Below are positions 1-64,000 of a DNA stretch of 64,000 nucleotides, one piece after another. The stretch lies in IMG/VR virus record IMGVR_UViG_3300036795_000116, positions 1-64,000 of that record, one strand, 5' to 3'. The position numbers and the translations under genes are program-made. The first letter of the stretch is position 1. The number at the start of each line of letters is the position of its first letter. A model generated the notes under the pieces. The model saw only the letters and a list, made by a program, of their open reading frames with translations, ran no database searches and had not been told where the DNA came from. This DNA is from a virus.

Positions 1-212
1 GGCTGGTCGAGAATGCATTCGTCCGGGTCATCGACGAGTCCAGCAACACCGAACTCGCTCGATACGACCTCACCGAGGACACCAACGCCGGGGTCAACTC
101 GCTGGTGTTCGGCAAGCTCTACCGGCGCGATCAGTCCTGGAATTTCCGGGCCATCGGTGACGGGTTCAAAGACGAGCTGCAAGGGCTCGTGACCGCCTAC
201 CACATCGGCTGA
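1..212 (+). CDS. terD: TerD-family protein, C-terminal part (cut by window edge)
   Basis: An open frame enters from the left edge and stops at 210-212. Its visible ~69 residues contain FVRVIDESSNTELARYDL, then LVFGKLYRRDQSWNFRAIG and a final LQGLVTAYHIG. This is the recognisable end of the TerD/TerE/CABP1 fold of the tellurite and stress resistance family, calcium-binding proteins of cytosolic ter complexes. The next two genes are also ter-type, which supports the call. The N-terminus is outside the window. Confidence 0.8.
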   Translation, partial: LVENAFVRVIDESSNTELARYDLTEDTNAGVNSLVFGKLYRRDQSWNFRAIGDGFKDELQGLVTAYHIG

Positions 213-250
213 CCCACACATCCGCATCCAACCTTAGAGAGGTAACTCCC

Positions 251-1039
251 ATGAGCCTGTTCAGTCGCAAAACCGCCCCCGGTCCAGCGAACCCATCTCC
301 CGGTCCAGCACGGACCATCCGCCTGACCAAGGACTCCACGGGCAGCTCCGCGATCAACCTCTCGAAGGTCCGCGACGCCGGCCACATCGACCTCGCCAAG
401 CGCGCTGACAAGGCGGGCATCGCTCTGAGCAAGCGGGGCCTCGCCGGGATCCGCGCGCAGGCCGTGCTGGTGCTCGATCACTCTGGGTCGATGCACGACG
501 ACTACGCCAACGGCAAGGTCCAGACCATGGTGGAGCGGGTGCTCGGGTTCGCTCTGCAGATCGACGTCGACGGTACCGTCCCGGTGATCCCGTTCGACTC
601 GCGCGTCCACCCCGCCGTCGAGGTGACCGTCGACAACTACAGCGGCGTCGTCGACCAACGGATCTGGCACCCGCGTCAGATGGGCACCACCGACCTGGCG
701 GCGGCCCTCGTCGCGGTCCGGGAACTGGCGAAGACCACCGACGAGCCGATCTTCTGCGTGGTCGTCACCGACGGAAACCCCGACTCGCAGGCCGCCTCGA
801 CCAAGACCGTGTGCGAGCTGGCCGGCTACCCAGTCTTCCTGAAGTTCCTCGCTATCCGCGACGTGCCCTACCTCAACCTGCTCAACAACATGGGCGCCGA
901 CCAGCGGCTGCTCGACAACGTCAACACGAAGGCCTTCAACGACCCGGCCTCCGTGTCCGACATGGAGTTCGCTGACGCCATGGCCGACGAGTGGGACTCC
1001 TGGGTCGCCGCCGCGACGAAGGCCGGGGTGCTGACGTGA
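251..1039 (+). CDS. vWA-domain protein of the TerF/TerY type
   Basis: A 262-aa protein. A low-complexity N-terminus is followed by an INLSK segment and a von Willebrand factor A domain beginning about residue 70. The MIDAS motif DHSGSM near residue 76 and the VPVIPFDS and VVTDGNP strands are clear. TerF/TerY-like vWA proteins accompany TerD and TerC in bacterial ter clusters and are thought to act as metal-dependent assembly factors. ATG 251 follows an AGAGAGGTAA ribosome-binding stretch. The stop overlaps the GTG of the next gene, suggesting translational coupling. Role in the phage is unknown. Confidence 0.82.
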   Translation: MSLFSRKTAPGPANPSPGPARTIRLTKDSTGSSAINLSKVRDAGHIDLAKRADKAGIALSKRGLAGIRAQAVLVLDHSGSMHDDYANGKVQTMVERVLGFALQIDVDGTVPVIPFDSRVHPAVEVTVDNYSGVVDQRIWHPRQMGTTDLAAALVAVRELAKTTDEPIFCVVVTDGNPDSQAASTKTVCELAGYPVFLKFLAIRDVPYLNLLNNMGADQRLLDNVNTKAFNDPASVSDMEFADAMADEWDSWVAAATKAGVLT

Positions 1040-2136
1040 TCGCCGAGACCGAGGCGCCGGCCCGGGTGAATCTGTGGGCCATCTACGCCCCGTCCCTCGC
1101 CGTCACCGTCCTCGCCTGGGCCGCTGTCGCGTTTGCGGCGGGTCCGGCGACGCTGCTCACCGCGATCATCCTGACCCTGCTCGAAGTGACGTTCAGCTTC
1201 GACAACGCGGTGGTCAACTCGAAGCTGATCCAGCGCCTGTCGCCGGGCTGGCAGAAGGCGTTCATGACGGTCGGCATCGTCATCGCGGTCTTCGTGGTGC
1301 GGTTCGCCCTGCCGATCTTCATCGTGCAGCTGGCGGCTGGGCTGTCCTTCGGCGGCGTCGTCGACCTGGCCGTCCATCAGCCGGCCGTGTACGCGCAGCA
1401 CCTGGCGTCGGCCGGTCCGATGATCGACGCGTTCGGCGGCACCTTCCTGCTCATGATCGGGGTCGGCTACTTCCTCGACACCGAGAAGGACATCCACTGG
1501 ATCGGCTGGCTGGAGTCCCGACTGGCCCCGCTGGGCCGGTTCGACAACATCACCATCTTCGTGATGATCTCCGTCGCGGTGATCGCGTTCTTCACCGTCG
1601 ACGCCGCCGAGCGCACCGCGGTGCTGGCCGCCGCGATCATCGGAGTGCTGTTGCACATCGGCCTCGACCTGTTCGGCGCCGTGTTCGACAGCGAGGATTC
1701 CGACGAGCCGGGGCGCGGCAAGCTGACCACGCTGGTCGGTGCCGCCGCCGCGATCATGTTCGTCCGCCTGGAGGTGCTGGACGCCAGCTTCTCCTTCGAT
1801 GGGGTGATCGGTGCGTTCGCCATCACCACCTCCGTCCTGGTCATCATGGCCGGTCTCGGCGCCGGGGCTATGTGGGTCCGGTCGATGACCGTGCACCTGG
1901 TCCGCACCGGTACCCTCGCCAAGTACAAGTACCTGGAGCATGGCGCGCACTGGGCCATCCTGTTCCTGGGCATGGTGATGCTGCTGAAGCTCTACGGCGT
2001 GGACCTGCCAGAGTGGCTCGTTGGCTCCCTGGGCATCGTGTTCATCACCGCGGCTCTGGTCACCAGCGTCATCCGACAGCGCCCCTCCATCGCGCCCACG
2101 GTGCCAACAAGCGCGGGTAACGAAATCGCGCTCTAA
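1036..2136 (+). CDS. TerC-like integral membrane protein (DUF475 type)
   Basis: Starts at GTG 1036, overlapping the preceding TGA (GTGA). An upstream in-frame ATG at 991 lies inside the vWA gene and is less likely. The 366-aa product has about nine hydrophobic segments and two related acidic motifs, VTFSFDNAVVN near the start and ASFSFDGVIGAF in the second half, characteristic of TerC/DUF475 proteins. The family is linked to tellurite resistance and, for some members, manganese export or metal loading of exported enzymes. With TerD and vWA it forms a three-gene ter module, uncommon in phages. Substrate is not predictable. Confidence 0.85.
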   Translation: MIAETEAPARVNLWAIYAPSLAVTVLAWAAVAFAAGPATLLTAIILTLLEVTFSFDNAVVNSKLIQRLSPGWQKAFMTVGIVIAVFVVRFALPIFIVQLAAGLSFGGVVDLAVHQPAVYAQHLASAGPMIDAFGGTFLLMIGVGYFLDTEKDIHWIGWLESRLAPLGRFDNITIFVMISVAVIAFFTVDAAERTAVLAAAIIGVLLHIGLDLFGAVFDSEDSDEPGRGKLTTLVGAAAAIMFVRLEVLDASFSFDGVIGAFAITTSVLVIMAGLGAGAMWVRSMTVHLVRTGTLAKYKYLEHGAHWAILFLGMVMLLKLYGVDLPEWLVGSLGIVFITAALVTSVIRQRPSIAPTVPTSAGNEIAL

Positions 2137-2244
2137 TACGACAACAAAAGGTGCGGGGACCTCACCACATAACCACACTGGTCCTTGTGCGACACTCGCA
2201 CCCCGTGCAGTATGGCGCGGCACACCAACCCCAAGGAGCACACC

Positions 2245-2607
2245 ATGGCAGGTAAGCACCGTAAGCCACAGCAAGGTCATCCGGTCCGGAACCTCGTCGT
2301 CGCGGGTGCCGCGACCGTCGCACTGGGTGTGACCGGGGGCGCGTTCATCGCCCCAGCCGCGGACGCCTCGACCCCGATCGTGCAGCTGCAGGCCTTCAGC
2401 ACCCCGCTGCCCGCATCCGTTACCCCCCTGCTCGCCGACGACCACAGGGGCAACGACCACGGCCGAGGTGACGACCACCGCCGGGGTAACGACCACGGAC
2501 GCAGGGGTGGACACTGGGAGAACCGCTGCGGGCCGCACCGCGACTGGGACGGTGGCCACCGCCGCTGGTTCACCCACAACCGCTGCATCCGCTTCTGGCA
2601 CAACTGA
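2245..2607 (+). CDS. Secreted His/Asp/Gly-rich small protein
   Basis: A 120-aa protein starting at ATG 2245, with AAGGAG about 9 nt upstream. The N-terminus is a signal peptide: basic start, hydrophobic core near residues 16-40, and an AADA cleavage-like site. The mature part has a DDHRGNDHGRGDDHRRGNDHG region and an aromatic/His C-terminus with two cysteines. The composition suggests metal binding, but this is inference. It is the last gene before the non-coding RNA locus and may belong to the ter operon. No family recognised. Confidence 0.65.
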   Translation: MAGKHRKPQQGHPVRNLVVAGAATVALGVTGGAFIAPAADASTPIVQLQAFSTPLPASVTPLLADDHRGNDHGRGDDHRRGNDHGRRGGHWENRCGPHRDWDGGHRRWFTHNRCIRFWHN

Positions 2608-2614
2608 TTGAACT

Positions 2615-2704
2615 TGGAACCGGGGCGTTAATCCGTTGATCGTTCGGCAAAGCGTGGCCATGACCCACTCCTTAGCGGGTAGCCACAGCTGCGCCCCGGT
2701 TTCA
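2615..2704 (+). ncRNA. Structured RNA, copy 1 of 3 (unrecognised family)
   Basis: A 13-bp closing helix pairs 2615-2627 with 2692-2704 (one G.U). Inside are a small ccg/cgg hairpin, then the conserved core AAGCGTGGCCATGA. GTGGC pairs with GCCAC, leaving bulge CAT followed by GA, and then CCC/GGG. AGCTG precedes the closing 3' arm. Copies 2 and 3 share the core and architecture with different helix sequences. Strand is assigned from the neighbouring genes and tRNAs. No known riboswitch or RNA family is recognised. Confidence 0.6.
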
Positions 2705-2717
2705 TCTACCCCCTGAC

Positions 2718-2824
2718 TGAGGTTGGGGGAGTCAACCGCGCGACTACCATCTCGGGCGCGTAAAGCGTGCTCATGACGCTAGTGACTCCTATCCTGGCGA
2801 GGTACAGCTGCTCCCCCAACTTCA
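2718..2824 (+). ncRNA. Structured RNA, copy 2 of 3
   Basis: The closing helix is 14 bp, 2718-2731 with 2811-2824 (one G.U), unrelated in sequence to copy 1. The side hairpin is cgcgc/gcgcg. The core AAGCGTGCTCATGA is retained. GTGCT pairs with GGTAC across a CAT bulge and GA, and CGCTAG pairs with CTGGCG beyond it. ACAGCTG precedes the 3' arm. Every helix differs in sequence from copy 1 but remains paired, which argues for selection on structure. Confidence 0.6.
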
Positions 2825-2834
2825 CCCCCTAACC

Positions 2835-2953
2835 TGAGATCGGGAAGTCAAGCCGGTTTTCGCGTTTCGTATGCAGGGCGCCTTTCCCCGGTAAGCGTGG
2901 TCATGATCCCTTTTGAATCTTCTCGGGGGAGCCATAGCTGCTTCCCGATCTCA
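2835..2953 (+). ncRNA. Structured RNA, copy 3 of 3
   Basis: A perfect 13-bp closing helix joins 2835-2847 and 2941-2953. The side hairpin is ccgg/ccgg with a long loop. The core AAGCGTGGTCATGA is present. GTGGT pairs with GCCAT, a three-base CAT bulge is followed by GA opposite GA, and TCCC pairs with GGGG. This arrangement of helix, 3-nt bulge, tandem G.A and helix matches the kink-turn pattern. ATAGCTG precedes the 3' arm. Confidence 0.6.
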
Positions 2954-2962
2954 TCCCTAAAC

Positions 2963-2992
2963 TTGCGCAAGCATGGCAAGTGTTGCTAGAGT
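2963..2992 (+). promoter_or_regulatory. Sigma70-like promoter for RNA/tRNA locus
   Basis: TTGCGC at 2963-2968 and TAGAGT at 2987-2992, 18 bp apart, fit the actinobacterial vegetative pattern (TTGnnn, 17-18 bp, TAnnnT). Transcription would begin near 3000, at the start of the next structured RNA and upstream of the two tRNAs. Prediction from sequence only. Confidence 0.45.
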
Positions 2993-3002
2993 CCAAGGCC
3001 TA

Positions 3003-3154
3003 CTGAACAGCCCGGAAGGGGCCCGAAGCGGTCCTGATCGCAGGGGGGCCTGCAGCGGATCGGTGCGACTAACGACGGCTGAATTAGTCACCAGCAGGTC
3101 GAGTCGTGCGAGAGCCTGACTACCTGGACTTTGGGCACCTTCCAGGCTGTTCAG
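3003..3154 (+). ncRNA. Multibranched structured RNA, unknown family
   Basis: A long terminal helix is formed by 3003-3012/3145-3154 (10 bp), 3014-3019/3138-3143 (6 bp) and 3021-3024/3133-3136 (4 bp), separated by single 1x1 mismatches. The enclosed ~108 nt holds further hairpins, including GCAGG-gggg-CCTGC and GACTAA/TTAGTC. It lies just downstream of a promoter-like element and has no convincing reading frame. It does not resemble 6S RNA, tmRNA or RNase P to me. Confidence 0.5.
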
Positions 3155-3200
3155 CAGCCCCCACCAGTACCACAACCACAAGTAAGGTAGTACCCTCCAA

Positions 3201-3290
3201 GACGCCTGCGTCGAGACCCCTTAGTGCCCGACACTAATATCGGTCTCCAACCAGGTGAGGGGCCCAGCGCCATAGAGCGGTGCTGGGCTC
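3201..3290 (+). other. Hairpin string in tRNA leader
   Basis: Three consecutive hairpins precede tRNA-Met: GACGC-ct-GCGTC (3201-3212), a nested GAGACC/GGTCTC plus TTAGTG/CACTAA stem (3213-3247), and a 12-bp stem 3260-3271/3279-3290 with two G.U pairs. They may be processing signals for the tRNA precursor or part of the upstream RNA. No gene is visible here. Confidence 0.45.
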
Positions 3291-3295
3291 CGCAG

Positions 3296-3368
3296 AGCGG
3301 GTTGGCGCAGTTGGTAGCGCGCTGGGCTCATAACCCAGAGGTCATCAGTTCGAGTCTGATACCCGCCA
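3296..3368 (+). tRNA. tRNA-Met (CAT), initiator-like features
   Basis: Cloverleaf with D-stem GCGC/GCGC, anticodon stem CTGGG/CCCAG, loop CTCATAA (anticodon CAT) and T-arm ATCAG-TTCGAGT-CTGAT. The acceptor pairs at six of seven positions, with an A1.C72 mismatch. The GGG/CCC base pairs in the anticodon stem and the unpaired 1-72 position are hallmarks of initiator tRNA, although the classical mismatch is C1.A72. CCA is not encoded. Confidence 0.88.
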
Positions 3369-3374
3369 CGACGA

Positions 3375-3446
3375 CCTCGGATAGCTCAGCGGCAGAGCAA
3401 CCCCGTCCTAAGGGGAAGCGCGCAGGTTCGAGTCCTGTTTCGAGGG
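3375..3446 (+). tRNA. tRNA-Arg (CCT)
   Basis: Acceptor CCTCGGA/TTCGAGG with one G.U, D-stem GCTC/GAGC, loop GTCCTAA giving anticodon CCT (codon AGG), T-arm GCAGG-TTCGAGT-CCTGT, discriminator G. The outermost anticodon pair is A.A. Follows tRNA-Met by six bases, probably in the same transcript. Confidence 0.85.
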
Positions 3447-3490
3447 CAGTACTAGCAAAAACGAAGCGCTCCCCTAGCCAAGGACGAATC

Positions 3491-3802
3491 ATGGACACTT
3501 CCGAGCAGCTCATCGCCGCGGTCACCGAGACGCTGGCGAAGCTGGAGACCCACGGCAGCGCCGAGCAGATCCGAGGCTTCTTCGAGGCCCAGGAGATCAC
3601 GGGCCTTCGCGGCTCTTCGACCGCCTGTCCGGTGCAGACCTACCTGGTGCGCGAGACGGGCGAGTCCTGCATCTCGGTCAGCCGCAACTGGACCAACATC
3701 ATCGCACCAAGCTGCCACGGGAAAGTGCCAAATTCGCCGGCGGTGGAGTCTTTCATCGACCAGTTCGACGCTGGGCGGTTCCCCGAACTGGAGACGCTGT
3801 GA
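3491..3802 (+). CDS. Paralogue family A, member 1 (function unknown)
   Basis: A 103-aa protein; ATG 3491 follows AAGGACG and lies just after the tRNAs. It has an N-terminal helix (LIAAVTETLAKLETHGSAEQI), a central QEITG...STACPVQTYL segment with one cysteine, and an end FIDQFDAGRFPELE. Three further proteins in the window (3799-4131, 4128-4496, 10797-11144) share this plan, so this is a duplicated phage family. No functional motif is recognised. Its stop overlaps the GTG start of the next copy. Confidence 0.75.
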   Translation: MDTSEQLIAAVTETLAKLETHGSAEQIRGFFEAQEITGLRGSSTACPVQTYLVRETGESCISVSRNWTNIIAPSCHGKVPNSPAVESFIDQFDAGRFPELETL

Positions 3803-4131
3803 CCAGGTATGAGCAGGCGTTCGTCGCCGTGGCCGAGCAGCTGTCAGACGAACTCGACATGCTGGCGACCAAGGGCTCCCCCGAGCGGATCGCGGCCTAC
3901 CTGCTGGCCCAGAACGCCAAGGGCAAATGCAACAACAGCAGGGCCTGCCCTGTGTACAACGTCCTGGCCCGCGCGACGAGTGGCAACGCCGTCTTCAAGG
4001 TCACCACCAACTCGACACACATCTGGCCCGACCACGGCGACCGCGTCTCACTCCCCAACCCGCTGCCGGTCGCGGACTTCATCTCCGCCTTCGACGGCCA
4101 CCGCTTCCCCGAGCTGGAGCGCAAGTCATGA
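3799..4131 (+). CDS. Paralogue family A, member 2
   Basis: A 110-aa protein starting at GTG 3799 in a GTGA overlap. It shares with member 1 the LATKGSPERIAAYLLAQ helix, the CNNSRACPVYNVL segment and the FISAFDGHRFPELE tail. The C-terminal FD-G-FPEL motif is the most conserved piece, the central Cys-Pro the next. It lies in a tandem array of three. Function unknown. Confidence 0.75.
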   Translation: MTRYEQAFVAVAEQLSDELDMLATKGSPERIAAYLLAQNAKGKCNNSRACPVYNVLARATSGNAVFKVTTNSTHIWPDHGDRVSLPNPLPVADFISAFDGHRFPELERKS

Positions 4132-4496
4132 CCACCATGCTGAACGTGCTGGAGAAGCGCGCCCACCTCGCCTCGCTGGCCATCGACGTCGAGGGTGTCA
4201 CGACTACCGCGCTGGGCAAGCTCGAAGCCTGCGGCAGCTCCCGGCAGATCCATGACTACTTCGTGGAGCAGAAGATCCAGGGCCGTCGGGGGCGGGCGTA
4301 CGCGTGTCCGATCGCGCAGTTCGTGAACGACGCTCTCGGGGTCGCGGACTATCAGGTTACCTGCGCCGACACGCTGGTAGTGGCCATCCCGCTGCGTGCC
4401 GTTCGAGTGCCGACCCCGCCCGCCGTGGCGGATTTCATCCGGGACTTCGACGGGGGAAGCTACCCAGATCTGGTCGACCCACTCTTCGGTCCGTGA
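4128..4496 (+). CDS. Paralogue family A, member 3
   Basis: A 122-aa protein starting at ATG 4128 (ATGA overlap). It keeps the family order: helix ending in LEACGSSRQIHDYFVEQKIQG, the YACPIAQFV motif, and an ending FIRDFDGGSYPDL. The N-terminus is more divergent than in members 1 and 2. Probably translated from the same message. Function unknown. Confidence 0.75.
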   Translation: MTTMLNVLEKRAHLASLAIDVEGVTTTALGKLEACGSSRQIHDYFVEQKIQGRRGRAYACPIAQFVNDALGVADYQVTCADTLVVAIPLRAVRVPTPPAVADFIRDFDGGSYPDLVDPLFGP

Positions 4497-4885
4497 TGGC
4501 GCTCCCACCACCCTGGCTGGCGATCCACGCCGCGCTAGAAGCCACCCTGCATGGCCCCGAGTACCAGCAGACCAGCATGAAGCAGCGCGCCCAGGACATC
4601 GTCGAGCACTTCGAGGCCATGGGCTGGCGATTGGTCCCGAGCTATGCGGTCGACGAGGCCATGATCCCCGAAGGCTTAAAGATGGACCCCAAGGTCGAGG
4701 CCGGACTCAGACGACTCTGGGCCGCGGTCGCGGTAGTGAAGGACGAAGAAAGCACCTCGATGACAGTCGAGGAGTTTGCGGCAATGAATGAGTGGTGCCC
4801 GGAGTGCGAGACATCTCCTGGGGGTTGCCCTCCAGGTACGTGTCCCGGACGCATCGGGCCCCAGACTAAGGAGACCAACGAATGA
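4496..4885 (+). CDS. Hypothetical protein with Cys-rich C-terminus
   Basis: A 129-aa protein starting at ATG 4496 within TGATG, re-initiating on the previous stop. The body looks alpha-helical (DIVEHFEAMGWRLVPSY). The C-terminus has WCPECETSPGGCPPGTC, a possible zinc knuckle. No family recognised; part of the coupled accessory operon. Confidence 0.65.
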   Translation: MALPPPWLAIHAALEATLHGPEYQQTSMKQRAQDIVEHFEAMGWRLVPSYAVDEAMIPEGLKMDPKVEAGLRRLWAAVAVVKDEESTSMTVEEFAAMNEWCPECETSPGGCPPGTCPGRIGPQTKETNE

Positions 4886-5109
4886 CGAGCATCCTGCTAG
4901 AGCTGGACAACACCGGCGACACCCGCGTCGAGTGGGACAAGAGCGACCCGGAGGGCGTCGAGATCGCCCGCAAGGCCTTCGCCACCGCGAAGAAGAAGGG
5001 CAAGCTGATCTACAAGACGCGCGCCGACGGTAGCAAGGCCGAGCAGCTGCACGAGTTCGACGCCGACGCCGAGCGGATCGTGGCAAGCCCAGCATTGGTG
5101 GGCGGGTGA
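4882..5109 (+). CDS. Hypothetical small protein
   Basis: 75 aa, ATG 4882 in an ATGA overlap. Acidic and lysine-rich, with an apparent beta-strand start (SILLELDNTGDTRVEWD) and a helix IARKAFATAKKKGKLIY. This resembles small phage proteins of unknown role. No motif recognised. Confidence 0.65.
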   Translation: MTSILLELDNTGDTRVEWDKSDPEGVEIARKAFATAKKKGKLIYKTRADGSKAEQLHEFDADAERIVASPALVGG

Positions 5110-5113
5110 CCCA

Positions 5114-6028
5114 ATGCCTGGTAAGTCCAGGCGAGAGTACGTCTCGTTCGCCGATCGGGTAGGTCAGCAGCGAGAAGCTCGGGTCGGGCTGTGGCGTCGC
5201 CTGAAATTGGTGCCGCCACAGCCTCCCCCACCGCCGCCCCCGGTCCGGATCGAACTCCCCAACTGGAACTCCGCTGTCTACGTCCACCGGCTGACCGAGG
5301 GTGAGTTCGCGGATTACGCCGCGCCCTGGCCCGCGTTCACGTACTCCGTCACCGGCGCCACGACGGCCTACGACCTGCGCCTCCTGAACACCTCGATCGG
5401 CACCACGAGCACCTCGACGATCACCCTGAACGGAACCTGGAACACCATGGGCACCCCGATCACCATGCAGCCGGGCACGATCGTCAACGCGGACTACCCG
5501 ACTCCCCAGGTTCGGCACACCTACGCTCCCCCCACTCCCCGCACCCCCGAGGAGTTGGCCGCCAACGCCGCGCGCAGACTGCGGCAGCAGGAGCAGCGCG
5601 AGGAAGCCCACCGTCGTAGGATCACCGCCCAGGACCGCGCCCGCGCCACCCTGCTGGAGTTCCTGACTCCCGAGCAGCGCGCGGACTACGCCCAGTACGA
5701 GTACTTCTACGTCGAGGGCAGCGCCGGCAACCTCTACCGGATCGACCTCGGTAACGCCGGCAACGTCATGTACTGCGACCGGGCGACTCTGCGGCCCCTG
5801 GGCAGCATCTGCGCGCACCCGTCGATGGCCGAGCACTGGCTGCCGAACCAGGACGTGCAGCTCGCCCAGAAGCTCGCGCTGGAGTTCGACGAGCCTGGGT
5901 TCACCGCGATCGCCAACGTCCACTGGGGCATCCGGCCGCCGAACGCCGACCTGACTCGCCGGGGCGGACCTACCCCAGCGGATGCCCGCCTGCACGTCGC
6001 CGGTCCCCAACCGCTCATCGCCGCCTAA
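5114..6028 (+). CDS. Hypothetical protein, proline-rich linker plus conserved phage C-domain
   Basis: 304 aa. A basic N-terminus is followed by eight consecutive prolines (about residues 37-44), a beta-rich middle, an Arg/Glu-rich helix around residues 150-190, and a compact end with YFYVEGSAGNLYRID, CDRATLRPLGSICAHP and a final helix. The C-domain (NLYRI ... ICAHP ... LAQKLALE) recalls a domain seen in many phage proteins of unknown function. It is the last gene before a strong terminator at 6054. Confidence 0.7.
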   Translation: MPGKSRREYVSFADRVGQQREARVGLWRRLKLVPPQPPPPPPPVRIELPNWNSAVYVHRLTEGEFADYAAPWPAFTYSVTGATTAYDLRLLNTSIGTTSTSTITLNGTWNTMGTPITMQPGTIVNADYPTPQVRHTYAPPTPRTPEELAANAARRLRQQEQREEAHRRRITAQDRARATLLEFLTPEQRADYAQYEYFYVEGSAGNLYRIDLGNAGNVMYCDRATLRPLGSICAHPSMAEHWLPNQDVQLAQKLALEFDEPGFTAIANVHWGIRPPNADLTRRGGPTPADARLHVAGPQPLIAA

Positions 6029-6053
6029 AACAGGCCCTGAAATGCAAAAATGC

Positions 6054-6130
6054 GCCCCACCCTGATCGCCGTGAGCCACGCCCTTATGACAGTAAGGGGG
6101 CTACGAACGGCGATCAGGGTGGGGCTTTTT
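6054..6130 (+). terminator. Strong intrinsic terminator, nested stem
   Basis: A perfect 19-bp inverted repeat, 6054-6072 with 6107-6125, encloses a second stem (ccctta/taaggg, 6081-6098) and is followed by a T5 tract on the plus strand. It ends the 3491-6028 operon. Confidence 0.85.
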
Positions 6131-6167
6131 CTACGCCCCCCGCGAGCATCGGGAGACGTAGGTCTAG

Positions 6168-6216
6168 TGTGTAGTGCACTTGACACAGTGCGTCGTAGGT
6201 GCAAGACTTGCAAGAG
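6168..6216 (+). promoter_or_regulatory. Repeated promoter-like element, copy 1
   Basis: TGTGTAGTGC (6168-6177), TTGACA (6180-6185) and TTGCAAGAG (6208-6216) occur with identical spacing at 11372-11420. TTGACA is a perfect -35; the matching -10 (AAGACT at 17-bp spacing) is weak. It sits between a terminator and the next gene, as a promoter should. TTGCAAGAG would be near or just after the transcript start. Confidence 0.55.
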
Positions 6217-6247
6217 CTTGTAAGCCCCAGCCGAACAAGGAGAACAG

Positions 6248-6529
6248 GTGACCACCACCCACATCACCAACATCGCCCACCGACTCGACATCAGCGACTA
6301 CGCCGGTGCTCTGGTCGAGGACTACGACATGGAGAAGATCAACGCAGAGTACCTGGCGAAGATCAACGGATTGCTGCCGGTCGGGATCGAGGTCTTCGAG
6401 AACGGCGACGTGATCTCGGACCTGGACGTCGCGGGTTGGGCGCGGGAGATCTACTGGGACGAAATCACCGCGGCGATCGACGTCGACGAGATCTTCGAGC
6501 GCAACGACAACCTGGCGACCCACAACTAA
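6248..6529 (+). CDS. Hypothetical acidic protein
   Basis: 93 aa from GTG 6248, with AAGGAGAA upstream; first gene after the promoter-like element. Strongly acidic, with ISDYAGALVEDYDMEKINAEY and GWAREIYWDEITAAID helices. No known domain. The product heads the 6248-11144 operon. Confidence 0.65.
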   Translation: MTTTHITNIAHRLDISDYAGALVEDYDMEKINAEYLAKINGLLPVGIEVFENGDVISDLDVAGWAREIYWDEITAAIDVDEIFERNDNLATHN

Positions 6530-6539
6530 GGAGAACAGC

Positions 6540-6743
6540 ATGGCTTTCGGACGACACAGCCAGCAAGATCTGCGTACCCGCGACGCCGAACACGCGTTAG
6601 ACGTTAAGCAGAAGCGTGACGAGCGCGATGGCCGCCAGCCGCAGGCCCACCTCGACAAGCTCAAGGAGATCCGCGAGCGCGAGGTCGGCAAGCAGAAATC
6701 AGGCTGGGGCGGCGGCAGCGACAACGTGAGAAAGGTGAAGTAG
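6540..6743 (+). CDS. Hypothetical charged helical protein
   Basis: 67 aa, ATG 6540 after AAGGAGA. Very rich in Arg, Lys, Asp and Glu, with a predicted helix covering residues 8-55 and a GWGGGSD tail. No family recognised. Confidence 0.6.
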   Translation: MAFGRHSQQDLRTRDAEHALDVKQKRDERDGRQPQAHLDKLKEIREREVGKQKSGWGGGSDNVRKVK

Positions 6744-6821
6744 TTGGACCCGACCGAGGAAGAACTCGCCCAGGAAGAGTACGACAATGGAGGCCAGGGT
6801 TACGACTGGTTCGACAAGTAG
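6744..6821 (+). CDS. Possible 25-aa acidic peptide
   Basis: TTG 6744 directly abuts the previous TAG and opens a 25-codon frame ending in YDWFDK. AAAGGTGAAG lies just upstream. The acidic composition (EEELAQEEYDN) and tight packing suggest a real micro-gene, but length gives little statistical support. Confidence 0.35.
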   Translation: MDPTEEELAQEEYDNGGQGYDWFDK

Positions 6822-6842
6822 GAGAGGAAAGAGAAACCCGCT

Positions 6843-7019
6843 ATGAACGCTCCCCGACTCGCCAGGCTCACGCTCGCCCTGGTGTTCGCTACGATCGCCG
6901 ACTACGCCACCCGGATCGCGGTCAAGCTCGGTGGTCTCAACGCCACTGACACGGTCGCCTCGATGACCGACGACGACATCGAGCGTTTCCTGCGGGAGCG
7001 ACCATGCTGCCGCGGCTGA
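6843..7019 (+). CDS. Hypothetical 58-aa protein
   Basis: ATG 6843 follows GGAGAGGAAAGAG. The N-terminal half is hydrophobic (LTLALVFATIADYAT), then a short acidic helix TDDDIERFLRERP. It overlaps the next gene by 16 bases. Possibly membrane-associated; no family recognised. Confidence 0.5.
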   Translation: MNAPRLARLTLALVFATIADYATRIAVKLGGLNATDTVASMTDDDIERFLRERPCCRG

Positions 7020-7624
7020 TCCTGGTCTTCACCGCCGTCTTCCTGGTGGCGTGCGGCGCGGTCAGCCCGATCCAGCGCGGCACCCTTGGCAGCGGGGGGC
7101 TCTTCGTCGACTCGGTCAAGAAGCTCCCGACAAGCCGCCACGTGACCGGGCTCCCGTACCCGAGCAAGTGCACGACCGGGAACTTCAACGGGCACGCGCT
7201 GCCGGACAGGGTCTGCACACCCGGGGCCGTCGACGCGGAGGTGATCGCGCCCTCGCTGGGCAACCCCGGCAACCTGCGGGGCACGATCTGCGCACGGGGT
7301 TGGGCACAGTCCGCGCGAGCCCCGCAGCAGGAGACCGAGCCCGTGAAGCGCACCGCGATGGGGGCCTACGGTGTCCGCATCCCGATGAACACCGTCGAGC
7401 TGGACCACCTGGTGCCGCTGGAGCTGGGCGGCAGCAACGACGTCAGCAATCTCTGGCCGGAACCCTCCGACTTGCCGGGTCAGAGCTACCACAACACCAA
7501 GGACACCGTCGAGAACACCCTGAACAGGGCGGTCTGCGTCGGCACCGTCTCACTCGGCGCGGCACAGAACGCGATCGCCAACAACTGGACGACGGCGACG
7601 CAGGTGCTCGGGTTGAGCAGATGA
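7004..7624 (+). CDS. Exported HNH-nuclease-like lipoprotein
   Basis: 206 aa. The N-terminus is a lipoprotein signal (VFTAVFLVAC, lipobox Cys near residue 17). The mature part contains ELDHLVPLELGGSNDVSNLWPEP around residues 129-151, an HNH/beta-beta-alpha-metal signature: DH, the LGGSND turn and NLW. Secreted HNH proteins of this type occur in actinobacteria. For a phage, an exported nuclease anchored outside the membrane is unusual and might degrade incoming or released DNA (inference). ATG 7004 is chosen; the stop overlaps the next ATG. Confidence 0.75.
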   Translation: MLPRLILVFTAVFLVACGAVSPIQRGTLGSGGLFVDSVKKLPTSRHVTGLPYPSKCTTGNFNGHALPDRVCTPGAVDAEVIAPSLGNPGNLRGTICARGWAQSARAPQQETEPVKRTAMGAYGVRIPMNTVELDHLVPLELGGSNDVSNLWPEPSDLPGQSYHNTKDTVENTLNRAVCVGTVSLGAAQNAIANNWTTATQVLGLSR

Positions 7625-7800
7625 GCGTGCAGGTGGCGAACTACCGACGGCATTCCGCTGACGTCACGGCCACCCGGTTGGGCAACCACGCCCAGGAGTA
7701 CTACTTTTTCATGACCGATCGGGAACGCGATCTGTTGTCGCAGGTCAAGCACGTCCTGGAAGAGATCGCCGAAGGCAAACGAAAGGCATGGGCACAGTGA
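7621..7800 (+). CDS. Hypothetical small basic protein
   Basis: 59 aa, ATG 7621 in an ATGA overlap. Contains YYFFMTDRERDLLSQVKHVLEEIAEG, likely a single long helix. No domain recognised; coupled to its neighbours on both sides. Confidence 0.6.
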   Translation: MSVQVANYRRHSADVTATRLGNHAQEYYFFMTDRERDLLSQVKHVLEEIAEGKRKAWAQ

Positions 7801-7955
7801 CCAACCCAGAAGAGCGAGAAGCCCTCAAAGATCGTTTGACGTTCGTCTCCGACGACGAACTCTTTGAGATCTTGTCCTCGGTGATCGACGCGGACATCGA
7901 CGAGGTCAACCAGTTGATCGAAGACCTGCGCGACGAGATCACCACGCAGCATTGA
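7797..7955 (+). CDS. Hypothetical acidic 52-aa protein
   Basis: GTG 7797 overlaps the preceding TGA. A short, very acidic helical protein (FVSDDELFEILSSVIDADIDEVNQ). It has no counterpart among the longer predicted frames but fits the chain of overlapping genes. Function unknown. Confidence 0.5.
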   Translation: MTNPEEREALKDRLTFVSDDELFEILSSVIDADIDEVNQLIEDLRDEITTQH

Positions 7956-8623
7956 ACGAGGGCTCCGGAACCACCACAGACCCGGAGCCTCCGCCCAGCA
8001 CCTACAACCCCTACGGAAGCGAATTTATCATGGGTCAGGCCGGCAAACACCGGATACCGATCTCAGCGTCTCAGAAGCGCCAGTTCGTCATCCTGCTGGG
8101 CGTTGTGGTGATCACCTTCATCGCCCTGGGGATCGGCGCGAACCGCAGAAGGGTCCATCACCACCGGCCGTTCTTCCCGCAGGTCGCCACGTCGTCAGCT
8201 CCCACGGGCGTCCCGTTCGTGCCGTACACGGGCACCGGTTTGCGCCCTTTTCCGCCCAGCCCCGCCCAGGTCGGCCGACTGATGACCCTGGCGCTCCAGA
8301 CAGGTACACCTCTCGTGGGTCGCGTGTGGGGGGATCCACGCGAGGTGTACCGCCATCCAGTCTCAGTCCCCGACCCAGTCTCAGTCCCCGACCCAGTCTC
8401 AGTCCCTCAGCACCACGTCAATAAGCAGGCTCAAGAAACCCACGACGACTCCGAAGATCAGGGCCAGCACACCGAGCGCCAGCACCACGAGCACGATCAT
8501 GCCCCCTCAGGCAAACAACACGAGCAGCACGACGGCGGACATGAGCAGCAGCACGGTGGTGGGCACGACCATTCCAGTGGCGGACACGAGCACGGAGGCG
8601 GTCACCCCCATGGCGGACGCTGA
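7952..8623 (+). CDS. Membrane protein with His-rich C-terminal tail
   Basis: 223 aa from TTG 7952. One transmembrane helix near residues 45-63 (FVILLGVVVITFIALGIG), then a Pro-rich stretch with three direct repeats PVSVPD (DNA repeats near 8356-8410). The last ~70 residues are dominated by His, Gln, Asp and Gly (HHEHDH, GGGHDH, GGGHPH). A metal-binding tail is plausible. Overlaps the next gene. Confidence 0.6.
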   Translation: MNEGSGTTTDPEPPPSTYNPYGSEFIMGQAGKHRIPISASQKRQFVILLGVVVITFIALGIGANRRRVHHHRPFFPQVATSSAPTGVPFVPYTGTGLRPFPPSPAQVGRLMTLALQTGTPLVGRVWGDPREVYRHPVSVPDPVSVPDPVSVPQHHVNKQAQETHDDSEDQGQHTERQHHEHDHAPSGKQHEQHDGGHEQQHGGGHDHSSGGHEHGGGHPHGGR

Positions 8624-8870
8624 GAACCCGTCCTACTCCGACACCTTCATGGAGATCTTTGAGCTGACGGTGACCCGGCTGCGCGCGGACTTCCCCGACT
8701 GGCGCGAGGGTCAGACCTACTACAACGCCCTACACCTGAACCGACCAGAGTGGGCTCAGGAGATCCACGGTGGCACCCTCGACACCTTCCACCGCGACGA
8801 CTACCTCCCCGAGTTCCGGACCTGGCTCAGGGCCAAGTTCGACGGCGAGTGGGAGGCGATGGTCGCGTGA
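8610..8870 (+). CDS. Hypothetical protein, conserved-looking phage fold
   Basis: 86 aa from ATG 8610, with GGAGG about 10 nt upstream. An earlier ATG at 8499 would add a Ser/Thr-rich 37-residue piece overlapping the previous gene. The body includes FELTVTRLRADFPDWREGQTY and RTWLRAKFDGEWEA, aromatic-rich helices resembling small actinophage proteins of unknown function. Confidence 0.65.
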   Translation: MADAENPSYSDTFMEIFELTVTRLRADFPDWREGQTYYNALHLNRPEWAQEIHGGTLDTFHRDDYLPEFRTWLRAKFDGEWEAMVA

Positions 8871-9034
8871 GCTGGTCCATCTGGATGCTACTGCCCGGCT
8901 TCAGCGGCGGTGCGGGCTGGTCGATGGTCTCCACTGGCCTGACGCAGGAGGACGCGGAGCGTTTCGCCGAGACGTTCCTGTTCCCCGTCCAGGCGAGGCC
9001 TACCGAACCACCTGAGGGAAACGAGGAGCCATGA
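8867..9034 (+). CDS. Hypothetical 55-aa protein
   Basis: GTG 8867 in a GTGA overlap. A hydrophobic, Trp-containing start (WSIWMLLPGFSGGAGW) is followed by an acidic helix and a Pro/Glu tail. Perhaps loosely membrane-associated. Unknown function. Confidence 0.55.
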   Translation: MSWSIWMLLPGFSGGAGWSMVSTGLTQEDAERFAETFLFPVQARPTEPPEGNEEP

Positions 9035-9228
9035 CCTGGACCAAAGCCGCGCTGTGGGGCCTTCCGTTCGCAGCCGCCCAGTGCGCACTCGGCCTGTGCC
9101 TGGGCACGGCCACGGGCACCTCGATCCCGACGCCCATGGTCGTGTTCGCCACCGTCACACAGTTCGTGTTCGGAGCCCTCTTTGTCCGCTTCGCCTTCAA
9201 CGGGAGATCTAATGACCACCGCGAGTAG
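9031..9228 (+). CDS. Small membrane protein, two TM helices
   Basis: 65 aa, ATG 9031 (ATGA overlap). Two hydrophobic segments, about residues 5-27 and 36-55, joined by a short loop, with a basic C-terminus. Unknown role; one of several small membrane proteins in this operon. Confidence 0.6.
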   Translation: MTWTKAALWGLPFAAAQCALGLCLGTATGTSIPTPMVVFATVTQFVFGALFVRFAFNGRSNDHRE

Positions 9229-9239
9229 GAGCTGACCTG

Positions 9240-9551
9240 ATGGTGACCATCTTCCTTTTCACCGTGGGTGTCATCCTGGCGTACCTGCTGGGTGTCGCGG
9301 TGGGAAAGGCGCGCGGTAAGGCTCCTGCTTCGTCCCCCGCGGCGCCTGTACTGAAGTGCGGCTGTGGGCATGCACTGAGCTACCACAAGAGCCTGACGGG
9401 CCCCTGCCACGCGCAGGTGACAGGCCCGGCCCCCGGCTACACCTACACGGGGAAGGACGGAACGGGCGTCGCCAAGCAGTGCCGGTGTCAGTGCTACGAC
9501 GGCCCCGAGCCGCTCCCCCGCAGCTGGATCCCACCGGAGATGCCGGCATGA
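9240..9551 (+). CDS. Membrane-anchored Cys/His-rich protein
   Basis: 103 aa from ATG 9240, after GAGCTGA. An N-terminal TM helix (FLFTVGVILAYLLGVAVG), then a soluble part with CGCGHALSYH, a single Cys, and CRCQC. The spacing of Cys/His residues suggests a zinc-binding domain exposed near the membrane. No family recognised. Confidence 0.6.
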   Translation: MVTIFLFTVGVILAYLLGVAVGKARGKAPASSPAAPVLKCGCGHALSYHKSLTGPCHAQVTGPAPGYTYTGKDGTGVAKQCRCQCYDGPEPLPRSWIPPEMPA

Positions 9552-9718
9552 GCTTCTGGCTGTGGAATGAACTCGGCCGCTGGGTCGGGCGCGCGGGGCG
9601 CATGTTCTACCGCTTCGGGCTCTGGCTGTGCGGGGTGTCCGGGACCATCGACGCTATCGCGGATAGTCACACCCCGGCGCACAAGGCGTACATCAAGATG
9701 CTCAAGGAGCGGGCGTGA
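9548..9718 (+). CDS. Hypothetical 56-aa aromatic protein
   Basis: ATG 9548 in an ATGA overlap. Rich in Trp, Phe, Arg and Gly (WLWNELGRWVGRAGRMFYRFG), probably an amphipathic or membrane-associated helix, with a soluble tail. Function unknown. Confidence 0.55.
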   Translation: MSFWLWNELGRWVGRAGRMFYRFGLWLCGVSGTIDAIADSHTPAHKAYIKMLKERA

Positions 9719-9903
9719 CCATCCACCTGCCGCCGCTCTTCACGATCCTGGGTGTCTTGGCAGCCACGGCGTTCGTGAGTTGGGTCGTGTTCGGACTGCT
9801 CATGCTGTGGGGGTTCTCCAACGATTGGGGCCCTCGATTGGCACTTCCCGTAACCGCAATCACGGCAGTCGTGACGGCCTACTTCTGCTTCAAACTCACC
9901 TAG
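9715..9903 (+). CDS. Small membrane protein, two TM helices
   Basis: 62 aa from GTG 9715 (GTGA overlap). Hydrophobic helices near residues 8-32 and 42-60, little else. Similar in layout to the protein at 9031-9228 but not obviously homologous. Function unknown. Confidence 0.55.
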   Translation: MTIHLPPLFTILGVLAATAFVSWVVFGLLMLWGFSNDWGPRLALPVTAITAVVTAYFCFKLT

Positions 9904-9910
9904 GAGAACA

Positions 9911-10309
9911 ATGCGCAAGACCCTCACTTACCTACTGCTGGCGGTGATGTCCACACTGGTGCTTGCCGGCTGCTCGACCGATGCCGACGTGGCCAGCCGG
10001 AACCTGAGCCAGGATGCCGATCAGTTCAAGGTGGCTCGTCGGGTCGTGTTCCTCAACGGCATTACCGACAAATACATCTTGTCGATCACAGGCAACTGCT
10101 CGATCACGCCCGCGCCACGCCAGGTCGACGTAATCTGCAAGCTCCCGGACGGCACGTATATCAAGCATTCGGAGGGCCTGAGCGACAACGTCACCTGGTT
10201 CTCCCAGCAAATGACGGGCGTGGACGTGTCGACCCTGCAGTACCAGGTGGTCTTCAAGCCCGAGGTGCTGATCCCCGACTTCCAGCGGCCGGCACCGGGG
10301 TCGAAGTGA
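9911..10309 (+). CDS. Phage lipoprotein (beta-sandwich lipoprotein type)
   Basis: 132 aa, ATG 9911 after TAGGAGAACA. Signal and lipobox LVLAGC (Cys about residue 21). The mature segment DADVASRNLSQDADQF, VFLNGITDKYILSITGNCSI and LSDNVTWFSQQ matches a family common in diverse phages and annotated as beta-sandwich lipoprotein. Its role is unproven; surface exclusion of other phages is one possibility. Good family-level match, function uncertain. Confidence 0.75.
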   Translation: MRKTLTYLLLAVMSTLVLAGCSTDADVASRNLSQDADQFKVARRVVFLNGITDKYILSITGNCSITPAPRQVDVICKLPDGTYIKHSEGLSDNVTWFSQQMTGVDVSTLQYQVVFKPEVLIPDFQRPAPGSK

Positions 10310-10557
10310 TCGAGCTACCCGAGCACGAGTGCGCGTTCTGCAGCTGGAGCCAGGGGCTGCCCGAGGACTACCACCTCGCCACCAACGTAGTCGGCACACT
10401 GATGCGCATCGAGCAGGTCGAGGTTTGCACGTTCTGCTACCACGGGCTGGCCGCCTCAGGCTGGTTGGCAGGGCAGGACAGCCCACCGGCGGACCCGCGC
10501 GACATGGCCATCTTCGCCAACCTGCTACTCGCCGAGATCAGGAAGCTCGCGCGATGA
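10306..10557 (+). CDS. Putative zinc-ribbon small protein
   Basis: 83 aa from GTG 10306 (GTGA overlap). CAFC near residue 9 and CTFC near residue 41 form a likely four-cysteine zinc site. The rest is helical (MAIFANLLLAEIRKL). No family recognised. Confidence 0.6.
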   Translation: MIELPEHECAFCSWSQGLPEDYHLATNVVGTLMRIEQVEVCTFCYHGLAASGWLAGQDSPPADPRDMAIFANLLLAEIRKLAR

Positions 10558-10640
10558 GCAGCCCGCTGCTGTTCTTCGTCTCGATCGCCGTCGCCGGGGC
10601 CACCCTGTTCCTGGTCTGGGCCTGGGACAGCCGCCGATGA
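10554..10640 (+). CDS. 28-aa single-TM peptide
   Basis: ATG 10554 in an ATGA overlap. The product is essentially one membrane helix (LLFFVSIAVAGATLFLVWAW) with a basic end. Very short, but its position between two coupled genes supports it. Confidence 0.45.
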   Translation: MSSPLLFFVSIAVAGATLFLVWAWDSRR

Positions 10641-10783
10641 AACCCGAAGCAAACGCGATCCTGATGTGCCACTGCTTCACCATCGCCCGCGGCTTCTCGA
10701 AGGACCCAGGCATGGTGCTGGCGTTCGGGATGATCCTGCTGATGGCCACCCTGCAGCAACTCAGCGAACAACACTGTATCTAA
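10637..10783 (+). CDS. 48-aa hydrophobic peptide
   Basis: ATG 10637 overlaps the previous TGA. Methionine-rich hydrophobic C-terminal half (MVLAFGMILLMATLQQL) preceded by CHCF. Probably membrane-inserted. Unknown function. Confidence 0.45.
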   Translation: MKPEANAILMCHCFTIARGFSKDPGMVLAFGMILLMATLQQLSEQHCI

Positions 10784-10796
10784 AGGAGAGATCACT

Positions 10797-11144
10797 ATGG
10801 ATGAGCTTTACAACATCAACCCAGACATCCAGGCCGCCCTCGACGAGCACCTCGACAAGCTCGCGGCCATCGGTACCGCCGGTCAGCTCGCGGTCCACTT
10901 CCAGAGCCAGGGCCTGAAGGCCGTGTGCGGACAAGCCCACACCTGCGCGATCGCTGAGTCCGTCGGGGGCGCGCTGGGCCTACCCGCCAGATTGCTGCAG
11001 CCCGCGGTGTCGTATAGCTCTGTCGCCGTCTGGACCGAGGGCAATCAGGTCGTCGCCAAGGCAGACCTCAGCGATGACATCAAGGAGTTCATCCAGAGCT
11101 TCGACGCCCAGCTGTACCCCGAGCTGATCAAGCAGAGCTACTAA
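10797..11144 (+). CDS. Paralogue family A, member 4
   Basis: 115 aa, ATG 10797 after AAAGGAGAG, the best ribosome-binding site in the operon. Like the three copies at 3491-4496 it has a helix with IGTAGQLAVHFQSQG, a Cys-containing HTCAIAESV segment and the FIQSFDAQLYPEL end. It is detached from the tandem array by 6 kb. Function unknown. Confidence 0.72.
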   Translation: MDELYNINPDIQAALDEHLDKLAAIGTAGQLAVHFQSQGLKAVCGQAHTCAIAESVGGALGLPARLLQPAVSYSSVAVWTEGNQVVAKADLSDDIKEFIQSFDAQLYPELIKQSY

Positions 11145-11156
11145 GCCCCCAAGCAG

Positions 11157-11196
11157 CCGGCGTCCTGGGTTAAACCCCCCGGACCTGGGGCGCCGG
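11157..11196. terminator. Inverted repeat between convergent units
   Basis: CCGGCG (11157-11162) pairs with CGCCGG (11191-11196), with TCC/GGA extending the stem inside. It follows the last plus-strand gene and faces the minus-strand tRNAs. There is no T-tract, so termination is only suggested. Confidence 0.4.
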
Positions 11197-11209
11197 TGTT
11201 GTACTTCGG

Positions 11210-11282
11210 TGGAGTCGGCGTGACTCGAACACGCCACCTTCTGCCTGCCGAGCAGATGCTCTACCTGATGAGCTACGACCCC
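11210..11282 (-). tRNA. tRNA-Ala (GGC), C33 variant
   Basis: Acceptor GGGGTCG/CGACTCC contains G3.U70, the alanine identity pair. D-stem GCTC/GAGC, anticodon stem TCTGC/GCAGA, loop TCGGCAG, T-arm GCGTG-TTCGAGT-CACGC, discriminator A. Position 33 is C instead of the near-universal U, which may affect decoding. CCA is not encoded. Confidence 0.8.
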
Positions 11283-11286
11283 GTGG

Positions 11287-11356
11287 TGGACCTGACGGGG
11301 ATGGGACCCCGCGACCTCCGGCTGAAACCCGGTGCTCTGCCCTGAGCTACAGGCCC
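11287..11356 (-). tRNA. tRNA-Glu (TTC)-like, atypical T-arm
   Basis: Acceptor GGGCCTG/CAGGTCC with one G.U, D-stem GCTC/GAGC, anticodon arm CCGG-GTTTCAG-CCGG giving TTC. The T-arm (GCGGGG...CCCCGT) has loop TCCCAT rather than the usual seven-base TTCRANY. Only 70 nt. Possibly a decaying or divergent tRNA. Confidence 0.6.
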
Positions 11357-11371
11357 GGCATCAGCGTAGCA

Positions 11372-11420
11372 TGTGTAGTGCCCTTGACACAGTGGGTTAG
11401 TCATGCGACAGTTGCAAGAG
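11372..11420 (+). promoter_or_regulatory. Repeated promoter-like element, copy 2
   Basis: TGTGTAGTGC (11372-11381), TTGACA (11384-11389) and TTGCAAGAG (11412-11420) recur at the same spacing as 6168-6216. The candidate -10 (GACAGT, 17 bp) is weak. The element precedes the 11454-12509 genes, so the ATG at 11403 would lie within the promoter and is rejected as a start. Confidence 0.55.
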
Positions 11421-11453
11421 TCAAGCAACTCCCACTACAGAAACCGAGCGATC

Positions 11454-11870
11454 ATGACCACCACAGCCCCAGCCCCGACCAAGACCTTCTACCCCATTGC
11501 CATCGCCCTCGTGGCCGTCGCCATCGCCACCATGGCCGTCGTCGCGGTCTACCTGGGCCAGCACACCCCCACCCCGGCGGCCCCGGCCAGCTCCACAGCG
11601 GGCCTCCGAACGTGTGATTCGAGTGTCGCCGTCGCCTACCCGGCCTTGGATGGTGGCGTGCAGGTACACGTGCTCGCCCCAGGACCGGACGTGGTCCGCG
11701 TGGGCATCATCGCCGGCCCCATGGCCTACGAGCGCGTGCTGCAACAGCAGGTGACCAAGAACGGTGCCGGAGCTGATTTCAGCTGGGTACACGCGCACGG
11801 CGTCTCCGCGATCACCGTGAGCACGAAGAAGCTCGGTATCTGCGCGATCCCCGCCCCCGCAACCCGGTGA
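11454..11870 (+). CDS. Membrane-anchored hypothetical protein
   Basis: 138 aa from ATG 11454. One N-terminal TM helix (residues about 13-33), a Pro/Thr linker, then an extracytoplasmic domain with two cysteines (RTCDSS near the start, LGICAIP at the end) that could form a disulfide. Function unknown. First gene after the second promoter-like element. Confidence 0.6.
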   Translation: MTTTAPAPTKTFYPIAIALVAVAIATMAVVAVYLGQHTPTPAAPASSTAGLRTCDSSVAVAYPALDGGVQVHVLAPGPDVVRVGIIAGPMAYERVLQQQVTKNGAGADFSWVHAHGVSAITVSTKKLGICAIPAPATR

Positions 11871-12184
11871 GTGGTTTCTGGATCAGCCCGACGGAAGAGC
11901 CGGTGCTGAAGACCTACACCGTGTTCGGACTGATCCACAACGGACAACAGCACTTGACCATCGCGGGCGTCGCCAAGGGCAAGATCGAGCACGAGGATAT
12001 GGCGTACATCAGCGAGTACGGGTACCTGCGATTCTCCACCACGGTCGAGGCACGCAACCCGTCCCACGCGGAAGACCTCGCACACAAACTCGTGCGCGAG
12101 ACGTTCGCCAAGACCCCGCCCGAGCGGCGAAAGTACCTGGCCTGGCACATGATCGGAAGGCAGGCAAATGCTGACCCCCAGTAA
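11867..12184 (+). CDS. Hypothetical protein
   Basis: 105 aa from GTG 11867 (GTGA overlap). A beta-rich start (KTYTVFGLIHNGQQHLTIAGV) and a helical end with ETFAKTPPERRKYLAWHMIG. No domain recognised. Overlaps the following gene by 17 bases. Confidence 0.6.
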   Translation: MSGFWISPTEEPVLKTYTVFGLIHNGQQHLTIAGVAKGKIEHEDMAYISEYGYLRFSTTVEARNPSHAEDLAHKLVRETFAKTPPERRKYLAWHMIGRQANADPQ

Positions 12185-12509
12185 GAGGCAGCAGCTCCTC
12201 GATGACGTCGACGACGCCCGCTACGAGCTGAAGGTCTACAAGATCAAGCGCAATCTGCTGATCGTCGGGATCGTGTTCTCTTTCTTCTGGACGATGGGCG
12301 ACATCACCTTCGGGGTGTTCTCCACCGTGACCGCCACGTTCAACCACTCTGACCTGGGCGGTCTCGTCGCCGGGCTGCTGCTGTTGGGGGTCTTCGGCGT
12401 CATTGGCACCAGCGCCGGGTTGGCCAACGTAATCGGGCAGAACGCGGGCAACAAGCTCAGGAAGAAGATTCGCAAAGCCGAGCGCCAGCTGCACCAGGAC
12501 GCATGGTAA
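12168..12509 (+). CDS. Membrane protein, two TM helices
   Basis: 113 aa, ATG 12168 after GGAAGGCA. A charged N-terminal helix, TM segments near residues 29-50 and 64-90, and a basic C-terminus (KLRKKIRKAERQ). Unknown role. Nothing clear is visible between its end and the WhiB gene apart from an AT-richer stretch near 12530. Confidence 0.6.
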   Translation: MLTPSKRQQLLDDVDDARYELKVYKIKRNLLIVGIVFSFFWTMGDITFGVFSTVTATFNHSDLGGLVAGLLLLGVFGVIGTSAGLANVIGQNAGNKLRKKIRKAERQLHQDAW

Positions 12510-12577
12510 CCAAACCAAGTTGCTAGTCGTTTACATATAGCGCACACTTGTGCACCGAATCAGAGAGGAAGTTCGTG

Positions 12578-12871
12578 ATGTCCCCGCACTACACCGGCCA
12601 TTGGAGGGAGTGGGTCGCCTGCTCCAACGAGGATCCGGAACTGTTCTTCCCGATCGCTGGCCGTGGCACCCCAGCCTACGCCGAGCAGGTCACCGAGGCC
12701 AAGTTCGTCTGCTCGTTCTGCCCCGTGCGCGAGCAGTGCCTGGAGTTCGCCCTGGAGCGCATCCAGACCGGGGTGGCCGGCGGCCTCGACGAGTACGAGC
12801 GGGCCGCTCTGCGCAAGGCTAGGGGGCAAGAAGCGCATCTCCCCAGTGAGCGCGTCCTGTCCACCCGATGA
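12578..12871 (+). CDS. whiB: WhiB-like iron-sulfur transcription regulator
   Basis: 97 aa from ATG 12578, with AGAGAGGAA 8 nt upstream (GTG 12575 is an alternative). Four cysteines (VAC near residue 14, VCSFC, EQC) make the [4Fe-4S] site, with DPELFFP and CPVREQCLEFAL typical of Wbl proteins. The turn usually reading G(V/I)WGG is GVAGG here, lacking its tryptophan. Wbl proteins bind sigma factor region 4, and phage WhiB proteins can modulate host transcription. Monocistronic-looking. Confidence 0.88.
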   Translation: MSPHYTGHWREWVACSNEDPELFFPIAGRGTPAYAEQVTEAKFVCSFCPVREQCLEFALERIQTGVAGGLDEYERAALRKARGQEAHLPSERVLSTR

Positions 12872-12909
12872 CCCACTTACTGGAAGATCTTTAAAGGGAG
12901 GTTGCACGC

Positions 12910-13236
12910 GTGTCACCCACATATGGTGGTAGCGGCCACACTTCTGAGACGCTACTGTCAGCGACGCCCAAATCCGAGGGAGCCCAGACCACTGCCGACG
13001 CGGACTTCATGTACGTAACCAGTCCGCGAGAGGCCCATGGTCGACGCACGCTATTACTACACGCCTGTCAGCTACCGGGACATCACCCGGTTCTACTACG
13101 TCAAATGCCGTACCGAGCTGCATCTACGGCGGCTCCGTCGTCGTGGGATCGAGAACAGAAGTGCCCCGGTTGTGGTGTCGACGCTCCCGCCGGTGCCGGT
13201 GCTCCCCCTCACACCAAGCATTGTCACTGGAAGTAG
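12910..13236 (+). CDS. Hypothetical protein with C-terminal zinc-ribbon-like end
   Basis: GTG 12910 lies 8 nt after AAAGGGAGG. The N-terminal two thirds are low complexity. The last 30 residues, EQKCPGCGVDAP...HTKHCHWK, look like a Cys/His zinc site. An overlapping frame from ATG 13037 (ending 13252) starts with a protein-like YYYTPVSYRDITRFYYVKC segment, so the true product may use both frames. Frame uncertain. Confidence 0.4.
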   Translation: MSPTYGGSGHTSETLLSATPKSEGAQTTADADFMYVTSPREAHGRRTLLLHACQLPGHHPVLLRQMPYRAASTAAPSSWDREQKCPGCGVDAPAGAGAPPHTKHCHWK

Positions 13237-13258
13237 TAGACACCGCCCCTGAAGTGTG

Positions 13259-13308
13259 GGGTGGCGGGCACGGGGCTTAACACGAACGCGCTGGCCCACC
13301 CGCCACCC
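13259..13308 (-). terminator. Inverted repeat after tRNA cluster
   Basis: A perfect 10-bp repeat, GGGTGGCGGG (13259-13268) with CCCGCCACCC (13299-13308), 30-nt loop, immediately downstream of the last minus-strand tRNA. No U-tract; likely an RNA end or processing stem. Confidence 0.45.
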
Positions 13309-13310
13309 TG

Positions 13311-13381
13311 CTCCCCGCCCAGGACTCGAACCTAGATAACCGACTCCAAAGGCCGGCATGCTACCATTGCATCACCGGGGA
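13311..13381 (-). tRNA. tRNA-Gln (TTG)
   Basis: T1-A72 acceptor TCCCCGG/GCGGGGA (7-66 G.G mismatch), D-stem ATGC/GCAT, anticodon loop CTTTGGA (TTG, codon CAA), T-arm CTAGG-TTCGAGT-CCTGG, discriminator G. U1-A72 and G73 fit glutamine. Confidence 0.85.
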
Positions 13382-13385
13382 CTGG

Positions 13386-13458
13386 CTGCCTCGCCAGGAT
13401 TCGAACCTGAAATTCCGCGTCCAGAGCGCGACGTAGTTGCCAGTTACACCACGAGGCA
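13386..13458 (-). tRNA. tRNA-Gln (CTG)
   Basis: Perfect acceptor TGCCTCG/CGAGGCA, anticodon stem TCGCG/CGCGG with loop CTCTGGA (CTG, codon CAG), T-arm TCAGG-TTCGAAT-CCTGG, discriminator G. Four bases from the other glutamine tRNA. Confidence 0.87.
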
Positions 13459-13469
13459 AAGAGTGTGCG

Positions 13470-13543
13470 TGCCCTAGGTGCGATTCGAACGCACGCCTGT
13501 ACGGAGTTTGAGTCCGTTACCTCTACCGTTGGGTTACTAGGGC
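13470..13543 (-). tRNA. tRNA-Leu (CAA), short variable arm
   Basis: Acceptor GCCCTAG/CTAGGGC, anticodon stem ACGGA/TCCGT, loop CTCAAAC (CAA, codon TTG), T-arm GTGCG-TTCGAAT-CGCAC, discriminator A. At 74 nt the class II extra arm is missing, as seen in some phage leucine tRNAs. Confidence 0.83.
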
Positions 13544-13549
13544 CTAACG

Positions 13550-13622
13550 TGCACCTACCAGGAGTCGAACCTGGTGCTCGAAGTTCGTAGCCTCGCGTGG
13601 TAATCCGGTCCACTATAGGTGC
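13550..13622 (-). tRNA. tRNA-Arg (ACG)
   Basis: Acceptor GCACCTA/TAGGTGC, D-stem GTGG/CCAC, loop CTACGAA (ACG, codons CGT/CGC after deamination), T-arm CCAGG-TTCGACT-CCTGG, discriminator A. Confidence 0.88.
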
Positions 13623-13626
13623 TCGG

Positions 13627-13699
13627 TCGTCGGGGCTGGACTTGAACCAGCAACCCCCGGCTCTTCAGACCAGTGCTCTCCCAGTTGAGCTACCCGACG
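13627..13699 (-). tRNA. tRNA-Phe (GAA)
   Basis: Acceptor CGTCGGG/CCCGACG, D-stem GCTC/GAGC, loop CTGAAGA (GAA), T-arm GCTGG-TTCAAGT-CCAGC, discriminator A. Confidence 0.88.
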
Positions 13700-13711
13700 A
13701 TTGTCCGAATG

Positions 13712-13792
13712 TCCTAACCTAGCACTGAGGTAACGCTGTTAGGATAGGTACGCCCCAGACCCTGGCGACCTTTGAACGTCAGGGCCTGGGGC
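13712..13792 (-). terminator. Two inverted repeats between tRNAs and secreted-protein gene
   Basis: TCCTAAC/GTTAGGA (13712-13718, 13738-13744), and a larger stem gccccag...ctggggc (13752-13792) with internal ccctg/caggg. The second lies just beyond the minus-strand stop at 13803 and could end that transcript. No U-tract. Confidence 0.45.
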
Positions 13793-13802
13793 ACCCCTTC
13801 AC

Positions 13803-14108
13803 CTAGTAGTCACGTCGCCCGTCGTGACGGTCATACCGGTCGTGCCTGTTGTACCGGTCGTGCCTGTCATGCCGACCGTACTTGTTGTGCCGATCGTGGC
13901 GGCTGTACCGGTCGTACCGATCGTGGCGGCTGTACCGGTCGTGGCGGTCATCACCACGCCAACCGCCCGCCTTCACCAGGGCAACTGGCGCAACCGCGCT
14001 GGTCACCATGGTCGGCGCACTGGGTGCTGCGTTAGCCACCCCGCTGCTTCCCCCCACGAGCAGCGCCGTGCTGAGCAGCCCGGCTGTCAGCAACTTCGTG
14101 ATTATCAT
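13803..14108 (-). CDS. Secreted Arg/His/Asp/Tyr repeat protein
   Basis: 101 aa from ATG 14108, with GAAGGGAG upstream. The longer frame to 14282 runs through a tRNA and is rejected. Signal peptide to ANAAPS (about residue 29). The last ~50 residues are repeats of DRHDRY/SRHDRY type. Its composition parallels the His-rich proteins at 2245 and 7952. Probably exported; function unknown. Confidence 0.65.
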   Translation of the reverse strand: MIITKLLTAGLLSTALLVGGSSGVANAAPSAPTMVTSAVAPVALVKAGGWRGDDRHDRYSRHDRYDRYSRHDRHNKYGRHDRHDRYNRHDRYDRHDGRRDY

Positions 14109-14218
14109 CCCTGAACTCCCTTCAGTTGACTGCCAGGGAGCGCCGAAGTTACCTGAGGATCCTGCCAGGTACTGCCGCCAATCAGGGTGACCCCGAATGC
14201 TGGAGTTAGCTCCATTCG

Positions 14219-14288
14219 AGGCACTGGCGGGACTTGCACCCGCGTACACGGTTTTGCAGACCGCGTCGACCAGCTCGGTCACAGCGCC
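14219..14288 (-). tRNA. tRNA-Cys (GCA)
   Basis: Acceptor GGCGCTG/CAGTGCC (one G.U), anticodon stem GCGGT/ACCGT, loop CTGCAAA (GCA), discriminator U, the cysteine identity base. 70 nt. Confidence 0.8.
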
Positions 14289-14297
14289 GTGCGTGCG

Positions 14298-14371
14298 TGC
14301 CCCCTGAGAGATTCGAACTCATCACTGTCAGGTTCCTAAAACCTGTGCCTCTACCGTTGGGCTAAAGGGGC
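14298..14371 (-). tRNA. tRNA-Leu (TAG), short variable arm
   Basis: Acceptor GCCCCTT/AGGGGGC with one U.G, anticodon stem CAGGT/ACCTG, loop TTTAGGA (TAG, codon CTA). The T-stem is imperfect beside a normal TTCGAAT loop. Discriminator A; no long variable arm. Confidence 0.8.
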
Positions 14372-14374
14372 TTG

Positions 14375-14448
14375 CTGGCCAGGTAGGATTCGAACCTACA
14401 ACATCCTCCTTAACAGGGAGGCGCTCTGCCGGATTGAGCTACAAGCCA
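14375..14448 (-). tRNA. tRNA-Asn (GTT)
   Basis: Acceptor TGGCTTG/CTGGCCA with one mismatch and one wobble, anticodon stem CCTCC/GGAGG, loop CTGTTAA (GTT), T-arm GTAGG-TTCGAAT-CCTAC, discriminator G. Confidence 0.85.
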
Positions 14449-14464
14449 ATGTAATTGTTGTGCG

Positions 14465-14537
14465 TGCCGGTAGCTGGAATCGAACCAACCTATCACTGAT
14501 TTACAGTCAGTTGCCTACCCAGTCGAGCCTCACCGGC
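14465..14537 (-). tRNA. tRNA-Tyr (GTA)
   Basis: Acceptor GCCGGTG/TACCGGC, anticodon stem ACTGA/TCAGT, loop CTGTAAA (GTA), T-arm GTTGG-TTCGATT-CCAGC, discriminator A. Bacterial tRNA-Tyr normally has a long variable arm; here it is short. Confidence 0.83.
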
Positions 14538-14541
14538 GGAG

Positions 14542-14626
14542 CGGAAGCTGCAGGGATCGAACCTGCGCGGGTGTCACCCCGACTGCCATTTTCGAGACGG
14601 CTGCCTTACCTCTCGGCCAAGCTTCC
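14542..14626 (-). tRNA. tRNA-Ser (CGA)
   Basis: Class II tRNA, 85 nt: acceptor GGAAGCT/AGCTTCC, anticodon stem GCCGT/ATGGC, loop CTCGAAA (CGA), variable hairpin GGGGT-gac-ACCC, T-loop TTCGATC, discriminator G. Its 5' end overlaps the stop of the upstream minus-strand gene. Confidence 0.87.
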
Positions 14627-15013
14627 CCGTGGTGCGTAACCCGGACACTCCCGAGATTTCGCGTCCGTGAGGATCTTACCGCAGCTGGTGCAGGTGTGGA
14701 CGTGCTTGCAGGAGTAGTACCACTCTCCGTTGCCGACGAACTGACGGAGCCGCTGCCCCTCGACGTGCTCCCAGCGGCCCTTCTGGAACCAGCCGCAGCG
14801 CCAGTGCTGAGGGTAGCGGTCCGCGTCGGGGCGAGCCTGGAAGTGCAGGGCCCACTTGTCTATCTTGAGCGTGGTGACGTGCTCGATCCCGACCTTCCCG
14901 CGGCACCAACGACGCCGGTCCTTGCGGGCACGGTGTACGGGCACCTCGGGAGCCAGGACGCGGGCTTCGTCGAGCTTCGGGCCGGCGTTCCACCCGTCAT
15001 AGCTGTGTCCCAC
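14606..15013 (-). CDS. Hypothetical Cys/His-rich protein inside tRNA cluster
   Basis: 135 aa from GTG 15013, with AAGGAG 7 nt upstream. Trp- and Arg-rich middle (HWRCGWFQKGRWEHVEG), then CKHVHTCTSCGK and a later Cys, a likely zinc-binding end. Its last 21 bases overlap tRNA-Ser. No family recognised. Confidence 0.6.
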   Translation of the reverse strand: MGHSYDGWNAGPKLDEARVLAPEVPVHRARKDRRRWCRGKVGIEHVTTLKIDKWALHFQARPDADRYPQHWRCGWFQKGRWEHVEGQRLRQFVGNGEWYYSCKHVHTCTSCGKILTDAKSRECPGYAPRGSLAER

Positions 15014-15031
15014 GATCTGCTCCTTCCGTTG

Positions 15032-15105
15032 CGGTACCGACGGGACTCGAACCCGCGACCTCCGCCGTGACAGGGCGGCGCTCTAACCAGCTGAGCTACG
15101 ACACC
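15032..15105 (-). tRNA. tRNA-Asp (GTC)
   Basis: Acceptor GGTGTCG/CGGTACC with two wobble pairs, anticodon stem CCGCC/GGCGG, loop CTGTCAC (GTC), T-arm GCGGG-TTCGAGT-CCCGT, discriminator G. Confidence 0.87.
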
Positions 15106-15109
15106 GTGG

Positions 15110-15211
15110 AGCATGCGCCAGGACTCGAACCTGGAACCTCCGGATTTTATACCGGCGCTCTACCGTATCCCCGGGCGTCCCCGGGCGGTGTTCCCCTTGA
15201 GCTACGCACGC
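15110..15211 (-). pseudogene. tRNA-like element with D-arm insertion (possible tRNA pseudogene)
   Basis: The acceptor GCGTGCG/CGCATGC, D-stem halves GCTC/GAGC and T-arm CCAGG-TTCGAGT-CCTGG are intact. The D-loop is ~38 nt and holds two tandem GCCCGGGGA units. The anticodon arm is CCGG with an 8-nt loop TATAAAAT, so no anticodon can be assigned. It sits between tRNA-Asp and tRNA-Pro. Probably a broken tRNA gene. Confidence 0.6.
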
Positions 15212-15213
15212 AG

Positions 15214-15287
15214 TCGGCCATGCTGGAGTCGAACCAGCGGTCTTCTGCTCCCAAAGCAGACGGATTACCAAGCTTTCCCAATGGCCG
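15214..15287 (-). tRNA. tRNA-Pro (TGG)
   Basis: Acceptor CGGCCAT/ATGGCCG with C1-G72, anticodon stem TCTGC/GCAGA, loop TTTGGGA (TGG), T-arm GCTGG-TTCGACT-CCAGC, discriminator A; 1-72 and 73 fit proline. First tRNA of the minus-strand cluster. Confidence 0.85.
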
Positions 15288-15370
15288 TTCTAAGAGGCGG
15301 CTAGGCGCGCAGAGGGCCCCGCAATACCTAACCCTTACCGGTCCCCGGCCTCCCAGGTCAGACCCTACCC

Positions 15371-15541
15371 CTACCGACGCTTCGCCCGCATCCGGATTCC
15401 CTCAGCGAGCGCGTGCTGGTTGGCGACGAACTTGGCCAGCTCGAAGTCGTCCTCGGTGTAGGCGGACGCGATCAGCTGCAGCGAGGCGTTCATCTGGGCG
15501 AGGTGCACCCAGATCTCGGTGAGCTTGTCGTCAGCGTTCAC
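15371..15541 (-). CDS. Hypothetical 56-aa helical protein
   Basis: GTG 15541 overlaps the upstream stop (GTGA). Acidic N-terminus and amphipathic helices (TEIWVHLAQMNASLQLIASAYTEDDFELAKF), basic end. Last protein gene of the lysis-side operon before the tRNAs. Function unknown. Confidence 0.6.
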   Translation of the reverse strand: MNADDKLTEIWVHLAQMNASLQLIASAYTEDDFELAKFVANQHALAEGIRMRAKRR

Positions 15542-15798
15542 CCGACGCGCTCGGGCCAGTGCCAGGTGCCGCCCGTTTCGCCGGTCCGGTCGTGTTCGAC
15601 CCCGCGGTTGAAGAACGTCCCAGTGGGGTTGAGCACCGCGAGCCCGACTAGCTTGCCGAAGCCCGTCTCCTCGGAGACCTCGGTGATGATCGCCGCGCGG
15701 CACTCGCTGGTGAAGGCCTGCGAGCCGTTGGGCTGTACCGGGGTGCCGTAGCTGACGTAGTGAACTATTCGACCCACCGAGGGCTGCTGTTCGCTCAC
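15538..15798 (-). CDS. Conserved small phage protein (VGRIVHYVSYG type)
   Basis: 86 aa, ATG 15798. VGRIVHYVSYGTPV, CRAAIITEV, LAVLNPTGTFFN and GGTWHWPE match a small beta-rich protein widespread in actinophages near lysis and tail genes. Its function is not established. Coupled to the holin upstream by a 4-base overlap. Confidence 0.75.
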   Translation of the reverse strand: MSEQQPSVGRIVHYVSYGTPVQPNGSQAFTSECRAAIITEVSEETGFGKLVGLAVLNPTGTFFNRGVEHDRTGETGGTWHWPERVG

Positions 15799-16178
15799 GA
15801 CAGGACGTGCCGCCCGCCCCGGCTCACCGCGTCAGGCCCGATCGGCGCGGTGACCACGGTGCGCAGGTAGAACGCCACCACGGCGACCACGAAGGCCATG
15901 ATTGAGCCCTGCAACTGAGGAGTCAGCTGGAAGCCGAAGGAGAGCGCGACGGCCAGCATGGCCTGCACGACACCCGCGATCAGAGGCGCGGCCTTCTCCG
16001 CGGACACCGAGAGGGCGGTCAGCACGCCGAGGAGGACGACGACCAGAGCGTTGAGCGCACCCTGCTCATCCACCGTGAAGCCGAGCGTCAGCGCCCCGAT
16101 GAGCTGGATCAGGCCGGCGACGACGGCCGCGATCTGGGCGGTCTCACGGGCGATGTAGGCGAGAACCTTGTTGAACAT
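15795..16178 (-). CDS. Holin-like membrane protein
   Basis: 127 aa, ATG 16178. Three or four hydrophobic segments: AQIAAVVAGLIQLIGALTLG, ALVVVLLGVLTALSV, a helix near residue 72, and MAFVVAVVAFYL. With its position downstream of the endolysin in a lysis cluster, this fits a phage holin, forming inner-membrane pores. Other small membrane proteins nearby are alternative holins. Confidence 0.65.
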   Translation of the reverse strand: MFNKVLAYIARETAQIAAVVAGLIQLIGALTLGFTVDEQGALNALVVVLLGVLTALSVSAEKAAPLIAGVVQAMLAVALSFGFQLTPQLQGSIMAFVVAVVAFYLRTVVTAPIGPDAVSRGGRHVLS

Positions 16179-16189
16179 GACGGATTCCT

Positions 16190-16360
16190 TTACCGCTTGG
16201 TCCAGAACTGCTCAACCCAGGGTTCCGAAGGGTTGCCTCGGCTAAAACGACGGACAGATCCGTCAGCGAAGTAGTAGGCGCGCTCCATGGACGGGTTCGG
16301 GTTGGACGAGGCCATGGTCTCGATGCGGATCGCGTCCTCGACCCCGAGCGGATGGATCAC
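16190..16360 (-). CDS. Hypothetical 56-aa protein
   Basis: GTG 16360 overlaps the upstream stop. Contains a beta-hairpin-like AYYFADGSVRRFSRG, a pattern seen in small phage proteins. Function unknown. Confidence 0.5.
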   Translation of the reverse strand: MIHPLGVEDAIRIETMASSNPNPSMERAYYFADGSVRRFSRGNPSEPWVEQFWTKR

Positions 16361-16512
16361 CACCAGTGCCGTCGGTTGCCAACGGGGTGCCCGACGCCAC
16401 CGAGCAGCAGGAGCACGAGGCCGACGACGAGCAGGATGACCCCGATGGTGTAGAAGATGGAGATGCCGAGCAGATAGCCCAGCAGCACGAGGATTACGCC
16501 AAGGACAATCAC
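16357..16512 (-). CDS. Small membrane protein, DUF6131-like
   Basis: 51 aa from GTG 16512, GGAGCC upstream. Two closely spaced hydrophobic helices (VILVLLGYLLGI and GVILLVVGLVLLLLGGVGH) and a basic/aromatic end (RRHWW). This matches tiny actinobacterial membrane proteins of the DUF6131 type. Its place in the lysis cluster suggests a lysis accessory role (inference). Confidence 0.6.
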   Translation of the reverse strand: MIVLGVILVLLGYLLGISIFYTIGVILLVVGLVLLLLGGVGHPVGNRRHWW

Positions 16513-16523
16513 GAGGGGCTCCT

Positions 16524-16664
16524 TTAGCTCCGGTAGTCCTGCCGGTTGTTCCAGGTCTTCGTCATGTCGTGACGGGCGCGCCCGATCTCAGCGGTCCATC
16601 GGCCCACGAAGAAACCGGGGACTGAGCCGGCGCCGAGCAGGAGGAAGAGCTGCAGGGTGGTCAC
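16524..16664 (-). CDS. 46-aa single-TM protein
   Basis: GTG 16664 overlaps the stop of the preceding gene. N-terminal TM helix (LQLFLLLGAGSVPGFFVG) and a basic, polar tail. Spanin- or holin-accessory-like size; unknown. Confidence 0.5.
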   Translation of the reverse strand: MTTLQLFLLLGAGSVPGFFVGRWTAEIGRARHDMTKTWNNRQDYRS

Positions 16665-16825
16665 GAATGGATCCCGCCTGAGCTGATGAACAGGGCGACG
16701 ATGACCAGCAGAAGCCCGACCGGGGTCAGCAGGACGCGGTTGTAGGTCGCCACCGCGTTCCACAGGATGATGTCGAAGAGGACCAGGATGAACGCGATGA
16801 CGAGGAGGATCATGTTGATGCTCAC
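16661..16825 (-). CDS. 54-aa membrane protein, two TM helices
   Basis: GTG 16825, overlapping the endolysin stop. Hydrophobic segments MILLVIAFILVLFDIILW and LLTPVGLLLVIVALFI. Possible second holin or antiholin. No family recognised. Confidence 0.55.
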   Translation of the reverse strand: MSINMILLVIAFILVLFDIILWNAVATYNRVLLTPVGLLLVIVALFISSGGIHS

Positions 16826-17565
16826 GAGCCGCTCCTTTGCTGAAGCTTCTTCGTCGCGGTCTGCAGTTCGGCGATCGCCGCCGCCAATGCCACGAGCTGC
16901 ACATTCGCCCGACGCAGATAGTCGGTCGCGGTCAGGTCTTCATCGGTGCCGCCCGGCCATGTGGGCCAACCCGGCCAGTCCGTTCCTTGGGGTACCACCG
17001 TCGCCGAACCGCTGATGTATTGGTAGACGGCCGTGAGCATTGCGTCCTGCTCTGGAGTCAAGTCATCCTCCTGGATACCCTGGAGTCTCTGCTGCCACAC
17101 CGCGTATTTGGCCATCGCGTCGTTTGCGTATGCCTCGGCGGCCGGACCACTGCCGTTGTAATGCACGAATCCTCCGCGCACGCCGTACCTGCGGATCAGC
17201 GCCTGAATGCCCCGGAAACCGGAGCGCATGTTCGGGATGGGCAACCAGCAGCCGCCGAGTGAATCCGCCGAGTTCTGGTAGCCCGCAGACGTGCATTGCG
17301 CGGGGCCGACACCCTGGCGACCAATGCGCCCAGCCTGCACGGCGGTGCGATAGGCGAGGTAGCTGGCCTGGGTAACGACTGTGCCTTTGATGTAGGTGCC
17401 GCCGGTCGACACCCCATCGGAGCCCCAGACGTTGCGGCCCCCGCTCTCTTTCTGAATGACCGTTGCCGCCACCGCGAGGTCGATGCCTTCTAACTGGGCG
17501 GCTTCCACGATTTCGCTGGCGAGGCCGAGTCCGTACATGCTCAGGACACTCGTCGCGCTCACCAC
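16822..17565 (-). CDS. Endolysin, lytic transglycosylase/lysozyme-like
   Basis: 247 aa from GTG 17565. The N-terminal ~150 residues contain AATVIQKESGGRNVWGSD (putative catalytic Glu in KESGG), a GVGPAQCTSAGY segment and a FVHYNGSG turn, the layout of goose-lysozyme/soluble transglycosylase folds cleaving peptidoglycan. A C-terminal helix (LVALAAAIAELQTATKKL) follows a Trp/Pro linker. It is coupled to small membrane proteins downstream, so it likely works with a holin. No separate cell-wall-binding domain is recognised. Confidence 0.75.
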   Translation of the reverse strand: MVSATSVLSMYGLGLASEIVEAAQLEGIDLAVAATVIQKESGGRNVWGSDGVSTGGTYIKGTVVTQASYLAYRTAVQAGRIGRQGVGPAQCTSAGYQNSADSLGGCWLPIPNMRSGFRGIQALIRRYGVRGGFVHYNGSGPAAEAYANDAMAKYAVWQQRLQGIQEDDLTPEQDAMLTAVYQYISGSATVVPQGTDWPGWPTWPGGTDEDLTATDYLRRANVQLVALAAAIAELQTATKKLQQRSGS

Positions 17566-17834
17566 GGGTTGAAACTGTCGGGTCGGACGTACGTCATCTT
17601 CTTCAAGCGCCAGACACCTCGCCAGTCCTGGTTCAGCCGCAGCCCATAAGCAATGGAGAGCCCGTGCGCTTCGGCGATCCAGTTGGTCGTGTCCGCCGGA
17701 AACACCATGTCTTCATGCAGCTCGCGCCAGATGCCGGTGCGGATCTCGGTGACCGCCTCCGGGTCCGCGCGCATAATCATTTCCCGGATCGCCGCCCGAG
17801 CGCTCATCCCGGCGGGGAAGGTCACGATGCGCAT
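17559..17834 (-). CDS. Hypothetical protein upstream of endolysin
   Basis: 91 aa, ATG 17834, right after a terminator hairpin. Motifs REMIMRADPEAVTEIRTGIW and a C-terminal WRGVWRLKKMTYVRP. It overlaps the endolysin start by 7 bases, so the two are co-translated. No family recognised. Confidence 0.6.
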   Translation of the reverse strand: MRIVTFPAGMSARAAIREMIMRADPEAVTEIRTGIWRELHEDMVFPADTTNWIAEAHGLSIAYGLRLNQDWRGVWRLKKMTYVRPDSFNPW

Positions 17835-17835
17835 A

Positions 17836-17893
17836 GAAAGGCCCTCCGGCCAGGGACAAGGCTGCCCACGATTGGTGTCCCTGGCCAGAGGGC
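17836..17893 (-). terminator. Intrinsic terminator (minus strand)
   Basis: 17876-17893 pairs with 17841-17858 over 18 positions with one C.A mismatch, followed on the minus strand by TTTCT. It follows the stop at 17908, so transcripts of the sortase operon would end or attenuate before the endolysin operon. Confidence 0.65.
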
Positions 17894-17907
17894 TCTCATC
17901 TAACTAC

Positions 17908-18306
17908 TTACTCACTCGGCGGGGTGACTGCCGGTGGAACCAGCGCGGCGGCCGCGGCGACACCCGCGGCAACTGCGTCGGCGGTGGACTGAGCTGCCGC
18001 CACCGCCGCGGTGAGCCCGCTGAGGTCCAGCTCTGGCTGCGCCGCCTGGAGGGCAGCGATCTCAGCCTGGATGTTGTTCACGTCGCCAGCAAGGTCGGAC
18101 ACCGCGGTACCCAGCTGGGCGTTGGTGTCGGATAGGGCGGCGGTCAGGGCGTCAATATCGGACTGAGCCACGGAGATCTCCCTTTGCATGCGCTGCTGGT
18201 TATGTCCCAGCTGCCGTTGATTGTCCTCTAGCTCCTCAAGACGCTGGAGGATTTGCCATGGACGGGCACCAGGACCAAAGGATTCTGTATCAGCTTCATC
18301 AGCCAT
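17908..18306 (-). CDS. Coiled-coil protein, hypothetical
   Basis: 132 aa from ATG 18306. A long coiled coil (ILQRLEELEDNQRQLGHNQQRMQREI through LQAAQPELDL) and an Ala/Pro-rich C-terminus. Structural or scaffolding function possible. Its start overlaps the upstream stop in ATGGCTGA, indicating coupling. Confidence 0.6.
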   Translation of the reverse strand: MADEADTESFGPGARPWQILQRLEELEDNQRQLGHNQQRMQREISVAQSDIDALTAALSDTNAQLGTAVSDLAGDVNNIQAEIAALQAAQPELDLSGLTAAVAAAQSTADAVAAGVAAAAALVPPAVTPPSE

Positions 18307-18670
18307 ACCGCGGTGCCTTTGATCGACGTGGAGTGTTCCGTGTGGGAACACGAGGGTTGGGTACTGCCTGAATCAGGGCGTCGTGGGCGCACTGATACAG
18401 CCGGCAGGGCCACCGAAATTGCTCGACAGCCCCTTGGTGCATGCACCAACCGTGATCGTCGGGAATGTGCTGGTGAAGCATCCAACGGGCCCTGCGCGGG
18501 TCCGCTTTCAGGAACCAGATAACCCCGAGATTGACGGTTTCTACCGGATCGAGGTCGGCCTCAACTGCCGACGGTAGGACGGAGAGAGATAAGGTCCGCA
18601 AAGACCACCTCCTGCGACGTGAGCCCCGAGCAGGTGATGAGTCGAAGTTCCGGACCCGGCGTATTGCCAT
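18299..18670 (-). CDS. Hypothetical Trp/His/Cys-rich protein, start uncertain
   Basis: The frame ends at 18299. A protein-like stretch runs VETVNLGVIWFLKADPRRAR, HQHIPDDHGWC and WPCRLYQCAHDA, similar in feel to small phage zinc proteins. The only upstream in-frame ATG (18670) overlaps the sortase gene by 110 bases; an internal ATG (RWMLHQH) is another choice. An opposite-strand frame at 18383-18577 competes but breaks strand consistency. Confidence 0.4.
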   Translation of the reverse strand: MAIRRVRNFDSSPARGSRRRRWSLRTLSLSVLPSAVEADLDPVETVNLGVIWFLKADPRRARWMLHQHIPDDHGWCMHQGAVEQFRWPCRLYQCAHDALIQAVPNPRVPTRNTPRRSKAPRYG

Positions 18671-19313
18671 AAACGGCCTGTGCTTCTGAGTTGAAGTTCG
18701 CCTTCGGGACCGTGAGATTCTGGGTTACCCGAAAGGTTGCCGTCTGACCGTCGGACCGATCAATTTCCACCACACCACCCACTCCGAGCTGACCCAAATT
18801 CCAGAAGAGCCCGTGGTGACCTTGCTGGTCGACATGAGCCAGCACGACAGCGGGACCCATCGCCCCAGGGACGGGGGAGAAGCGATACCAACCCAGCTCG
18901 CCCACTTTGCTCAGGGGAGGGACTTGCAGGGTGTGATCGGTGTTGCGCCCCACGGGGATGACATCGCGGGACGATACGGCAATGGCTGGGATCCGAATCG
19001 CCGTCGGGACGACAGCTTTCGCTGGAGGGGCGGTCACCGTCGACGAGCGGTCAGATACAAGGGCCGGAGCTGTAGGTGCGGACATTGTCACTGGAACTGG
19101 TGTCCTGGTGACCGTCACCTGCTGGATTACGACACGCGGCGGAGTCGTTGGCTGGGGAACGCTGGTAGAAAGAACAACGCCCGGTGACGTCAGATCTGGA
19201 GGATCCACAGACGCGGGAGCGGGGGTGGCGCTAACCCCTCGAATTAGCGCCACCCCCACTACCACTCCGAGGATCAGGGGGGCAACACACCCCAGTACCC
19301 TCGGCGTCTTCAT
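18561..19313 (-). CDS. Sortase-fold protein (class E/F-like), catalytic Arg not seen
   Basis: 250 aa. Signal-anchor helix at residues 7-27, Pro/Thr-rich stalk to ~100, then a sortase domain: PTAIRIPAIAV, GELGWYRFSPVPGAMGPAVVLAHVD (His about 160), VYGNTPGPELRLITCSG (Cys about 228). In cellular sortases a longer loop with the catalytic Arg follows the Cys; here only SGLTSQE separates it from VVFAD. It could be inactive or differently active. Sortases are rare in phages. ATGA overlap with the upstream gene. Confidence 0.75.
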   Translation of the reverse strand: MKTPRVLGCVAPLILGVVVGVALIRGVSATPAPASVDPPDLTSPGVVLSTSVPQPTTPPRVVIQQVTVTRTPVPVTMSAPTAPALVSDRSSTVTAPPAKAVVPTAIRIPAIAVSSRDVIPVGRNTDHTLQVPPLSKVGELGWYRFSPVPGAMGPAVVLAHVDQQGHHGLFWNLGQLGVGGVVEIDRSDGQTATFRVTQNLTVPKANFNSEAQAVYGNTPGPELRLITCSGLTSQEVVFADLISLRPTVGS

Positions 19314-19807
19314 CAGCGCCGGAAGAACCGAGCGCCGCGCCGGAAGCCAGGCAGGCCCCAGTTGACCGAGGTCAGGGTCTGGCAGCTGCCGTCACCGGTG
19401 GCAACCGCGCCCACCGGGATCTCGGTGACCTGCACGAGCTGCGGCTCCTGGACCAGCGTGTAGCCAAGCGAGACCGGGTCGCCGGAGCAACCGCACGAGC
19501 TGGCGACCTGGCTGTACGGGAAGATGGTGCCCCCGCGCTGCCAGAAGGTCCCGCCGAAGTTGCCCCCACGGAAGGAGCCGAAGCCTCCGCCGAAGTTACC
19601 CCCACGGAAACCGCCGAAGTTGCCGCCGCGGAAGTGGTCACCCCGGTGGTCACCGCCAGTGGATGGGGTACACACGACGGGAAGTGCAACGGTTCCACAA
19701 AGAGTGGGCCGCTGAGTCGGTGCCGGAGTCGCCGCGTTCGCCACGCCGACGGAGCCGGCGCCAATGGCAGCCATCACGGCCACGACGGTTAGGGACTTAC
19801 GGAGCAT
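19313..19807 (-). CDS. Secreted Gly/Phe/Arg repeat protein
   Basis: 164 aa from ATG 19807, GAAGGG upstream. Signal peptide ending VANAATP. About four repeats of FRGGNFGG, then a region with five cysteines (SSCGCSGD, SCQTL and others) and a basic end. It shares the operon with the sortase-like protein but shows no LPXTG motif. Function unknown. Confidence 0.65.
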   Translation of the reverse strand: MLRKSLTVVAVMAAIGAGSVGVANAATPAPTQRPTLCGTVALPVVCTPSTGGDHRGDHFRGGNFGGFRGGNFGGGFGSFRGGNFGGTFWQRGGTIFPYSQVASSCGCSGDPVSLGYTLVQEPQLVQVTEIPVGAVATGDGSCQTLTSVNWGLPGFRRGARFFRR

Positions 19808-19957
19808 GATCAAACCCTTCGATTCGGTTTTGACAGCCCCCCGGCCGCCTCCGACATTTGGTCGGCTTGCCTGTCACAACGAGAGACGCTCAGCGTGGTC
19901 ACGGGTTGCGTTCAGATTCGTCTTAGTTTCACGGAGGGTAGTGACAGCGTTCGTCAC

Positions 19958-20758
19958 TCACTGACCGTTCCCGAGGCCGTTGAGCAGGCCTCCCACCCCG
20001 TTGAGCAGCGGAGTTCCCTGGTTAGCGGGTGCTGCTGGTGCCACCGGCTGAGCTGCCTGGACGGGTTGCTCGACCGTCTGGGTCACCGGCGCCGGCTGCG
20101 TCACTGTCTGCGTGACCGGGGGTTGTTGCGTGACCGTCACCGGGGGCGGGGGAGCTTGCTCGGTGACCGTGACCTGGCGCGGGCTTTGATACCGGTAGGG
20201 CGGCGCCGGGTAGCGATACGGAGCCTGGCGTTCAGAAGGAAGCGGCGGGCGCTCATCCCGCGTCGGCGGAGGTTGCTGCTGCAGGTAGCGGTTATCGGGT
20301 GCGGCTGGCCCCGCATAGACGCCCTTATCTGGCTGACCAGCAACACCAGGGGCTGAGGTGGGGCCCGACGACGCAGGAGCACCCCCCTCGACGGGCACCG
20401 CGACCTTCGGCAGCGAGCGCGCGATCTCCGCTCGGATCATGGCGTCGATCTGCTGCGTGGTCAGCGGCGTCGAGATGGGTGCCGCGGCCAGCGGAGTCGA
20501 CTGCACCTGCTGCGCGAGCGGGCAGGCGCCGATGGAGATCAGCGGAGCGGCGGTCTCACCGCCCTGGTGACAGACCTCTAGCACCTTGCTCGCTAGATCC
20601 TGGCTCTGCGCGATCGCGTTCTGGCGCTCCACGGAGGCCTCGTGCGCGGGGACGGCGATGAGAACGCCGAGCGCGAACACGACCAGTACCGCGAGCACCG
20701 TGGCGATCGCCGAGCGTGGGGTGATGGGGCGCGCCGCGTGCCGCCCCGGAGAGCCCAC
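19958..20758 (-). CDS. Membrane-anchored proline-rich protein
   Basis: 266 aa, GTG 20758. One TM helix (ATVLAVLVVFALGVLIAV), a helical ectodomain with two cysteines (VCHQGG, GACPLA), then a long Pro/Gln/Thr/Val tail with PVTVTQ and PVTQTV repeats and a Gly/Leu/Asn end. Similar layouts occur beside actinophage lysis genes. Role unknown. The 144 bases before it (19814-19957) hold only an AGTGAC/GTCACT palindrome. Confidence 0.6.
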   Translation of the reverse strand: MGSPGRHAARPITPRSAIATVLAVLVVFALGVLIAVPAHEASVERQNAIAQSQDLASKVLEVCHQGGETAAPLISIGACPLAQQVQSTPLAAAPISTPLTTQQIDAMIRAEIARSLPKVAVPVEGGAPASSGPTSAPGVAGQPDKGVYAGPAAPDNRYLQQQPPPTRDERPPLPSERQAPYRYPAPPYRYQSPRQVTVTEQAPPPPVTVTQQPPVTQTVTQPAPVTQTVEQPVQAAQPVAPAAPANQGTPLLNGVGGLLNGLGNGQ

Positions 20759-21216
20759 TAGTTACCAACGGTCGGAGCGGCGGTGGGCGGATGCGCGGCG
20801 CCGGGCACGATCGGGTAGTCCGGACCGCAGCCCATATCCACAAACTTAGTTCGCGTCTTCTCGAACCACTGGGTGTACTGCTCACGGTCAGGCCCCGCCG
20901 ATCGACTCTGGGGGGCGTAGCTGCCGATGGCCCACGTATACAGCGGGCACACCGCGTCGAGCCGGCTATTCGTCTCGAAGAGAGTGAAGCCCAAGTAGAA
21001 CCCCATCACCGTGAGCAGCATATCGAAAATCAGCAGAACACGCAGCAGGTTGGCCTTACGCTCATTGCTCTTAACGCGCCGCGTGTTGACCTTAGCCAGT
21101 TCCTCGGTGTCCTGGAGTCGGTCGCCCAGCTCCTCTACGACCTGGGCCAATGCACCAACCTGCTCGGTCAGCCTTGTCGCTGCATTAGCGAGGATCCGAG
21201 CCCGCTCGTCAGGCAT
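20758..21216 (-). CDS. Membrane protein with N-terminal coiled coil
   Basis: 152 aa from ATG 21216, AGAGGGA upstream. Coiled coil ATRLTEQVGALAQVVEELGDRLQDTE, TM helix LLRVLLIFDMLLTVMGFYLGF, then an exterior part with two cysteines and a Pro-rich end. Coupled to the downstream gene. Unknown function, possibly lysis- or envelope-related. Confidence 0.6.
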   Translation of the reverse strand: MPDERARILANAATRLTEQVGALAQVVEELGDRLQDTEELAKVNTRRVKSNERKANLLRVLLIFDMLLTVMGFYLGFTLFETNSRLDAVCPLYTWAIGSYAPQSRSAGPDREQYTQWFEKTRTKFVDMGCGPDYPIVPGAAHPPTAAPTVGN

Positions 21217-21382
21217 CAGATGGTCCCTCTTCCTCGTCTTCTTGCTCGTCAATCTCGCTGCTGAGAGTCTGGACGAAAGCATTCAGTTCCGTGATGAAAG
21301 ACTCCAGCTCTACGCGCGTCTTCTCAGCTCGCTCAATGATACGAGCAGTGTCGGGAGCGTCTCGCCAGAGTTGGGCCATCAT
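21209..21382 (-). CDS. 57-aa acidic helical protein
   Basis: ATG 21382 or 21379, overlapping the upstream stop. A helix TARIIERAEKTRVELESFITEL and an acidic end QEDEEEGPSD. Overlaps the next gene by 8 bases. No family recognised. Confidence 0.55.
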   Translation of the reverse strand: MMAQLWRDAPDTARIIERAEKTRVELESFITELNAFVQTLSSEIDEQEDEEEGPSDA

Positions 21383-21663
21383 CCGTCATCCCGCCGTGAG
21401 ATCAGGCGCAATGCACGCTCTACCGTCTGGGAGGAGCGCTCCAGCGCGGGGACGAACTTGTCTTGGATGGTCTCGTTCAGCTTGCGTAGCTCTTCCTGCA
21501 GCTTGTCCGCACGCTCCCGCTCCAGGTCCAGGGCCTTCGTTTCCCTGGTGAAAAGTACCCGGACGGCGGCGAGCGCAACCACAGAAAGGAAAAGTAGACC
21601 TCCATACTGATAAAGCAGGGAGAGGTCTACCCCCGCGCCGGCTACCCCCTGAGTCAGTAGCAC
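21379..21663 (-). CDS. Holin-like membrane protein with coiled-coil tail
   Basis: 94 aa. A single TM helix at about residues 18-38 (YQYGGLLFLSVVALAAVRVLF) followed by a long charged helix to the C-terminus. This arrangement recalls small phage holin-like or holin-regulating proteins. Located at the head of the lysis-side operon, just after the tail genes. Specific role uncertain. Confidence 0.55.
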   Translation of the reverse strand: MLLTQGVAGAGVDLSLLYQYGGLLFLSVVALAAVRVLFTRETKALDLERERADKLQEELRKLNETIQDKFVPALERSSQTVERALRLISRRDDG

Positions 21664-21675
21664 GGCAGTCCCTTC

Positions 21676-21822
21676 CTACGCGGCGTCGTCGTCAGGATCG
21701 TCTTCCACCCTCGGCCATAAAGGCTGTACCACCTCGGCCAAGGTCGGATTGTCGCGCAGCTCCATTGCGGCGATCGGGACGTAACGCGTGCGGTACTCAT
21801 CCAACGACGTAATCTCGGGCAT
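21676..21822 (-). CDS. 48-aa acidic protein
   Basis: ATG 21822. Sequence features: LDEYRTRYVPIAAMELRDNP and a very acidic end EDDPDDDAA. Lies between the glycine-rich tail protein and the membrane protein. Unknown. Confidence 0.5.
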   Translation of the reverse strand: MPEITSLDEYRTRYVPIAAMELRDNPTLAEVVQPLWPRVEDDPDDDAA

Positions 21823-21833
21823 CAGACTCCTAC

Positions 21834-22697
21834 TCAGCCGGACTGAACGACGACGATGCCGGGCGCACCAGTCCCCCCGACGCCTGTGTTGTGCGTGTTG
21901 ATGGTCGATCCGCCGCCGCCGCCACCAGCACCGTAGCTACCGCCACCACCGCCGGCACCACCTGTGGTCGTGTTGGATCCAGCACCTCCACCACCGCCCG
22001 AACCGGCGATGACCAGCGCGGCGGCTGACGTGCTCGCACCACCGGCACCGGCACCGCTCGCGGTACCCCCCGACCCACCGGCCGCGTTGTTGTTCTGCAG
22101 CGAACCGCCACCAACGCCACCGGCAAGCGATGAAGCGGTGGTTGCCATGCCTCCGCCGGCCCCGCCCCCAGGTGCACCGTAGGCCGTACCCGCAGCCGCG
22201 GCCCCAAGGACGCCTGAGGCGCTCGACGCGCCCGCACCACCGGCCGCGAGGCCCGCGCCGCCTGCACCGCCCGTGCCGGCGACGCCGCTCAGACCCCCAC
22301 CGCCTCCGGCGCCGCCACCGTTGGCGACAACCTTGATAGGGCTGCCAAACGAGGAGGCACTCCCAGCGACGCCTGCGTTTCCAGCGTGCGAAGCGGTCGC
22401 GTTCGCCGCTCCACCGCTGCCACCACCGCCAACCGTCACGCCTTCGGTGGCGCCAAGATCCCCGGCCCGGAACATGTTCATGGAGAACGCTCCGCCGCCA
22501 CCTCCAGCGCCGCCCGAGTTTGCAGTCCCGGACGCGGTCATCGCGCCCGAGCCGCCACCCCCGCCGCCGCCGAACATCATGACGCGCACCCAGGTCGCGC
22601 CCGAGGGCTTCGTCCAGGTGCCGGAGTTGGTGAAGATCTGGATGTCGGTCTGATAGTTCGGGTCGAGCAGGGTGTGGATACCGGCGAGCAGGCTCAT
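21834..22697 (-). CDS. Glycine-rich minor tail/receptor-binding protein
   Basis: 287 aa. The N-terminal ~45 residues (DIQIFTNSGTWTKPSGATWVRVMMFGGG) are the standard entry to phage glycine-rich tail domains. The remainder is long polyglycine runs and GGAG repeats with a final GGTGAPGIVVVQSG. Such domains form polyglycine-II lattices in adhesins like T4-type gp38. Likely at the tail tip, perhaps in host binding. Last tail gene of the late operon. Confidence 0.72.
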   Translation of the reverse strand: MSLLAGIHTLLDPNYQTDIQIFTNSGTWTKPSGATWVRVMMFGGGGGGGSGAMTASGTANSGGAGGGGGAFSMNMFRAGDLGATEGVTVGGGGSGGAANATASHAGNAGVAGSASSFGSPIKVVANGGGAGGGGGLSGVAGTGGAGGAGLAAGGAGASSASGVLGAAAAGTAYGAPGGGAGGGMATTASSLAGGVGGGSLQNNNAAGGSGGTASGAGAGGASTSAAALVIAGSGGGGGAGSNTTTGGAGGGGGSYGAGGGGGGSTINTHNTGVGGTGAPGIVVVQSG

Positions 22698-23062
22698 GAG
22701 GACACCGCCCCGGTGATCACCACATCCACCGCGCTAGCGGTACCAGCGGTGACCGCGATCGCCTCTCCGGTAGCCATCATCGCGCCGCCGAGGTAGTCGC
22801 GCAGCGAGAGCGTGTCCCCCGCGCCGAGGTTGTAGCCGGAGATGATCGCGTGCGTACCGTCGGCGGTGTCTCCCACCTTCAGCAGGTGCACGGTGACGGG
22901 GACAGCGGATCCCGTGACGTTGCACAGGGTCATGGTGGCGACCTTGGCAGTGGTGTTCGAGGGCACCGTGTAGAGCGTGGTCGTGGAGGTGGTCGAGAGC
23001 TGCCCGGAGTAGAGGATCTGGCCGAGCATCTGGGCGAGTGCCAGGTATGACGGGTTAGGCAA
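22694..23062 (-). CDS. Minor tail protein
   Basis: 122 aa, beta-rich: ILYSGQLSTTSTTTLYTVPSNTTAKVATMTLCNVTGSAVPVTVHLL. This pattern is typical of small phage tail accessory domains. Overlaps the glycine-rich gene by 4 bases. Exact role unknown. Confidence 0.62.
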   Translation of the reverse strand: MPNPSYLALAQMLGQILYSGQLSTTSTTTLYTVPSNTTAKVATMTLCNVTGSAVPVTVHLLKVGDTADGTHAIISGYNLGAGDTLSLRDYLGGAMMATGEAIAVTAGTASAVDVVITGAVSS

Positions 23063-23074
23063 GGTAGCGGCCTT

Positions 23075-23572
23075 TCAGGGAGAGAATGCGCCGAGGACCA
23101 TCGACATGGCGATGGAGCGCGCCGTGGTCTGGCTCAGTGGGGTGTCCTCGGAGATGACGATCCACAGGCCCTGCGCGTCGACGTACTGCAGCAGCGCGGA
23201 CTGGCTCAAGCTCGGAAGGCTGATGACGACGGGCCCCGTCGAGGTGTTGAAGGTGTCCGAGCCGGCGGCAGCGATCGTCACCGCGTTCGATCCGAGCCGA
23301 GCCACGTGCTTGACGCCGATCTGGGTCAAGTCCGGCGGAGAGGCCGGCAGCGTGATGGTCACAGGCCCGGCGACGGTGGACACCGGCACGAACTGCTGCG
23401 CCAACGCGGTGTAGTTCGAGGTCGCCACCGTGGTGACGGTCAGCACCGACGCCGCCTGCGCGACCCGGTCATCGAGGTCGTTGATCGCGGCGTTGTAGAG
23501 CAGCATGTTCGACGCGGTCAGCGGAGTCGCCTCGGACGGCTCATCCTGCCAGTTCGTCAGTGTGTAGGACAT
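23075..23572 (-). CDS. Minor tail protein
   Basis: 165 aa. It begins MSYTLTNWQDEPSEATPLTASNMLLYNAAINDLDDR (positions 1-36 of the product), a module shared with the N-terminus of the 25383-26951 protein and common in tail fibre proteins. The rest is beta-rich with a GSDTFNTSTGPVVISL segment typical of appended fibre domains. Confidence 0.65.
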   Translation of the reverse strand: MSYTLTNWQDEPSEATPLTASNMLLYNAAINDLDDRVAQAASVLTVTTVATSNYTALAQQFVPVSTVAGPVTITLPASPPDLTQIGVKHVARLGSNAVTIAAAGSDTFNTSTGPVVISLPSLSQSALLQYVDAQGLWIVISEDTPLSQTTARSIAMSMVLGAFSP

Positions 23573-23581
23573 AGGCCTTCC

Positions 23582-25369
23582 TTAGCTCGCTGCTCGTAGC
23601 CAACGACGGTGCTTCCTGGCCGGTGCGATGGTGAACAGCAAGCCCCAGCCCTTGCCGACCGTCGTGAGCGTGGAGGGCTTATTCGCGTCCCCGCTGATCG
23701 TGGCCGACGCTGACTTGGCGGGGATGGCCTGGCCGGCACTGGATGGCACAATCGCCCAGTCATGTGCCCAAGCTGGCTCATCACATTCCGAGCCGGACGA
23801 TGCTGCAGTAGTAGCAGCGGCCGGGTTCACAGTAGTGGTGTCCGCGTGTCCCCCTGTTGCCCAGGTAAGCCCGTCAGAGCCCCCTGTCACCGTGCCATAT
23901 GTAGTGTTAGTCGAGTTGGTTTCGTGATACACACACGCAATAGCCAACGCTCCTGCGACACAGTTACTGGCCAGCGCGGCGGTAGGCCCAACTGCGGTAG
24001 TACTAGTCGAGCTGGCATAGGTAATACCAGTGATGGTGTTAGTGTTATCCGCCGGATTAGACAGGTCTAGCCCGTTGGGCTCCTGGTCGAGAAACTCTGA
24101 AATCTGGCTTGACCACTTCGCACCGGAACACTTGAAGATCTGCGCAGTCATGGTGTCCGTAGGAGTGGACGACGAGTAAGTCAACGTCGGAGCAGTATCT
24201 CCAGATGCCCACGGCTTCACCCAGAGCTGCCACCGTACAGTGTGATCCTGCAAAAGGGGACTAGTTGGATAGGAGCTGTTCGTCCCCACGGCGAAAGGCA
24301 TATGCGTACTAATGGCCTTCGTCCATCCGGTGGCAATAGCCGGCGAGCTAGGCGCAGTGGTTGGCTGTGGCGCGGCCGACGTCGCGGCAGAAGTACTCGT
24401 AGTGTTGATCCCGCGACTAGCTCGCGCGATGCAGAACATCATGTCGCCAGCGGTCAAACCCGTTGGAAGAGCCGGCGTCAACGACGTAAGCGTCGTTCCA
24501 CCTGTGTTGTGACCGGACGTCTTCGTGCCCCACGCCACACCCGAGATCGTGTCCGGGCTATTGGTCCCACGCACCTGAACCGAAGTGGCGGTCTCTCCGT
24601 TGTGGCTGGTCCGAAAGTCGCGGTACCCAGCCTCGCCGTACTCATTCCTATCCGTCTCTAGCCCAAGCGGTGGACTCGGCATTCCGGTCCACTTGGTTTG
24701 CAAATACATACCACATTTGAAATAGGAGTTGGCCCCTGAGGCGACCAGCGCTGGCATGCCTGAATCAGATGAGAGCATGGTATTATCATTGACCGAGCAC
24801 TCATAGCCGGCGGACCCAGAGATAATGGCACCAACATGAATCCTGCAGCGGTACCAGGTGTTAAGCTGGGCACTGCTCACGAGCTTAGGGACGCCCGATG
24901 AGGTGCCGTTGATCCGCAGCACGATCTCCTGCTTGCCATCGGTGGCGAACGTGGACGCCGGCTGCCAGGCAATCTCGATGAGGTCGTCACTGTTGTCGTG
25001 CATCTGGATCATGACAAACGACGGATGCACAGGGGGTAGATGCGTCGGGAAGATCCAGCACTCGACCCAGTGATCCCCGGTCGTAGGGTTGAACGCGCGC
25101 AACGTGGTGCCGTCCTGCTGGCGCTCCCGGAACTCAGAGCGGGGATAGCCGTTGGTGGCGATGGTGTCTACGTCCACGTCCGAGCGCAGCATCATGTGGG
25201 AATTGCTGGCGTCGGCGTAGAGGATGTTGCTGATGCCGGTCGAGGACGCGAGCGTGGACGGAGTGGCCGTCGTAATGCCGGCGCCACTCGCTGTTGAGTA
25301 GTCGATCTGGTAGTTGCTTTTGCCGGCCCCGACGCCGATGTTGCACCAGTCAGCCGCTGGAGTAGCCAC
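23582..25369 (-). CDS. Tail protein with alginate-lyase-like (PL7) domain
   Basis: 595 aa. The first ~240 residues carry the three family 7 polysaccharide lyase motifs in order: YPRSEFRE (75-82), IQMH (121-124) and YFKCGMYLQ (216-224). These supply the Arg, Gln/His and Tyr used in beta-elimination of uronic-acid polymers. The remaining ~350 residues are Thr/Ser-rich beta repeats. Predicted tail depolymerase attacking a host capsule or exopolysaccharide. The substrate need not be alginate. Confidence 0.75.
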   Translation of the reverse strand: MATPAADWCNIGVGAGKSNYQIDYSTASGAGITTATPSTLASSTGISNILYADASNSHMMLRSDVDVDTIATNGYPRSEFRERQQDGTTLRAFNPTTGDHWVECWIFPTHLPPVHPSFVMIQMHDNSDDLIEIAWQPASTFATDGKQEIVLRINGTSSGVPKLVSSAQLNTWYRCRIHVGAIISGSAGYECSVNDNTMLSSDSGMPALVASGANSYFKCGMYLQTKWTGMPSPPLGLETDRNEYGEAGYRDFRTSHNGETATSVQVRGTNSPDTISGVAWGTKTSGHNTGGTTLTSLTPALPTGLTAGDMMFCIARASRGINTTSTSAATSAAPQPTTAPSSPAIATGWTKAISTHMPFAVGTNSSYPTSPLLQDHTVRWQLWVKPWASGDTAPTLTYSSSTPTDTMTAQIFKCSGAKWSSQISEFLDQEPNGLDLSNPADNTNTITGITYASSTSTTAVGPTAALASNCVAGALAIACVYHETNSTNTTYGTVTGGSDGLTWATGGHADTTTVNPAAATTAASSGSECDEPAWAHDWAIVPSSAGQAIPAKSASATISGDANKPSTLTTVGKGWGLLFTIAPARKHRRWLRAAS

Positions 25370-25382
25370 AGGTCAGCTCCGC

Positions 25383-26951
25383 TCAGGCTTGCAGGGTGTA
25401 GCCGCCGTACAGCCAGCCGGCGCCGCAGTACTCGCCGAGGATGCTGACCGTCTTGCCGGTCGGGAGGCTGATGGTCGCGGTGGAGTTGTCGGTGGTGCCG
25501 ACCCAGCCCGAGAGCGTGATGACCCAGGGGCCGGTGCCGCTCGCGGTGAGCTGAGCCCGGTAGGTCGCGCCCACGTATCCGTTCGCGGGAGCGTTGAGCG
25601 TGGTGCTCTGGCTCAGCGACGTGCAGGAGCCGACCTTGGTGTTGCCGCTGTTGGCGTTCGGCGAGACCGTGGCGCCATCTGCCAGCGTCTCTACCTGGGT
25701 GGACCAACTGCCGCCGGGCGCGTCGCCCCAGATCACGCCCAGGGTCTGCGACGAATCAGCGAGGAGAACCTGGCCATCCGTGCCGACGTTCAACGTGTCA
25801 GGCGTGGCTGCGGCGGCCCCGACGACCAAATCACCGGTCGCAGTGATCAAGCCGGCGTCGACAGCCCCGATATCCGACGGGTTGATCGGGTCAGACCCGG
25901 CAGAAGCATGCGTGGAGGCGTGCGTGGTTGGCGTCCGAGCGTCGGAGAGACGGCTGTCGTTGCCGGCGCAAGCCTGCGCGGATCCGGTGCCGAGCGTGCG
26001 CAGTCCGGCGGTCGCCGCGACCGGGTCCTTGATTGCTGAGGCAACCTCAGTACCAGTGATGGCGCTGGCCGCGATCGTCGGGTTTGGGTAACTACCAGCC
26101 AGGGAGCCGCCGGCAGTTCCGGACGGTGCGCGCGAATTCGACAGCCGACTGTCGTCGTTGCGGACAGGGTTACCGGAGGCTCCTGGGCTGGGCACCACCG
26201 GCGCCGAGGAGAACGTTTTGATGCCGGCGACGGTCTCCGCGCCCGTGTTGTGCACGACCGCCGAGTCCGTCGCCTTGTTGCCCAGGTCGCCGACCAGGGA
26301 GGTGACGTCGGACTCGGCGTGCGTGTGGGTAGTGCTGGCCTTCCCCGACACAGCGGTGGTCAAGGTGGACAGATCGGTGGTCAGGCTGGTGACGTCACCC
26401 TCGGCGTGCGTGTGAGAGGCATCGGCTTTCCCGGCCACGTCGGTGGTGAGCGTGCCAAGATCGGTAACCAGCGACGTCACGTCAGACTCGGCGTGCGTGT
26501 GAGAGCTGCTCGCCTTCCCAGACAGATCCGTCGTCAGCCCGGTGACCTGCGACTCGGCGAGGACCAGGTTCGCCTGAACGACGGTGATCGTCGGGTTAGC
26601 TGGGTCGGTGTTGTCCACATCGACCGAGCTATCTCCGGCGTCCACCGTCGTGACACCGCCAGGTGCTGGGTCCGCCCAGTCCACGCCCAAAGGCTGCGAG
26701 GAGTCAGCGGTCAGCACCTGGCCGTCGGTCCCGACGTCGAGCGTCCCGAAGGTGTCGTTGTTGCTGGCTACCAGCATGTCGCCGGTGGCGGTGGCCAGCG
26801 TGTTAGCTACGGTGCCCTCGACCAGGGCGAGAGTTCCCGTTTCCCGGTCGTCCAGGTCGTTGATCGCCGCGTTGATCAGCAGTAGGTTTTCCGCGTCCAA
26901 GGGGCTGGATGTGGACGGGTTGTTCGTCCACTCGGGCAGGTCGTACGCCAT
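25383..26951 (-). CDS. Tail fibre protein with SHTHAESDV repeats
   Basis: 522 aa. The N-terminal module (AYDLPEWTNNPSTSSPLDAENLL) resembles the 23075-23572 protein. At residues ~140-250 are four repeats of KA.xSHTHAESDVTSL.TDL, the collar-like repeat of many phage tail fibres, then GAETVAGIKTFSSAP and GGSLAGSYPNPTI modules. Likely trimeric fibre involved in adsorption. Confidence 0.72.
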   Translation of the reverse strand: MAYDLPEWTNNPSTSSPLDAENLLLINAAINDLDDRETGTLALVEGTVANTLATATGDMLVASNNDTFGTLDVGTDGQVLTADSSQPLGVDWADPAPGGVTTVDAGDSSVDVDNTDPANPTITVVQANLVLAESQVTGLTTDLSGKASSSHTHAESDVTSLVTDLGTLTTDVAGKADASHTHAEGDVTSLTTDLSTLTTAVSGKASTTHTHAESDVTSLVGDLGNKATDSAVVHNTGAETVAGIKTFSSAPVVPSPGASGNPVRNDDSRLSNSRAPSGTAGGSLAGSYPNPTIAASAITGTEVASAIKDPVAATAGLRTLGTGSAQACAGNDSRLSDARTPTTHASTHASAGSDPINPSDIGAVDAGLITATGDLVVGAAAATPDTLNVGTDGQVLLADSSQTLGVIWGDAPGGSWSTQVETLADGATVSPNANSGNTKVGSCTSLSQSTTLNAPANGYVGATYRAQLTASGTGPWVITLSGWVGTTDNSTATISLPTGKTVSILGEYCGAGWLYGGYTLQA

Positions 26952-26963
26952 TCGGCCAGCTCC

Positions 26964-29900
26964 TTACCGTAGAACCGGGCTCGGGGGATCGGACTCGGGA
27001 CCGCGCACGGGCACCGCGCAGGCGGCGGTCGTGACTTCTAGCGGCCACGCGTCCCTTGCCGTTGGCCCTCGTTGTGCCTCGCCAGTCGCGGCGGTGATCG
27101 TCGCCAGCACGATGGCCTGGAGGCTGTGCACCCCCGCCTGCAAGCTCGGGTTGACCGAGAAGGCTTCCCAGGGCCGCAGGTGGCCCGTGGCGGTGAGCAC
27201 CGTGAGTGCGTGCAGCACCGCTTCTGGGTAGATCGTGTCCCGCGAACCAGCGGTGAGATGAGACGCCGCGACCAGCGTCGCCCGCACCACGACCGTGATC
27301 TGTTCGGTCGCGGTCATCCCGGCGTGCGCGGACAACGTCGCGCGACCAAACGTCTGCGGAGTCGCCACGGCGTGCAGAGCCGCAACAGCAGCCAACGCGG
27401 CCTGCACGTGATAGCCCAACGAGGCACTCGCGTGCAGCGACGTGGTCTCGCTGAGATGAGCACTCGGCAAGACCGTCTTGAAGGCACTGCTGGTCAACCC
27501 GGCATGCGCCGCCAAGGTGGCGGACGGCCGCTTGATCAGCTTCGCCGACGAGGTCAGCCCAGCGCTGGCCGCCAGGGTGGCGGAGGGGCGCTGAGTGACC
27601 TTGGCCGCCGAGGTCATTCCGGTGCTGGCATGCAGCGTCACTACGGACGCCCGGACGACCACAATCGCGGTAGCCGTCAGGTGCGCGACTCCAGCAAGAG
27701 CGGCGTCCGCCGGCAGCGCGACAGTCGGGATCTCGGCGGCGGCCGTGGTGACCGCATGCAGCGTCGCGCGCGGCTTAACGACGATATACGCCGCCGAGGT
27801 CAGCCCGGTGCTAGCCGACAGAGTGGCGGATGGCCGCTTGGTCAGCTTCGCCGCCGCGATCAGCCCGGCGTGGGCGGACAGCGTCGCGCTGGGCAGGTGT
27901 ACTGGCGTCGACGACGCGGTCAGCCCAGCGTGTGCGGCCAGCGTCGCGCGGACGAAGCTGTTCGCGCCTGGTGTGGTCGCGGTCAGCCCAGCAACAGCGT
28001 GCAGCGTCGCGGACGGACGCTTGGTGAGCTTCGCCGCAGAGGTCAGCCCAGTGCTGGCCGCCAGGGTGGCGGAGGGGCGTTGGGTGAGCTTCGCGGCAGC
28101 GTGCAGAGCAGCACTGGCGGACAGCGACGCCGCCGACAGCTTGATCGTGCCCGCCGCGACGGTCAGCCCCGCGGTCGCGTGCAGAACCGCGGCCGGGCGC
28201 TCGGTGTCGAACGCCGCAGAGGTCAGTCCCGCACTGGCGTGCATCGTCGCGGACGGACGCTGGGTCAGCTTCGCGGCTGCCGTGAGTCCAGCGGTCGCGG
28301 CCAGCGTGGTCACGACCGGGCGCACGATGACGCGCGCCGACGAGGTCAACCCCGCGTGGGCCGCCAACGTCGCGCTGGGCAGGTGCGTCAGGAACGTCGA
28401 CGCGGTCAGCCCAGCGCTAGCGTGCAGCCCCGCCGCCGGCCGCTGAGTACCAGCCGCCGACGAGGTGAGCCCAGCGGTCGCGTGCAGAACCGCGGCCGGG
28501 CGCTGGGTGAGCTTCGCCGATGCCGTGAGCCCAGTGCTGGCCGCCAGGGTGGCGGAGGGGCGCTGGGTGATCTTCGCAGCGGCGTGCAGACTGGCAGTCG
28601 CCGTGAGCGTCGCGCTGGGCAGGTGCGTCAGTGACGTCGACGCGGTCAGTCCAGCGCTGGCGTGCAGCGTCGCGGATGGACGTTGCGTGTCGGTAGCGGT
28701 CGCGGTCAGCCCGACCCCAGCGTGCAGGGCCGCCGCCGGACGTTCGGTATCGCGCGCTGCCGAGGTGAGCCCAGTGCTGGCCGCCAGGGTGGCGGACGGT
28801 CGCTGGGTAATCTTCGCGGCGGCGTGCAGCGATGCGGTGGCCTGTGCGGTGACCGCCGGCAAGATGACATCGGTGGCGGTCGCGGTCAGCCCAGCATGCG
28901 CCGACAGTGCGGCCGACGGGCGCTTCGTCAGGACGGCTGCAGCGGTCAGCCCAGCAGAGGCGTGCAGCGTCGCGGACGGACGAATGGTGTCGCGTGGCGT
29001 CGTCGCGGTCAGACCAGCGGTCGCCGAGAGTGCTGCGGACCCAGAGGTGACGACCGTGGGCGCCTTGTTGACCACGACCAGAGAGGTCGCGGCGGACATG
29101 GTGCCGGCCACCGGGTAGAACTGGACAGCGAACGACGTCAGCCCAGCGTGCGCCGCCAGGGTGGCGGACGGGCGATGAGTGACCAGAGGTGAAGTCGCGG
29201 TCAGACTCGTGCTGGCCGACAGGGAGGCCGACGGACGCTGGGTTACCTTCGTGGCAGCCGTGAGACCGGTGTGCGCCGCCATCGGGGTCACGGTGACCGG
29301 GACGGTGTTGCGGACCTGCGCGCTCAGGTGTGCGGTAGCCGTCAGGTTGGCGGCGCCCGAGGTAGTGTCGACAGCCGTCGTGGAGAGTCCGGCATGCGCC
29401 GCCAGGGTGGCGGATGGCCGCTTGGTCAGCTTCGCGGCGGCAACCAGAGCTGCAGAAACAGACAGACTCGCCGCCGGACGCTGCGTGACCTTGGCCGCCG
29501 AGGCGAGTCCGGCATGGGCCGCGAAAGTCGCACTCGGGAGAATGGTCTTCTTGACGGCTGCGGTCAGCCCAGCGCTGGCGTGCAGTGAGGCGGCCGGACG
29601 GATGGTGTCGGTCGGCGCAGTCGCCGTGAACCCGACGGAGGCGTGCAGCGTCGCGCGTGGGAGGTAGCGGATCGTGGCGTTCGCCGTCAGCGTCGGCGAG
29701 GCGTTGAAGATCGCGCCCTCGGCGTGAATAACCGCTACCTTCAGCGCCATCCCCGCGGTGGCACTCAGGTCAGCTTCAACGAAGATCTCGCCGCCGGAAC
29801 AGAAGGCGGTCAGCCCCGTGGACGCGGAGAGATCAGCGGACGGGAAGGTGGTGACCGTGGTGCCGGTGGACGGGTAGAGCCCCGGGTCCGGGATGACGCC

Positions 29901-30779
29901 CACGCCAGGGGTCAGCGTGTAGGGCCCGATGAAGAGCCCAGACTCACCGGAGAGCGTCGCGTCCAGAAGAGGGCCGGTGATCGCGGACACCGTGATACTG
30001 CTGGTGGCCGATAGGGTGGCCGTACCGGCGTCGCTCAGGACGGTGGCGTCAGCCGTCAGTCCAGCGGTCGCGCTCAGTGTCGCCGCGGCATGCGCGGTCG
30101 GCGTCAAAGACGGGTTGACCTGGGTAAGCGCGGTCAGCTGAGTGACGACCGGCCGCACGATGACCTTGGCCGCCGAGGTCAGCCCCGTGCTGGCGGACAG
30201 CGTGACGGCGAGGTTCTCGGTGGTGTGCGTCGCCGTCGCGGACAGGCTGGCGTGCGCGGCTAGCGTGACCGACGGAAGCTTCGTCAGGACAGCGACCGCG
30301 GACAGACCGGTGGTAGCCGAGAGAGCCGCCGCCGCCGGTTCCGTGACCTTCGTGGCGCTGGTCAGACCTGTGGCTACGGACAGAGCTGCCGCGACAGGGA
30401 TGGTGTCGCGCGCGGTGGCCGTGAACCCTGTGGAGGCGCTCAGCGTCGCAGCGGGCAGCTTGGTGAGCTGGGCTGCCGCGGTCAGAGAGATGGTCGCCGA
30501 AAGGGTGGCGGCCGGGTTGTAGTTGATCGTCGCGGTAGCGGTCAGCCCCGCGCTCGCCGCCAGCGTGGAGGTGCCACCGGGCAGGAAGACGGAAGGGGCG
30601 GTGGTGCTCAGGCCGGCGGTGGCCGACAGCGTCGCGGACGGGTGCTCAGTGACGGCAGCGCTGGCGGTCAGAGAGGAGGTCGCGGCGAGCGTGGCCGTCC
30701 CGGGATCCCGGACCGTGGGTTGAGGCCGCTGCCTAATCCAGATCGCGTGGCTCGGGAATCCCCTACCGAAACGAGCCAT
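26964..30779 (-). CDS. Giant repeat tail protein (ATLxASAGLTAxA repeats)
   Basis: 1271 aa, almost wholly built of ~20-21-residue imperfect repeats of the type TKRPSATLxASAGLTAxAKL, roughly fifty by eye, with a short distinct N-terminus (ARFGRGFPSHAIWIRQ) and end. The Ala/Thr/Ser/Leu periodicity suggests an extended fibre or beta-solenoid. It lies among minor tail genes between small beta proteins. Long plus-strand open frames here (for example 27072-28634) are shadows of the repeats. Confidence 0.65.
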   Translation of the reverse strand: MARFGRGFPSHAIWIRQRPQPTVRDPGTATLAATSSLTASAAVTEHPSATLSATAGLSTTAPSVFLPGGTSTLAASAGLTATATINYNPAATLSATISLTAAAQLTKLPAATLSASTGFTATARDTIPVAAALSVATGLTSATKVTEPAAAALSATTGLSAVAVLTKLPSVTLAAHASLSATATHTTENLAVTLSASTGLTSAAKVIVRPVVTQLTALTQVNPSLTPTAHAAATLSATAGLTADATVLSDAGTATLSATSSITVSAITGPLLDATLSGESGLFIGPYTLTPGVGVIPDPGLYPSTGTTVTTFPSADLSASTGLTAFCSGGEIFVEADLSATAGMALKVAVIHAEGAIFNASPTLTANATIRYLPRATLHASVGFTATAPTDTIRPAASLHASAGLTAAVKKTILPSATFAAHAGLASAAKVTQRPAASLSVSAALVAAAKLTKRPSATLAAHAGLSTTAVDTTSGAANLTATAHLSAQVRNTVPVTVTPMAAHTGLTAATKVTQRPSASLSASTSLTATSPLVTHRPSATLAAHAGLTSFAVQFYPVAGTMSAATSLVVVNKAPTVVTSGSAALSATAGLTATTPRDTIRPSATLHASAGLTAAAVLTKRPSAALSAHAGLTATATDVILPAVTAQATASLHAAAKITQRPSATLAASTGLTSAARDTERPAAALHAGVGLTATATDTQRPSATLHASAGLTASTSLTHLPSATLTATASLHAAAKITQRPSATLAASTGLTASAKLTQRPAAVLHATAGLTSSAAGTQRPAAGLHASAGLTASTFLTHLPSATLAAHAGLTSSARVIVRPVVTTLAATAGLTAAAKLTQRPSATMHASAGLTSAAFDTERPAAVLHATAGLTVAAGTIKLSAASLSASAALHAAAKLTQRPSATLAASTGLTSAAKLTKRPSATLHAVAGLTATTPGANSFVRATLAAHAGLTASSTPVHLPSATLSAHAGLIAAAKLTKRPSATLSASTGLTSAAYIVVKPRATLHAVTTAAAEIPTVALPADAALAGVAHLTATAIVVVRASVVTLHASTGMTSAAKVTQRPSATLAASAGLTSSAKLIKRPSATLAAHAGLTSSAFKTVLPSAHLSETTSLHASASLGYHVQAALAAVAALHAVATPQTFGRATLSAHAGMTATEQITVVVRATLVAASHLTAGSRDTIYPEAVLHALTVLTATGHLRPWEAFSVNPSLQAGVHSLQAIVLATITAATGEAQRGPTARDAWPLEVTTAACAVPVRGPESDPPSPVLR
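27300..30720 (-). repeat. Tandem ~60-63-bp coding repeats
   Basis: The DNA encoding the 1271-aa protein shows recurring blocks such as gtgctggccgccagggtggc, aagcttcgcc and gcgtgcagcgtcgcg at about 60-63-bp spacing. Many units are nearly identical at the nucleotide level, so expansion and contraction by recombination is likely. Confidence 0.65.
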
Positions 30780-30810
30780 CCCGAACCCTCCTAGCTAGTC
30801 GAGTTCGAGG

Positions 30811-31284
30811 TCATTCCGTCCAAACCATGTAGCTATTAACAGATACCGCGGCTGGAGCGTTAACTTGAATGCCCAAACCGGAGTTAGTCGTAGCTGGACC
30901 GTCAGGCTCCTGGCTTAGTGGGAACTGAATAACGAGGCCACTGGTAGGCGACACGTACCACGTACGCAAAATGACGCCCACTGTCGGTGCGGTTGTCCAG
31001 GAGGCGGCCGTCGACGGCATATAAGCGGTACACGATGATGCAGGGGCTGCCGAGTCCAGCGGGGTCGCCGCCTGTGTAATAGTGCTACCACTCGTCGTGC
31101 CGCTTGTGCGCACCAATCTAACAATCGCGGGTACTGCACTGGAGGAGGTGCCGTTGAACGACACACCTAGCTCGTTGAGAGCTATGCGGTGAGCTGCCGC
31201 TGTGGACGCAATATCAAGCGTCACGACCGCGGTTGCGGCAACAACGGCGATCGCCTCGGACGCGGCTACGTACTGGTCAGCCAC
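30811..31284 (-). CDS. Minor tail protein
   Basis: 157 aa, Thr/Ser/Ala-rich beta protein with VSFNGTSSSAVPAIVRLVRTSGTTSG and a GLVIQFPLSQEPDGP segment. It resembles small accessory tail-decoration proteins. No specific family recognised. Confidence 0.6.
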   Translation of the reverse strand: MADQYVAASEAIAVVAATAVVTLDIASTAAAHRIALNELGVSFNGTSSSAVPAIVRLVRTSGTTSGSTITQAATPLDSAAPASSCTAYMPSTAASWTTAPTVGVILRTWYVSPTSGLVIQFPLSQEPDGPATTNSGLGIQVNAPAAVSVNSYMVWTE

Positions 31285-31293
31285 AAGAACTCC

Positions 31294-32049
31294 CTAATAG
31301 GATGCCGCGCGGTTGACCGCCTGGTTGATACTCAACAGCCGGCGACTGGACCCTGGGTTAGTCGCGGTAAACAGCACCCCGAACATGTCAGAGGTACTGG
31401 CTGGAGACTGCTGGGCGCTCGGGGACTGTGCCGAGTTCGCGCAGTTCGGGTTGTAGAGAACTGGGTTGCTGTTCGCGTCGAGCAGCACTGTGTAGCCAGC
31501 CGTTTGACCGGTGGTGAGTGCGAGCTGCCCGACGAAGCCGTGCGCTATGTAGGCGCGCAGCGTGCCGCCCGGAGTGAGTGTCGGTCCAGCAACGGTGGTA
31601 GTGCTGGTCGTAGTGTTCTTGGCGACGCCAACACCCTCAGCGGCCCAAACAGTGCCCGCGCCGCCGCCAGAACTAAATTGCTTACAGCGCAGGAATGTAG
31701 CCTTAGTGCCAATCGTGCTCGCCCACGTAATAGTAAGGGTGGCTGACCCCGTCGTGGTAACCGTGCCAATCCACATCTCATACTTGTGGAGAACGCTGCC
31801 GTTGGTGATGGTCGTCGGCGTGGTAAGTGCCGTCCAGGCCCCCGGCAGCCCCGAGTTACTCGCAGGGCAACCGCCCCCGGACAACACGGAGATGCTGGGT
31901 AGCGTGGCAGCGGTGCCGATGATCGACATAAACACAAGAGAATCGCCAATGGCATTCGGCACGACCGCCAGACTGGTCAGTCCGGTGGCGTTAGACGCTG
32001 ACTTCCAGAATAGGCTTGTACCGGGGTCGCTGATTGCAGAGAATGCCAT
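31294..32049 (-). CDS. Minor tail protein
   Basis: 251 aa, beta-sandwich-like with GDSLVFMSIIGTAAT, SGGGCPASN, KYEMWIGTVTTTGSATLTITW and a C-terminal FTATNPGSSRRLLSINQAVNRAA. The pattern resembles secreted or tail-exposed carbohydrate-binding domains, but no certain match. Coded in series with other tail genes. Confidence 0.6.
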   Translation of the reverse strand: MAFSAISDPGTSLFWKSASNATGLTSLAVVPNAIGDSLVFMSIIGTAATLPSISVLSGGGCPASNSGLPGAWTALTTPTTITNGSVLHKYEMWIGTVTTTGSATLTITWASTIGTKATFLRCKQFSSGGGAGTVWAAEGVGVAKNTTTSTTTVAGPTLTPGGTLRAYIAHGFVGQLALTTGQTAGYTVLLDANSNPVLYNPNCANSAQSPSAQQSPASTSDMFGVLFTATNPGSSRRLLSINQAVNRAASY

Positions 32050-32056
32050 TAGCTAA

Positions 32057-32689
32057 TTACGACAGAGTGATCGAAATGCTGGACGTAGCGAAGGTCACCG
32101 TGTCCCCAGCGTTCACCGTCTTACTCGCGCTCAATGCACCAAACCAACGCCGCACCGGAGTGGTGATGGTGAATACCGTGGAGGAGCCAGTGGTGCCAGT
32201 GAAGGCCACAGCCAACACCGCGTGAGTCGAGTCAGTAACAGAGGCAATCGTGGTGAAACCGCCGGGGATGCCGGTAGCGGCAATCTTCTGGCCGACGTCG
32301 GCGGAGGTGAAGTTTCCGGTAGCCGAGGAGATGTTCGCCGACAGGTTGGTAACCACGCCATCCGCCGAGGTGACGCGAGTAGCCGAGTCCCACAACTCGA
32401 TGCTCTTGATCGTGCACGCCGGCATGACGTTGAAGCTCGCCGTTCCAACGCTGTTGGTGACCGAGCCGGCGCTCGCGGTGCCCCAGATTGAGGTACCTGT
32501 GGTGGTGTCGAAGCGGGCGTAGGTCGAACCGCCCGTGTTGGCCACCTCGCTACCCTTGAGGACAGCGGTCGGGTCCGTGACGTCGGTGATCAGCGCCAGG
32601 GTGATCGGCTTAGTGGGGTTGGGGTAAGTGACCCCAGCCACGCTGGCAGCCAGGATCGCGTTCGCCTCGACGGTGACAATGTTGCCCAT
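32057..32689 (-). CDS. Minor tail protein
   Basis: 210 aa. Two beta-rich parts separated by DGVVTNLSANISSATGNFTSADVGQKIAATGIPGG, a motif seen in fibre proteins. ATG 32689. Role unknown beyond location in the tail operon. Confidence 0.6.
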   Translation of the reverse strand: MGNIVTVEANAILAASVAGVTYPNPTKPITLALITDVTDPTAVLKGSEVANTGGSTYARFDTTTGTSIWGTASAGSVTNSVGTASFNVMPACTIKSIELWDSATRVTSADGVVTNLSANISSATGNFTSADVGQKIAATGIPGGFTTIASVTDSTHAVLAVAFTGTTGSSTVFTITTPVRRWFGALSASKTVNAGDTVTFATSSISITLS

Positions 32690-32693
32690 GGAG

Positions 32694-32906
32694 TCAGCCC
32701 TTTCCGTTCAAAATGTGAGCGCGAAGGTCATCTCCACGCTTGCCGTTCGCGCCCTCGACCTGCGGGCCACACAAGGGGCAGTCGGTCACCTGTGCGCAAC
32801 AATCCTTATGCGCATACACCGACACCATCCCGGGGTGAATCTGTTCGTGCTTGGGATGATCATCCGTCTGACTGCAGTAAATGCACTGACGTTCAACACC
32901 GCTCAA
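32694..32906 (-). CDS. Small zinc-binding-type protein
   Basis: 70 aa from TTG 32906, overlapping the upstream TGA (TTGA). CIYC near residue 8, a His-rich middle (HPKHEQIH), CC and CPLC suggest two zinc sites. A longer frame to 33023 overlaps the neighbouring gene and is unlikely. Unusual among tail genes; function unknown. Confidence 0.55.
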   Translation of the reverse strand: MSGVERQCIYCSQTDDHPKHEQIHPGMVSVYAHKDCCAQVTDCPLCGPQVEGANGKRGDDLRAHILNGKG

Positions 32907-33286
32907 AATGTCACCTCTTGGGATACGGTCACGGAACCCATCGCTACTCGGGACACCTGCAATCCAACAGGCGCCGCGGGGTTGGTCAGCAAAATGTCGT
33001 AGGCGCCCAAGGTGAACGTCCACGGCAGCGATTCGGGAGCGAGCACGCGTAGGTTGAGCGTGGTCCCGGACAATGTGATGAGCCCTTGACCCTCGGTGGG
33101 GGTCGTGGACCAGGTGAAGAACAGCTCGTCAGCAGCGGGGGAGGGCCGAATCTCCGCCTTCGCGCTACAGCCCGTCAGGTCGTAGGGGCTTCCGTCCGGG
33201 CCGACGATTGGATAGTCGATCCCGGGCCAGTCAGCCGCCTGCGGAATGACGATGTTGTAGACCAGTACGGCCAGCGTCTTCGTCAC
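32903..33286 (-). CDS. Baseplate/tail accessory protein (BppU-N-like)
   Basis: 127 aa, GTG 33286. VIPQAADWPGIDYPIVGPDGSPYDLTGCSAKAEIR and a closing LQVSRVAMGSVTVSQEVTF fit a common tail beta-domain where a ligand-like chain passes through a sandwich. Found in many phages next to fibre genes. Family assignment moderate. Confidence 0.6.
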   Translation of the reverse strand: MTKTLAVLVYNIVIPQAADWPGIDYPIVGPDGSPYDLTGCSAKAEIRPSPAADELFFTWSTTPTEGQGLITLSGTTLNLRVLAPESLPWTFTLGAYDILLTNPAAPVGLQVSRVAMGSVTVSQEVTF

Positions 33287-33288
33287 CC

Positions 33289-33600
33289 TTATGGAATCAG
33301 GAAGTTGGTAGGCACGATGTGCTGGCCGACAATCATCGGGTCGGTACCGTACATCTGCATCCAGACCGTATGCCCCTCAGCTGGCAAATTGGTCGCGCTG
33401 TAGGCCTGCAGAAACCGGACCCCCGGCACAATGATTCCGGACGGATCAGCGAATTGAAAATCGGCCACCCCGTTACCGAGGTCGACGCCGCTCAGCGTTC
33501 CCTGGTGCATCGTGATCTGTGGCGTACGCGGTAGCCATGCGGGGTTGCCGCTGCTCTTGATTGCACGCCCGAGCCGACTCAGAGAATTTCCAGATGCCAT
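33289..33600 (-). CDS. Minor tail protein
   Basis: 103 aa. N-terminal basic helix, then an OB-like beta segment with ITMHQGTLSGVDLGNGVADFQF and VWMQMYGTDPMIVGQHIVP. Similar small proteins follow the tail hub gene in actinophages. Function unknown. Confidence 0.58.
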   Translation of the reverse strand: MASGNSLSRLGRAIKSSGNPAWLPRTPQITMHQGTLSGVDLGNGVADFQFADPSGIIVPGVRFLQAYSATNLPAEGHTVWMQMYGTDPMIVGQHIVPTNFLIP

Positions 33601-33611
33601 GGCTCCTCCTT

Positions 33612-35984
33612 CTACGTCGAGCTAGACGACTGGCGGAAGCAGGTCAGAACCATCGGGTCAGCCGGCGACATAGGAGTCGTCATGCTGTTGATCATGTAAG
33701 TCCCGTTGACCCTGACGTTGCTGCAATTGACCTTGATAATGTCGCCCGGTTCGAGCGCCGGCATCGGAACAACTGTCAGCGTCACCGTGTCCGCGCCGCC
33801 GAGTGAGTTGTAGAGCGTCGCGTTCGCGGTATCCTGGGCCTGGTCCTGACTCGTGATCAGCGAGAACGTCAGCCGCTGAGTCACACGCCCATAGGGCCCC
33901 AGCACATATGTCGGGCTGGACGGGTCATCATCGAAAGCCTCAGCGGAGAACGGATTCGCCGTGGACGTCGACTGTCCGACCACCACAATGTCGTTGAACG
34001 TCTGCTCAGAGGAGAGTTCGCGCTCCGCCTCGGAAACGAGCTGAATGGCGTCCTCATCGAACTGCCAGACGGGGTCCCCGACACGCGGATCCGGCACCGG
34101 ACGGCACACGAAGGTGCCGACCGCATCGAAGTACGCTTCGTAGCCGATGGCCTGCGCGAGTTCCTGGATGTCCTGCCAGGGATCGCCACCCTGCTGCGCT
34201 CCGTAGACCAGCAGTGGACACACACGAGTGGTGGTGGAAATGTTGAACGCGGTCTGACTCGGGAGCCTGTTCAGCACCATTGCCTTAATGGCGTCGGAAT
34301 AGAGCGTACCGCCCGGCAATGTGAAAGGCATTTGCCAGACATTCCTTTTGATGGCGTAACTCATGTCATTAACATGAATCTTTATTGAGGTGCCGCCACC
34401 GGTCTGACCGCCACCACGGCTCACCACGCCTGTGGAACCCACAACGTTGGTGGAGGAACCACTACCCGTGGTGCCGGCGGTGGCGTGCACCGTGACCTTG
34501 TCGATCATGCCGAAGCCAATGGGGACGAGTTCATCGTTACTGGCGTCCGTGGAGACGTCGATCTCGAATGAGGTCACCCGGGGTGGCGAGCCATTCAAGA
34601 ACAGGCGAGGCCCAAGAAAGACCGTCGGCCCCGGATAGAGCGTCGGAGGCTTCGGCCGTGTCAGGGTGATCTTCGCCAGGACGGACGGGGTGGTGGTGTC
34701 ACCCTCGCGCAACCGGGGGATCGGCTGATCGTTGCCCGCCTTATCCCAGCTCGCCCCGTTGTTGATCGAGGTCTCTACGCCAACCGTGGAACCCTCCGGG
34801 GTGACGGCGATCCAGCGCACGATGGAGCCAGTGATCGGCGCACCCGTCAGCGTCACAGGGTCGCTGATCCAATAGCCCAGGTTCGAGTTGAACGCGGTGC
34901 TCACGGTGTTGGTAGTGGTGATGTCGCCGGCCGCGCCGATGACGTTGGGCGAACTGCTGAACGTCGCCCCGGTCACGGTGTTGGTGGTGGTGACGTTGCC
35001 CGCGGTGGCGATGACGTCCGGAGCGGCCTTGAACCAGATCCAGGGCCCGTCGAAGATCGGGTTCACCGCTGGCCCCGCGGTGATGGAGACCGAACCGGTG
35101 GACCCCGCGCCCGTGTACGACTTCGCCATCGCCATCGCGGATGCGTTCGAGTAGAACGGGAAGTAGGTGGTGCCCGAGCTGCTGGTAGCGACGAGGTTCG
35201 TCCACCCGGTCGGGGCGTCCATCGAAGCGCCCGTGTTCTGGGCGGCCACCCAGGGCGCGCTCGCGCTGTTGTTGCCCGCCGGAGCCGGGTAGCTCGTGAC
35301 GATATAGACCATCGTGCCCGCGCCCGGAATGGAGACAGAAGAGGCGGTGTTGATCGAGGACGAGTTCGGGAAGGAGAGCAATCCCCAATCGACCCCAGAC
35401 CCTGTCCAGGCCGGGTCTACCCCGCGCACCGTGAAAAAGCACGTGGAGAAGACGCTCATTGCCGCCGGCAGCGAATAGACGATAAAGGTGTTGGTGTCAC
35501 CCGCGAGTAGTCGCCGCCACGAGACGCTATACCCGAGTTCCTGATCCCCATCCGTGGGCAGGATGCTCCCCTTGGTATTGAACCCGGGTGGCAGCATCAA
35601 GAAGTTAGGCCCGAAGAAAGTAGTCGGGTTGTCCTGGCTAGCCCTGGTCGCGCCCCAGGACGACGAACCGGAGCCGGAGTCGCTGGTGGACACATTTACG
35701 AAACAGCTACCGGACATAGACGAACCGCCAGGAGTTCCCGACACGTTGACAGAGCCAGAACCCGAGCCGTGCCCCGAGCCGCTAAAGTTAGCCGAGCCCG
35801 CACCAGCCGAGGAGCCGGTGATCTGCATGTGATACAGATAGAGCGGCTGAAACCACAGCTGGGCGAAAACCCGGATATCGCCGGGTTGCCAGTTAGCCCC
35901 TGTCGTGACCGGAATTGGCTGATCGACGGCCTGCGCGGCTGGCAGGTTCACTTCCATATCGAAGAACTGCAGCTGTGCGGGCAT
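33612..35984 (-). CDS. Large minor tail protein (tail hub/baseplate component)
   Basis: 790 aa. The N-terminal half is Gly/Ser-rich beta structure. The C-terminal ~250 residues (LVYGAQQGGDPWQDIQELAQAIGYEAYFDAVGTFVCRPVPDP, then WQFDEDAIQLVSEAERELSSEQTFNDIVVVG) match the tail-hub type domain of actinophage minor tail proteins, comparable to siphophage baseplate proteins downstream of the tape measure. Possibly two fused modules. Confidence 0.68.
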   Translation of the reverse strand: MPAQLQFFDMEVNLPAAQAVDQPIPVTTGANWQPGDIRVFAQLWFQPLYLYHMQITGSSAGAGSANFSGSGHGSGSGSVNVSGTPGGSSMSGSCFVNVSTSDSGSGSSSWGATRASQDNPTTFFGPNFLMLPPGFNTKGSILPTDGDQELGYSVSWRRLLAGDTNTFIVYSLPAAMSVFSTCFFTVRGVDPAWTGSGVDWGLLSFPNSSSINTASSVSIPGAGTMVYIVTSYPAPAGNNSASAPWVAAQNTGASMDAPTGWTNLVATSSSGTTYFPFYSNASAMAMAKSYTGAGSTGSVSITAGPAVNPIFDGPWIWFKAAPDVIATAGNVTTTNTVTGATFSSSPNVIGAAGDITTTNTVSTAFNSNLGYWISDPVTLTGAPITGSIVRWIAVTPEGSTVGVETSINNGASWDKAGNDQPIPRLREGDTTTPSVLAKITLTRPKPPTLYPGPTVFLGPRLFLNGSPPRVTSFEIDVSTDASNDELVPIGFGMIDKVTVHATAGTTGSGSSTNVVGSTGVVSRGGGQTGGGTSIKIHVNDMSYAIKRNVWQMPFTLPGGTLYSDAIKAMVLNRLPSQTAFNISTTTRVCPLLVYGAQQGGDPWQDIQELAQAIGYEAYFDAVGTFVCRPVPDPRVGDPVWQFDEDAIQLVSEAERELSSEQTFNDIVVVGQSTSTANPFSAEAFDDDPSSPTYVLGPYGRVTQRLTFSLITSQDQAQDTANATLYNSLGGADTVTLTVVPMPALEPGDIIKVNCSNVRVNGTYMINSMTTPMSPADPMVLTCFRQSSSST

Positions 35985-35987
35985 TCC

Positions 35988-36446
35988 TCACGCGTCCGTC
36001 CAGGTGCCGAGGGTGACTTGAAAGGAACCACCCGTGGTAGTGCCGCTGTAATCCATGGTGGCCAGCACTAGACAGCCGGTGTCAGCGGTATCACTAGTGG
36101 GCTGGTAGACGAGCGCAACCTTGGAGATGGTGTTGTTCACCGCGCCACCAGCGGAATTCCAGATCTGCAGGGCGAACGTGACAGAGACGTTCGTCGGAGA
36201 ACTACCTGTATTGTGTGAAACCAGAATCGACGAGGAAGTCAGATTCTTCCGCACATAGTTGTCGAAAGTGGCCTCCTGGGATGTCCCCGCAAGGAGTGCC
36301 CCCAGGCTCTGATAATTCACCAGCGTCGCATCAGCGGCCAAGCCCGTGTTCTGCAACAACACGACCATAATACTGTCGGTGCCTTGCAGTAGCATGCACT
36401 TCTCGACGAACCGGCCCTTGGCGAATGTATTAGCGAGGCTTGCGAT
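35988..36446 (-). CDS. Conserved minor tail protein, likely non-canonical ATC start
   Basis: The ATG-start version begins at 36395 (135 aa), but the frame stays open and protein-like upstream (IASLANTFAKGRFVEK...) as far as a stop at 36453. No ATG, GTG or TTG exists there. ATC at 36446 lies 9 nt after GAGGGG. The body (VVVLLQNTGLAADATLVNYQSLGALLAG...ATFDNYVRK) is a recognisable phage family of unknown function. Use 36395 if only standard starts are accepted. Confidence 0.6.
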   Translation of the reverse strand: MASLANTFAKGRFVEKCMLLQGTDSIMVVLLQNTGLAADATLVNYQSLGALLAGTSQEATFDNYVRKNLTSSSILVSHNTGSSPTNVSVTFALQIWNSAGGAVNNTISKVALVYQPTSDTADTGCLVLATMDYSGTTTGGSFQVTLGTWTDA

Positions 36447-36459
36447 CTGAACTCACCCC

Positions 36460-36849
36460 TCAAGGGCCGAGCGTAAGCGAACCATCGAATGGGTCGATCT
36501 TCACGCTATTCAACATTCCAGTGGGAGTAGTCGGGGTCCACGAATTCGCCTGGTTATAGACCACACTGAGGATCGACTCGCTCCGGATCCGCACCCCTCG
36601 TTTCACCTGCACGAGGGCCCCGAACGGGGCGAGTGGTGAGGTCATCCCGGTCGGCGCCAAGGTCCCATCGCGGTCGATGACCTCGAACTCGAAGGATCGC
36701 ATCTGCGCGGCGGTACGGTCCGCGGTCACCGATCCCGCATGGCACTCCAGGTTGATGGCCAGCTTGCCTTCCCTAAAGACGCTGGCATCAATCACGGCGG
36801 TGTGTGACTTCTGAACGGTCACATCGAACTGCTCGGAACGTCCTTGCAT
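36460..36849 (-). CDS. Minor tail protein (DUF5047-like N-terminal domain)
   Basis: 129 aa from ATG 36849. HAGSVTADRTAAQMRSFEFEVIDRDGTLAP and a SPLAPFGALVQVKRG motif resemble the N-terminal part of phage DUF5047 tail proteins, here apparently a stand-alone module. Its last bases carry the ribosome-binding site of the next gene. Confidence 0.6.
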   Translation of the reverse strand: MQGRSEQFDVTVQKSHTAVIDASVFREGKLAINLECHAGSVTADRTAAQMRSFEFEVIDRDGTLAPTGMTSPLAPFGALVQVKRGVRIRSESILSVVYNQANSWTPTTPTGMLNSVKIDPFDGSLTLGP

Positions 36850-36877
36850 GCACGCCCCTTAATTCAGGCTGATGGGT

Positions 36878-37147
36878 TTAGGCAGGCACGGTGCCCACGA
36901 GCACCTGGACGTTCGCGGACCCGGAGGCGCTGTTATAGAACCCATAGATCTCATCGCCCGCTACCAGGTTGAACGACATCTGGAAGTTCGGCAGCGGCCA
37001 GCCGCTGGCGCCCACGCCCGAATCTCCAATAGTGACGCCCGGAGTGGTGGCTGTCTGGACGTACACGATGGTGTTAGTCGCCTGCGCGGAGACAAGCACA
37101 GTGGCAGTTCCGTGCGGAACAGCGACCGTCTGGCTGAAAAATGCCAT
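36878..37147 (-). CDS. Small tail protein
   Basis: 89 aa, beta-rich: FFSQTVAVPHGTATVLVSAQATNTIVYVQTATTPGV and GDEIYGFYNSASGSANVQVLVG. Likely structural decoration. No family name. Confidence 0.55.
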   Translation of the reverse strand: MAFFSQTVAVPHGTATVLVSAQATNTIVYVQTATTPGVTIGDSGVGASGWPLPNFQMSFNLVAGDEIYGFYNSASGSANVQVLVGTVPA

Positions 37148-37160
37148 GGTCGAACCTTCC

Positions 37161-38822
37161 CTAGTAGAACGGTGGTGGATCTACCTGCGTGAGAACGAGC
37201 TTCCGACGGCGCCAATGGGTAAGCGTCGGATCGCCAGGAAGCGCGTTGTAGGTCTCTTCCGTGTCCTGGCCACTCGCTCCAGGCCCGGTCACCACCCAGA
37301 GTTCGGTGCCGTCCGGCTTCTGCAGCAGCAAGGTGCCACCGGTCCGGTCGAGTTCATCCACCACAGCCCAGTTCGTCATCGGGTAGTTGGGATCGCCTTC
37401 GATGAAAATCAGCTCGATCTCATATTCATCGCCATAGGTCGGACCTGAGACAATGAAGGGCAGAACCTGCGAGCCGGCGCCCCCGAGCAGCTGGAAGGCA
37501 CCTTGCATGCGCCGCTTAGTAATCTTGATGCCGGCGTCGCTCTGCTTCGGAGCCGCAATCGGAAGAATAACGTTCAACAACGGGTTCGTCGGATCCTTGA
37601 GCCAGAACCTGTTATCTACCGGCGTCGCGGACAACACATTCGACGGAGCACTCGCGGCCTGCAGTGGATCTCCACCGTAGGAAATCACCCGATACGACGA
37701 CGTGGTGTTCAAAGGCGCCACATAATCGTAGGCGGTGACCGACGAGTTCGCATTCGCCGGGAAGTAGGTAAGGCTCGGGATAGCCAACCAGGACTGCCCG
37801 CCATCACGGCTGGCCTGCACCGTGAAGGAAGCCGTCGGGGGGCTCGAACCGCTCGGGATGAACGTGAGCCCGACGCGGTTGTTGGTGTTGTCGTAGATCG
37901 CCGACTGCAGGATCGCGCCCGGCGGTGGTCCTGTGGCGCTTCGGGTCCAGCTCGTCGAGCCGACGGAGGACAGGAATTTGCCGGGCCCACTCCAGGCCGC
38001 CTGTGTTTGCACGTAGGCCACATACTGGCCGTTGGTGAGGTCGATCGTGAGCGTCCACTGCTGAGCTTCGCCAAGTGCGAAACCGTTGGTGCCGTCGATC
38101 GGCGTCGTCACGAATGGGGTGAATCCGGACGCCGTCGTCTGCGCCTGGGTGTAGACAGCGACTTGATAACCCTGTTGTGGCTGGCTGTCCGCCGAGAAGT
38201 AGGTCCAGTGCACCGTCGGCTGGGTGTCCGGGATGACGCCCGTGGGCGCGGTGACCGCCACCGAGGAGACCTGCTGGTAGGTGACGTCGAGATAGACCTC
38301 GGAGATGCGCAGCGGCGAGAACAGGAAAGAGTCACCACGCCCGACGTCGTAGAAGAAGTTGCCCGACTTCAGGTTCGACAGCAGATTCCAGGACTGACCG
38401 TCAGGCCCGATCGTGGCCGTGAAGACGCTCTCGTTCACGAAGGTGTTGGTGTGAGGGTCCGTGGGGCAGTTGGACTGGAAATAAGTCTTGAAGACCTGCG
38501 GCGCCTGCCCGACAACGGAGATCTCCCCGACCAGACACCGGAACCAGTGCAGGCACTGCGGAATCTGGTGGCCGGCCACGATGGTCTGAATGCGACGTCG
38601 CAGCCCCACCGAGTAGATCTGGGAGCCAAGCGGAACGGTGATCGCGGGGAAGCCGAAGCGCAGCACCTGCGAGTCCAGCCGGCAGAGCCCCGCGTTCAGC
38701 TGAACATAGGTGTTGTCCGAGCCGTCGGAGACCGCCTGCCAGGCGCTGGATGCGGTGACGAATCCCCAGATGCCCAGCTGAACAGCGGAGTTGGGCTGCA
38801 CGGTGACGGTGGACAGTGCCAC
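37161..38822 (-). CDS. Minor tail protein with Ig/FN3-like domains
   Basis: 553 aa. N-terminal beta region, then at residues ~195-400 two FN3-like units (TAPTGVIPDTQPTVHWTYFS; SFTVQASRDGGQSWLAIPSL), and a C-terminal domain with QVLPFIVSGPTYGDEYEIELIFIEG typical of siphovirus distal tail proteins. Comes directly after the tape measure, where distal-tail proteins sit. Confidence 0.68.
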   Translation of the reverse strand: MALSTVTVQPNSAVQLGIWGFVTASSAWQAVSDGSDNTYVQLNAGLCRLDSQVLRFGFPAITVPLGSQIYSVGLRRRIQTIVAGHQIPQCLHWFRCLVGEISVVGQAPQVFKTYFQSNCPTDPHTNTFVNESVFTATIGPDGQSWNLLSNLKSGNFFYDVGRGDSFLFSPLRISEVYLDVTYQQVSSVAVTAPTGVIPDTQPTVHWTYFSADSQPQQGYQVAVYTQAQTTASGFTPFVTTPIDGTNGFALGEAQQWTLTIDLTNGQYVAYVQTQAAWSGPGKFLSSVGSTSWTRSATGPPPGAILQSAIYDNTNNRVGLTFIPSGSSPPTASFTVQASRDGGQSWLAIPSLTYFPANANSSVTAYDYVAPLNTTSSYRVISYGGDPLQAASAPSNVLSATPVDNRFWLKDPTNPLLNVILPIAAPKQSDAGIKITKRRMQGAFQLLGGAGSQVLPFIVSGPTYGDEYEIELIFIEGDPNYPMTNWAVVDELDRTGGTLLLQKPDGTELWVVTGPGASGQDTEETYNALPGDPTLTHWRRRKLVLTQVDPPPFY

Positions 38823-38893
38823 AGAAAGCCCCCTATCAAGTTGTGAACGGGCACGGCTGGCCTCTGGGACGAGTCGCCAGAGGCCAGCCGCTA

Positions 38894-41800
38894 TTAGCCG
38901 CGCTGAGACAGAATTGAATTCACGATATCGTTGTTGTTCGAGTTGATCGCCGTATTAATCTTCGTGTCGATCAACTGACCATCCAGATAAACGTGGTTCG
39001 TCACCTGAACGGGCTGCGCCGCATTACCACCCATGCTCACCATGCCGGCACTACCAGAAGCGGTGTTGTAGTACTCCGCACCTGATCCCGCCGGGCCGAG
39101 CAGTCCCGCCTTACCCAGCGCGGTCACGGCCGTCGACGACCCGACCGCCGGGCTAGTCAGCGCCGAATACATCGAGGTAGACAGGGTAGTGTCGATGCCG
39201 GTGGTCATGCTGCGCGCCCAGATCGAGCCAACCATCAGCCCGGAGCTGTCCGCGAGGCCCTTGGTGCCATCCGAGGCCGCCTGCACAGCGGACCCAAAAC
39301 CACCCACCATGTTCTCGTCGAACAACCAGTCAGAGAACGGGATGAAGTTCGGCTGGACCTTGAGCCCATTCAGCCAGCGGGTGAGCCCGATCGAATAGCC
39401 CTGATTGACAGCGCCGGTCGAGAGCCCCTGCTGGAGCTGCATGGATGCGATCTGCCCGAGCGACGCACTGCCTTCGGCCATCACCGAAACACCATTCTTC
39501 AGACCGTGACTGAAGCCCTTGACCGCGTTGCCACCGATCTCATAGAAGACCTTCGAAGGCGACGCGATCCCGAGTGAGTTGCGCACCGTGGAGACGGCAC
39601 TTTGAGCCATCATCGCGGCGGCCTCAGTCACCTGGGCCTGGTTCTGCTGCATGCCCTGGCTCATGCCCTGAGCAACAGCCTGACCCATCTGATGCGACTG
39701 GTTGTGGATCTCCGGCATGTTGTCCGCGGCGAGATGGTCGATACTCCCCATGTGCTCATGCTCTTCGTGGCGGTCCCGATCGTGGCGCCGACGACCGTGA
39801 CGGCCCCCATGGTGGCCACCTCGGCCGTCATGGTCATCATCGTCGTGATCACCATGGCCGCCGTGTCGGTCGTGATCGCCGTGATGACCGTGTCCGCGAC
39901 CGCCGGGGTGTTCCGCCCACCAGGGGTTGTACCCGGTGTAGGGCGGGTTACCGCCGCTGCCGGAACCACTGCCGGAGCCGCCGCCGGAGCCGCTGCCGAA
40001 CATCCAGCCCATGTGGTCCTCGTGACGACCCCAGTCGCCGCCACCCCAGCCGCCGCCGCGACCCCAGCCGCCGTGGCCGCCGCCGTCGTGACCGCCGCCC
40101 CAACCGCGCCCGAAGCCGCGATCAGCTAGCCGGTCAGCGAAACGTTCGGCCATTCGGTCGCCGTCGTCGCCCCAGCCACCGCCGCCACCGCCGCCGTGAC
40201 CACCACCGTGGTGATCATCGTCGTCGCGGTCATGGCGTCCGTGGTGACGACCGTGGTGGCCATCGTGATCGTCGTCGTCGTGGTCGCCGTGGTGGCCGCC
40301 GTGATGACCCCAGCCGTGACGCCCGTGACCCCAGCCGTGGATGCCGTGACTCCGGCCCCAGGGACCGCCAAGGCCTGAACCGCCCCCACTACCCGAGCCG
40401 CCGCCGCCTCCCGAGCTGCCTCCGCCGCCGCCGGAACCACCAGGACCCCCCATGCCCCAGTCGTTCCACCAGTCACGGCCCCACTCATCGCGGCCATGAC
40501 TGATCGCGTCGCGGATCATGTCCCGCATCGCGCGACCCGGACCGTGGTTGTCCCGGATGCCGCGAGCGAAGCCCTCCGAGGTTTCCCAACCGTGTCCCAT
40601 CGTGACCCGCGAAGGCGACTTGATGCCCAGCGCCGTGGCCAGCGCGACACCCGAGTTGGCACCCAGGTTGGCAGCGGCTGTCACACCAGCACCAGCACCG
40701 CCGTCGACACCAGCGGTGAAGCCTGTGGCGAACTCGCCGCCCGCCTTGCCGCCCGCGGTGCCTGGGTCACTACCCGCCGGGGAACCCGCAACCTTACCGG
40801 CGGAGCCATCGACGGCCGCACCCTTAGCGGGAGGTGCCTCACCACCGGACTTGTTGAAGGTAGTGGAGTTCTGGCCCCTAGTCGGGTCACCCCACCCCTG
40901 CGGCTTCGTGGCGGGATTGAACCCCGACGCGAGCGTGCCGGGCGCGGAGTTGGTTGGCCCCATGCCGAGTGCGGCGTTGTTGCGGTCGTCCTTGATCTGT
41001 TGCGGCGTCTTACCCTGCATCACGGCCAGGGTCGAATCCGACTGATCAGCCAGATGCTTGTTCATCTGGCCTTGCTTGTAGGCCTGCATCGAGGTCTGAC
41101 CCCCGACCGGATTGATATCCATGCCGGCCGCATTCATCGCCTGGTTGCGGTTATCTTCCTCCGTCTTATTATTCTTGTCCTGAATCGCTTGCTTGGTCTG
41201 CATGTAGCCCGCGACGGAGTCAATGGTGCTCTGGTTCCAACCGCGCCCCACCGCCATGGCCTGAGCCGTGACCATCGCCCTCTCTTCAGGCGTGAGCTGC
41301 TTCCCTGAAGAGGTAGTCGTGGGCGGAGGCTGAGTTGCCGCCGTCGCGGTCGGCGTGGTCGTCAATGCTGGCGGCATGTTCGCCAAGTTCTGCTGGGCCA
41401 GCGTCGAGTTCAGGCTATTCATGTTGTCGGTCGCCGCTGGCGGCGGCGGTGGCGGGGTTTCCACGCCCGGCATCTTGACCGGGTCCGGGTTCCAGGCGTT
41501 CTCGTGCGCGGTCTGCATGTCGTTGGTCAGGTTCGTGACCGCGGAGATCGTGCCGTCCGAGTTGCGCATCAGGCCAAGCTGCAGACCCGAGCCCGCCGAC
41601 TGGCCAAGGGCCATGAACTCTTGCGACGGCGAGTGAGCGTCCAGACCCTTCGCACCCGCCGAGATCATGCCCTGCGCCATCTCGTGAGTCGCATCAGCGG
41701 CATCGCCCGCGCCACCCCGAACACCCAGAGCCATACCCTGTGCGGTGAACGCGCCAAGTGCCTGGAACACCTTCGATGGCGACGCGACGCCCAGAGGCTT

Positions 41801-44725
41801 GGTAGCACAGTTGACCATGGAACTCGACATCTGAGCGGTGGCGTTACACGCGGCGCTAGTGTTACTAGTGACACCAGCGCCGATGTTGGCCGGCAGCGCC
41901 GCACCGATTGCCGCACCGCCGGAACTGACGGTGCTCGTCGCCGAGGTGACAGCCGCCGCTGCCGCCGGTGCAACCTGCTGTACCGCCTGCGTGGCCGCTG
42001 GCGCCGACGAGGCGAGTGTCGAGGCCGCCTTGGTCGCGGCCTGGGTCTGCGTGGTCGACTGCTGCAGAGCGGGCTGCGCACTGGACGCCTGCTGATTCAG
42101 CCCCGACATAGCTTGGGTCTGGTCGTTGATGTGCTGCGTCGTCTGCGCCATTCCCGTGCTCGACGACGAAGCGGAAGAGCCAATCGCGTTGAAGCTGCTC
42201 GCCACAGACGTGTTGGCCCCCACCAGCCCGAGTGAGGCCTGGGTCTGGGCAGAGATCTGCGTCCCGCCGCCGCCTTGGAGTCCCGTGCCAGATCCGCTGC
42301 CTGCGCCGCCGGGAATCCGCATCGGAGCTGGCGTGCCGGGAGCGGCCGTCGGAGGAGCACCTGTATCGTTGAAAACGCCCTGGCCAAACCGAGACTGCCC
42401 AGCGGACGTACCAGTAGCTACGAACCCCGGCATTCCCGCCAGCGCCTTACCGGCCTGACTCGGGTCGATCTGCGTGCCGCCAGCACCCGCGAGAGACTGA
42501 TCCGTCGTGTACTGCTTAGCGGCGTTGTTAGCGTAAGCCTGCGACATCGGGCTAGTAGCCGGCGTCAGGTTGCCCTGCGCATCCGCGTTCCATCCGTAAG
42601 GTGAGCCACCGGCCGGAGTGGCGTCCGGGAACTGGTAGGGCGCCGACGAGGTGGTAGAAGGGCCACTGCTGCTGCTGGGGGTGCTGACAGCGCCGTAGAG
42701 GGCACCCAGGCCACCACCAGCCAGCATGGCGAGCGGGGCGAGTTCCGGCGCCCCCAACATCATGGCGAGGCCACCCGCGTCCATCGCGCCCGCCCATGCA
42801 TCGGAAGCGATCTGACCGCCCTTGCCAGGGATCTGGTTCAACCCAGCGCCGACGAGGTTCGCCCCCACGCCCCCGATGACGGCACCCTTACCGCCCTTTA
42901 GTCCGGGGAGTCCCGGGATCCCGCCCTTGAAGCCGAGCGCGGCACCACCGGCCTCAGCCGCGATGCTGGCGGTCGGGTCTTCGCCCGCTTGCTGCTGCAG
43001 AGATCCTGTCAGGCCGGCGACACCTCCTAGGGCACCAGCAACCCCGAAGCCCGCCGCGCCCTGTCCGAACATCTGGTGGAAGTTCAGCGCGCCCAGCGCG
43101 GCGCCGGTAAGAGTCGGTGAGGCTGCCTGCGAACCCCCTGGGCCCAGCAAGCCGTTCAGTACACTGCCCACCGCGCCCGTGGCGTCCGCCGCGACCTGGG
43201 TGACAATGCCACCGGCAGAGAGCAGACCTGTGGTCAAGTCGCTAATCCCCGAGGAGACAGCCGCGCCCTGCAGCGACTCTCCGACGCTCTTCACCGCGGC
43301 GACAACCTCCGGGCTACCTACGCCCTTGAGCAGCGCGTTACCCAGGTTGGTCGCACCCACAACAGCGGGCCCGATCGCGGGCTCCAGGTTGTGCAACGCG
43401 GTGGTCGCGCCGCCGGCCAGCTGCGTCGCGCCGCCCAGCACATTGCTCATCTGCTGCGCGCCGACAGCGCCAACCTCCTGACCCAGCCCGCCCAGCGCCT
43501 GCCCTAGCTGGTGCAGGGCTGGTACGCCCGTTGCCACGGCACTCTGGGAGGCTTGCTGGACGCCGGAGCTGAAGGACTGCATCGCCTGCTTGCCAGCGGC
43601 GGCCAGCGCGGCGTTGTCCTTGATCGCCTCGTTGACCGCGAACAGGCCGGCGCCAGCGCCGATCATCTCGTCGACGGCACCGGCCATCAGACCAACACGG
43701 GCGATGTTATCCATGCGGTGCCCGAAGCTGCCGCTACTTTCGTCGTCTTTCGGAGTCGACGGGGTCGAGCTAGGTGGTGGTCCACTGCGGCCACCACCGC
43801 CCCCGCCTCCACCACCGCCACCGCCAGGCGGAGTAGGTGGCCCGACACCCGCACGCGCGTAGTTGGCCGCGGCCGTACGGGTGTAGGAGGGCAGGTCGTC
43901 GAGGCTGCCGGCACTGGCGCGGGGACTGCCCACGCTGCTGCCCCTGGTGCCCGGAGGACCGGGAGCACGAGCCATCGCTGACGCATAGCTGTTCAGGTTC
44001 TGGGTCGCGTTGACAACCGCCTTGTCGGAGCTGGCGATCGCGGCCTCAGTCTTGCCCACCGACGCGGTGACCAGATCGCTCGCTCCGGCGGCCTGAACGC
44101 CGGCCGAGGCATGGGCGGTAAGGCTTCCCGCGGACTGGTCGAAGGAGGCAGAGATCCGGGTACCCTGCTGCTCCAGCGCCCGCCCAGCCGCCGTCGCCTG
44201 CGTCATCGAGGTGGTCGCGGTCGAGCCCATGGTGCTGATCGAGCGCGTAGCCGAGGTGGCCTCAGCCTCCGCCGAGCGCGAGCTGGTGGCGATGCTCTGG
44301 ATGCTGGCGTTGACCCCGGACAGCTGCTTGGACGAGGCCCCGACGCTCTCCATCTGCCGTTGCAGACCCGCGAGCCCGCTGGCGGCGCGAGTGATAGAGC
44401 CATCCTCCTGGACGCCCATGATCGCGCCAGCACTCGCGCCCGCCATCTGACGGTTCAGGGAGCGAACATCAGACTCCAGGCCCTGAACTTCGCCACGCCC
44501 CGCGGTGACCGCCGACGCGTCGAACCCGATGTTGACGCTGCCACTCGCACTGTCACGAGCGGCGGTGACCTTCTGCAGGCCACTGTGGGCAGCGTCCGCA
44601 CCGGACAGGTTGATGGCGACGCCAGCGGTCGAACCGTCAAGAGAGGAGATCGCGGCCTTGGCATTATTCGCCGCACTGACGAGGTTACTACAATCGCCAG
44701 TGAAGTCGATGTGCAGATTTGCCAT
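38894..44725 (-). CDS. Tape measure protein
   Basis: 1943 aa, the longest gene in the window, ATG 44725. Alpha-helical, Ala/Ser/Gln-rich, with recurring phage tape-measure motifs (SPSKVFQALG, SPSQEFMALG, SPSRVTMGHG, SPSKVFYEIGGNAVKGF). It follows the frameshifted chaperones, and its length sets the tail length. Residues ~1425-1675 are an exceptional Gly/His/Asp/Arg tract with repeated HHGDHDDDDHDG-type runs, unlike tape measures I know. No peptidase or lysozyme motif is evident. Confidence 0.9.
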   Translation of the reverse strand: MANLHIDFTGDCSNLVSAANNAKAAISSLDGSTAGVAINLSGADAAHSGLQKVTAARDSASGSVNIGFDASAVTAGRGEVQGLESDVRSLNRQMAGASAGAIMGVQEDGSITRAASGLAGLQRQMESVGASSKQLSGVNASIQSIATSSRSAEAEATSATRSISTMGSTATTSMTQATAAGRALEQQGTRISASFDQSAGSLTAHASAGVQAAGASDLVTASVGKTEAAIASSDKAVVNATQNLNSYASAMARAPGPPGTRGSSVGSPRASAGSLDDLPSYTRTAAANYARAGVGPPTPPGGGGGGGGGGGGRSGPPPSSTPSTPKDDESSGSFGHRMDNIARVGLMAGAVDEMIGAGAGLFAVNEAIKDNAALAAAGKQAMQSFSSGVQQASQSAVATGVPALHQLGQALGGLGQEVGAVGAQQMSNVLGGATQLAGGATTALHNLEPAIGPAVVGATNLGNALLKGVGSPEVVAAVKSVGESLQGAAVSSGISDLTTGLLSAGGIVTQVAADATGAVGSVLNGLLGPGGSQAASPTLTGAALGALNFHQMFGQGAAGFGVAGALGGVAGLTGSLQQQAGEDPTASIAAEAGGAALGFKGGIPGLPGLKGGKGAVIGGVGANLVGAGLNQIPGKGGQIASDAWAGAMDAGGLAMMLGAPELAPLAMLAGGGLGALYGAVSTPSSSSGPSTTSSAPYQFPDATPAGGSPYGWNADAQGNLTPATSPMSQAYANNAAKQYTTDQSLAGAGGTQIDPSQAGKALAGMPGFVATGTSAGQSRFGQGVFNDTGAPPTAAPGTPAPMRIPGGAGSGSGTGLQGGGGTQISAQTQASLGLVGANTSVASSFNAIGSSASSSSTGMAQTTQHINDQTQAMSGLNQQASSAQPALQQSTTQTQAATKAASTLASSAPAATQAVQQVAPAAAAAVTSATSTVSSGGAAIGAALPANIGAGVTSNTSAACNATAQMSSSMVNCATKPLGVASPSKVFQALGAFTAQGMALGVRGGAGDAADATHEMAQGMISAGAKGLDAHSPSQEFMALGQSAGSGLQLGLMRNSDGTISAVTNLTNDMQTAHENAWNPDPVKMPGVETPPPPPPAATDNMNSLNSTLAQQNLANMPPALTTTPTATAATQPPPTTTSSGKQLTPEERAMVTAQAMAVGRGWNQSTIDSVAGYMQTKQAIQDKNNKTEEDNRNQAMNAAGMDINPVGGQTSMQAYKQGQMNKHLADQSDSTLAVMQGKTPQQIKDDRNNAALGMGPTNSAPGTLASGFNPATKPQGWGDPTRGQNSTTFNKSGGEAPPAKGAAVDGSAGKVAGSPAGSDPGTAGGKAGGEFATGFTAGVDGGAGAGVTAAANLGANSGVALATALGIKSPSRVTMGHGWETSEGFARGIRDNHGPGRAMRDMIRDAISHGRDEWGRDWWNDWGMGGPGGSGGGGGSSGGGGGSGSGGGSGLGGPWGRSHGIHGWGHGRHGWGHHGGHHGDHDDDDHDGHHGRHHGRHDRDDDDHHGGGHGGGGGGGWGDDGDRMAERFADRLADRGFGRGWGGGHDGGGHGGWGRGGGWGGGDWGRHEDHMGWMFGSGSGGGSGSGSGSGGNPPYTGYNPWWAEHPGGRGHGHHGDHDRHGGHGDHDDDDHDGRGGHHGGRHGRRRHDRDRHEEHEHMGSIDHLAADNMPEIHNQSHQMGQAVAQGMSQGMQQNQAQVTEAAAMMAQSAVSTVRNSLGIASPSKVFYEIGGNAVKGFSHGLKNGVSVMAEGSASLGQIASMQLQQGLSTGAVNQGYSIGLTRWLNGLKVQPNFIPFSDWLFDENMVGGFGSAVQAASDGTKGLADSSGLMVGSIWARSMTTGIDTTLSTSMYSALTSPAVGSSTAVTALGKAGLLGPAGSGAEYYNTASGSAGMVSMGGNAAQPVQVTNHVYLDGQLIDTKINTAINSNNNDIVNSILSQRG

Positions 44726-44740
44726 AACCGCGCTCCAATC

Positions 44741-45450
44741 TTAATCGTCCTCGTTTTGCAGGTCCGCCTCAGCGACAGCCCACGGCATCATTTCCATGAA
44801 CTTGGCTACGTCCGCGTCTGTGCCGAACTGGCGGCCATCGTGCAGAATCGTGTTAGCCAAGTACGCCGTGTAGAAGTCCTGGCGCTGCGGACCGATTTCC
44901 CCTCTGATCTTCATCCAGGAAAGCCACCCCAACCACTGCGACCGAGTCAGAGAAGCCTGGAGAATGTCAGGGTGCAGAGATTTGAGACCAAAAGCGAGGT
45001 CGTACGCCGCTAGACGCTCTCGGTCTCGTCGGAGTTTCCCTCAGAGTCCGCTTCCCGAGCCATGTTCACCTTGTTAGCGGTGCCCATGAGCAGGTTCAGA
45101 GTCGCCTTGCCGAGACCGCCCAGCTGGCTGTTCGCCGAATCAGTCGTGGTGAAGATCCGGTTCCCGTGCGCATCACGGATGACGTAGCCCAAGAACCGGA
45201 AGTCCTCAGACTTGTTGTCATAGCGCTTCCGGCTGCCGTCCTTGTTGTACGTCCAACCAGACTCCAGGAAATCCGCGTAGTCCGACGCCGTCAGCTCCCA
45301 GAGCAGGAACCGAGCGGACTTCCCAGACTTGGTCTTCCACTCCGCTACGGTGACGGCTTCTTTCCGCAACGGTGGGGGTGCGGCGAGCTGCTTGAAGTTG
45401 GTGACTAGCTCAAAGTCGATGTCTTCGTCGACAGAAACGGCGTCGGGCAT
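44741..45450 (-). CDS. Tail assembly chaperone, -1 frameshift long form (G-T type)
   Basis: Made by -1 frameshifting at GGGAAAC (45034-45040). The first 139 residues are those of the short form; reading then continues LRRDRERLAAYDLAFGLKSL to 44741, about 236 aa in total. The extension (ASLTRSQWLGWLSW, FYTAYLANTILHDG) has no good start of its own, its only candidate being TTG 44932. The fusion fits the lambda G/GT paradigm: short and long chaperones load onto the tape measure, encoded immediately downstream. Confidence 0.8.
45010..45450 (-). CDS. Tail assembly chaperone, short form (G type)
   Basis: 146 aa, ATG 45450. Acidic start, LRKEAVTVAEWKTKSGKSARFLLWELTASDYADFLESG, and an acidic C-terminus EADSEGNSDETESV. 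Size and position between the major tail protein and tape measure are standard for tail assembly chaperones. The C-terminal Gly-Asn codons are part of the slippery site. Confidence 0.82.
   Translation of the reverse strand: MPDAVSVDEDIDFELVTNFKQLAAPPPLRKEAVTVAEWKTKSGKSARFLLWELTASDYADFLESGWTYNKDGSRKRYDNKSEDFRFLGYVIRDAHGNRIFTTTDSANSQLGGLGKATLNLLMGTANKVNMAREADSEGNSDETESV
45034..45040 (-). other. Programmed -1 frameshift slippery heptamer
   Basis: On the minus strand the heptamer is G GGA AAC (zero frame), the X XXY YYZ pattern. A slip gives GGG AAA and joins a frame that is protein-like for 97 more codons. Zero-frame termination occurs 24 nt later. Confidence 0.82.
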
Positions 45451-45494
45451 GTTGCTCCTACTTAAGACTAACTGCTCGGAGACTAGCTTTCGGC

Positions 45495-45779
45495 TTAAAA
45501 GATCGTTTGGTCGAAGGTGAGGAAATCATCTCGACGACATCTACAGCCCACGTGCATAGGTAGCTTTTCGCAGTCATTATTAGCGGCACACGGAGCGCAA
45601 CAGTCCGGGTGTTTGAGGACCTTGCAGTCGAACTCCGTGAGCCGCTGTGGGTCGAGCTGTTTCTTGACGTCATCAGACTTCTGCGAGTCCGTCACCGCTG
45701 AATACATGCACCGAGCGTCGACAGACTGACTGCGTGTGCCCGTGTCCAGCCTGGAGCCGGTATTCAGCGGTGACGACAC
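45495..45779 (-). CDS. Hypothetical Cys-rich protein
   Basis: 94 aa from GTG 45779, seven bases after the major tail gene stop; ATG 45707 is an alternative. The C-terminal half DCKVLKHPDCCAPCAANNDCEKLPMHVGCRCRRDDF contains seven or more cysteines and resembles the HP.CRC end of MuF-type proteins in miniature. Likely metal-binding; function unknown. Confidence 0.55.
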   Translation of the reverse strand: MSSPLNTGSRLDTGTRSQSVDARCMYSAVTDSQKSDDVKKQLDPQRLTEFDCKVLKHPDCCAPCAANNDCEKLPMHVGCRCRRDDFLTFDQTIF

Positions 45780-45786
45780 GGAGAAC

Positions 45787-46566
45787 TCAGACGTCCAGGT
45801 CGATGCCGCGGGCAAAGCCGAGCAGCACCTGCACGTCGGTCGGCGAACCCGAGGTGGTCCAGGACGCCCGCACCTGCGTGTTGACCGTGGACGTGGACGG
45901 CAGCACGATGCGCGCCGAGCCAATCGCGGTCATCGCCGGGAAGCTGATCAGCGGCGTCCACGTGGTGCCATCGGGCGAGTGCTCCACGGTCACGGTCACC
46001 GACGCGCTGGTGCCACCGTCGATCGCCCAAACGTGCAGCTGAGCGGTCGCACCAGTAGTGGTGGCCCCGCCGAAGCCAGCGTTCAGGTCCACCGAGCCGG
46101 TGCCGGACGCGCCAGCCAGCAGGTGCTGCGGCGACAGCAGGATCACGCCGTCGTCGTAGGCGCCACGAGCATCCAGCTCCAGGCTGAAGTCGACGGCATC
46201 CTTGAGCTTGGCGGTGATCGAGGCGTCGATGATCGAGCTGGGCTGCATGGTGATCGGCTGCAGCGGCTCCATGCCCTCCAGGCAGAACCAGGCGTTAACC
46301 GGGCTCTTGCGCCCGAACCACTGGTTGAGCTGCCAGTTCAACTGACCCTTATCCATGACGGCCAGGCCCTTAACCTTCAAGGAGCCTTCCTGCATGCCGG
46401 GCAGCGAGTTGCGGACGCGGGTTCCGAAGCCGGAACCATCAATCTTGTCCGCCTTGCGGGAGTGCTCAATGTCATTACCCTGGGCACCGAACAAATACTG
46501 CTCAAGCCCCCACTGCGCCTTGTAGCCTGGGTAGGCCAAGGTCACCTGGTTGAGGTCAACAGCCAT
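45787..46566 (-). CDS. Major tail protein
   Basis: 259 aa, ATG 46566. Starts MAVDLNQVTLAYPGYKAQWG and includes GFGTRVRNSLPGMQEGSLKVKGLA. The latter half (LHVWAIDGGTSASVTVTVEHSPDGTTWTPL) is an added beta-sandwich typical of siphovirus tail tube proteins. Position between connector genes and tail chaperones fits. Tail tube subunit. Confidence 0.75.
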   Translation of the reverse strand: MAVDLNQVTLAYPGYKAQWGLEQYLFGAQGNDIEHSRKADKIDGSGFGTRVRNSLPGMQEGSLKVKGLAVMDKGQLNWQLNQWFGRKSPVNAWFCLEGMEPLQPITMQPSSIIDASITAKLKDAVDFSLELDARGAYDDGVILLSPQHLLAGASGTGSVDLNAGFGGATTTGATAQLHVWAIDGGTSASVTVTVEHSPDGTTWTPLISFPAMTAIGSARIVLPSTSTVNTQVRASWTTSGSPTDVQVLLGFARGIDLDV

Positions 46567-46568
46567 GA

Positions 46569-46790
46569 TTAGCTCTTCTCCTTGCTGCTGGAGTCGCTAG
46601 AAACGGGAGCGGGGGACGACTTCTCGGCAAGAAGCGGACCCTTGCCGTCGGGACCTTGGGGGTCGAGGTATGAAGGGTCAACCGGGCCGGAATAAGGGTC
46701 GTTCTGCTTGTAGGGCGTGTTAGCGCCCGTCTTCGGGTCGGTTCGACTAAAATCCCGGAGAATTACGTACTGCTTTCCAGGCGTTGGCAC
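46569..46790 (-). CDS. Hypothetical small protein
   Basis: 73 aa, ATG 46790. KQYVILRDFSRTDPKTGANTPYKQNDPYSGP followed by a Ser/Lys-rich tail. Short proteins like this often sit between connector and tail tube genes. Starts just after a terminator. Confidence 0.6.
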   Translation of the reverse strand: MPTPGKQYVILRDFSRTDPKTGANTPYKQNDPYSGPVDPSYLDPQGPDGKGPLLAEKSSPAPVSSDSSSKEKS

Positions 46791-46815
46791 AGCGCACCTT
46801 CCTGTTCGAGGGCAT

Positions 46816-46837
46816 AAAAAAAGCCCCGTGAAGGGGC
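46816..46837 (-). terminator. Intrinsic terminator in the late operon
   Basis: GCCCC-ttcac-GGGGC followed by seven Ts on the minus strand, immediately after the stop at 46854. A textbook terminator that would reduce transcription from head genes into tail genes. Confidence 0.85.
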
Positions 46838-46853
46838 GACTGGTGGGACAGGG

Positions 46854-47258
46854 CTACGCCTTCACTACGACGCTTAGTTCGGCGTACGTGTACAGACCCT
46901 GGTCGAACATCATCTGGGAGATGCCGCCTTCAATGACTTGCGCATAACCGTTGAGCTTGATGTCCTGGAGTGCCCGGATAAGGGGCGACCCTGGAGTGAT
47001 CAGATCTCCGGCTTGCTCCTGAGCGGCCTCTTCATCGACCTGGCCAACCACGATCATGATGTTGAAGCGCCACAGCGCGAAACTCCCCCGACCCTCGACC
47101 TGCGTGTAGTCGATAGTGCGGTGGGGCGCGGGCTGGACAATCGCCGCTGGTGGGATAATGGACCGCGGCACGTAGTTGTAGGTATTCAGGGCCAAGGCCG
47201 GCGAGTAGACGCTCATGGCTTCACCCAACGCGGCCCTGACGTCGTTGTAGTTAGCCAC
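46854..47258 (-). CDS. Tail terminator/completion-like protein
   Basis: 134 aa, ATG 47258. YNDVRAALGEAMSVYSPALALNTYNYVP, LWRFNIMIVVGQVDEEAAQEQAGDLITPGSPLIRAL fit the small alpha/beta head-tail joining proteins encoded before the major tail gene. The exact member (terminator or completion) is not certain. Confidence 0.6.
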   Translation of the reverse strand: MANYNDVRAALGEAMSVYSPALALNTYNYVPRSIIPPAAIVQPAPHRTIDYTQVEGRGSFALWRFNIMIVVGQVDEEAAQEQAGDLITPGSPLIRALQDIKLNGYAQVIEGGISQMMFDQGLYTYAELSVVVKA

Positions 47259-48125
47259 TCACCAGACCCTTCGATACGGCGACAGAATCACGCCGGGGTC
47301 GCAGAGGAAGCGAGTCCCGATGCCCGGAGCGTTCGGGTTCTTCCGGGCGCCGGTGCCGTCGTGCGTAATGGCACCCATGGCGAGACTCCAGGTGTTGTGC
47401 AGCCGAGAAATCAGGATCAGGGCGGCTTCCTGGATGTCGTACGGGAGCGCGTTGACGCCGACGCCAGCCGCATGCGGGAACATCAAGGGCGCCACCATCA
47501 GCGCGTTGCCGTTCACCGCGACCGGCGTGGTCAACTCGCGGAACTTGCCGTCCTCGATCGTCAGGTTGGTCTCGCCGGCAATGATTCCAGTGGGGTCCTT
47601 GACGGTGATCTCGGTGGCACCCGCGGTCACGGGTTCGGTGAGCGTGGTGACCGGGTAGCCGTTGATGTAGGTCCACTTGGCCCACATCCGGCGCCGACGT
47701 ACCCCGAACGGGCCGCCGATCCCCTGCATCGCCTGCGGTGGGATCGTGATGCGCCACGGATCAGTCAGGACGAACCTCAGGTCACTGATCGCGGTCGTGT
47801 TGTAGGGGCTCTCCCCCACCTCGACCGACAGCACCTCGGTGATCGGGCTGCAGCGGGTGTGGATACGCAGCTCACCGTCGTCGGACATCCGGCACCAGCC
47901 AGCTTCGGTGTCCACCGTCGAGGCGAGGTTCTGGCGCACCTCACCGTTGATCATCGCGGAGACGCGCTGGATGATCTGAGCGAGTTCAGCGTCGTTGTCC
48001 GCCTGCGAGCCGTTCGGCACGAGCTTCTGCAGCTGCGTGTAGATCGGGCTGCGCTTCAGCTCCGCGATCGTCAGATACGGAGTCGCCAGATTGGTAGGGA
48101 TTGGCGCGAGGGTCGTGGACACCAC
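47259..48125 (-). CDS. Head-tail connector (adaptor) protein
   Basis: 288 aa from GTG 48125, GGGGAGG 7 nt upstream (the longer TTG frame to 48143 would read through that site). LTIAELKRSPIYTQLQKLV at the start and helices flanking AWxx-rich strands, with a central WRITIPPQAMQGIGGPFGVRRRRMWAKWTYINGYP and EAALILISRLH near the end, matching gp6-type connector proteins. Confidence 0.65.
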   Translation of the reverse strand: MVSTTLAPIPTNLATPYLTIAELKRSPIYTQLQKLVPNGSQADNDAELAQIIQRVSAMINGEVRQNLASTVDTEAGWCRMSDDGELRIHTRCSPITEVLSVEVGESPYNTTAISDLRFVLTDPWRITIPPQAMQGIGGPFGVRRRRMWAKWTYINGYPVTTLTEPVTAGATEITVKDPTGIIAGETNLTIEDGKFRELTTPVAVNGNALMVAPLMFPHAAGVGVNALPYDIQEAALILISRLHNTWSLAMGAITHDGTGARKNPNAPGIGTRFLCDPGVILSPYRRVW

Positions 48126-48166
48126 AGCTGAACCTCCCCACAAGAGTTATGCGTCGTCGATGTCAA

Positions 48167-48466
48167 TCACGGGGTATAGGCCGTGTACAAGCTGTTGACG
48201 CCGCCGGCCAGCTTCGCGGGCACGTACTGCGACCAGGTCCCCTGGTTGTAGCCAACCCAGTTGTTCAGCGGCACCGAGAACACGAGCTGGTCATTCACGA
48301 CGACCAGCGCGTTCCCGCTAACCGAGGCGTCAGTGAAGACCTGAATAGTCACGGTGGTGTACGCCGCCACCAGTGCGGTCTGCAGACCGGAGACACCTCC
48401 ACCGCTGGTGTACTGGAAGAACGTGAAGACGGGCGTCACGTTCGCGGTAGGCAAGTAGGTAGCCAT
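48167..48466 (-). CDS. Hypothetical head-region protein
   Basis: 99 aa from ATG 48466, AAGGAGTCCTG upstream. Beta-rich, with LVVVNDQLVFSVPLNNWVGYNQGTW. Overlaps the stop of the preceding gene. Could be a capsid decoration or joining protein; no family recognised. Confidence 0.55.
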   Translation of the reverse strand: MATYLPTANVTPVFTFFQYTSGGGVSGLQTALVAAYTTVTIQVFTDASVSGNALVVVNDQLVFSVPLNNWVGYNQGTWSQYVPAKLAGGVNSLYTAYTP

Positions 48467-48723
48467 CAGGACTCCTTCTCGTTCGAACGGCCACACCGAC
48501 CGCACTTGCGGAAAAACGAACTGAACCCGCACTCACAGTCGTAGCCGCGCGCACGGGACGGACCGCCCCCGATATCGGCCTGTACGTAGCCGATCTCCTT
48601 GAGCATGCGGGCGTGCACAGGGTTGGAGACGTCGATGGTCTTGCCGTCGTATTGGCGCGCGCCCTCGTAGGTGGGCACCTTGACAGAAATGCACGCGTCA
48701 TCGGGAGAAAGTAGACGAGGCAT
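48466..48723 (-). CDS. Hypothetical protein with C-terminal zinc ribbon
   Basis: 85 aa, ATG 48723. The N-terminal part resembles a phage head-protein module (ISVKVPTYEGARQYDGKTIDVSNPVHARMLKEIGYVQAD). The C-terminus has CECGFSSFFRKCGRCG, a four-Cys zinc ribbon. Role unknown. Confidence 0.6.
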   Translation of the reverse strand: MPRLLSPDDACISVKVPTYEGARQYDGKTIDVSNPVHARMLKEIGYVQADIGGGPSRARGYDCECGFSSFFRKCGRCGRSNEKES

Positions 48724-48728
48724 TTTTT

Positions 48729-49121
48729 CTACTCCTCAAAAAATGGGGTGATACGCATACTCACAGAAGCGCTCGTAGCAACTATCCACAACGCACTACC
48801 AGCTAAAATAGTGAGATCTGCTGCCAGCTCAAACGACGCTCTGTCGACTGCTTGCAGCCGCCAGCGGTCAATAATCTGAGGAGCTGTCCCACTGATTGAA
48901 AAGCTTCCTTGGTACGCCGTACTGAGTGCTGCTGGCCCGCCACCCGTAAGTAGCGAGGGGGTACTCACACTGCCACCTGTCAAAACTGCCGCCGGGTATA
49001 CCCACAACTCCAGATCACTGACAGTTCCCGAACTTGATGCGTCAATCCTCAATAGACGCAGACCGCTCGATCCAGCAACGATGGCCACCTGGTCGAGTAC
49101 GGGCACGCTAAAAGCGGCCAT
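48729..49121 (-). CDS. Hypothetical head-region beta protein
   Basis: 130 aa from ATG 49121, GGAGAGGG upstream. LRLLRIDASSSGTVSDLELWVYPAAVLTGG and SFELAADLTILAGSALWIVATS. Might be a capsid decoration protein. The codon context is somewhat AT-richer than its neighbours. Starts on the stop of the upstream gene. Confidence 0.55.
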   Translation of the reverse strand: MAAFSVPVLDQVAIVAGSSGLRLLRIDASSSGTVSDLELWVYPAAVLTGGSVSTPSLLTGGGPAALSTAYQGSFSISGTAPQIIDRWRLQAVDRASFELAADLTILAGSALWIVATSASVSMRITPFFEE

Positions 49122-49348
49122 CAGAAGTAAACCCTCTCCACGATCACACCGTCTTCGCAGCGGTAGGTGGTGCCATCGCCGTAGCCGACGTTGCTCCAGC
49201 CCACAGGGCATTCCTGACCAATTCGAGAGTCGTCCGGATCTGACGGACGTTCGACCTTCAGCTCCGGCTGGGCAGGCTCAGTCTCCTGCACTTTCCGGGG
49301 CCGACCAGGCCCACGCCTTACTGGTGCGCTCTTGTCGTCCTCGGGCAC
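49121..49348 (-). CDS. Small protein with AT-hook-like motif
   Basis: 75 aa, ATG 49348. The N-terminal RRGPGRPRK is an AT-hook-type DNA-binding motif; the C-terminal VGWSNVGYGDGTTYRCEDGVIVERVYF is beta-rich with two cysteines. It may bind packaged DNA or be a head accessory. Function inferred only. Confidence 0.55.
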   Translation of the reverse strand: MPEDDKSAPVRRGPGRPRKVQETEPAQPELKVERPSDPDDSRIGQECPVGWSNVGYGDGTTYRCEDGVIVERVYF

Positions 49349-49384
49349 GGGAAGACCCTTTCAATTAATGTGTTCAGTGGGACG

Positions 49385-49422
49385 CCAGAAAGGGCGCCTA
49401 CCGAAGCAGACGCCCTTTCTGG
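49385..49422 (-). terminator. Hairpin after capsid gene
   Basis: A perfect 12-bp stem ccagaaagggcg/cgccctttctgg with a 14-nt loop, eight bases beyond the capsid stop. No U-run, so it may act as a 3' stabiliser or weak terminator for the abundant capsid message. Confidence 0.6.
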
Positions 49423-49429
49423 TTAACGC

Positions 49430-51136
49430 TTAGACCTTGGTGATTCCGGTGATAGCAGCCTGCCAAGCAGGTGCATAACACACGAATGTACCGTACCAGT
49501 AAGAGCTCGTCTCATAGGCGAACTGCGTGACTGGCCACTCAATTGCCATATAGTCCTGTACGTTGTATACCGCGAAGACGTCGGAGATGTTGCTGTCCGG
49601 CAGCGGAAGCGTCCAGGAGATGATTGGCATATTGCCCTGGGGCAGCCACGGATGCACCGTGACATTCACCATCTTGCCGGTGACCTCGTTCTGCAGACCA
49701 GTCACCAACGAGCCCAGGTGCGCGTCGTGCACGCCTTCAGTTCCGGGCGCGTTGATCAGGCTGATCTGGTAGTTCGAGGAACTAGCGGTCTTGAGCAAGT
49801 CACTGAGCTGCTTGCGGTCGTTACCGTTGGCGAGTACCTCGTCCGGGTCCGCCTTCACGCTGTCGTACAGCGACGCGAAGGCAGAGAAGAACTCCGCACC
49901 CGGGTTATTGACGTTCAGCCCGCCATTGACGGCGCTGGTCGCCCCATTCGAGATACCCGAGATGTTCTTGACGTATCCCGAGTTCGCACCCGTGCAGTAC
50001 GACAAGATGCCGTCGTAGTCCGTCGCAGACGCTGAGGTGTCCGCGGCCGGTGGGGTGCTACCGGTGGTCGGCAGCGCACCCTGGATGATAACCGGGGTGG
50101 CACCACTCGACACGCGCCCAACGAAGAAACTCGCCGTGACGCCAGGGTCAGACGCACCCGTGCCCACGTAGACCTTCATGCCAGTCGCACCCTGTGGGAG
50201 GGTCGCGGTCACCGAGATGTAGCGGCTCGCGGCGGCAGTCACGGTCGCAACCGTGGAAACAGACTCGCCCCACACCGACTCCGCCGTCACTCGGACGTAG
50301 ATGTTGGTGGTGTAGCCGGTGATAGCAGCGAAGCCAGTCGAGGTATTGTCCGCGATGGGCGCGGTAACCCCAGTCGGGGCAGCCAACGCACCAGTGAACC
50401 CGGAGCCCGTACCGCGGCCACCAAGCAGCATGCGCTCTTCCAGCAGCATCGAAGACCACAAAACCGAGGTCTGCGAGAGCTGACGAATGTCCTGGTAGCC
50501 CTGGCCGGAGAACTGAGCCGCCCAGCTGACCTGGTCCGACACGCCATACTGCATGTAGGGCACGGACGCCTGGTCACCAGCGTAGCTGATCTTCGGACCA
50601 CGCAGGTAGTTGATCTGGCCGAACTGCTCTACCGAGGACTCGGTAATGCCAGGCCGCATCAGGGAAAGGCCGCCAGTGCCGGTACCGGTAAAGCCGGTGA
50701 TCCTCTTGTACTGGTGGGCCGTACCGACGCCCTTGCGGCGCGCGATGCGGTTACGCAGTGGGGTCGGCCGCGGCGCCAGCAGCTTCGCCGGGGCCTCCAG
50801 GTCGTACGCCTGCAGACCGCCGGTACCACCCAGGTTGCCGCCGGTGCCGGCGAGGATGCCGAGGTTGGTCTTGCCGAGGTCGGTGTTAGCCAGCGAATTG
50901 CGCACCGACTCCAGCAGCTCAGGAGAGAGCGCCTTCTGCACGATGTCCGAGCCCAGCGACTTCTGCAGCTCAAGCAGCGGGTTAACCGCCTGGCCTTCGA
51001 GGGTGGGCACCCCCGGCGTCGGTAGTGGGCTCTCGGCAGACTTGTTCAGGCTTGCCTTATACGATTCGAAACGCTCGGCGATCTCAAGCGAGTTTTCCGC
51101 ATCGCCGAACATATCCCCAGTCTTGGGAATTGGCAT
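49430..51136 (-). CDS. Major capsid protein (HK97 fold) with inserted Ig-like domain
   Basis: 568 aa, ATG 51136. N-terminal helical arm, then LLAPRPTPLRNRIARRKGVGTAHQYKRITG, the E-loop region, SSMLLEERMLLGG and, after residue ~370, the P-domain segments with SYCTGANSGYVKN, DPDEVLANGNDRKQLSDLL and DVFAVYNVQDYMAIEWP. Residues ~255-365 (NIYVRVTAESVWGESVSTVATVTAA, GATGMKVYVGTGASDP) look like an inserted FN3/Ig-type domain, probably on the capsid surface. Confidence 0.85.
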   Translation of the reverse strand: MPIPKTGDMFGDAENSLEIAERFESYKASLNKSAESPLPTPGVPTLEGQAVNPLLELQKSLGSDIVQKALSPELLESVRNSLANTDLGKTNLGILAGTGGNLGGTGGLQAYDLEAPAKLLAPRPTPLRNRIARRKGVGTAHQYKRITGFTGTGTGGLSLMRPGITESSVEQFGQINYLRGPKISYAGDQASVPYMQYGVSDQVSWAAQFSGQGYQDIRQLSQTSVLWSSMLLEERMLLGGRGTGSGFTGALAAPTGVTAPIADNTSTGFAAITGYTTNIYVRVTAESVWGESVSTVATVTAAASRYISVTATLPQGATGMKVYVGTGASDPGVTASFFVGRVSSGATPVIIQGALPTTGSTPPAADTSASATDYDGILSYCTGANSGYVKNISGISNGATSAVNGGLNVNNPGAEFFSAFASLYDSVKADPDEVLANGNDRKQLSDLLKTASSSNYQISLINAPGTEGVHDAHLGSLVTGLQNEVTGKMVNVTVHPWLPQGNMPIISWTLPLPDSNISDVFAVYNVQDYMAIEWPVTQFAYETSSYWYGTFVCYAPAWQAAITGITKV

Positions 51137-51176
51137 CTCTTGTCCTTAAAAAGTAAGTGGATAGAGCGTGGGAGAC

Positions 51177-52952
51177 TTACAGGGCCTTGAACTCAGCCTC
51201 AACCTGCAGGGCCTTCTGCATGTAGCCCTTCCGCAGATCCGGGTCTTCCGCCGCAGACGCCATGGACTTATAGCGCATGACCTCACGGCCTAGATCGGAC
51301 TTGCGTGCGTTGACGCGCTCAACCTCGGTCCGACGCAGGGTCGGGCCTCCGGGAGTGGCCATCTGCTCGACCTTTTCCAGCCGCGCACCCAGCTCAGTGC
51401 TGAGTGCCTCCGCGACGGACTTCGTCGAAGCCTCTACGATGTCCACGAACATCTTGCGAATTGGTGAATCCTCCTCGCTGAGGGCGGCAGTAAACGCCTT
51501 CACGAGGGAGTCCTGGTCAGGTGCGGCGCCTACGGCCTTGGTGGCCTCGGGCTGCTCGGCAACCTCTTCGGTCGGCTCATCGGTCGCCACGTCGGTGGCG
51601 GCCTTCTCGACCGGCTCGACATTCTCAACATCCGCCACGTCAGCGGAATCGCTGGTCAGAGTGTCACTCACATTGTCCGCCTTCGTAGTCGTGGCTTCAG
51701 CCATCTTGGTCCAGCTTTCGGGGATCATGTCCGACGCACCTAGCGCGCTCGCGCGACGCTTGATATACGACCGGATCGAGTCGTGGTCACCGGAACCGCG
51801 GCCCACGGCGTGGATCGCATTCGACAAGTCGGACTTGTCGCCGATCGGGTAGGACGGGTCGCCATTCGGATTCTTCATGGCCTTACCCGCCTTGAGCATC
51901 GCCTTCAATTCGTCGGCGGAGTACTTGGCCTTGACCAGCTCGCCGCGAGTGTTGACGGTTCCGGGGAGCGCGTCCGCCCCGACAGCCAGGTAGATCACGC
52001 TGTCCGGATCGACGGCGTTCTGCTCCATCTGCTCCCGGCGAGCGAAGCACCGCAATGCGTCGACAGCGCTCATCAGGAGGTGAATGTCGCAACTCTGGGC
52101 GGGCATCTCGGCCAAATCCTTGGCCTCAGAGATGATCAGCTGCGCGATTGCGGCGATGGCCGCGTTCGCACCCGCGATATCGCCCGTCTCGTCCTGCCCG
52201 AGCCCATCCGTGGCCTTGTTGACCAGCGCGATCGCGGCCTCACGGTCGAACTCGGGCTCGTCGCTGACCGCGGTCTTGCCAGCATCAGAGAAGGTCGGGT
52301 TCTGCGGAGCCTTCGACTCGGCGGGGGCGAAGCTCACCTGCGGCGCGTCCACCTCAGCCTGCGCCTGTTCGACGGGCTCGATCGGCTCCGAGACGGTCTT
52401 GAGCCTGATCTCGTTCTCCGGGTAGAAGTTCAAGTCTTCGCACTTCACCAGGCCGCGCTCCGCGTCGAAGTCCGACGTGCGCCCCTCCCAGCCCGACGCC
52501 GCCGCCTTGCAGAGCATCAGCGTGCAGGCCGGGTTCGCGGGGCGATCGCAGAGGCTGACCTCGGTGATCATGCCGCCGTTGATCAGCCCGTTCGGAGCGG
52601 TCGGGCTCTTCACGATCTTCGGGCGGCGGATGCCGATCGAGAAGCCGGTGAAGATGCCCGCCCGGGTCTTGGCGATCGCGTCCCGGTCGACGATCCGAGC
52701 GGTGATGTAGTGACCGTCCGCGTCGAAGGTGTGCTCGGTCGCCTTACCGACGGCGGAGTCCGCCCGGTGCTGAGCGCGAATGTTGCCGGCGGAGGAGAAC
52801 CACTCCGGCATCGCGGTACTCAGCCAGGTCGGATCACACCGCTGGTCATCAAGGTCAAGACCCCCGTCTGTGGCCTTGCCATAGACGAGCAAGCTTCCAT
52901 CGTCTTGTTCCACCGTCTTGGCGATCGGCGCGAAGGTAGACGTTAGGTCCAT
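51177..52952 (-). CDS. Capsid maturation protease fused to scaffold
   Basis: 591 aa. The N-terminal ~170 residues are the prohead serine protease fold: QHRADSAVGKATEH (catalytic His region), TGFSIGIRRPKIV (Ser), GMITEVSLCDRPANPACT. The remaining two thirds are acidic and helical (EPVEQAQAEVDAP, ATDEPTEEVAEQPEATKAV) ending in a coiled coil, as expected for a scaffold domain removed during maturation. A central GRGSGDHDSIRSYIKRRASALGASDMIPESW segment looks like a further small domain. Confidence 0.82.
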   Translation of the reverse strand: MDLTSTFAPIAKTVEQDDGSLLVYGKATDGGLDLDDQRCDPTWLSTAMPEWFSSAGNIRAQHRADSAVGKATEHTFDADGHYITARIVDRDAIAKTRAGIFTGFSIGIRRPKIVKSPTAPNGLINGGMITEVSLCDRPANPACTLMLCKAAASGWEGRTSDFDAERGLVKCEDLNFYPENEIRLKTVSEPIEPVEQAQAEVDAPQVSFAPAESKAPQNPTFSDAGKTAVSDEPEFDREAAIALVNKATDGLGQDETGDIAGANAAIAAIAQLIISEAKDLAEMPAQSCDIHLLMSAVDALRCFARREQMEQNAVDPDSVIYLAVGADALPGTVNTRGELVKAKYSADELKAMLKAGKAMKNPNGDPSYPIGDKSDLSNAIHAVGRGSGDHDSIRSYIKRRASALGASDMIPESWTKMAEATTTKADNVSDTLTSDSADVADVENVEPVEKAATDVATDEPTEEVAEQPEATKAVGAAPDQDSLVKAFTAALSEEDSPIRKMFVDIVEASTKSVAEALSTELGARLEKVEQMATPGGPTLRRTEVERVNARKSDLGREVMRYKSMASAAEDPDLRKGYMQKALQVEAEFKAL

Positions 52953-53039
52953 TTCTCCCCTATTTCGACAGCGCGCAACGACGCGTCAGCTCTATGGGCT
53001 TCTTGTCGGCGGCCGTGCGCGACATGAGGTTGATGGCCG

Positions 53040-53738
53040 CTAAAAGTTCGGACTGTGTTGCTGGAATAGCGGCCCAACCCAAGCCACCGCGTAGCACCGA
53101 CACTTCGGGTGCGCGGCTCCCGGGTAGACCCCGTCTGGAGGGTTGTCGATCGTGAAGAGGCGGTGATCCAACATCGCGCAGCGCGCCTCAACCTTGCTGT
53201 CCTCCTGGGTGCGCCAGACCAGGAGTTGGGACTTGAGGGCGTCGACCTTCTTCGCGGCGGCCCGACGTCCCCGACCGGCGGCAACGTGCATGTCGAGATA
53301 CCGACGTTCCCGCGTCATCGCGCTGGTCGAGTTGTCGTCCTCCGCCGCCACGGTCAGCCGCTTAGAGGCCGCCAGCACGTAGAGCGCGCGCATCTGGGGT
53401 TCCTCTGAGGCCACCCGACGCATCGCGGCCATATGGTCTTGAGCGCTGGGCGCCCCGTGGCGGGTTCGTCCGGTCATCGGCTTCGCCAGCACCATGTGAC
53501 CCACCTGCTCGGCCACTTCGCGCTTGATCCCGGTGGCGACCAGCAGCTCGATCAGGTAGTCGGGCAGCTCGGTCGCCTTCACCGCGTCCGGGGAGGCGAA
53601 CCAGTTCGTCAGCGCGGTGACCAGGTGCTGATCAGCGACGTACGGGATGCTGTGGTCGACCTTGGTGAGCTGGGCTGACGCCGCCTTCGCCCGAGCGAGG
53701 GCCATCAGCGCCCGAACGGTGGCCTCATTCGTCATCAC
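53040..53738 (-). CDS. MuF-like minor head protein
   Basis: 232 aa. Helical N-terminus, then ALYVLAASKRLTVAAEDD and the C-terminal SKVEARCAMLDHRLFTIDNPPDGVYPGAAHPKCRCYAVAW, the HP.CRC signature of Mu gpF-like proteins that follow the portal. It probably sits inside the head near the portal. Start overlaps the portal stop by 14 bases. Confidence 0.75.
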   Translation of the reverse strand: MMTNEATVRALMALARAKAASAQLTKVDHSIPYVADQHLVTALTNWFASPDAVKATELPDYLIELLVATGIKREVAEQVGHMVLAKPMTGRTRHGAPSAQDHMAAMRRVASEEPQMRALYVLAASKRLTVAAEDDNSTSAMTRERRYLDMHVAAGRGRRAAAKKVDALKSQLLVWRTQEDSKVEARCAMLDHRLFTIDNPPDGVYPGAAHPKCRCYAVAWVGPLFQQHSPNF

Positions 53739-55704
53739 GCATCTCGAACAACGCCTTGACCGCGTCGAGGTCCCCAGCGGCGGCCAGGCGGTTCGCGGCC
53801 TCCCCGGTCTCGGTGTCCAGCGCCTCGAACTCGAAGTCCCGCCAGGCGGAGGTGCCCGCGCGCTTGGTCATGAAGGCCGTGAACGCGCGCTGCTCCGCCT
53901 TCTTCGCCAGGGCGGGGGCTTTCGCCGGAGCCTGCTTCGCGGGACGGGGCTTCGCCGGAGCGGACGCCGGCCGAGGGGTCTCCTGCGGGTTCGGCGCCTT
54001 CGCGGTCGGTTCGTTGTTGTAGCCAGGCTGGTTCTGCGCCGCGGAAGGCAGGTTGCCCGGCATCCCGACCGGCTGCACCTCGACGTTGAGCCACGCCGGC
54101 CCCGTCGGAGTCGCCAGGAAGGGCTCATCCGCCTCGGGGAAGGTGTAGCGCGGCAGGTTCAGCTGGTCGCGGCCCTCGTTGAGGGTCTGCAGCGCCGAAG
54201 AGATATACCCGGTCAATAGGGTCGCCTCTCGCTGCTCGTCCTCATCGTCCAAGCCGTGGAACTGGAACGTGACTTCCGGAGGCATGCCGAGGTAGTGCGT
54301 CGAGACCTCGTTAATCATGTCCGTCACCCAGGCCGCGGTCGGCTTCGTGGCGCGCGTCAGCTGGGTCTCCTGCTCACCCTCCTGAATCGCGGAGCCGGCC
54401 ATACCGGAGTTGCCGTTCGGTACGAAACCGAGCGAAGTCGGCATGACGTCGAATGCCACGCAGATCAGCCTAATCAGGTGCAGGTCGAAGTCGGAAGTGA
54501 ACTTGGCGTCGTGGTTATCCGGGTAGGTAGCGGCGAAGCCAGCGGGCAGGAAGCGAGCGCGATGGCGTTCCGCGTTCTGGCCGGAAAGATCATCGTTGAA
54601 GACAGCCTCATACTCCCTCAGCTGCTCAGGGGTCATGTTGGTGTCCACCGAGACGAGCATCTCCGGCGCGACGCCGGCCGTGTACTCACTGCGCAGCCAG
54701 TCGAAGCGCTTGAGCCAGAGATCGACATCCACCAACGCCTGCTCGACGTTGGAGAAGCCGTAGGGGCCTCGTGACCGACGATTCTTGACCTTATAGATCA
54801 GCGTGTCGGTGTTCGCGTTGACGCCTTCGGGCTTGCCGTAGACAGCGGATATGAATTGCCCGTCGACCTCTTCGTGCGGCGACGCGTCGTATTCTCCGCG
54901 TGGGAATCCCCAAAGAATTTGTTGATAGGCGGCATACGGCGGCTGCGGTGTCGCTCCGCGATAGTCGAGCAGCGGCTTGATGGTCGTGGCATCCAGCAAT
55001 TCCAGCGAATGAAGGTCTCCATTCATCTGAAGGTGCGGGTAGAGCGCGACCGCGTCCAGGACGAGCTGGTCCTCCATCAAGGCGCCGAGCCACTCCGCGA
55101 AGTTCCAGCCGTTGATCTTGTCCGGCTTCGACCACCACCGATGGAGCTTCTCGATCTTGTCGGAAAACTTGTCCTGCAGGTCGCTGGTCACCGTCTGCCG
55201 GGAGACGCCGCTGCGCTGAGCGAGGTGCTTGGCCCGCGCGGCGTCGATGCCGAAGCTCCACTCCAACCCGGTCAGCGCGGCCTTGTTGACCTCGATGCAG
55301 GCCCGCATGATGGAGACCGTGTCGGCGGTATCGCGCAGCACCGACCAGGGCACCGAGCGGGTCGTCGTCGTCTGAAGGTTCCACGTAGCCGGGTATTCCC
55401 AGCGTCGGGGTGCCGGGCGCCCGGAGCGCAGCGGCTGATCCAGCGGCGCCGGGTAGAGCGGGATCCCCGGTCCGAAGCTGTTCTCGGCGTAGGGGTCGCG
55501 GGTCAGGGCGGCGGCCGGGTTCGGACGCGCGTTGCGCTGCTGCAGTTGCTGCAGGTACTGGGTGGTGATCTGGGTGGTCTGGGTACCCGGGGGCAGCTGG
55601 AGGGCCTTGTTCAGCTCTTCGCGGATGATCCCCCGAACGTCAGCTGCCGGAGCCGGATCAGGCGCGATGGGATAGCTCTGACGCGGCCGACGACGCTTTG
55701 CCAC
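53725..55704 (-). CDS. Portal protein
   Basis: 659 aa from GTG 55704, AAGGGGG about 9 nt upstream. A basic N-terminus and Gln-rich stretch, then the portal core: MRACIEVNKAALTGLEWSF, WWSKPDKINGWNFAEWLGALMEDQLVLDAVALYPHLQ, LYKVKNRRSRGPYGFSNVEQALVDVDLWLKRFDW and LIRLICVAFDVMPTSLGFV. An Ala/Pro/Lys-rich C-terminal tail follows. Forms the dodecameric DNA channel; adjacent to the terminase. Confidence 0.85.
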   Translation of the reverse strand: MAKRRRPRQSYPIAPDPAPAADVRGIIREELNKALQLPPGTQTTQITTQYLQQLQQRNARPNPAAALTRDPYAENSFGPGIPLYPAPLDQPLRSGRPAPRRWEYPATWNLQTTTTRSVPWSVLRDTADTVSIMRACIEVNKAALTGLEWSFGIDAARAKHLAQRSGVSRQTVTSDLQDKFSDKIEKLHRWWSKPDKINGWNFAEWLGALMEDQLVLDAVALYPHLQMNGDLHSLELLDATTIKPLLDYRGATPQPPYAAYQQILWGFPRGEYDASPHEEVDGQFISAVYGKPEGVNANTDTLIYKVKNRRSRGPYGFSNVEQALVDVDLWLKRFDWLRSEYTAGVAPEMLVSVDTNMTPEQLREYEAVFNDDLSGQNAERHRARFLPAGFAATYPDNHDAKFTSDFDLHLIRLICVAFDVMPTSLGFVPNGNSGMAGSAIQEGEQETQLTRATKPTAAWVTDMINEVSTHYLGMPPEVTFQFHGLDDEDEQREATLLTGYISSALQTLNEGRDQLNLPRYTFPEADEPFLATPTGPAWLNVEVQPVGMPGNLPSAAQNQPGYNNEPTAKAPNPQETPRPASAPAKPRPAKQAPAKAPALAKKAEQRAFTAFMTKRAGTSAWRDFEFEALDTETGEAANRLAAAGDLDAVKALFEMRDDE

Positions 55705-55786
55705 GGACTCACCCCCTTCCGAGTTGTCATGGCGAGGCGGCGGAGATCGCAGCCCTTGCAGGTGCCGAGCGGGCACCGTCGTAATT

Positions 55787-56266
55787 TCACGAGGTGCGTA
55801 CTTGGTTCTCGTCGATGATCAGATTGAGCGCGACCCGCTGGCGCCCGGTCGGGACGCGATCCGCCCACCCGTTCTCGGTCGCGCCGTCGTCGGTCTCTGC
55901 CGAGCGGTGCACCGAGAAGGCTTCCGCGCCATGCCGGCGGACCTTCGCGGCGAGTTCGTCGAGGGACTCCGCTAGGGACTCGTCGAGATCGACCGGGGGT
56001 GCTTCGAGGTCGGTCTGCGCGGGCGGGGTCCAGCCGTGGCGGATCAGCATCTCGCGGGTGCCCTCGTACGGCATCCGGATCTCGTTGACGCCCTCGAACT
56101 CGATCTCGACCACGACCGCTTCCATCTCGACCTTGACCGCGTCCTTCAGGCCGACGACGACCTTGAGATCGGTGAAACAGTTCGAGACGTCCACGTCGTC
56201 AATAAAGATCTGCGTCTGGAAACCAACGCCGGACTTGTTGACGATGCGCATACGGGGTTCGGTCAC
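55787..56266 (-). CDS. Hypothetical protein between terminase and portal
   Basis: 159 aa, ATG 56266. GFQTQIFIDDVDVSNCFTDLKVVVGLKDAVKVEMEAVVVEIEFEG, a beta structure of phage unknowns, followed by an acidic helical end. Gene overlaps the terminase stop. Function unknown. Confidence 0.65.
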   Translation of the reverse strand: MTEPRMRIVNKSGVGFQTQIFIDDVDVSNCFTDLKVVVGLKDAVKVEMEAVVVEIEFEGVNEIRMPYEGTREMLIRHGWTPPAQTDLEAPPVDLDESLAESLDELAAKVRRHGAEAFSVHRSAETDDGATENGWADRVPTGRQRVALNLIIDENQVRTS

Positions 56267-57694
56267 TTACGCCGCCTCAGAAAGCTTAGTGCCGCACTTC
56301 TTACAATGAGTCGAGCGGCGAAGGTTGGGAAGTTCACAGTCCGCGTTGGGACACTGCTTGCTGATAGCGGACAAATAAGCCAGGGCGCTCGTGCCCATAT
56401 TCAGCTCAGTCGCCGCCCAGACCATAGCGTCGAGGTTGTCCGGGCTCTCGGGAGAGTCGGTGGTGAACGTGCACATCTGGTCTTCTAGATGCGGCTGAGA
56501 GCCAACGATATGGCCGCGTCCCTGTTCCCAGAGCGCCGCGATCGGTTCCGCGCGCACCAACTTGCCTCGGGTCGCGCGTACCGACTTATAAGCGACACTC
56601 GGGTCAATGGTCCGAATGACCTGCTCAATATAGTCGCCACCATTGTTGACCTCACCGATTACTCGGTCGGCGTGCCAATTGTGGTAGGCCTTCACGGCCT
56701 TACTCATCGCGTTGCGCGGCGTCCCCCGGGTGGTGCAGTCCTCCAGGATGTAGAAGTGGCCATCCGCGCTACGCCCCGCGACCACGATGCCGGTCGAGTC
56801 GGCCTTCTCCCCGCTAGTGACCGCCGGGTCGACCCCGACCACCACCCGCACCATCTGCGGGGCCTTATCCACCCGGGTGGCGTCAATGACATCCCGGCTC
56901 CACAAGGCGCCTTCGATATCATCGAGCAATTCCCCTTCCAGCTCTTGTCGGCCGAGCCGGGTGCCTTCGTGGGTAGCCCGTAGGTTCGCCAGCGCCACCC
57001 GAGAGAGGTTCGCGGCGTTATCCCAGGTAGACCCCCGGACGACCGCGACCGAGCTGTCCTCATTGGAGCGCTTGAGCAGATCCTTGAGGAACTTCACCGG
57101 CCGCGGCGTCGTCGTGATCAGCATCCGGGGGTTGACCCCGATCCGCAGCGCCGGCATCAGCGCCTCATTGAAGAGCTGATCGGCGTGTTGCATCGCGGCG
57201 GCCTCATCGACCCAGGCGCCGGAAAGGTTGGTGCCACGCAGCCGGTCCGGGCGGTCCGCCGAATACCCATAAATCTTGCTGCCGTTGGTCAAGCGCACGA
57301 TCAGATCGGAGGAGTTCTTGCTTTCCAGCTCGCCGGGCAACATCGCCTGCAGCAGGCCGGATTCGCCCTCGATACAGACCTTGCCGCAGTCTCGCCAGGT
57401 GGGGGAGACGACCGCCCATTCGGTGCCGGGGTTGCGGGCGGCCTGCTCGGCGAGCCATTCCGCGCCCGTGCGGGTCTTGCCGAAACCACGCCCGGCCAGA
57501 ATGAGCCAGGTGCTCCAGTCACCCTCGGGTGGGAGCTGATTCGCGCGCGCCTGCTGGTGCCAGGGCCGGGGCCGCGGTGGCGCGAGGATCGCCATCTGAC
57601 GGTTCAGCCAGATCTGCTGTTCCTGCAGTTTCGCCAGCAGCTGGAGCTTGTCCATGGGGGCTTCGACGAGGGTCTCTTTGCCGATCTGGGCCAT
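56267..57694 (-). CDS. terL: Terminase large subunit with C-terminal zinc ribbon
   Basis: 475 aa from ATG 57694, GGAGGTG upstream. Walker A-type LAGRGFGKT (about 66-74), Walker B GAWVDEAAA, coupling motif ITTTPRP, and the RNase H-like nuclease VGVDPAVTSGEKADSTG with a distal DNLDAMVWA. The last ~30 residues, CPNADCELPNLRRSTHCKKCG, form an extra zinc ribbon not usual in TerL. ATP-driven DNA packaging motor and headful/cos nuclease. Confidence 0.9.
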   Translation of the reverse strand: MAQIGKETLVEAPMDKLQLLAKLQEQQIWLNRQMAILAPPRPRPWHQQARANQLPPEGDWSTWLILAGRGFGKTRTGAEWLAEQAARNPGTEWAVVSPTWRDCGKVCIEGESGLLQAMLPGELESKNSSDLIVRLTNGSKIYGYSADRPDRLRGTNLSGAWVDEAAAMQHADQLFNEALMPALRIGVNPRMLITTTPRPVKFLKDLLKRSNEDSSVAVVRGSTWDNAANLSRVALANLRATHEGTRLGRQELEGELLDDIEGALWSRDVIDATRVDKAPQMVRVVVGVDPAVTSGEKADSTGIVVAGRSADGHFYILEDCTTRGTPRNAMSKAVKAYHNWHADRVIGEVNNGGDYIEQVIRTIDPSVAYKSVRATRGKLVRAEPIAALWEQGRGHIVGSQPHLEDQMCTFTTDSPESPDNLDAMVWAATELNMGTSALAYLSAISKQCPNADCELPNLRRSTHCKKCGTKLSEAA

Positions 57695-57775
57695 CGTCAC
57701 CACCTCCATGTGTAGTTAGGTCGTTGCGGGGGAACCCTCTTCGTGCTCGCCCTTACCCCGAGTTGAGGAGTCACC

Positions 57776-58009
57776 GTGCCCGACACCCAGGAGAAGACCG
57801 AGAAGGAGACCGCTGATCAGCGCAAGGAGCGCGAGGCGGCCGAGAAGGAAGCTGAAGCCCAGGCCGAGAAGGACGCCGCCGACGTCGATGCGTTCTGGGC
57901 GTCCTATCGCGGCGAGGTGCTGGTGCGCTCGCAGACCAACGGAGCCTTCGACCACAACATCGCGCTAGCCGACCACGAAGCCAAGAAGGCCGCGGAGAAG
58001 GAAGAGTAA
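57776..58009 (+). CDS. Hypothetical Glu/Lys-rich protein
   Basis: 77 aa from GTG 57776, GAGGAG upstream, divergent from the terminase. A highly charged helix (EKTEKETADQRKEREAAEKEAEAQAEKDAADVDAF) with a small ordered end SYRGEVLVRSQTNGAFDHN. Unknown function; plus-strand orphan. Confidence 0.6.
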   Translation: MPDTQEKTEKETADQRKEREAAEKEAEAQAEKDAADVDAFWASYRGEVLVRSQTNGAFDHNIALADHEAKKAAEKEE

Positions 58010-58025
58010 AGAGCTAGCTAACAGC

Positions 58026-58064
58026 ACAACGCCCCAGCCGTTTCGATGCCGGCTGGGGCGTTGT
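58026..58064. terminator. Bidirectional hairpin between convergent genes
   Basis: A perfect 15-bp stem, 58026-58040 with 58050-58064, 9-nt loop, located between the plus-strand gene ending 58009 and the minus-strand recombinase ending 58086. No clear T-tract on either side. Confidence 0.65.
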
Positions 58065-58085
58065 GGCGTTCGCTGAAGGGTTAGG

Positions 58086-58805
58086 TTAGCTGAGCGTGAT
58101 CTTGTGTTGCTCGCGCAGCACGATGCCCCGGATCGTCATCGGGGAGGACCAGCGCGCCGCTCGGCGAGGTTTGATGCCCTCGGCGTCGAGCTGGGCGCCG
58201 ATCTCCCGGAAGCTCAGCCCCGAGGCGTGCAGGGCCAGGATCCGAACGACCGCCAGACGCTCTCCGTCGTGAGGCCCGGCGTCGCGCTCGCGTCCGGTCC
58301 CGGTGCCGGTGGTGCCGAATTTGTACTGTCCCACGGCGTGTTTCCCTTCGGCTGCCTTGATCCGGCGACCGTCGCGCAGGCGCTTCGTGATCATCGCGCG
58401 CTCCAGCTGCTGGAAGACACCCTGCATCTGGCGCATCGCGGTGCGCATCGGGTCGTCGGGGTCATCCTTGAGGATCTCACCCTGATCGGCGCCGAACACC
58501 TTCCGGTTCATGCCCCAGATGTGCGCGAGGATCGCCTCTTGGATGGTCAGCTCACGCGCGAGACGGCCGAGGTTCGCCACCACCAGACCGTCGATCTTCG
58601 GTGAGGCGGCCAGCTCGTCGAGGACTTCGACCATCTTCGGCCGGGCCGCGAAGCCCGACTTGCCGGTGATGTCGTCGGTCTTGACGTCCACGATCTGGTG
58701 TTTGCCGTACTTCGCCCACTTCTTGATGTCGGCGAGCTGGGCAGCGGGCCCGTAGGCATCCAGCTGGGGCGTCGACGAGACCCGGAGGTAGGCGATGAGC
58801 TTCAT
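58086..58805 (-). CDS. Serine recombinase (resolvase/invertase-type)
   Basis: 239 aa, ATG 58805. YLRVSS (nucleophile Ser at 10 or 11), GLVVANLGRLARELTIQ (catalytic Arg region), and the long helix MRQMQGVFQQLERAMITKRLRDGRR. A compact DNA-binding end SGLSFREIGAQLDAEGIKPRRA follows. It is much shorter than large serine integrases, lacking their zinc and coiled-coil domains. It could be an integrase-like, resolvase or inversion enzyme. Divergent from a LuxR-type regulator. Confidence 0.82.
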   Translation of the reverse strand: MKLIAYLRVSSTPQLDAYGPAAQLADIKKWAKYGKHQIVDVKTDDITGKSGFAARPKMVEVLDELAASPKIDGLVVANLGRLARELTIQEAILAHIWGMNRKVFGADQGEILKDDPDDPMRTAMRQMQGVFQQLERAMITKRLRDGRRIKAAEGKHAVGQYKFGTTGTGTGRERDAGPHDGERLAVVRILALHASGLSFREIGAQLDAEGIKPRRAARWSSPMTIRGIVLREQHKITLS

Positions 58806-58812
58806 GGCTCAA

Positions 58813-58841
58813 ATGTACAGGCTCTGACCTGCGGTGTACAT
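58813..58841. promoter_or_regulatory. Inverted-repeat operator upstream of recombinase
   Basis: ATGTACA (58813-58819) and TGTACAT (58835-58841) form an inverted repeat with 15-bp spacing in the divergent region. The inner 14-mer TGACCTGCGGTGTA (58825-58838) is repeated exactly at 61401-61414, and ATGTACAG recurs at 61432-61439. Likely a binding site for the adjacent regulator or recombinase. Confidence 0.45.
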
Positions 58842-58864
58842 ACTTTTAGGGTGTTTGGAGGGGG

Positions 58865-58894
58865 TTGCTCGTATACACGGTCCGGTGCTATATT
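58865..58894 (+). promoter_or_regulatory. Promoter giving a leaderless regulator mRNA
   Basis: TTGCTC (58865-58870) and TATATT (58889-58894), 18-bp spacer. The expected start point is about 58901, the A of the regulator's ATG, and no ribosome-binding site precedes it. Leaderless messages are common in actinobacteria. Confidence 0.55.
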
Positions 58895-58900
58895 GGGGTT

Positions 58901-59254
58901 ATGACCACCACTGAGTTTGATGCCTTCGACGACGACCCCGGCGAGAAGTACCGCGACAACGACGTCCTGGCCGGCTGCCCGCTGCCGGGTTGCTCGAAGA
59001 TGTTCTGGCAGCGCGGTTACCTCGTCAACGGGAAGCCCTCGCCGGAAACCTGCTGCTACCGCCACGGGCAGCTGCTGCGCGCCCAACGAGAAGGCACCGG
59101 CGGCCGGGGTCTCACCCCTCGGGAGCAGCAGATCCACCAGCTCGCCCAGGCCGGGTTGGCCAACAAAGAGATCGCCGCGCGCCTGGGCATCTCCGCCAAC
59201 ACCGTGAAGGCCACCACGACCAACATCCGCCGCAAGCTCGAACAGAGGGGTTGA
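58901..59254 (+). CDS. LuxR-type HTH regulator with Cys-rich N-terminus
   Basis: 117 aa from ATG 58901. The N-terminal half has CPLPGCSKMFW and later CC.RHG, a possible zinc site. The C-terminal LTPREQQIHQLAQAGLANKEIAARLGIS...ANTVKATTTNIRRKL is a full LuxR/GerE helix-turn-helix (LTPRE..., NKEIA, TVK). Divergent from the recombinase, so a candidate lysogeny or early switch regulator. An alternative upstream TTG start (58865) would lie in the promoter. Confidence 0.8.
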   Translation: MTTTEFDAFDDDPGEKYRDNDVLAGCPLPGCSKMFWQRGYLVNGKPSPETCCYRHGQLLRAQREGTGGRGLTPREQQIHQLAQAGLANKEIAARLGISANTVKATTTNIRRKLEQRG

Positions 59255-59255
59255 G

Positions 59256-59579
59256 ATGTGCCATCGTTGCCAGCCCCATCAGGGCTATGTGGTGGGCGCG
59301 GTGCTCGCGGTGGTGCCGTTCGTGGTCGTCGACATCTGGCTGGTGCAGGCCGGCCTCAACCCGTTCGTCGCGGTGGCCGCGCTCTTCGTCGTCGGCGTCG
59401 TCGGCTGGTGGGCCTGGGACCGACACCGCGGCGTCCGCTGGACCGAAAAGCCGCCTCCGTCGTCGGGCTCGGGGGGTGGGCGCTCGGTTGGTCCGTTAGG
59501 GTCGCCTAGGCCAAATGGGGGTCGCGGGGGTGGTAGCGGTCGACCGCGCTCACAGGCCTACTGGTCGAACCGACGGTGA
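59256..59579 (+). CDS. Membrane protein with Gly/Arg tail
   Basis: 107 aa, ATG 59256, one base after the regulator stop. CHRC near the start, two hydrophobic helices (VGAVLAVVPFVVVDIWLV; PFVAVAALFVVGVVGWWAW), then a Gly/Pro/Ser/Arg-rich tail. Co-transcribed with the regulator. Unknown function. Confidence 0.6.
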   Translation: MCHRCQPHQGYVVGAVLAVVPFVVVDIWLVQAGLNPFVAVAALFVVGVVGWWAWDRHRGVRWTEKPPPSSGSGGGRSVGPLGSPRPNGGRGGGSGRPRSQAYWSNRR

Positions 59580-59661
59580 TACGCTGACGACGGTTCCTTT
59601 GCGGGGAGCCAGTCCAGTAGTGGGTAGTTGGTGGGTTCCGTTGCCGCGGGGCTCACCAGGA

Positions 59662-59698
59662 GAACGGGTCCTTTTCGCGGGGGCCCGTTCTTTTATTT
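59662..59698 (+). terminator. Intrinsic terminator, first of a pair
   Basis: GAACGGGTCC (59662-59671) pairs with GGGCCCGTTC (59681-59690) with one U.G, followed by TTTTATTT. Terminates the regulator operon. Confidence 0.8.
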
Positions 59699-59735
59699 CG
59701 TGGTAACCTGGCCGAGCCCTTCACCGGGGGCGGGA

Positions 59736-59771
59736 GAACGGGTCCTCATTGGGTTGGGGCCCGTTCTTTTT
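59736..59771 (+). terminator. Intrinsic terminator, second of a pair
   Basis: The same arms (59736-59745/59757-59766) and a T5 tract, with a different loop. A near-duplicate of the terminator at 59662; together they make a strong transcriptional stop ahead of the convergent gene. Confidence 0.8.
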
Positions 59772-60060
59772 ATGTCTTGGGTCGGCCGCAGTTCCCGCAG
59801 GCTTCGAAGTCCGCTGGCCGATGCTTCCAGGGGCGCCTGAACTCTTCTTCACCAGGCTGCCGACGCCAAACCCCGCGCCAGCGATGCCGGCCCACCAGGC
59901 AGAACGTGTAGGCCATCAGCTCGGGCTTACGACGGTAACGCCACGTCAGCGCCAGGTGGTTGCGGGTGCCGCCGTACAGCGACCTGCAGTCCGGGGTGCC
60001 AGGCCAGTGATCGAGCGGGTGAAACTGACTGAAATCGAGCTTGCGGGGTGGTTCGCTCAA
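59770..60060 (-). CDS. Hypothetical Trp/Arg/His-rich zinc-type protein
   Basis: 96 aa, ATG 60060. A core YTFCLVGRHRWRGVWRRQPGEEEFRRPWKHRPADFEACGNCGRPK with CGNCG at the end. Similar short proteins with FxCxxGRHRW occur in actinobacterial phages. Likely zinc-binding; role unknown. Its stop abuts the second terminator. Confidence 0.65.
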   Translation of the reverse strand: MSEPPRKLDFSQFHPLDHWPGTPDCRSLYGGTRNHLALTWRYRRKPELMAYTFCLVGRHRWRGVWRRQPGEEEFRRPWKHRPADFEACGNCGRPKT

Positions 60061-60086
60061 AGTGGGTGGCCCGTGTCGGGGGCTAG

Positions 60087-60202
60087 TCGGTGCGGGGAGT
60101 GGCCGGACCCTGCTCCTCGGTAGTGAACAGGGGCCGGCTCACCCTCGGTGCGGGGAGTGGCCGGACCCTGCTCGCTGATAACAAGCAGGGGCCAGCTCAC
60201 CC
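60087..60202. repeat. Two tandem 58-bp repeats with hairpins
   Basis: The first 29 bases of each unit (60087-60115, 60145-60173) are identical; the second halves share CAGGGGCC and GCTCACCC. Each unit can fold as GGCCGGaCCCTG...CAGGGgCC. On the minus strand each repeats a GC-rich hairpin upstream of the 60060 gene. Confidence 0.75.
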
Positions 60203-60242
60203 CTTGGAGACCACTCTCCTTGACGAAGAGGCCGCCAGCGTA

Positions 60243-60431
60243 TCAGTCGAGGAGTTGGCCCTGCTCCTGCTTCGGGGGTTTCAGCAGCTCGGCCAGCATC
60301 TCCCGCTGCACCTCGCTGAGCCCACAGCCTTGCTCTAGCGACGGCCCGCCCCGGGGACCCAGGATGAAGATGCCCTTCGCGGACGCGGATTCGATGAGGT
60401 CGCAACCTTCGCAGCAGTTATGACGATTCAT
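60243..60431 (-). CDS. Hypothetical small Cys-containing protein
   Basis: 62 aa from ATG 60431, GGGAG 13 nt upstream. NCCEGCDLIESASAKGIFILGPRGG and a C-terminal helix LSEVQREMLAELLKPPKQEQ. Competing frames on the opposite strand (60090-60338) are judged shadows. Function unknown. Confidence 0.55.
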   Translation of the reverse strand: MNRHNCCEGCDLIESASAKGIFILGPRGGPSLEQGCGLSEVQREMLAELLKPPKQEQGQLLD

Positions 60432-60599
60432 GATCAACTTTCACTCCCGCAAAAATTTTTGCCGCGAAAAAATCGCTCTGACCAGGGGCTTTCGCCCACA
60501 CTAGCGCGAGCGCCAATTTCGAGCGGCGCTTACCATGATCAACTTCTCGCTCCGGAAAAAATCTCGCCCACACAAACGCTGGTGAACCCGTGCCCCAAA

Positions 60600-60617
60600 T
60601 GTCACACCTGTGTGACA
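60600..60617. promoter_or_regulatory. Perfect 18-bp palindrome (operator-like)
   Basis: TGTCACAC-CT-GTGTGACA, with a further half-site GTGTCACA 13 bases on. Typical of a dimeric repressor or initiator binding site. Confidence 0.6.
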
Positions 60618-60646
60618 CTTAGGGGGGGATGTGTCACAGTTGATCA

Positions 60647-60746
60647 TCACCCGTTTGGTCGTCACCCACTTGGCCTAGTTCACCCACATGCGAGTTGATC
60701 ATCACCCATATGCGTCACCCGTTTGGCGGTACCCATCACCCGTTTG
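60647..60746 (+). repeat. Six iteron-like repeats TCACCC(G/A)(T/C)(T/A)TG
   Basis: Copies start at 60647, 60662, 60680, 60702, 60715 and 60736: three TCACCCGTTTG, plus TCACCCACTTG, TCACCCACATG and TCACCCATATG. All share orientation, with 13-22 bp start-to-start spacing. Confidence 0.75.
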
Positions 60747-60806
60747 CGGCGCTAGACTGGCCGTAGGCCAGTTCGACAAGATCAACAACGAGAGGAGAGG
60801 TGGGCC

Positions 60807-60926
60807 GTGCGCGGGCGTGAGCCTGCTCACTTTCCGGGAAAGCCCCCGCGGGAGAGTATGCCCAAAGGACGTCGCTACCCGGCCCCGTGCTGTCAGTCGC
60901 GGGATGATGATCTCACCGCCGAGTAA
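60807..60926 (+). CDS. 39-aa basic protein
   Basis: GTG 60807 with AGAGGAGAGG 6 nt upstream. Arg/Pro-rich product, HFPGKPPRESMPKGRRYPAPCCQSRDDDLTAE. A good ribosome-binding site supports it, the length does not. First gene after the iteron region. Confidence 0.45.
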   Translation: MRGREPAHFPGKPPRESMPKGRRYPAPCCQSRDDDLTAE

Positions 60927-61110
60927 AGAGAGGCTTAGCCTCCGCGCGGCTGGTAGCTCAGGCTACCCCGCGTGACTCCCCGGAGTCCGTTGAGCGTCCG
61001 GAACGCCGCGACGCGAGCCCACCTGCAACGGTGGCACGGTGCCGGGTCGACCCTAACTCGGGCTGTCCACGGAGACGTGGGCGATAGGTGATCCAGATCT
61101 CATCCATGCC
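60927..61110 (+). ncRNA. Hairpin-dense non-coding stretch
   Basis: Five short perfect hairpins: GAGGC/GCCTC (60930-60942), GGTAGC-tcag-GCTACC (60952-60967), GACTCC-cc-GGAGTC (60974-60987), CCACC/GGTGG (61019-61034), and CCACG-GAGA-CGTGG (61067-61080, a GNRA tetraloop). No credible ORF. Could be a regulatory RNA, packaging or origin structure. Strand assumed. Confidence 0.4.
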
Positions 61111-61129
61111 TCAATGATCCAGACGGGTA

Positions 61130-61163
61130 GATCAAATACGTTCAAGATCCAAATACGTTTGAA
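61130..61163 (+). repeat. GATC-linked 16-18-bp direct repeat
   Basis: GATCAAATACGTTCAA (61130-61145) is followed directly by GATCCAAATACGTTTGAA (61146-61163) and another GATCAA. The 61090-61200 stretch is locally AT-richer and dense in GATC. Confidence 0.6.
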
Positions 61164-61197
61164 GATCAACTATGCCACGTGCGAGAGGATGATGATC

Positions 61198-61350
61198 ATG
61201 AAGACTACGTCACTACAGATTGTCCATCGCCGTGGCTCCCAGCTATGGGATCATGCGCAGAGTAGTCACTCTGCCGGGCCGGTCACGGCCACCCTAGCGA
61301 AACGGTCACGTCGGCAACGGCGAGCCGCTCGGGTGAGTACCCCCCGATAG
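61198..61350 (+). CDS. 50-aa basic protein
   Basis: ATG 61198 in gatgatcATG with GAGAGGA upstream. Basic, Arg-rich end (LAKRSRRQRRAARVS) suggests nucleic acid binding. Followed by a strong terminator. Confidence 0.45.
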   Translation: MKTTSLQIVHRRGSQLWDHAQSSHSAGPVTATLAKRSRRQRRAARVSTPR

Positions 61351-61364
61351 CAAGATCACCCGTT

Positions 61365-61405
61365 GGTCACGGGCATGATCCTTTACTGTGATCATGCCCG
61401 TGACC
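61365..61405. terminator. Bidirectional terminator hairpin
   Basis: A perfect 16-bp stem, 61365-61380 with 61390-61405, 9-nt loop, between the plus-strand gene ending 61350 and the minus-strand gene ending 61444. Its 3' end overlaps the repeated 14-mer TGACCTGCGGTGTA. Confidence 0.7.
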
Positions 61406-61443
61406 TGCGGTGTATGCGAATCGACAGATACATGTACAGCGCG

Positions 61444-61977
61444 CTAGACACCTAGCGCAGGCAGCTTGACTCCAGAAGCGGCCGCTTGCGCCTCTAGTTG
61501 CGTCTGTAGGTCACGAATGGCTTGGTCGACAGTGGATTCGGTGATGACCGAAACCTCCTGTCGCACGGGCGCATTCAGCCCTAGCAAGCGTGCCCGCTGA
61601 TCGGAGATCTTCAACATCCGGTCGATAGCCCAGTGTTGATTGGTTGATCCACTTGCCAGGCATTGCTGCCAGATAGCGGCCTGTAGTTGGTCTAGTCGAT
61701 CTAGTTCAACCTGTCGAGCATCGTCGATCGACTCTCGCGGGTACTCACGCATGTACACCATGAAACTCTTGTGAGCATGCGAGCTATCCGAGTAGCCAAG
61801 GGCACGCGCGATAGCGTCCCAGCTCACACCAGCACGGCGCATATCTACGGCGCGCTGATCGCGCTCTCGCCTGGCAATCACCTCGGGTGCGGACGGTGAG
61901 TCGATCCGCCGCGGCCGTCGCTTACCACTCTGCGGAGTCGGAAGCGCAGTTGCGCGGTTAGGCCCCTGATCAGGCAC
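61444..61977 (-). CDS. terS: Terminase small subunit (HTH)
   Basis: 177 aa from GTG 61977, GGGAGGT upstream. An N-terminal helix-turn-helix (DMRRAGVSWDAIARALGYSDSSHAHKSFM), then ELDRLDQLQAAIWQQCL and AIDRMLKISDQRARLLGLNAP, the arrangement of actinophage small terminases. It would recognise the packaging site and load TerL. Same strand as terL but 3.7 kb upstream of it, with control genes between. Confidence 0.75.
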   Translation of the reverse strand: MPDQGPNRATALPTPQSGKRRPRRIDSPSAPEVIARRERDQRAVDMRRAGVSWDAIARALGYSDSSHAHKSFMVYMREYPRESIDDARQVELDRLDQLQAAIWQQCLASGSTNQHWAIDRMLKISDQRARLLGLNAPVRQEVSVITESTVDQAIRDLQTQLEAQAAASGVKLPALGV

Positions 61978-62071
61978 GTTGTGACCTCCCTAAGGGTTGT
62001 AGGTCGCACCCAAGATTTCCGGACACACTGCCCGGATAGCACGATCAGCACCTACGAACGGAAAAACGATC

Positions 62072-62248
62072 ATGACCTCTGCAACTAGCTCGCGGACGTT
62101 CTACAGCGACGATGACTCGATCCCGGTCACCGACGCCGCGGTGGATACGTACAACGTCAGTCAGGCCAGGCCCGATGAGGATGACATTCGGCTAGGCGTA
62201 CTCGGCCAGGTCGAAACCGCGCATGCTGAGTTCTACCGGAACCACTGA
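62072..62248 (+). CDS. 58-aa acidic protein
   Basis: ATG 62072, preceded by acggaaaaacgatc. Asp-rich (FYSDDDSIPVTDAAVDTYN). No family; first of the small early-type genes with the ACGATCATG start context. Confidence 0.5.
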   Translation: MTSATSSRTFYSDDDSIPVTDAAVDTYNVSQARPDEDDIRLGVLGQVETAHAEFYRNH

Positions 62249-62346
62249 TGATCACCGACAGAGAAAATAGGTACATGATCGCGGGCAGTTTCGCCCTGTT
62301 GATCTTGATCTGGGTGATCTTGTTTAGCTTCTGTCCTTGGTACTGA
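62248..62346 (+). CDS. 32-aa single-TM peptide
   Basis: ATG 62248 in TGATG. Charged start (ITDRENRY) then one TM helix (GSFALLILIWVILFSFC). Translationally coupled to the gene before. Ends just before the first two-hairpin repeat. Confidence 0.45.
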   Translation: MITDRENRYMIAGSFALLILIWVILFSFCPWY

Positions 62347-62360
62347 GAGCGCTAGCAGAG

Positions 62361-62404
62361 CGGCTGGTGGTGAGTCCAGCCGTTCGATAGTCCACTCAGG
62401 ACTA
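62361..62404 (+). repeat. Two-hairpin intergenic element, copy 1
   Basis: Hairpin 1 CGGCTGG-tggtgagt-CCAGCCG (62361-62382) and hairpin 2 TAGTCC-actca-GGACTA (62388-62404), 24 nt before ATG 62428. Followed by cgttaggaacgatc. Confidence 0.8.
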
Positions 62405-62427
62405 CCCGCACAACGTTAGGAACGATC

Positions 62428-62646
62428 ATGCCAAGTATCAGCGCTAGCTTGCACGTGTACGCCGGTGACGCGGTTGCGGTGCGCGGCTCGACAGTTGACT
62501 CAGACAGGGTCACGGTGCAAGTCGGTGAATACGGTGAAGTGAGCAGCCATATCTACCTGGATCGAACGTCCGCCGTCCGAATCGCACAAAGCATTCTGGC
62601 GTTCTACGAAATGCCAGGTGGAGTGACCTACAGCGACTCTGAGTGA
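62428..62646 (+). CDS. Hypothetical small beta protein
   Basis: 72 aa, ATG 62428, TTAGGA upstream. VYAGDAVAVRGSTVDSDRVTVQVGEYGEVSSHIYLDRTSAVRIAQSI suggests a small beta sheet and helix. Function unknown. Confidence 0.6.
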   Translation: MPSISASLHVYAGDAVAVRGSTVDSDRVTVQVGEYGEVSSHIYLDRTSAVRIAQSILAFYEMPGGVTYSDSE

Positions 62647-62653
62647 GCTAGTC

Positions 62654-62699
62654 GACCAGCCGGAATGCGAACGGCTGGTCTGTAGTCCACTCAGGACTA
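62654..62699 (+). repeat. Two-hairpin intergenic element, copy 2 (inverted arms)
   Basis: Hairpin 1 has 9-bp arms GACCAGCCG/CGGCTGGTC, i.e. the arm sequences of copies 1 and 3 in swapped order, with a different loop (gaatgcgaa). Hairpin 2 is unchanged (62683-62699). Precedes ATG 62725. Confidence 0.78.
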
Positions 62700-62724
62700 G
62701 CCCCACCAATGAACGGACACGATC

Positions 62725-62961
62725 ATGCTTGAAACGACGCTGGAAACAATCGACGTTCGTGACTTTGCGGTCACGGTATGGATCATGACAGGAGATCTCA
62801 CCGGCGCTCTGATCACCGAGGCGCGTGGTTGGCTAAGCGACTGCTACTGGGACGACATGGAAGCGGACGAAATCGCCGAACTGTCGAGCATCACCGTTCA
62901 GCGCGCGATCGCACAGCACTACGACGGCGGTATCGGCCAGTTCGTATCGGACGGTAGTTGA
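62725..62961 (+). CDS. Hypothetical protein
   Basis: 78 aa, ATG 62725. FAVTVWIMTGDLTGALITEARGWLSDCYWDDMEADEIAELS, mixed alpha/beta, acidic. Overlap-free with the next gene by two bases. Unknown. Confidence 0.6.
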   Translation: MLETTLETIDVRDFAVTVWIMTGDLTGALITEARGWLSDCYWDDMEADEIAELSSITVQRAIAQHYDGGIGQFVSDGS

Positions 62962-62963
62962 TC

Positions 62964-63143
62964 ATGGACCCCGACGCAAACCTCGCCGAGCAACTCGAAA
63001 TCGCACGTGAAATGCAGGACCTAGACGATGTTGACTTGCCGGTTAGTCAGGATGACGCACAACGCCTGGCAGAGCTAGTCATCGCGTTGAACGAATGGCT
63101 AGCCAAGGGTGGTTACCCGCCGAAAGCCTGGCAACGTAACTGA
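62964..63143 (+). CDS. 59-aa acidic helical protein
   Basis: ATG 62964 in ttgatcATG. LAEQLEIAREMQDLDDVDLPVSQDDAQRLAELVIALNEWLAKGGYPPKAW. Shares the transcript with the previous gene; no two-hairpin element between them. Function unknown. Confidence 0.55.
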   Translation: MDPDANLAEQLEIAREMQDLDDVDLPVSQDDAQRLAELVIALNEWLAKGGYPPKAWQRN

Positions 63144-63157
63144 GTGATCTAGCAGAG

Positions 63158-63201
63158 CGGCTGGTGGTGAGTCCAGCCGTTCGATAGTCCACTCAGGACT
63201 A
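63158..63201 (+). repeat. Two-hairpin intergenic element, copy 3
   Basis: Arms identical to copy 1 (63158-63179, 63185-63201), ahead of ATG 63225. The stretch from agcagagcgg to gatcATG is almost identical to copy 1. Confidence 0.8.
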
Positions 63202-63224
63202 ACCGCACAACGTTAGGAACGATC

Positions 63225-63491
63225 ATGCATGTCTCACATGAACTTGACGTCTGCTCTGATTGCCGGCAGCTGATTGCCAACGGAGACATTGAGGACGGTA
63301 CCGATACCGGAGAGCGCGTCGCCGCGGCGCAAGTACAGATTTGGGGTCCACTCGCCTGGCACATGGTGCTGAGTGGGACCGAGGACGAACCGCGATTCAT
63401 GACCTCGGAATGCGACGGTTGCGGCGAGACTGCTCACGGTGATCGGTGGTACGCGTCCATTATCGAGAATGGCGATTCTGTCATCGCCTGA
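63225..63491 (+). CDS. Hypothetical protein with two CxxC motifs
   Basis: 88 aa, ATG 63225. CSDC (about residue 10) and CDGC (about 62) with a His-Gly-Asp-Arg-Trp end imply a zinc-bound fold. Middle is beta-rich. Function unknown. Confidence 0.6.
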   Translation: MHVSHELDVCSDCRQLIANGDIEDGTDTGERVAAAQVQIWGPLAWHMVLSGTEDEPRFMTSECDGCGETAHGDRWYASIIENGDSVIA

Positions 63492-63509
63492 CTGAGAGAG
63501 CTAGCAGAG

Positions 63510-63553
63510 CGGCCGGTGGTGAGTCCGACCGTTCGATAGTCCACTCAGGACTA
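63510..63553 (+). repeat. Two-hairpin intergenic element, copy 4
   Basis: Arms CGGCCGG/CCGACCG (one C.A mismatch) and the invariant hairpin 2, before ATG 63575. Represents an intermediate between copies 1 and 5. Confidence 0.78.
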
Positions 63554-63574
63554 AGCCAACGTAGGGAAACGATC

Positions 63575-63832
63575 ATGCGTAGCGTGGAATTCAAGATCAA
63601 AGGCAACCCGGACACGTACCTGCTACCCGTGGCCGACGATGTCACCGTATACAGCGCGATGACAGAGGTACTGTCGATCATGGGTCACGAGTGGGCGGAC
63701 GTGATGCCCGGTCACGACTTCAAGATCATCGACCCTAGCCCGTGCCAGTTCTGCTCACAAGCTTCGGGCCCCGACGCGTACATGCGTAAACCCATATGTG
63801 CGAGTTGCCTGGCCGCACGTGAGACTGACTGA
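63575..63832 (+). CDS. Hypothetical protein with zinc-ribbon end
   Basis: 85 aa, ATG 63575, GTAGGGAAAC upstream. EFKIKGNPDTYLLPVADDVTVYSAMTEVLSIM, then CQFC and CASC. Similar in plan to the protein at 63225. Unknown. Confidence 0.6.
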   Translation: MRSVEFKIKGNPDTYLLPVADDVTVYSAMTEVLSIMGHEWADVMPGHDFKIIDPSPCQFCSQASGPDAYMRKPICASCLAARETD

Positions 63833-63846
63833 GTGATCTAGCAGAG

Positions 63847-63890
63847 CGGCCGGTGGTGAGTCCGGCCGTTCGATAGTCCACTCAGGACTA
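63847..63890 (+). repeat. Two-hairpin intergenic element, copy 5
   Basis: Arms CGGCCGG/CCGGCCG: a compensatory U-A to C-G change relative to copies 1 and 3. Hairpin 2 at 63874-63890. Precedes ATG 63916. Confidence 0.8.
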
Positions 63891-63915
63891 ACCGCACAAC
63901 TGTTAGGAAACGATC

Positions 63916-64000
63916 ATGAGTGAGCCGCTCTACACATTCCCTGCACTCACAGAGGCCGACATCACGGCGGTTAAGGGTGCACTCACAACGCTCACGGATT
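63916..64000 (+). CDS. Small protein, cut by window edge
   Basis: ATG 63916 in aaacgatcATG after copy 5 of the intergenic element. The visible 28 residues (SEPLYTFPALTEADITAVKGALTTLTD) show no known motif. Confidence 0.5.
   Translation, partial: MSEPLYTFPALTEADITAVKGALTTLTD

Follow-up and report, generated by a model that had tools for sequence, protein, structure and literature searches.

What is the function of a two-hairpin sequence that recurs between the early genes of a phage, and is it kept as DNA or as RNA? Since 2011, actinophages have been known to carry start-associated repeats, whose mechanism is unsettled; those of cluster K were argued not to be RNA structures. The element described here has a comparable layout, and in this case covariation and the exchange of sequence type at orthologous junctions speak directly for RNA structure.

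Distribution of the element in the early operon

The virus record comprises 69,317 bp, of which the window, i.e. the whole stretch of DNA analysed, covers bases 1-64000. At the right end of the window lies a rightward early operon of small genes, which code among others for a DUF7178 and a DUF3631 protein; relatives of the former bear the annotation DNA glycosylase in some phage records. Small and large terminase genes are located to the left of this operon and run leftward. Exact matches to hairpin 2 (TAGTCCACTCAGGACTA) were found at five places in the window (62388, 62683, 63185, 63537, and 63874), in agreement with the five copies of the preliminary description. No further site was detected in the window even when 3 mismatches were allowed (0.05 expected by chance), and a covariance model of ten copies gave no additional copy elsewhere in it. 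A look past the right edge, as had been suggested, revealed four more exact matches (64479, 65475, 66665, and 67975), one copy with a shortened right arm (67467), and one diverged element. These six elements occupy genome positions 64434-64496, 65430-65492, 66156-66215 (diverged), 66620-66682, 67422-67484, and 67930-67992. In total the record contains ten copies and the diverged one, all of them within the rightward early operon.

All five elements of the window are encoded on the plus strand. Element 1 consists of a strand termed S1 (CTGAGAG, 62343-62349), which contains the UGA stop of an upstream 32-residue ORF, hairpin 1 (62358-62385; 10 bp, loop UGGUGAGU), hairpin 2 (62388-62404; UAGUC-CACUCAG-GACUA), and a landing pad of 23 nt with a Shine-Dalgarno sequence (62405-62427), which reaches the ATG at 62428. 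As the conserved sequence (CTGAG...) starts at 62343, the start at 62361 in the preliminary description was placed too late. Element 2 comprises S1 (CTGAGTG, 62639-62645; upstream stop at 62644-62646), hairpin 1 with swapped arms and the loop GAAUGCGAA (62654-62680), and hairpin 2 (62683-62699; next gene start at 62725). In element 3, S1 (CTGAGTG, 63140-63146) includes the stop codon and is followed by hairpin 1 (63155-63182) and hairpin 2 (63185-63201; next start at 63225). Directly before S1 of element 4 (CTGAGAG, 63492-63498) lies the TGA of the upstream gene; its hairpin 1 (63507-63534) has one C-A mismatch, and its hairpin 2 (63537-63553) precedes a start at 63575. S1 of element 5 (CTGAGTG, 63829-63835) again includes the stop codon, with hairpin 1 at 63844-63871, hairpin 2 at 63874-63890, and the next start at 63916.

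The element is present at almost every gene boundary of the early operon and is restricted to non-overlapping junctions; past the first genes, each of these carries one. Overlapping or touching stop/start gene pairs do not carry it, nor does the first gene of the operon. Junctions with an element have gaps of 76-86 nt; at the diverged copy the gap is 114 nt. In a consensus scan, 0 sigma-70-like promoters were found in the 7.3 kb from 62 to 69.3 kb versus 2.6 expected from shuffled sequences, and no intrinsic terminator (GC-rich hairpin plus U run) was predicted on the coding strand of the operon. At genome positions 68018-68023 (10018-10023 in L010), the start of the DUF3631 gene contains overlapping ATG-TGA and GTG codons (ATGTGAAGG), so that an AUG-stop minimal ORF overlaps the GTG start of this gene.

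Each element begins at the stop codon of the upstream gene and ends shortly before the ribosome site of the next one. The stop TGA corresponds to bases 2-4 of CTGA in 7 of the ten regular copies, to the next TGA four bases on in 2, and to a TGA directly before CTGAG in 1. For nearly all elements, those of relatives included, the upstream stop lies in or within a few nucleotides of S1. The gene upstream of the diverged copy ends 30 nt before it, and a 4-codon ORF (ATG CCC GGA TTC TGA) at genome 66132-66159 (8132-8159 in L010) ends inside its S1. This ORF has an AGGAGG Shine-Dalgarno sequence 7 nt upstream and is the only ORF of such short length with a strong Shine-Dalgarno sequence on the plus strand. 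In two related loci, G014 and G004, there are 6 elements in whose S1 no gene ends; GGAGG directly precedes S1 in 4 of them, some of which are mutually related, and two elements have neither feature. The elements at 6169 in G004 and at 7802 in G014 have no adjacent upstream gene. The stop codon in S1 may reflect compact junctions alone; the exceptions with a short ORF or GGAGG before S1 hint that a ribosome at S1 matters. From the end of hairpin 2 to the start codon, the distance mostly is 20-28 nt and includes a Shine-Dalgarno sequence.

Secondary structure and covariation

Across the ten copies, hairpin 1 shows two-sided changes at 5 of its 10 pairs (7 cells), a level reached by 0 of 500 shuffles and contrasting with 0 in each slid control. 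This bears out the claim that the stem is kept while its sequence changes, and the mismatch in copy 4 as well as the arm swap in copy 2 were seen as described. At pair 18-41, nine copies have G-U, which in DNA would be a mismatch, and one has C-G. Two classes of hairpin 1 loops occur in this phage, UGGUGAGU in 9 copies and GAAUGCGA in 2, with varying stems. The stem of hairpin 2 comprises 4-6 bp across elements, and the sequence of hairpin 1 appears unconstrained. Hairpin 2 had been called invariant, which holds for the five exact matches in the window, but it varies once all copies and relatives are counted.

The two hairpins had been regarded as separate structures. In contrast, in the minimum-energy fold of all ten copies the 5' CTGAGTG pairs with CACTCAG, i.e. 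with the left arm and the loop of hairpin 2. The resulting composite stem of about 20 bp, formed by this outer helix and hairpin 1, has a lower energy than hairpin 1 plus hairpin 2 in 10 out of 10 copies. This third helix between the stop-codon strand and the loop of hairpin 2 was absent from the preliminary description. S1 and hairpin 2 are nearly constant in sequence within this phage, which is expected if the bases serve two helices and on its own does not support them. The S1-loop pairing is imperfect in some copies, three copies of this phage having an A-A mismatch. In the diverged copy, S1 and loop are both changed (TGAATC and GATTCA) and hairpin 2 reads GGGC-GATTCA-GCCC, which is the first independent evidence for the predicted S1-loop helix. 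The S1-loop pairing could form either as a pseudoknot atop hairpin 2 or as an outer stem replacing it.

When the bases covered by a ribosome at the stop codon were blocked in folding, hairpin 2 formed in 10 out of 10 copies. Predicted accessibility of positions -15 to +3 was about equal in the S1-paired and the ribosome-at-stop states. Gating of the Shine-Dalgarno sequence by switching between S1 pairing and hairpin 2 was rejected for this unchanged accessibility. Three other readings were also discarded. A tRNA-like reading suggested by GTTCGA failed because no tRNA was found in the region. Kissing between the loops of hairpin 1 (UGAGU) and hairpin 2 (ACUCA) is absent in copy 2 and in the relatives. 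The right arm of hairpin 2, when free, might form a hairpin through its CTA with TTAG in the Shine-Dalgarno region, but this is not general, being seen in only about half of the copies. A search of Rfam 15 gave no match at gathering threshold except tRNAs elsewhere, and none up to E=5 in the operon.

Related phages and exchange of sequence type

Searching with the DUF3631 protein yielded one related contig (L011, 82% identity), and a terminase search added fourteen more loci with 66-70% identity. Since the covariance model of the ten copies finds few elements in relatives (only two strong ones, in G004, and weak ones in G014), searches for topology were written. The topology scan covered the early regions of eight of the terminase-found records, of L011, and of this phage. 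Elements in relatives share the order S1, hairpin 1, hairpin 2 with an S1-complementary loop, about 22 nt, and start codon. The three-part layout occurred 12 times in sense and 0 times in antisense orientation in this phage; the 12 matches represent ten elements and two weak matches left of the operon, and copy 4 was missed because of the mismatch in its hairpin 1. In G004, 13 sense versus 3 antisense matches were obtained.

Hairpin 2 stems differ widely between elements (TAGTC/GACTA, GGGC/GCCC, CGGG/CCCG, CGGC/GCCG, AGAG/CTCT, and TGAG/CTCA), and each time the loop fits its own S1. Pairs of S1 and loop changing in step are CTGAGTG/CACTCAG, TGAATC/GATTCA, TGAACC/GGTTCA, CGGGTG/CACCCG, CTGATC/GATCAG, and CCTGAGTG/CACTCAGG. 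The exchange is also seen at orthologous genes. Before the DUF7178 gene, TAGTC-CACTCAG-GACTA in this phage corresponds to GGGC-GGTTCA-GCCC in G004 and G014. Upstream of the DUF3631 gene, TAGTC-CACTCAG-GACTA of this phage is replaced by the GGGC-GGTTCA-GCCC type in G014 and by AGAG-TGATCAG-CTCT in G007, G009, and G010, and the same exchange of element type was found in two further gene families. That the layout is kept and the letters are replaced at orthologous genes is our strongest argument for selection of the structure. At gene junctions of several phages we find an element of three helices in which the hairpin loop is complementary to a strand upstream of hairpin 1 and covaries with it. 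Judged from these sequences, hairpin 1, hairpin 2, and the predicted S1-loop helix are all conserved.

Exact hairpin 2 gave no match in IMG/VR, and a search for the hairpin 2 type of L011 gave the L011 record as sole relevant match. The exact type II pattern was found in IMG/VR only in G014 and not in bacterial genomes, where the DUF3631 bait likewise yielded nothing confirmed. Neither the element region nor the last 24 kb of the window gave a nucleotide match among annotated phages. Two features of L011 were noted in passing. Its large terminase (1-650, minus strand) is interrupted by a Hint/intein-like domain (Pfam Hint_2), whereas that of this phage is uninterrupted. Before one gene (4370-4420) it contains a minihelix (CGCGG-TTCGACT-CCGCG, with GCCCCG/CGGGGC as closing stem) that resembles the acceptor stem and T arm of a tRNA but lacks the D and anticodon arms.

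Candidate search blind to S1

Candidates were also picked without regard to S1, the criteria being the two hairpins and, downstream of them, a start codon preceded by a Shine-Dalgarno sequence. In ten early regions this resulted in 64 sense versus 8 antisense candidates. Complementarity of at least 5 nt to the own upstream strand was found for 12 of 41 unique loops, compared to a permuted mean of 3.9 (p=0.0002, without tree correction). The permutation is conservative because related S1 strands also fit one another's loops. Basing the test on called genes instead left fewer junctions and pointed the same way. Among the controls, 58 kb of structural genes from the window gave 3-4 candidates per strand with 0 S1 matches, and the early regions of Caelum, Shagrat, Veracruz, and CaiB gave few candidates, likewise with 0 S1 matches. 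In the cluster K phage Anaya (L083, 30000-60835), hairpin-pair candidates before starts numbered 8 in sense and 0 in antisense; they mostly lack an S1-loop complement, two of the eight having a 5-nt match. In view of these sense-only pairs, the claim that ESAS do not act as RNA is worth rechecking.

Discussion

It seems that the RNA shape itself is under selection. The preliminary description had left open selection on RNA or on a DNA cruciform; G-U pairs such as 18-41 and the sense-only polarity in this phage (12 versus 0) favor the RNA level, and the cruciform was not sustained. From the arrangement of the sequence we propose, with a probability of roughly 45%, that the element is a cis-acting, translation-linked cistron-boundary RNA on the polycistronic early mRNA. 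A ribosome with a stop codon in the A site reaches about 11 nt further. When terminating at the upstream stop, it would cover S1 and the bases as far as the foot of hairpin 1, and would open only the S1-loop helix, leaving hairpin 2 to stand alone; upon its departure the S1-loop helix would re-form. The element would punctuate translation in that post-termination ribosomes would be kept from drifting onward and a fixed landing pad would be preserved, on which the next cistron could be initiated from its own Shine-Dalgarno sequence. Terminating and initiating ribosomes would thereby be kept separate. Gene pairs meant for coupling would be those with overlapping start and stop codons, which carry no element. 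Punctuation is proposed instead of on/off gating because the predicted Shine-Dalgarno accessibility is unchanged.

Structure right after a stop codon has been reviewed as reducing translational coupling (PMC12548453). As in ermC-type attenuators and coupled gene pairs (PMC12548453), the position of the ribosome would choose between pairings upstream of the next start, but, unlike in ermC-type attenuators, the change in pairing leaves predicted Shine-Dalgarno accessibility unaltered. A rather unlikely extension is that the element represents a class of RNA switches reading out ribosome termination, in which S1 would pair with the loop of the hairpin guarding the next cistron and traffic would be sensed at each boundary by shape only, with freely exchangeable sequence. 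No phage intergenic pseudoknot tied to a stop codon was found in a literature search that covered few subscription papers. The long-standing puzzle of the start-associated repeats becomes a set of testable predictions on S1, loop, and stop codon. In addition, the element may offer a compact, sequence-flexible gene separator for synthetic operons.

The RNase III sites between the early genes of T7 resemble the element in being irregular stem-loops that mark most junctions of a polycistronic early transcript. By analogy, the long irregular stem might be cut by an RNase III-like enzyme, or protect newly formed 3'-ends, to yield stable messages of one or two genes. We regard this as unlikely, yet as the main and serious rival: the composite stem of 20 pairs, lying below hairpin 1 plus hairpin 2 in energy in ten copies, is compatible in length with sites of the T7 type, the elements occupy non-overlapping junctions, and neither promoters nor terminators are predicted on the coding strand. 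Processing or stability would, however, leave unexplained the formation of hairpin 2 around an S1-matching loop, the tight link to the stop codon, and the fixed distance to the next start, and sequence conservation within the genome far exceeds the needs of structure alone. We know of no loop-to-stop-codon complement in T7 RNase III sites.

An RNA-binding protein, encoded by phage or host, might recognize the element and thereby repress or activate many early messages, much as in the case of the T4 pseudoknot in the gp32 mRNA, but this is improbable. Conservation of the hairpin 1 loop in two classes on varying stems would suit such a protein in this phage, but among relatives these loops are not conserved, so that recognition would have to be by shape only, and no candidate protein was found.

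Cluster K phages carry the closest known layout. Their SAS is an asymmetric 13-bp sequence (GGGATAGGAGCCC) located 3-7 bp before the start codon and holding the Shine-Dalgarno core, and their ESAS consists of two imperfect inverted repeats of 17 bp that directly precede it. These 13-mers at the ribosome site were described together with ESAS repeats judged not to pair as RNA (PMC3203893), and ESAS were later found to contain SigA-like promoters (PMC11373665). Like SAS/ESAS, the element occurs in many copies of one orientation in the early, non-structural half of the genome, before start codons in larger intergenic gaps, with an inverted repeat upstream of the ribosome site. The resemblance noted earlier therefore stands for the layout, with the differing sequences stated then, but not as membership. 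No conserved 13-mer is seen in the aligned landing pads, whose Shine-Dalgarno sequences, for example GTTAGGAA, are weak and differ from one another. There is no SAS next to the arms, which have 10 bp and 5-6 bp and other sequences, and a consensus scan gave no SigA-like -35/-10 hexamers. Unlike for ESAS arms, RNA pairing is supported here by two-sided changes at five pairs, a level that 0 of 500 shuffles reached, and a stop-codon strand pairs with a hairpin loop.

Inverted repeats of 18 bp and 17 bp are known from Microbacterium phages of cluster EG (PMC7302621) and mycobacteriophages of cluster O (PMC4351075), respectively. They share with the element the form of short dyads in early intergenic regions, the EG copies lying 14-22 bp upstream of starts. 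Unlike the element, they are near-invariant symmetric sites for which no partner strand or second hairpin has been described, and those of cluster O, some of which lie inside genes, were read as protein-binding sites (PMC4351075). The Gordonia phage CaiB (cluster DR, PMC9302106) likewise has repeated leaders with a GCGGG...CCCGC hairpin before the Shine-Dalgarno sequence. They differ by TTGCGC...TATAGT-like hexamers, a ACAACACC/GGTGTTGT dyad, and the lack of S1-loop pairing; from their sequence, the CaiB repeats probably are promoters.

A role at the DNA level, as operator or promoter, is now proposed for ESAS and is likely for the CaiB repeats, but for the element it is very improbable. Palindromic repeats of actinophages often are read as operators (PMC4351075), and hairpin 2 forms a perfect 6-bp dyad nine times. 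Against this, the consensus scan gave no sigma-70-like promoter in 62-69.3 kb, and G-U pairs, sense-only polarity, and a conserved asymmetric loop centre are not expected of an operator. Moreover, the dyad is wholly different between phages and the loop still fits S1.

The phage HK022 has one put site per early operon, from which two-hairpin RNAs promote antitermination. By analogy, RNA-based processive antitermination would agree with a hairpin pair that recurs in the nascent early RNA of an operon containing untranslated gaps, but eleven elements tied to stop and start codons and the lack of predicted coding-strand terminators make it highly improbable here. That a functionless repeat was spread by duplication, as the near-identical copies within the genome might suggest, is hardly credible, being contradicted by the compensatory changes and the exchange of sequence type at orthologous junctions.

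Further features of the genome

Outside the operon, a 58-bp tandem duplication (60087-60202 of the window) lies between the structural genes and the early region, and each of its units can fold into a GGACCCTGCTC...CAGGGGCC stem. At 60638-60746, a sequence of about 20 nt (GTTGATCATCACCCGTTTG-like) stands in three direct copies, which are possible operators or origin iterons, and comparable GATCA repeats occur near 3300-3420 in L011. At least 16 tRNA genes are located at 11210-15287 (minus strand, 14 in a cluster) and 3296-3446 (plus strand). A sortase-domain protein (Pfam PF04203) is encoded at 18564-19313 on the minus strand. Adjacent genes for TerF-like vWA and TerC/DUF475 proteins, as in tellurite-resistance/stress loci, were found at 251-2133 on the plus strand, with similar DNA in Gordonia phages.
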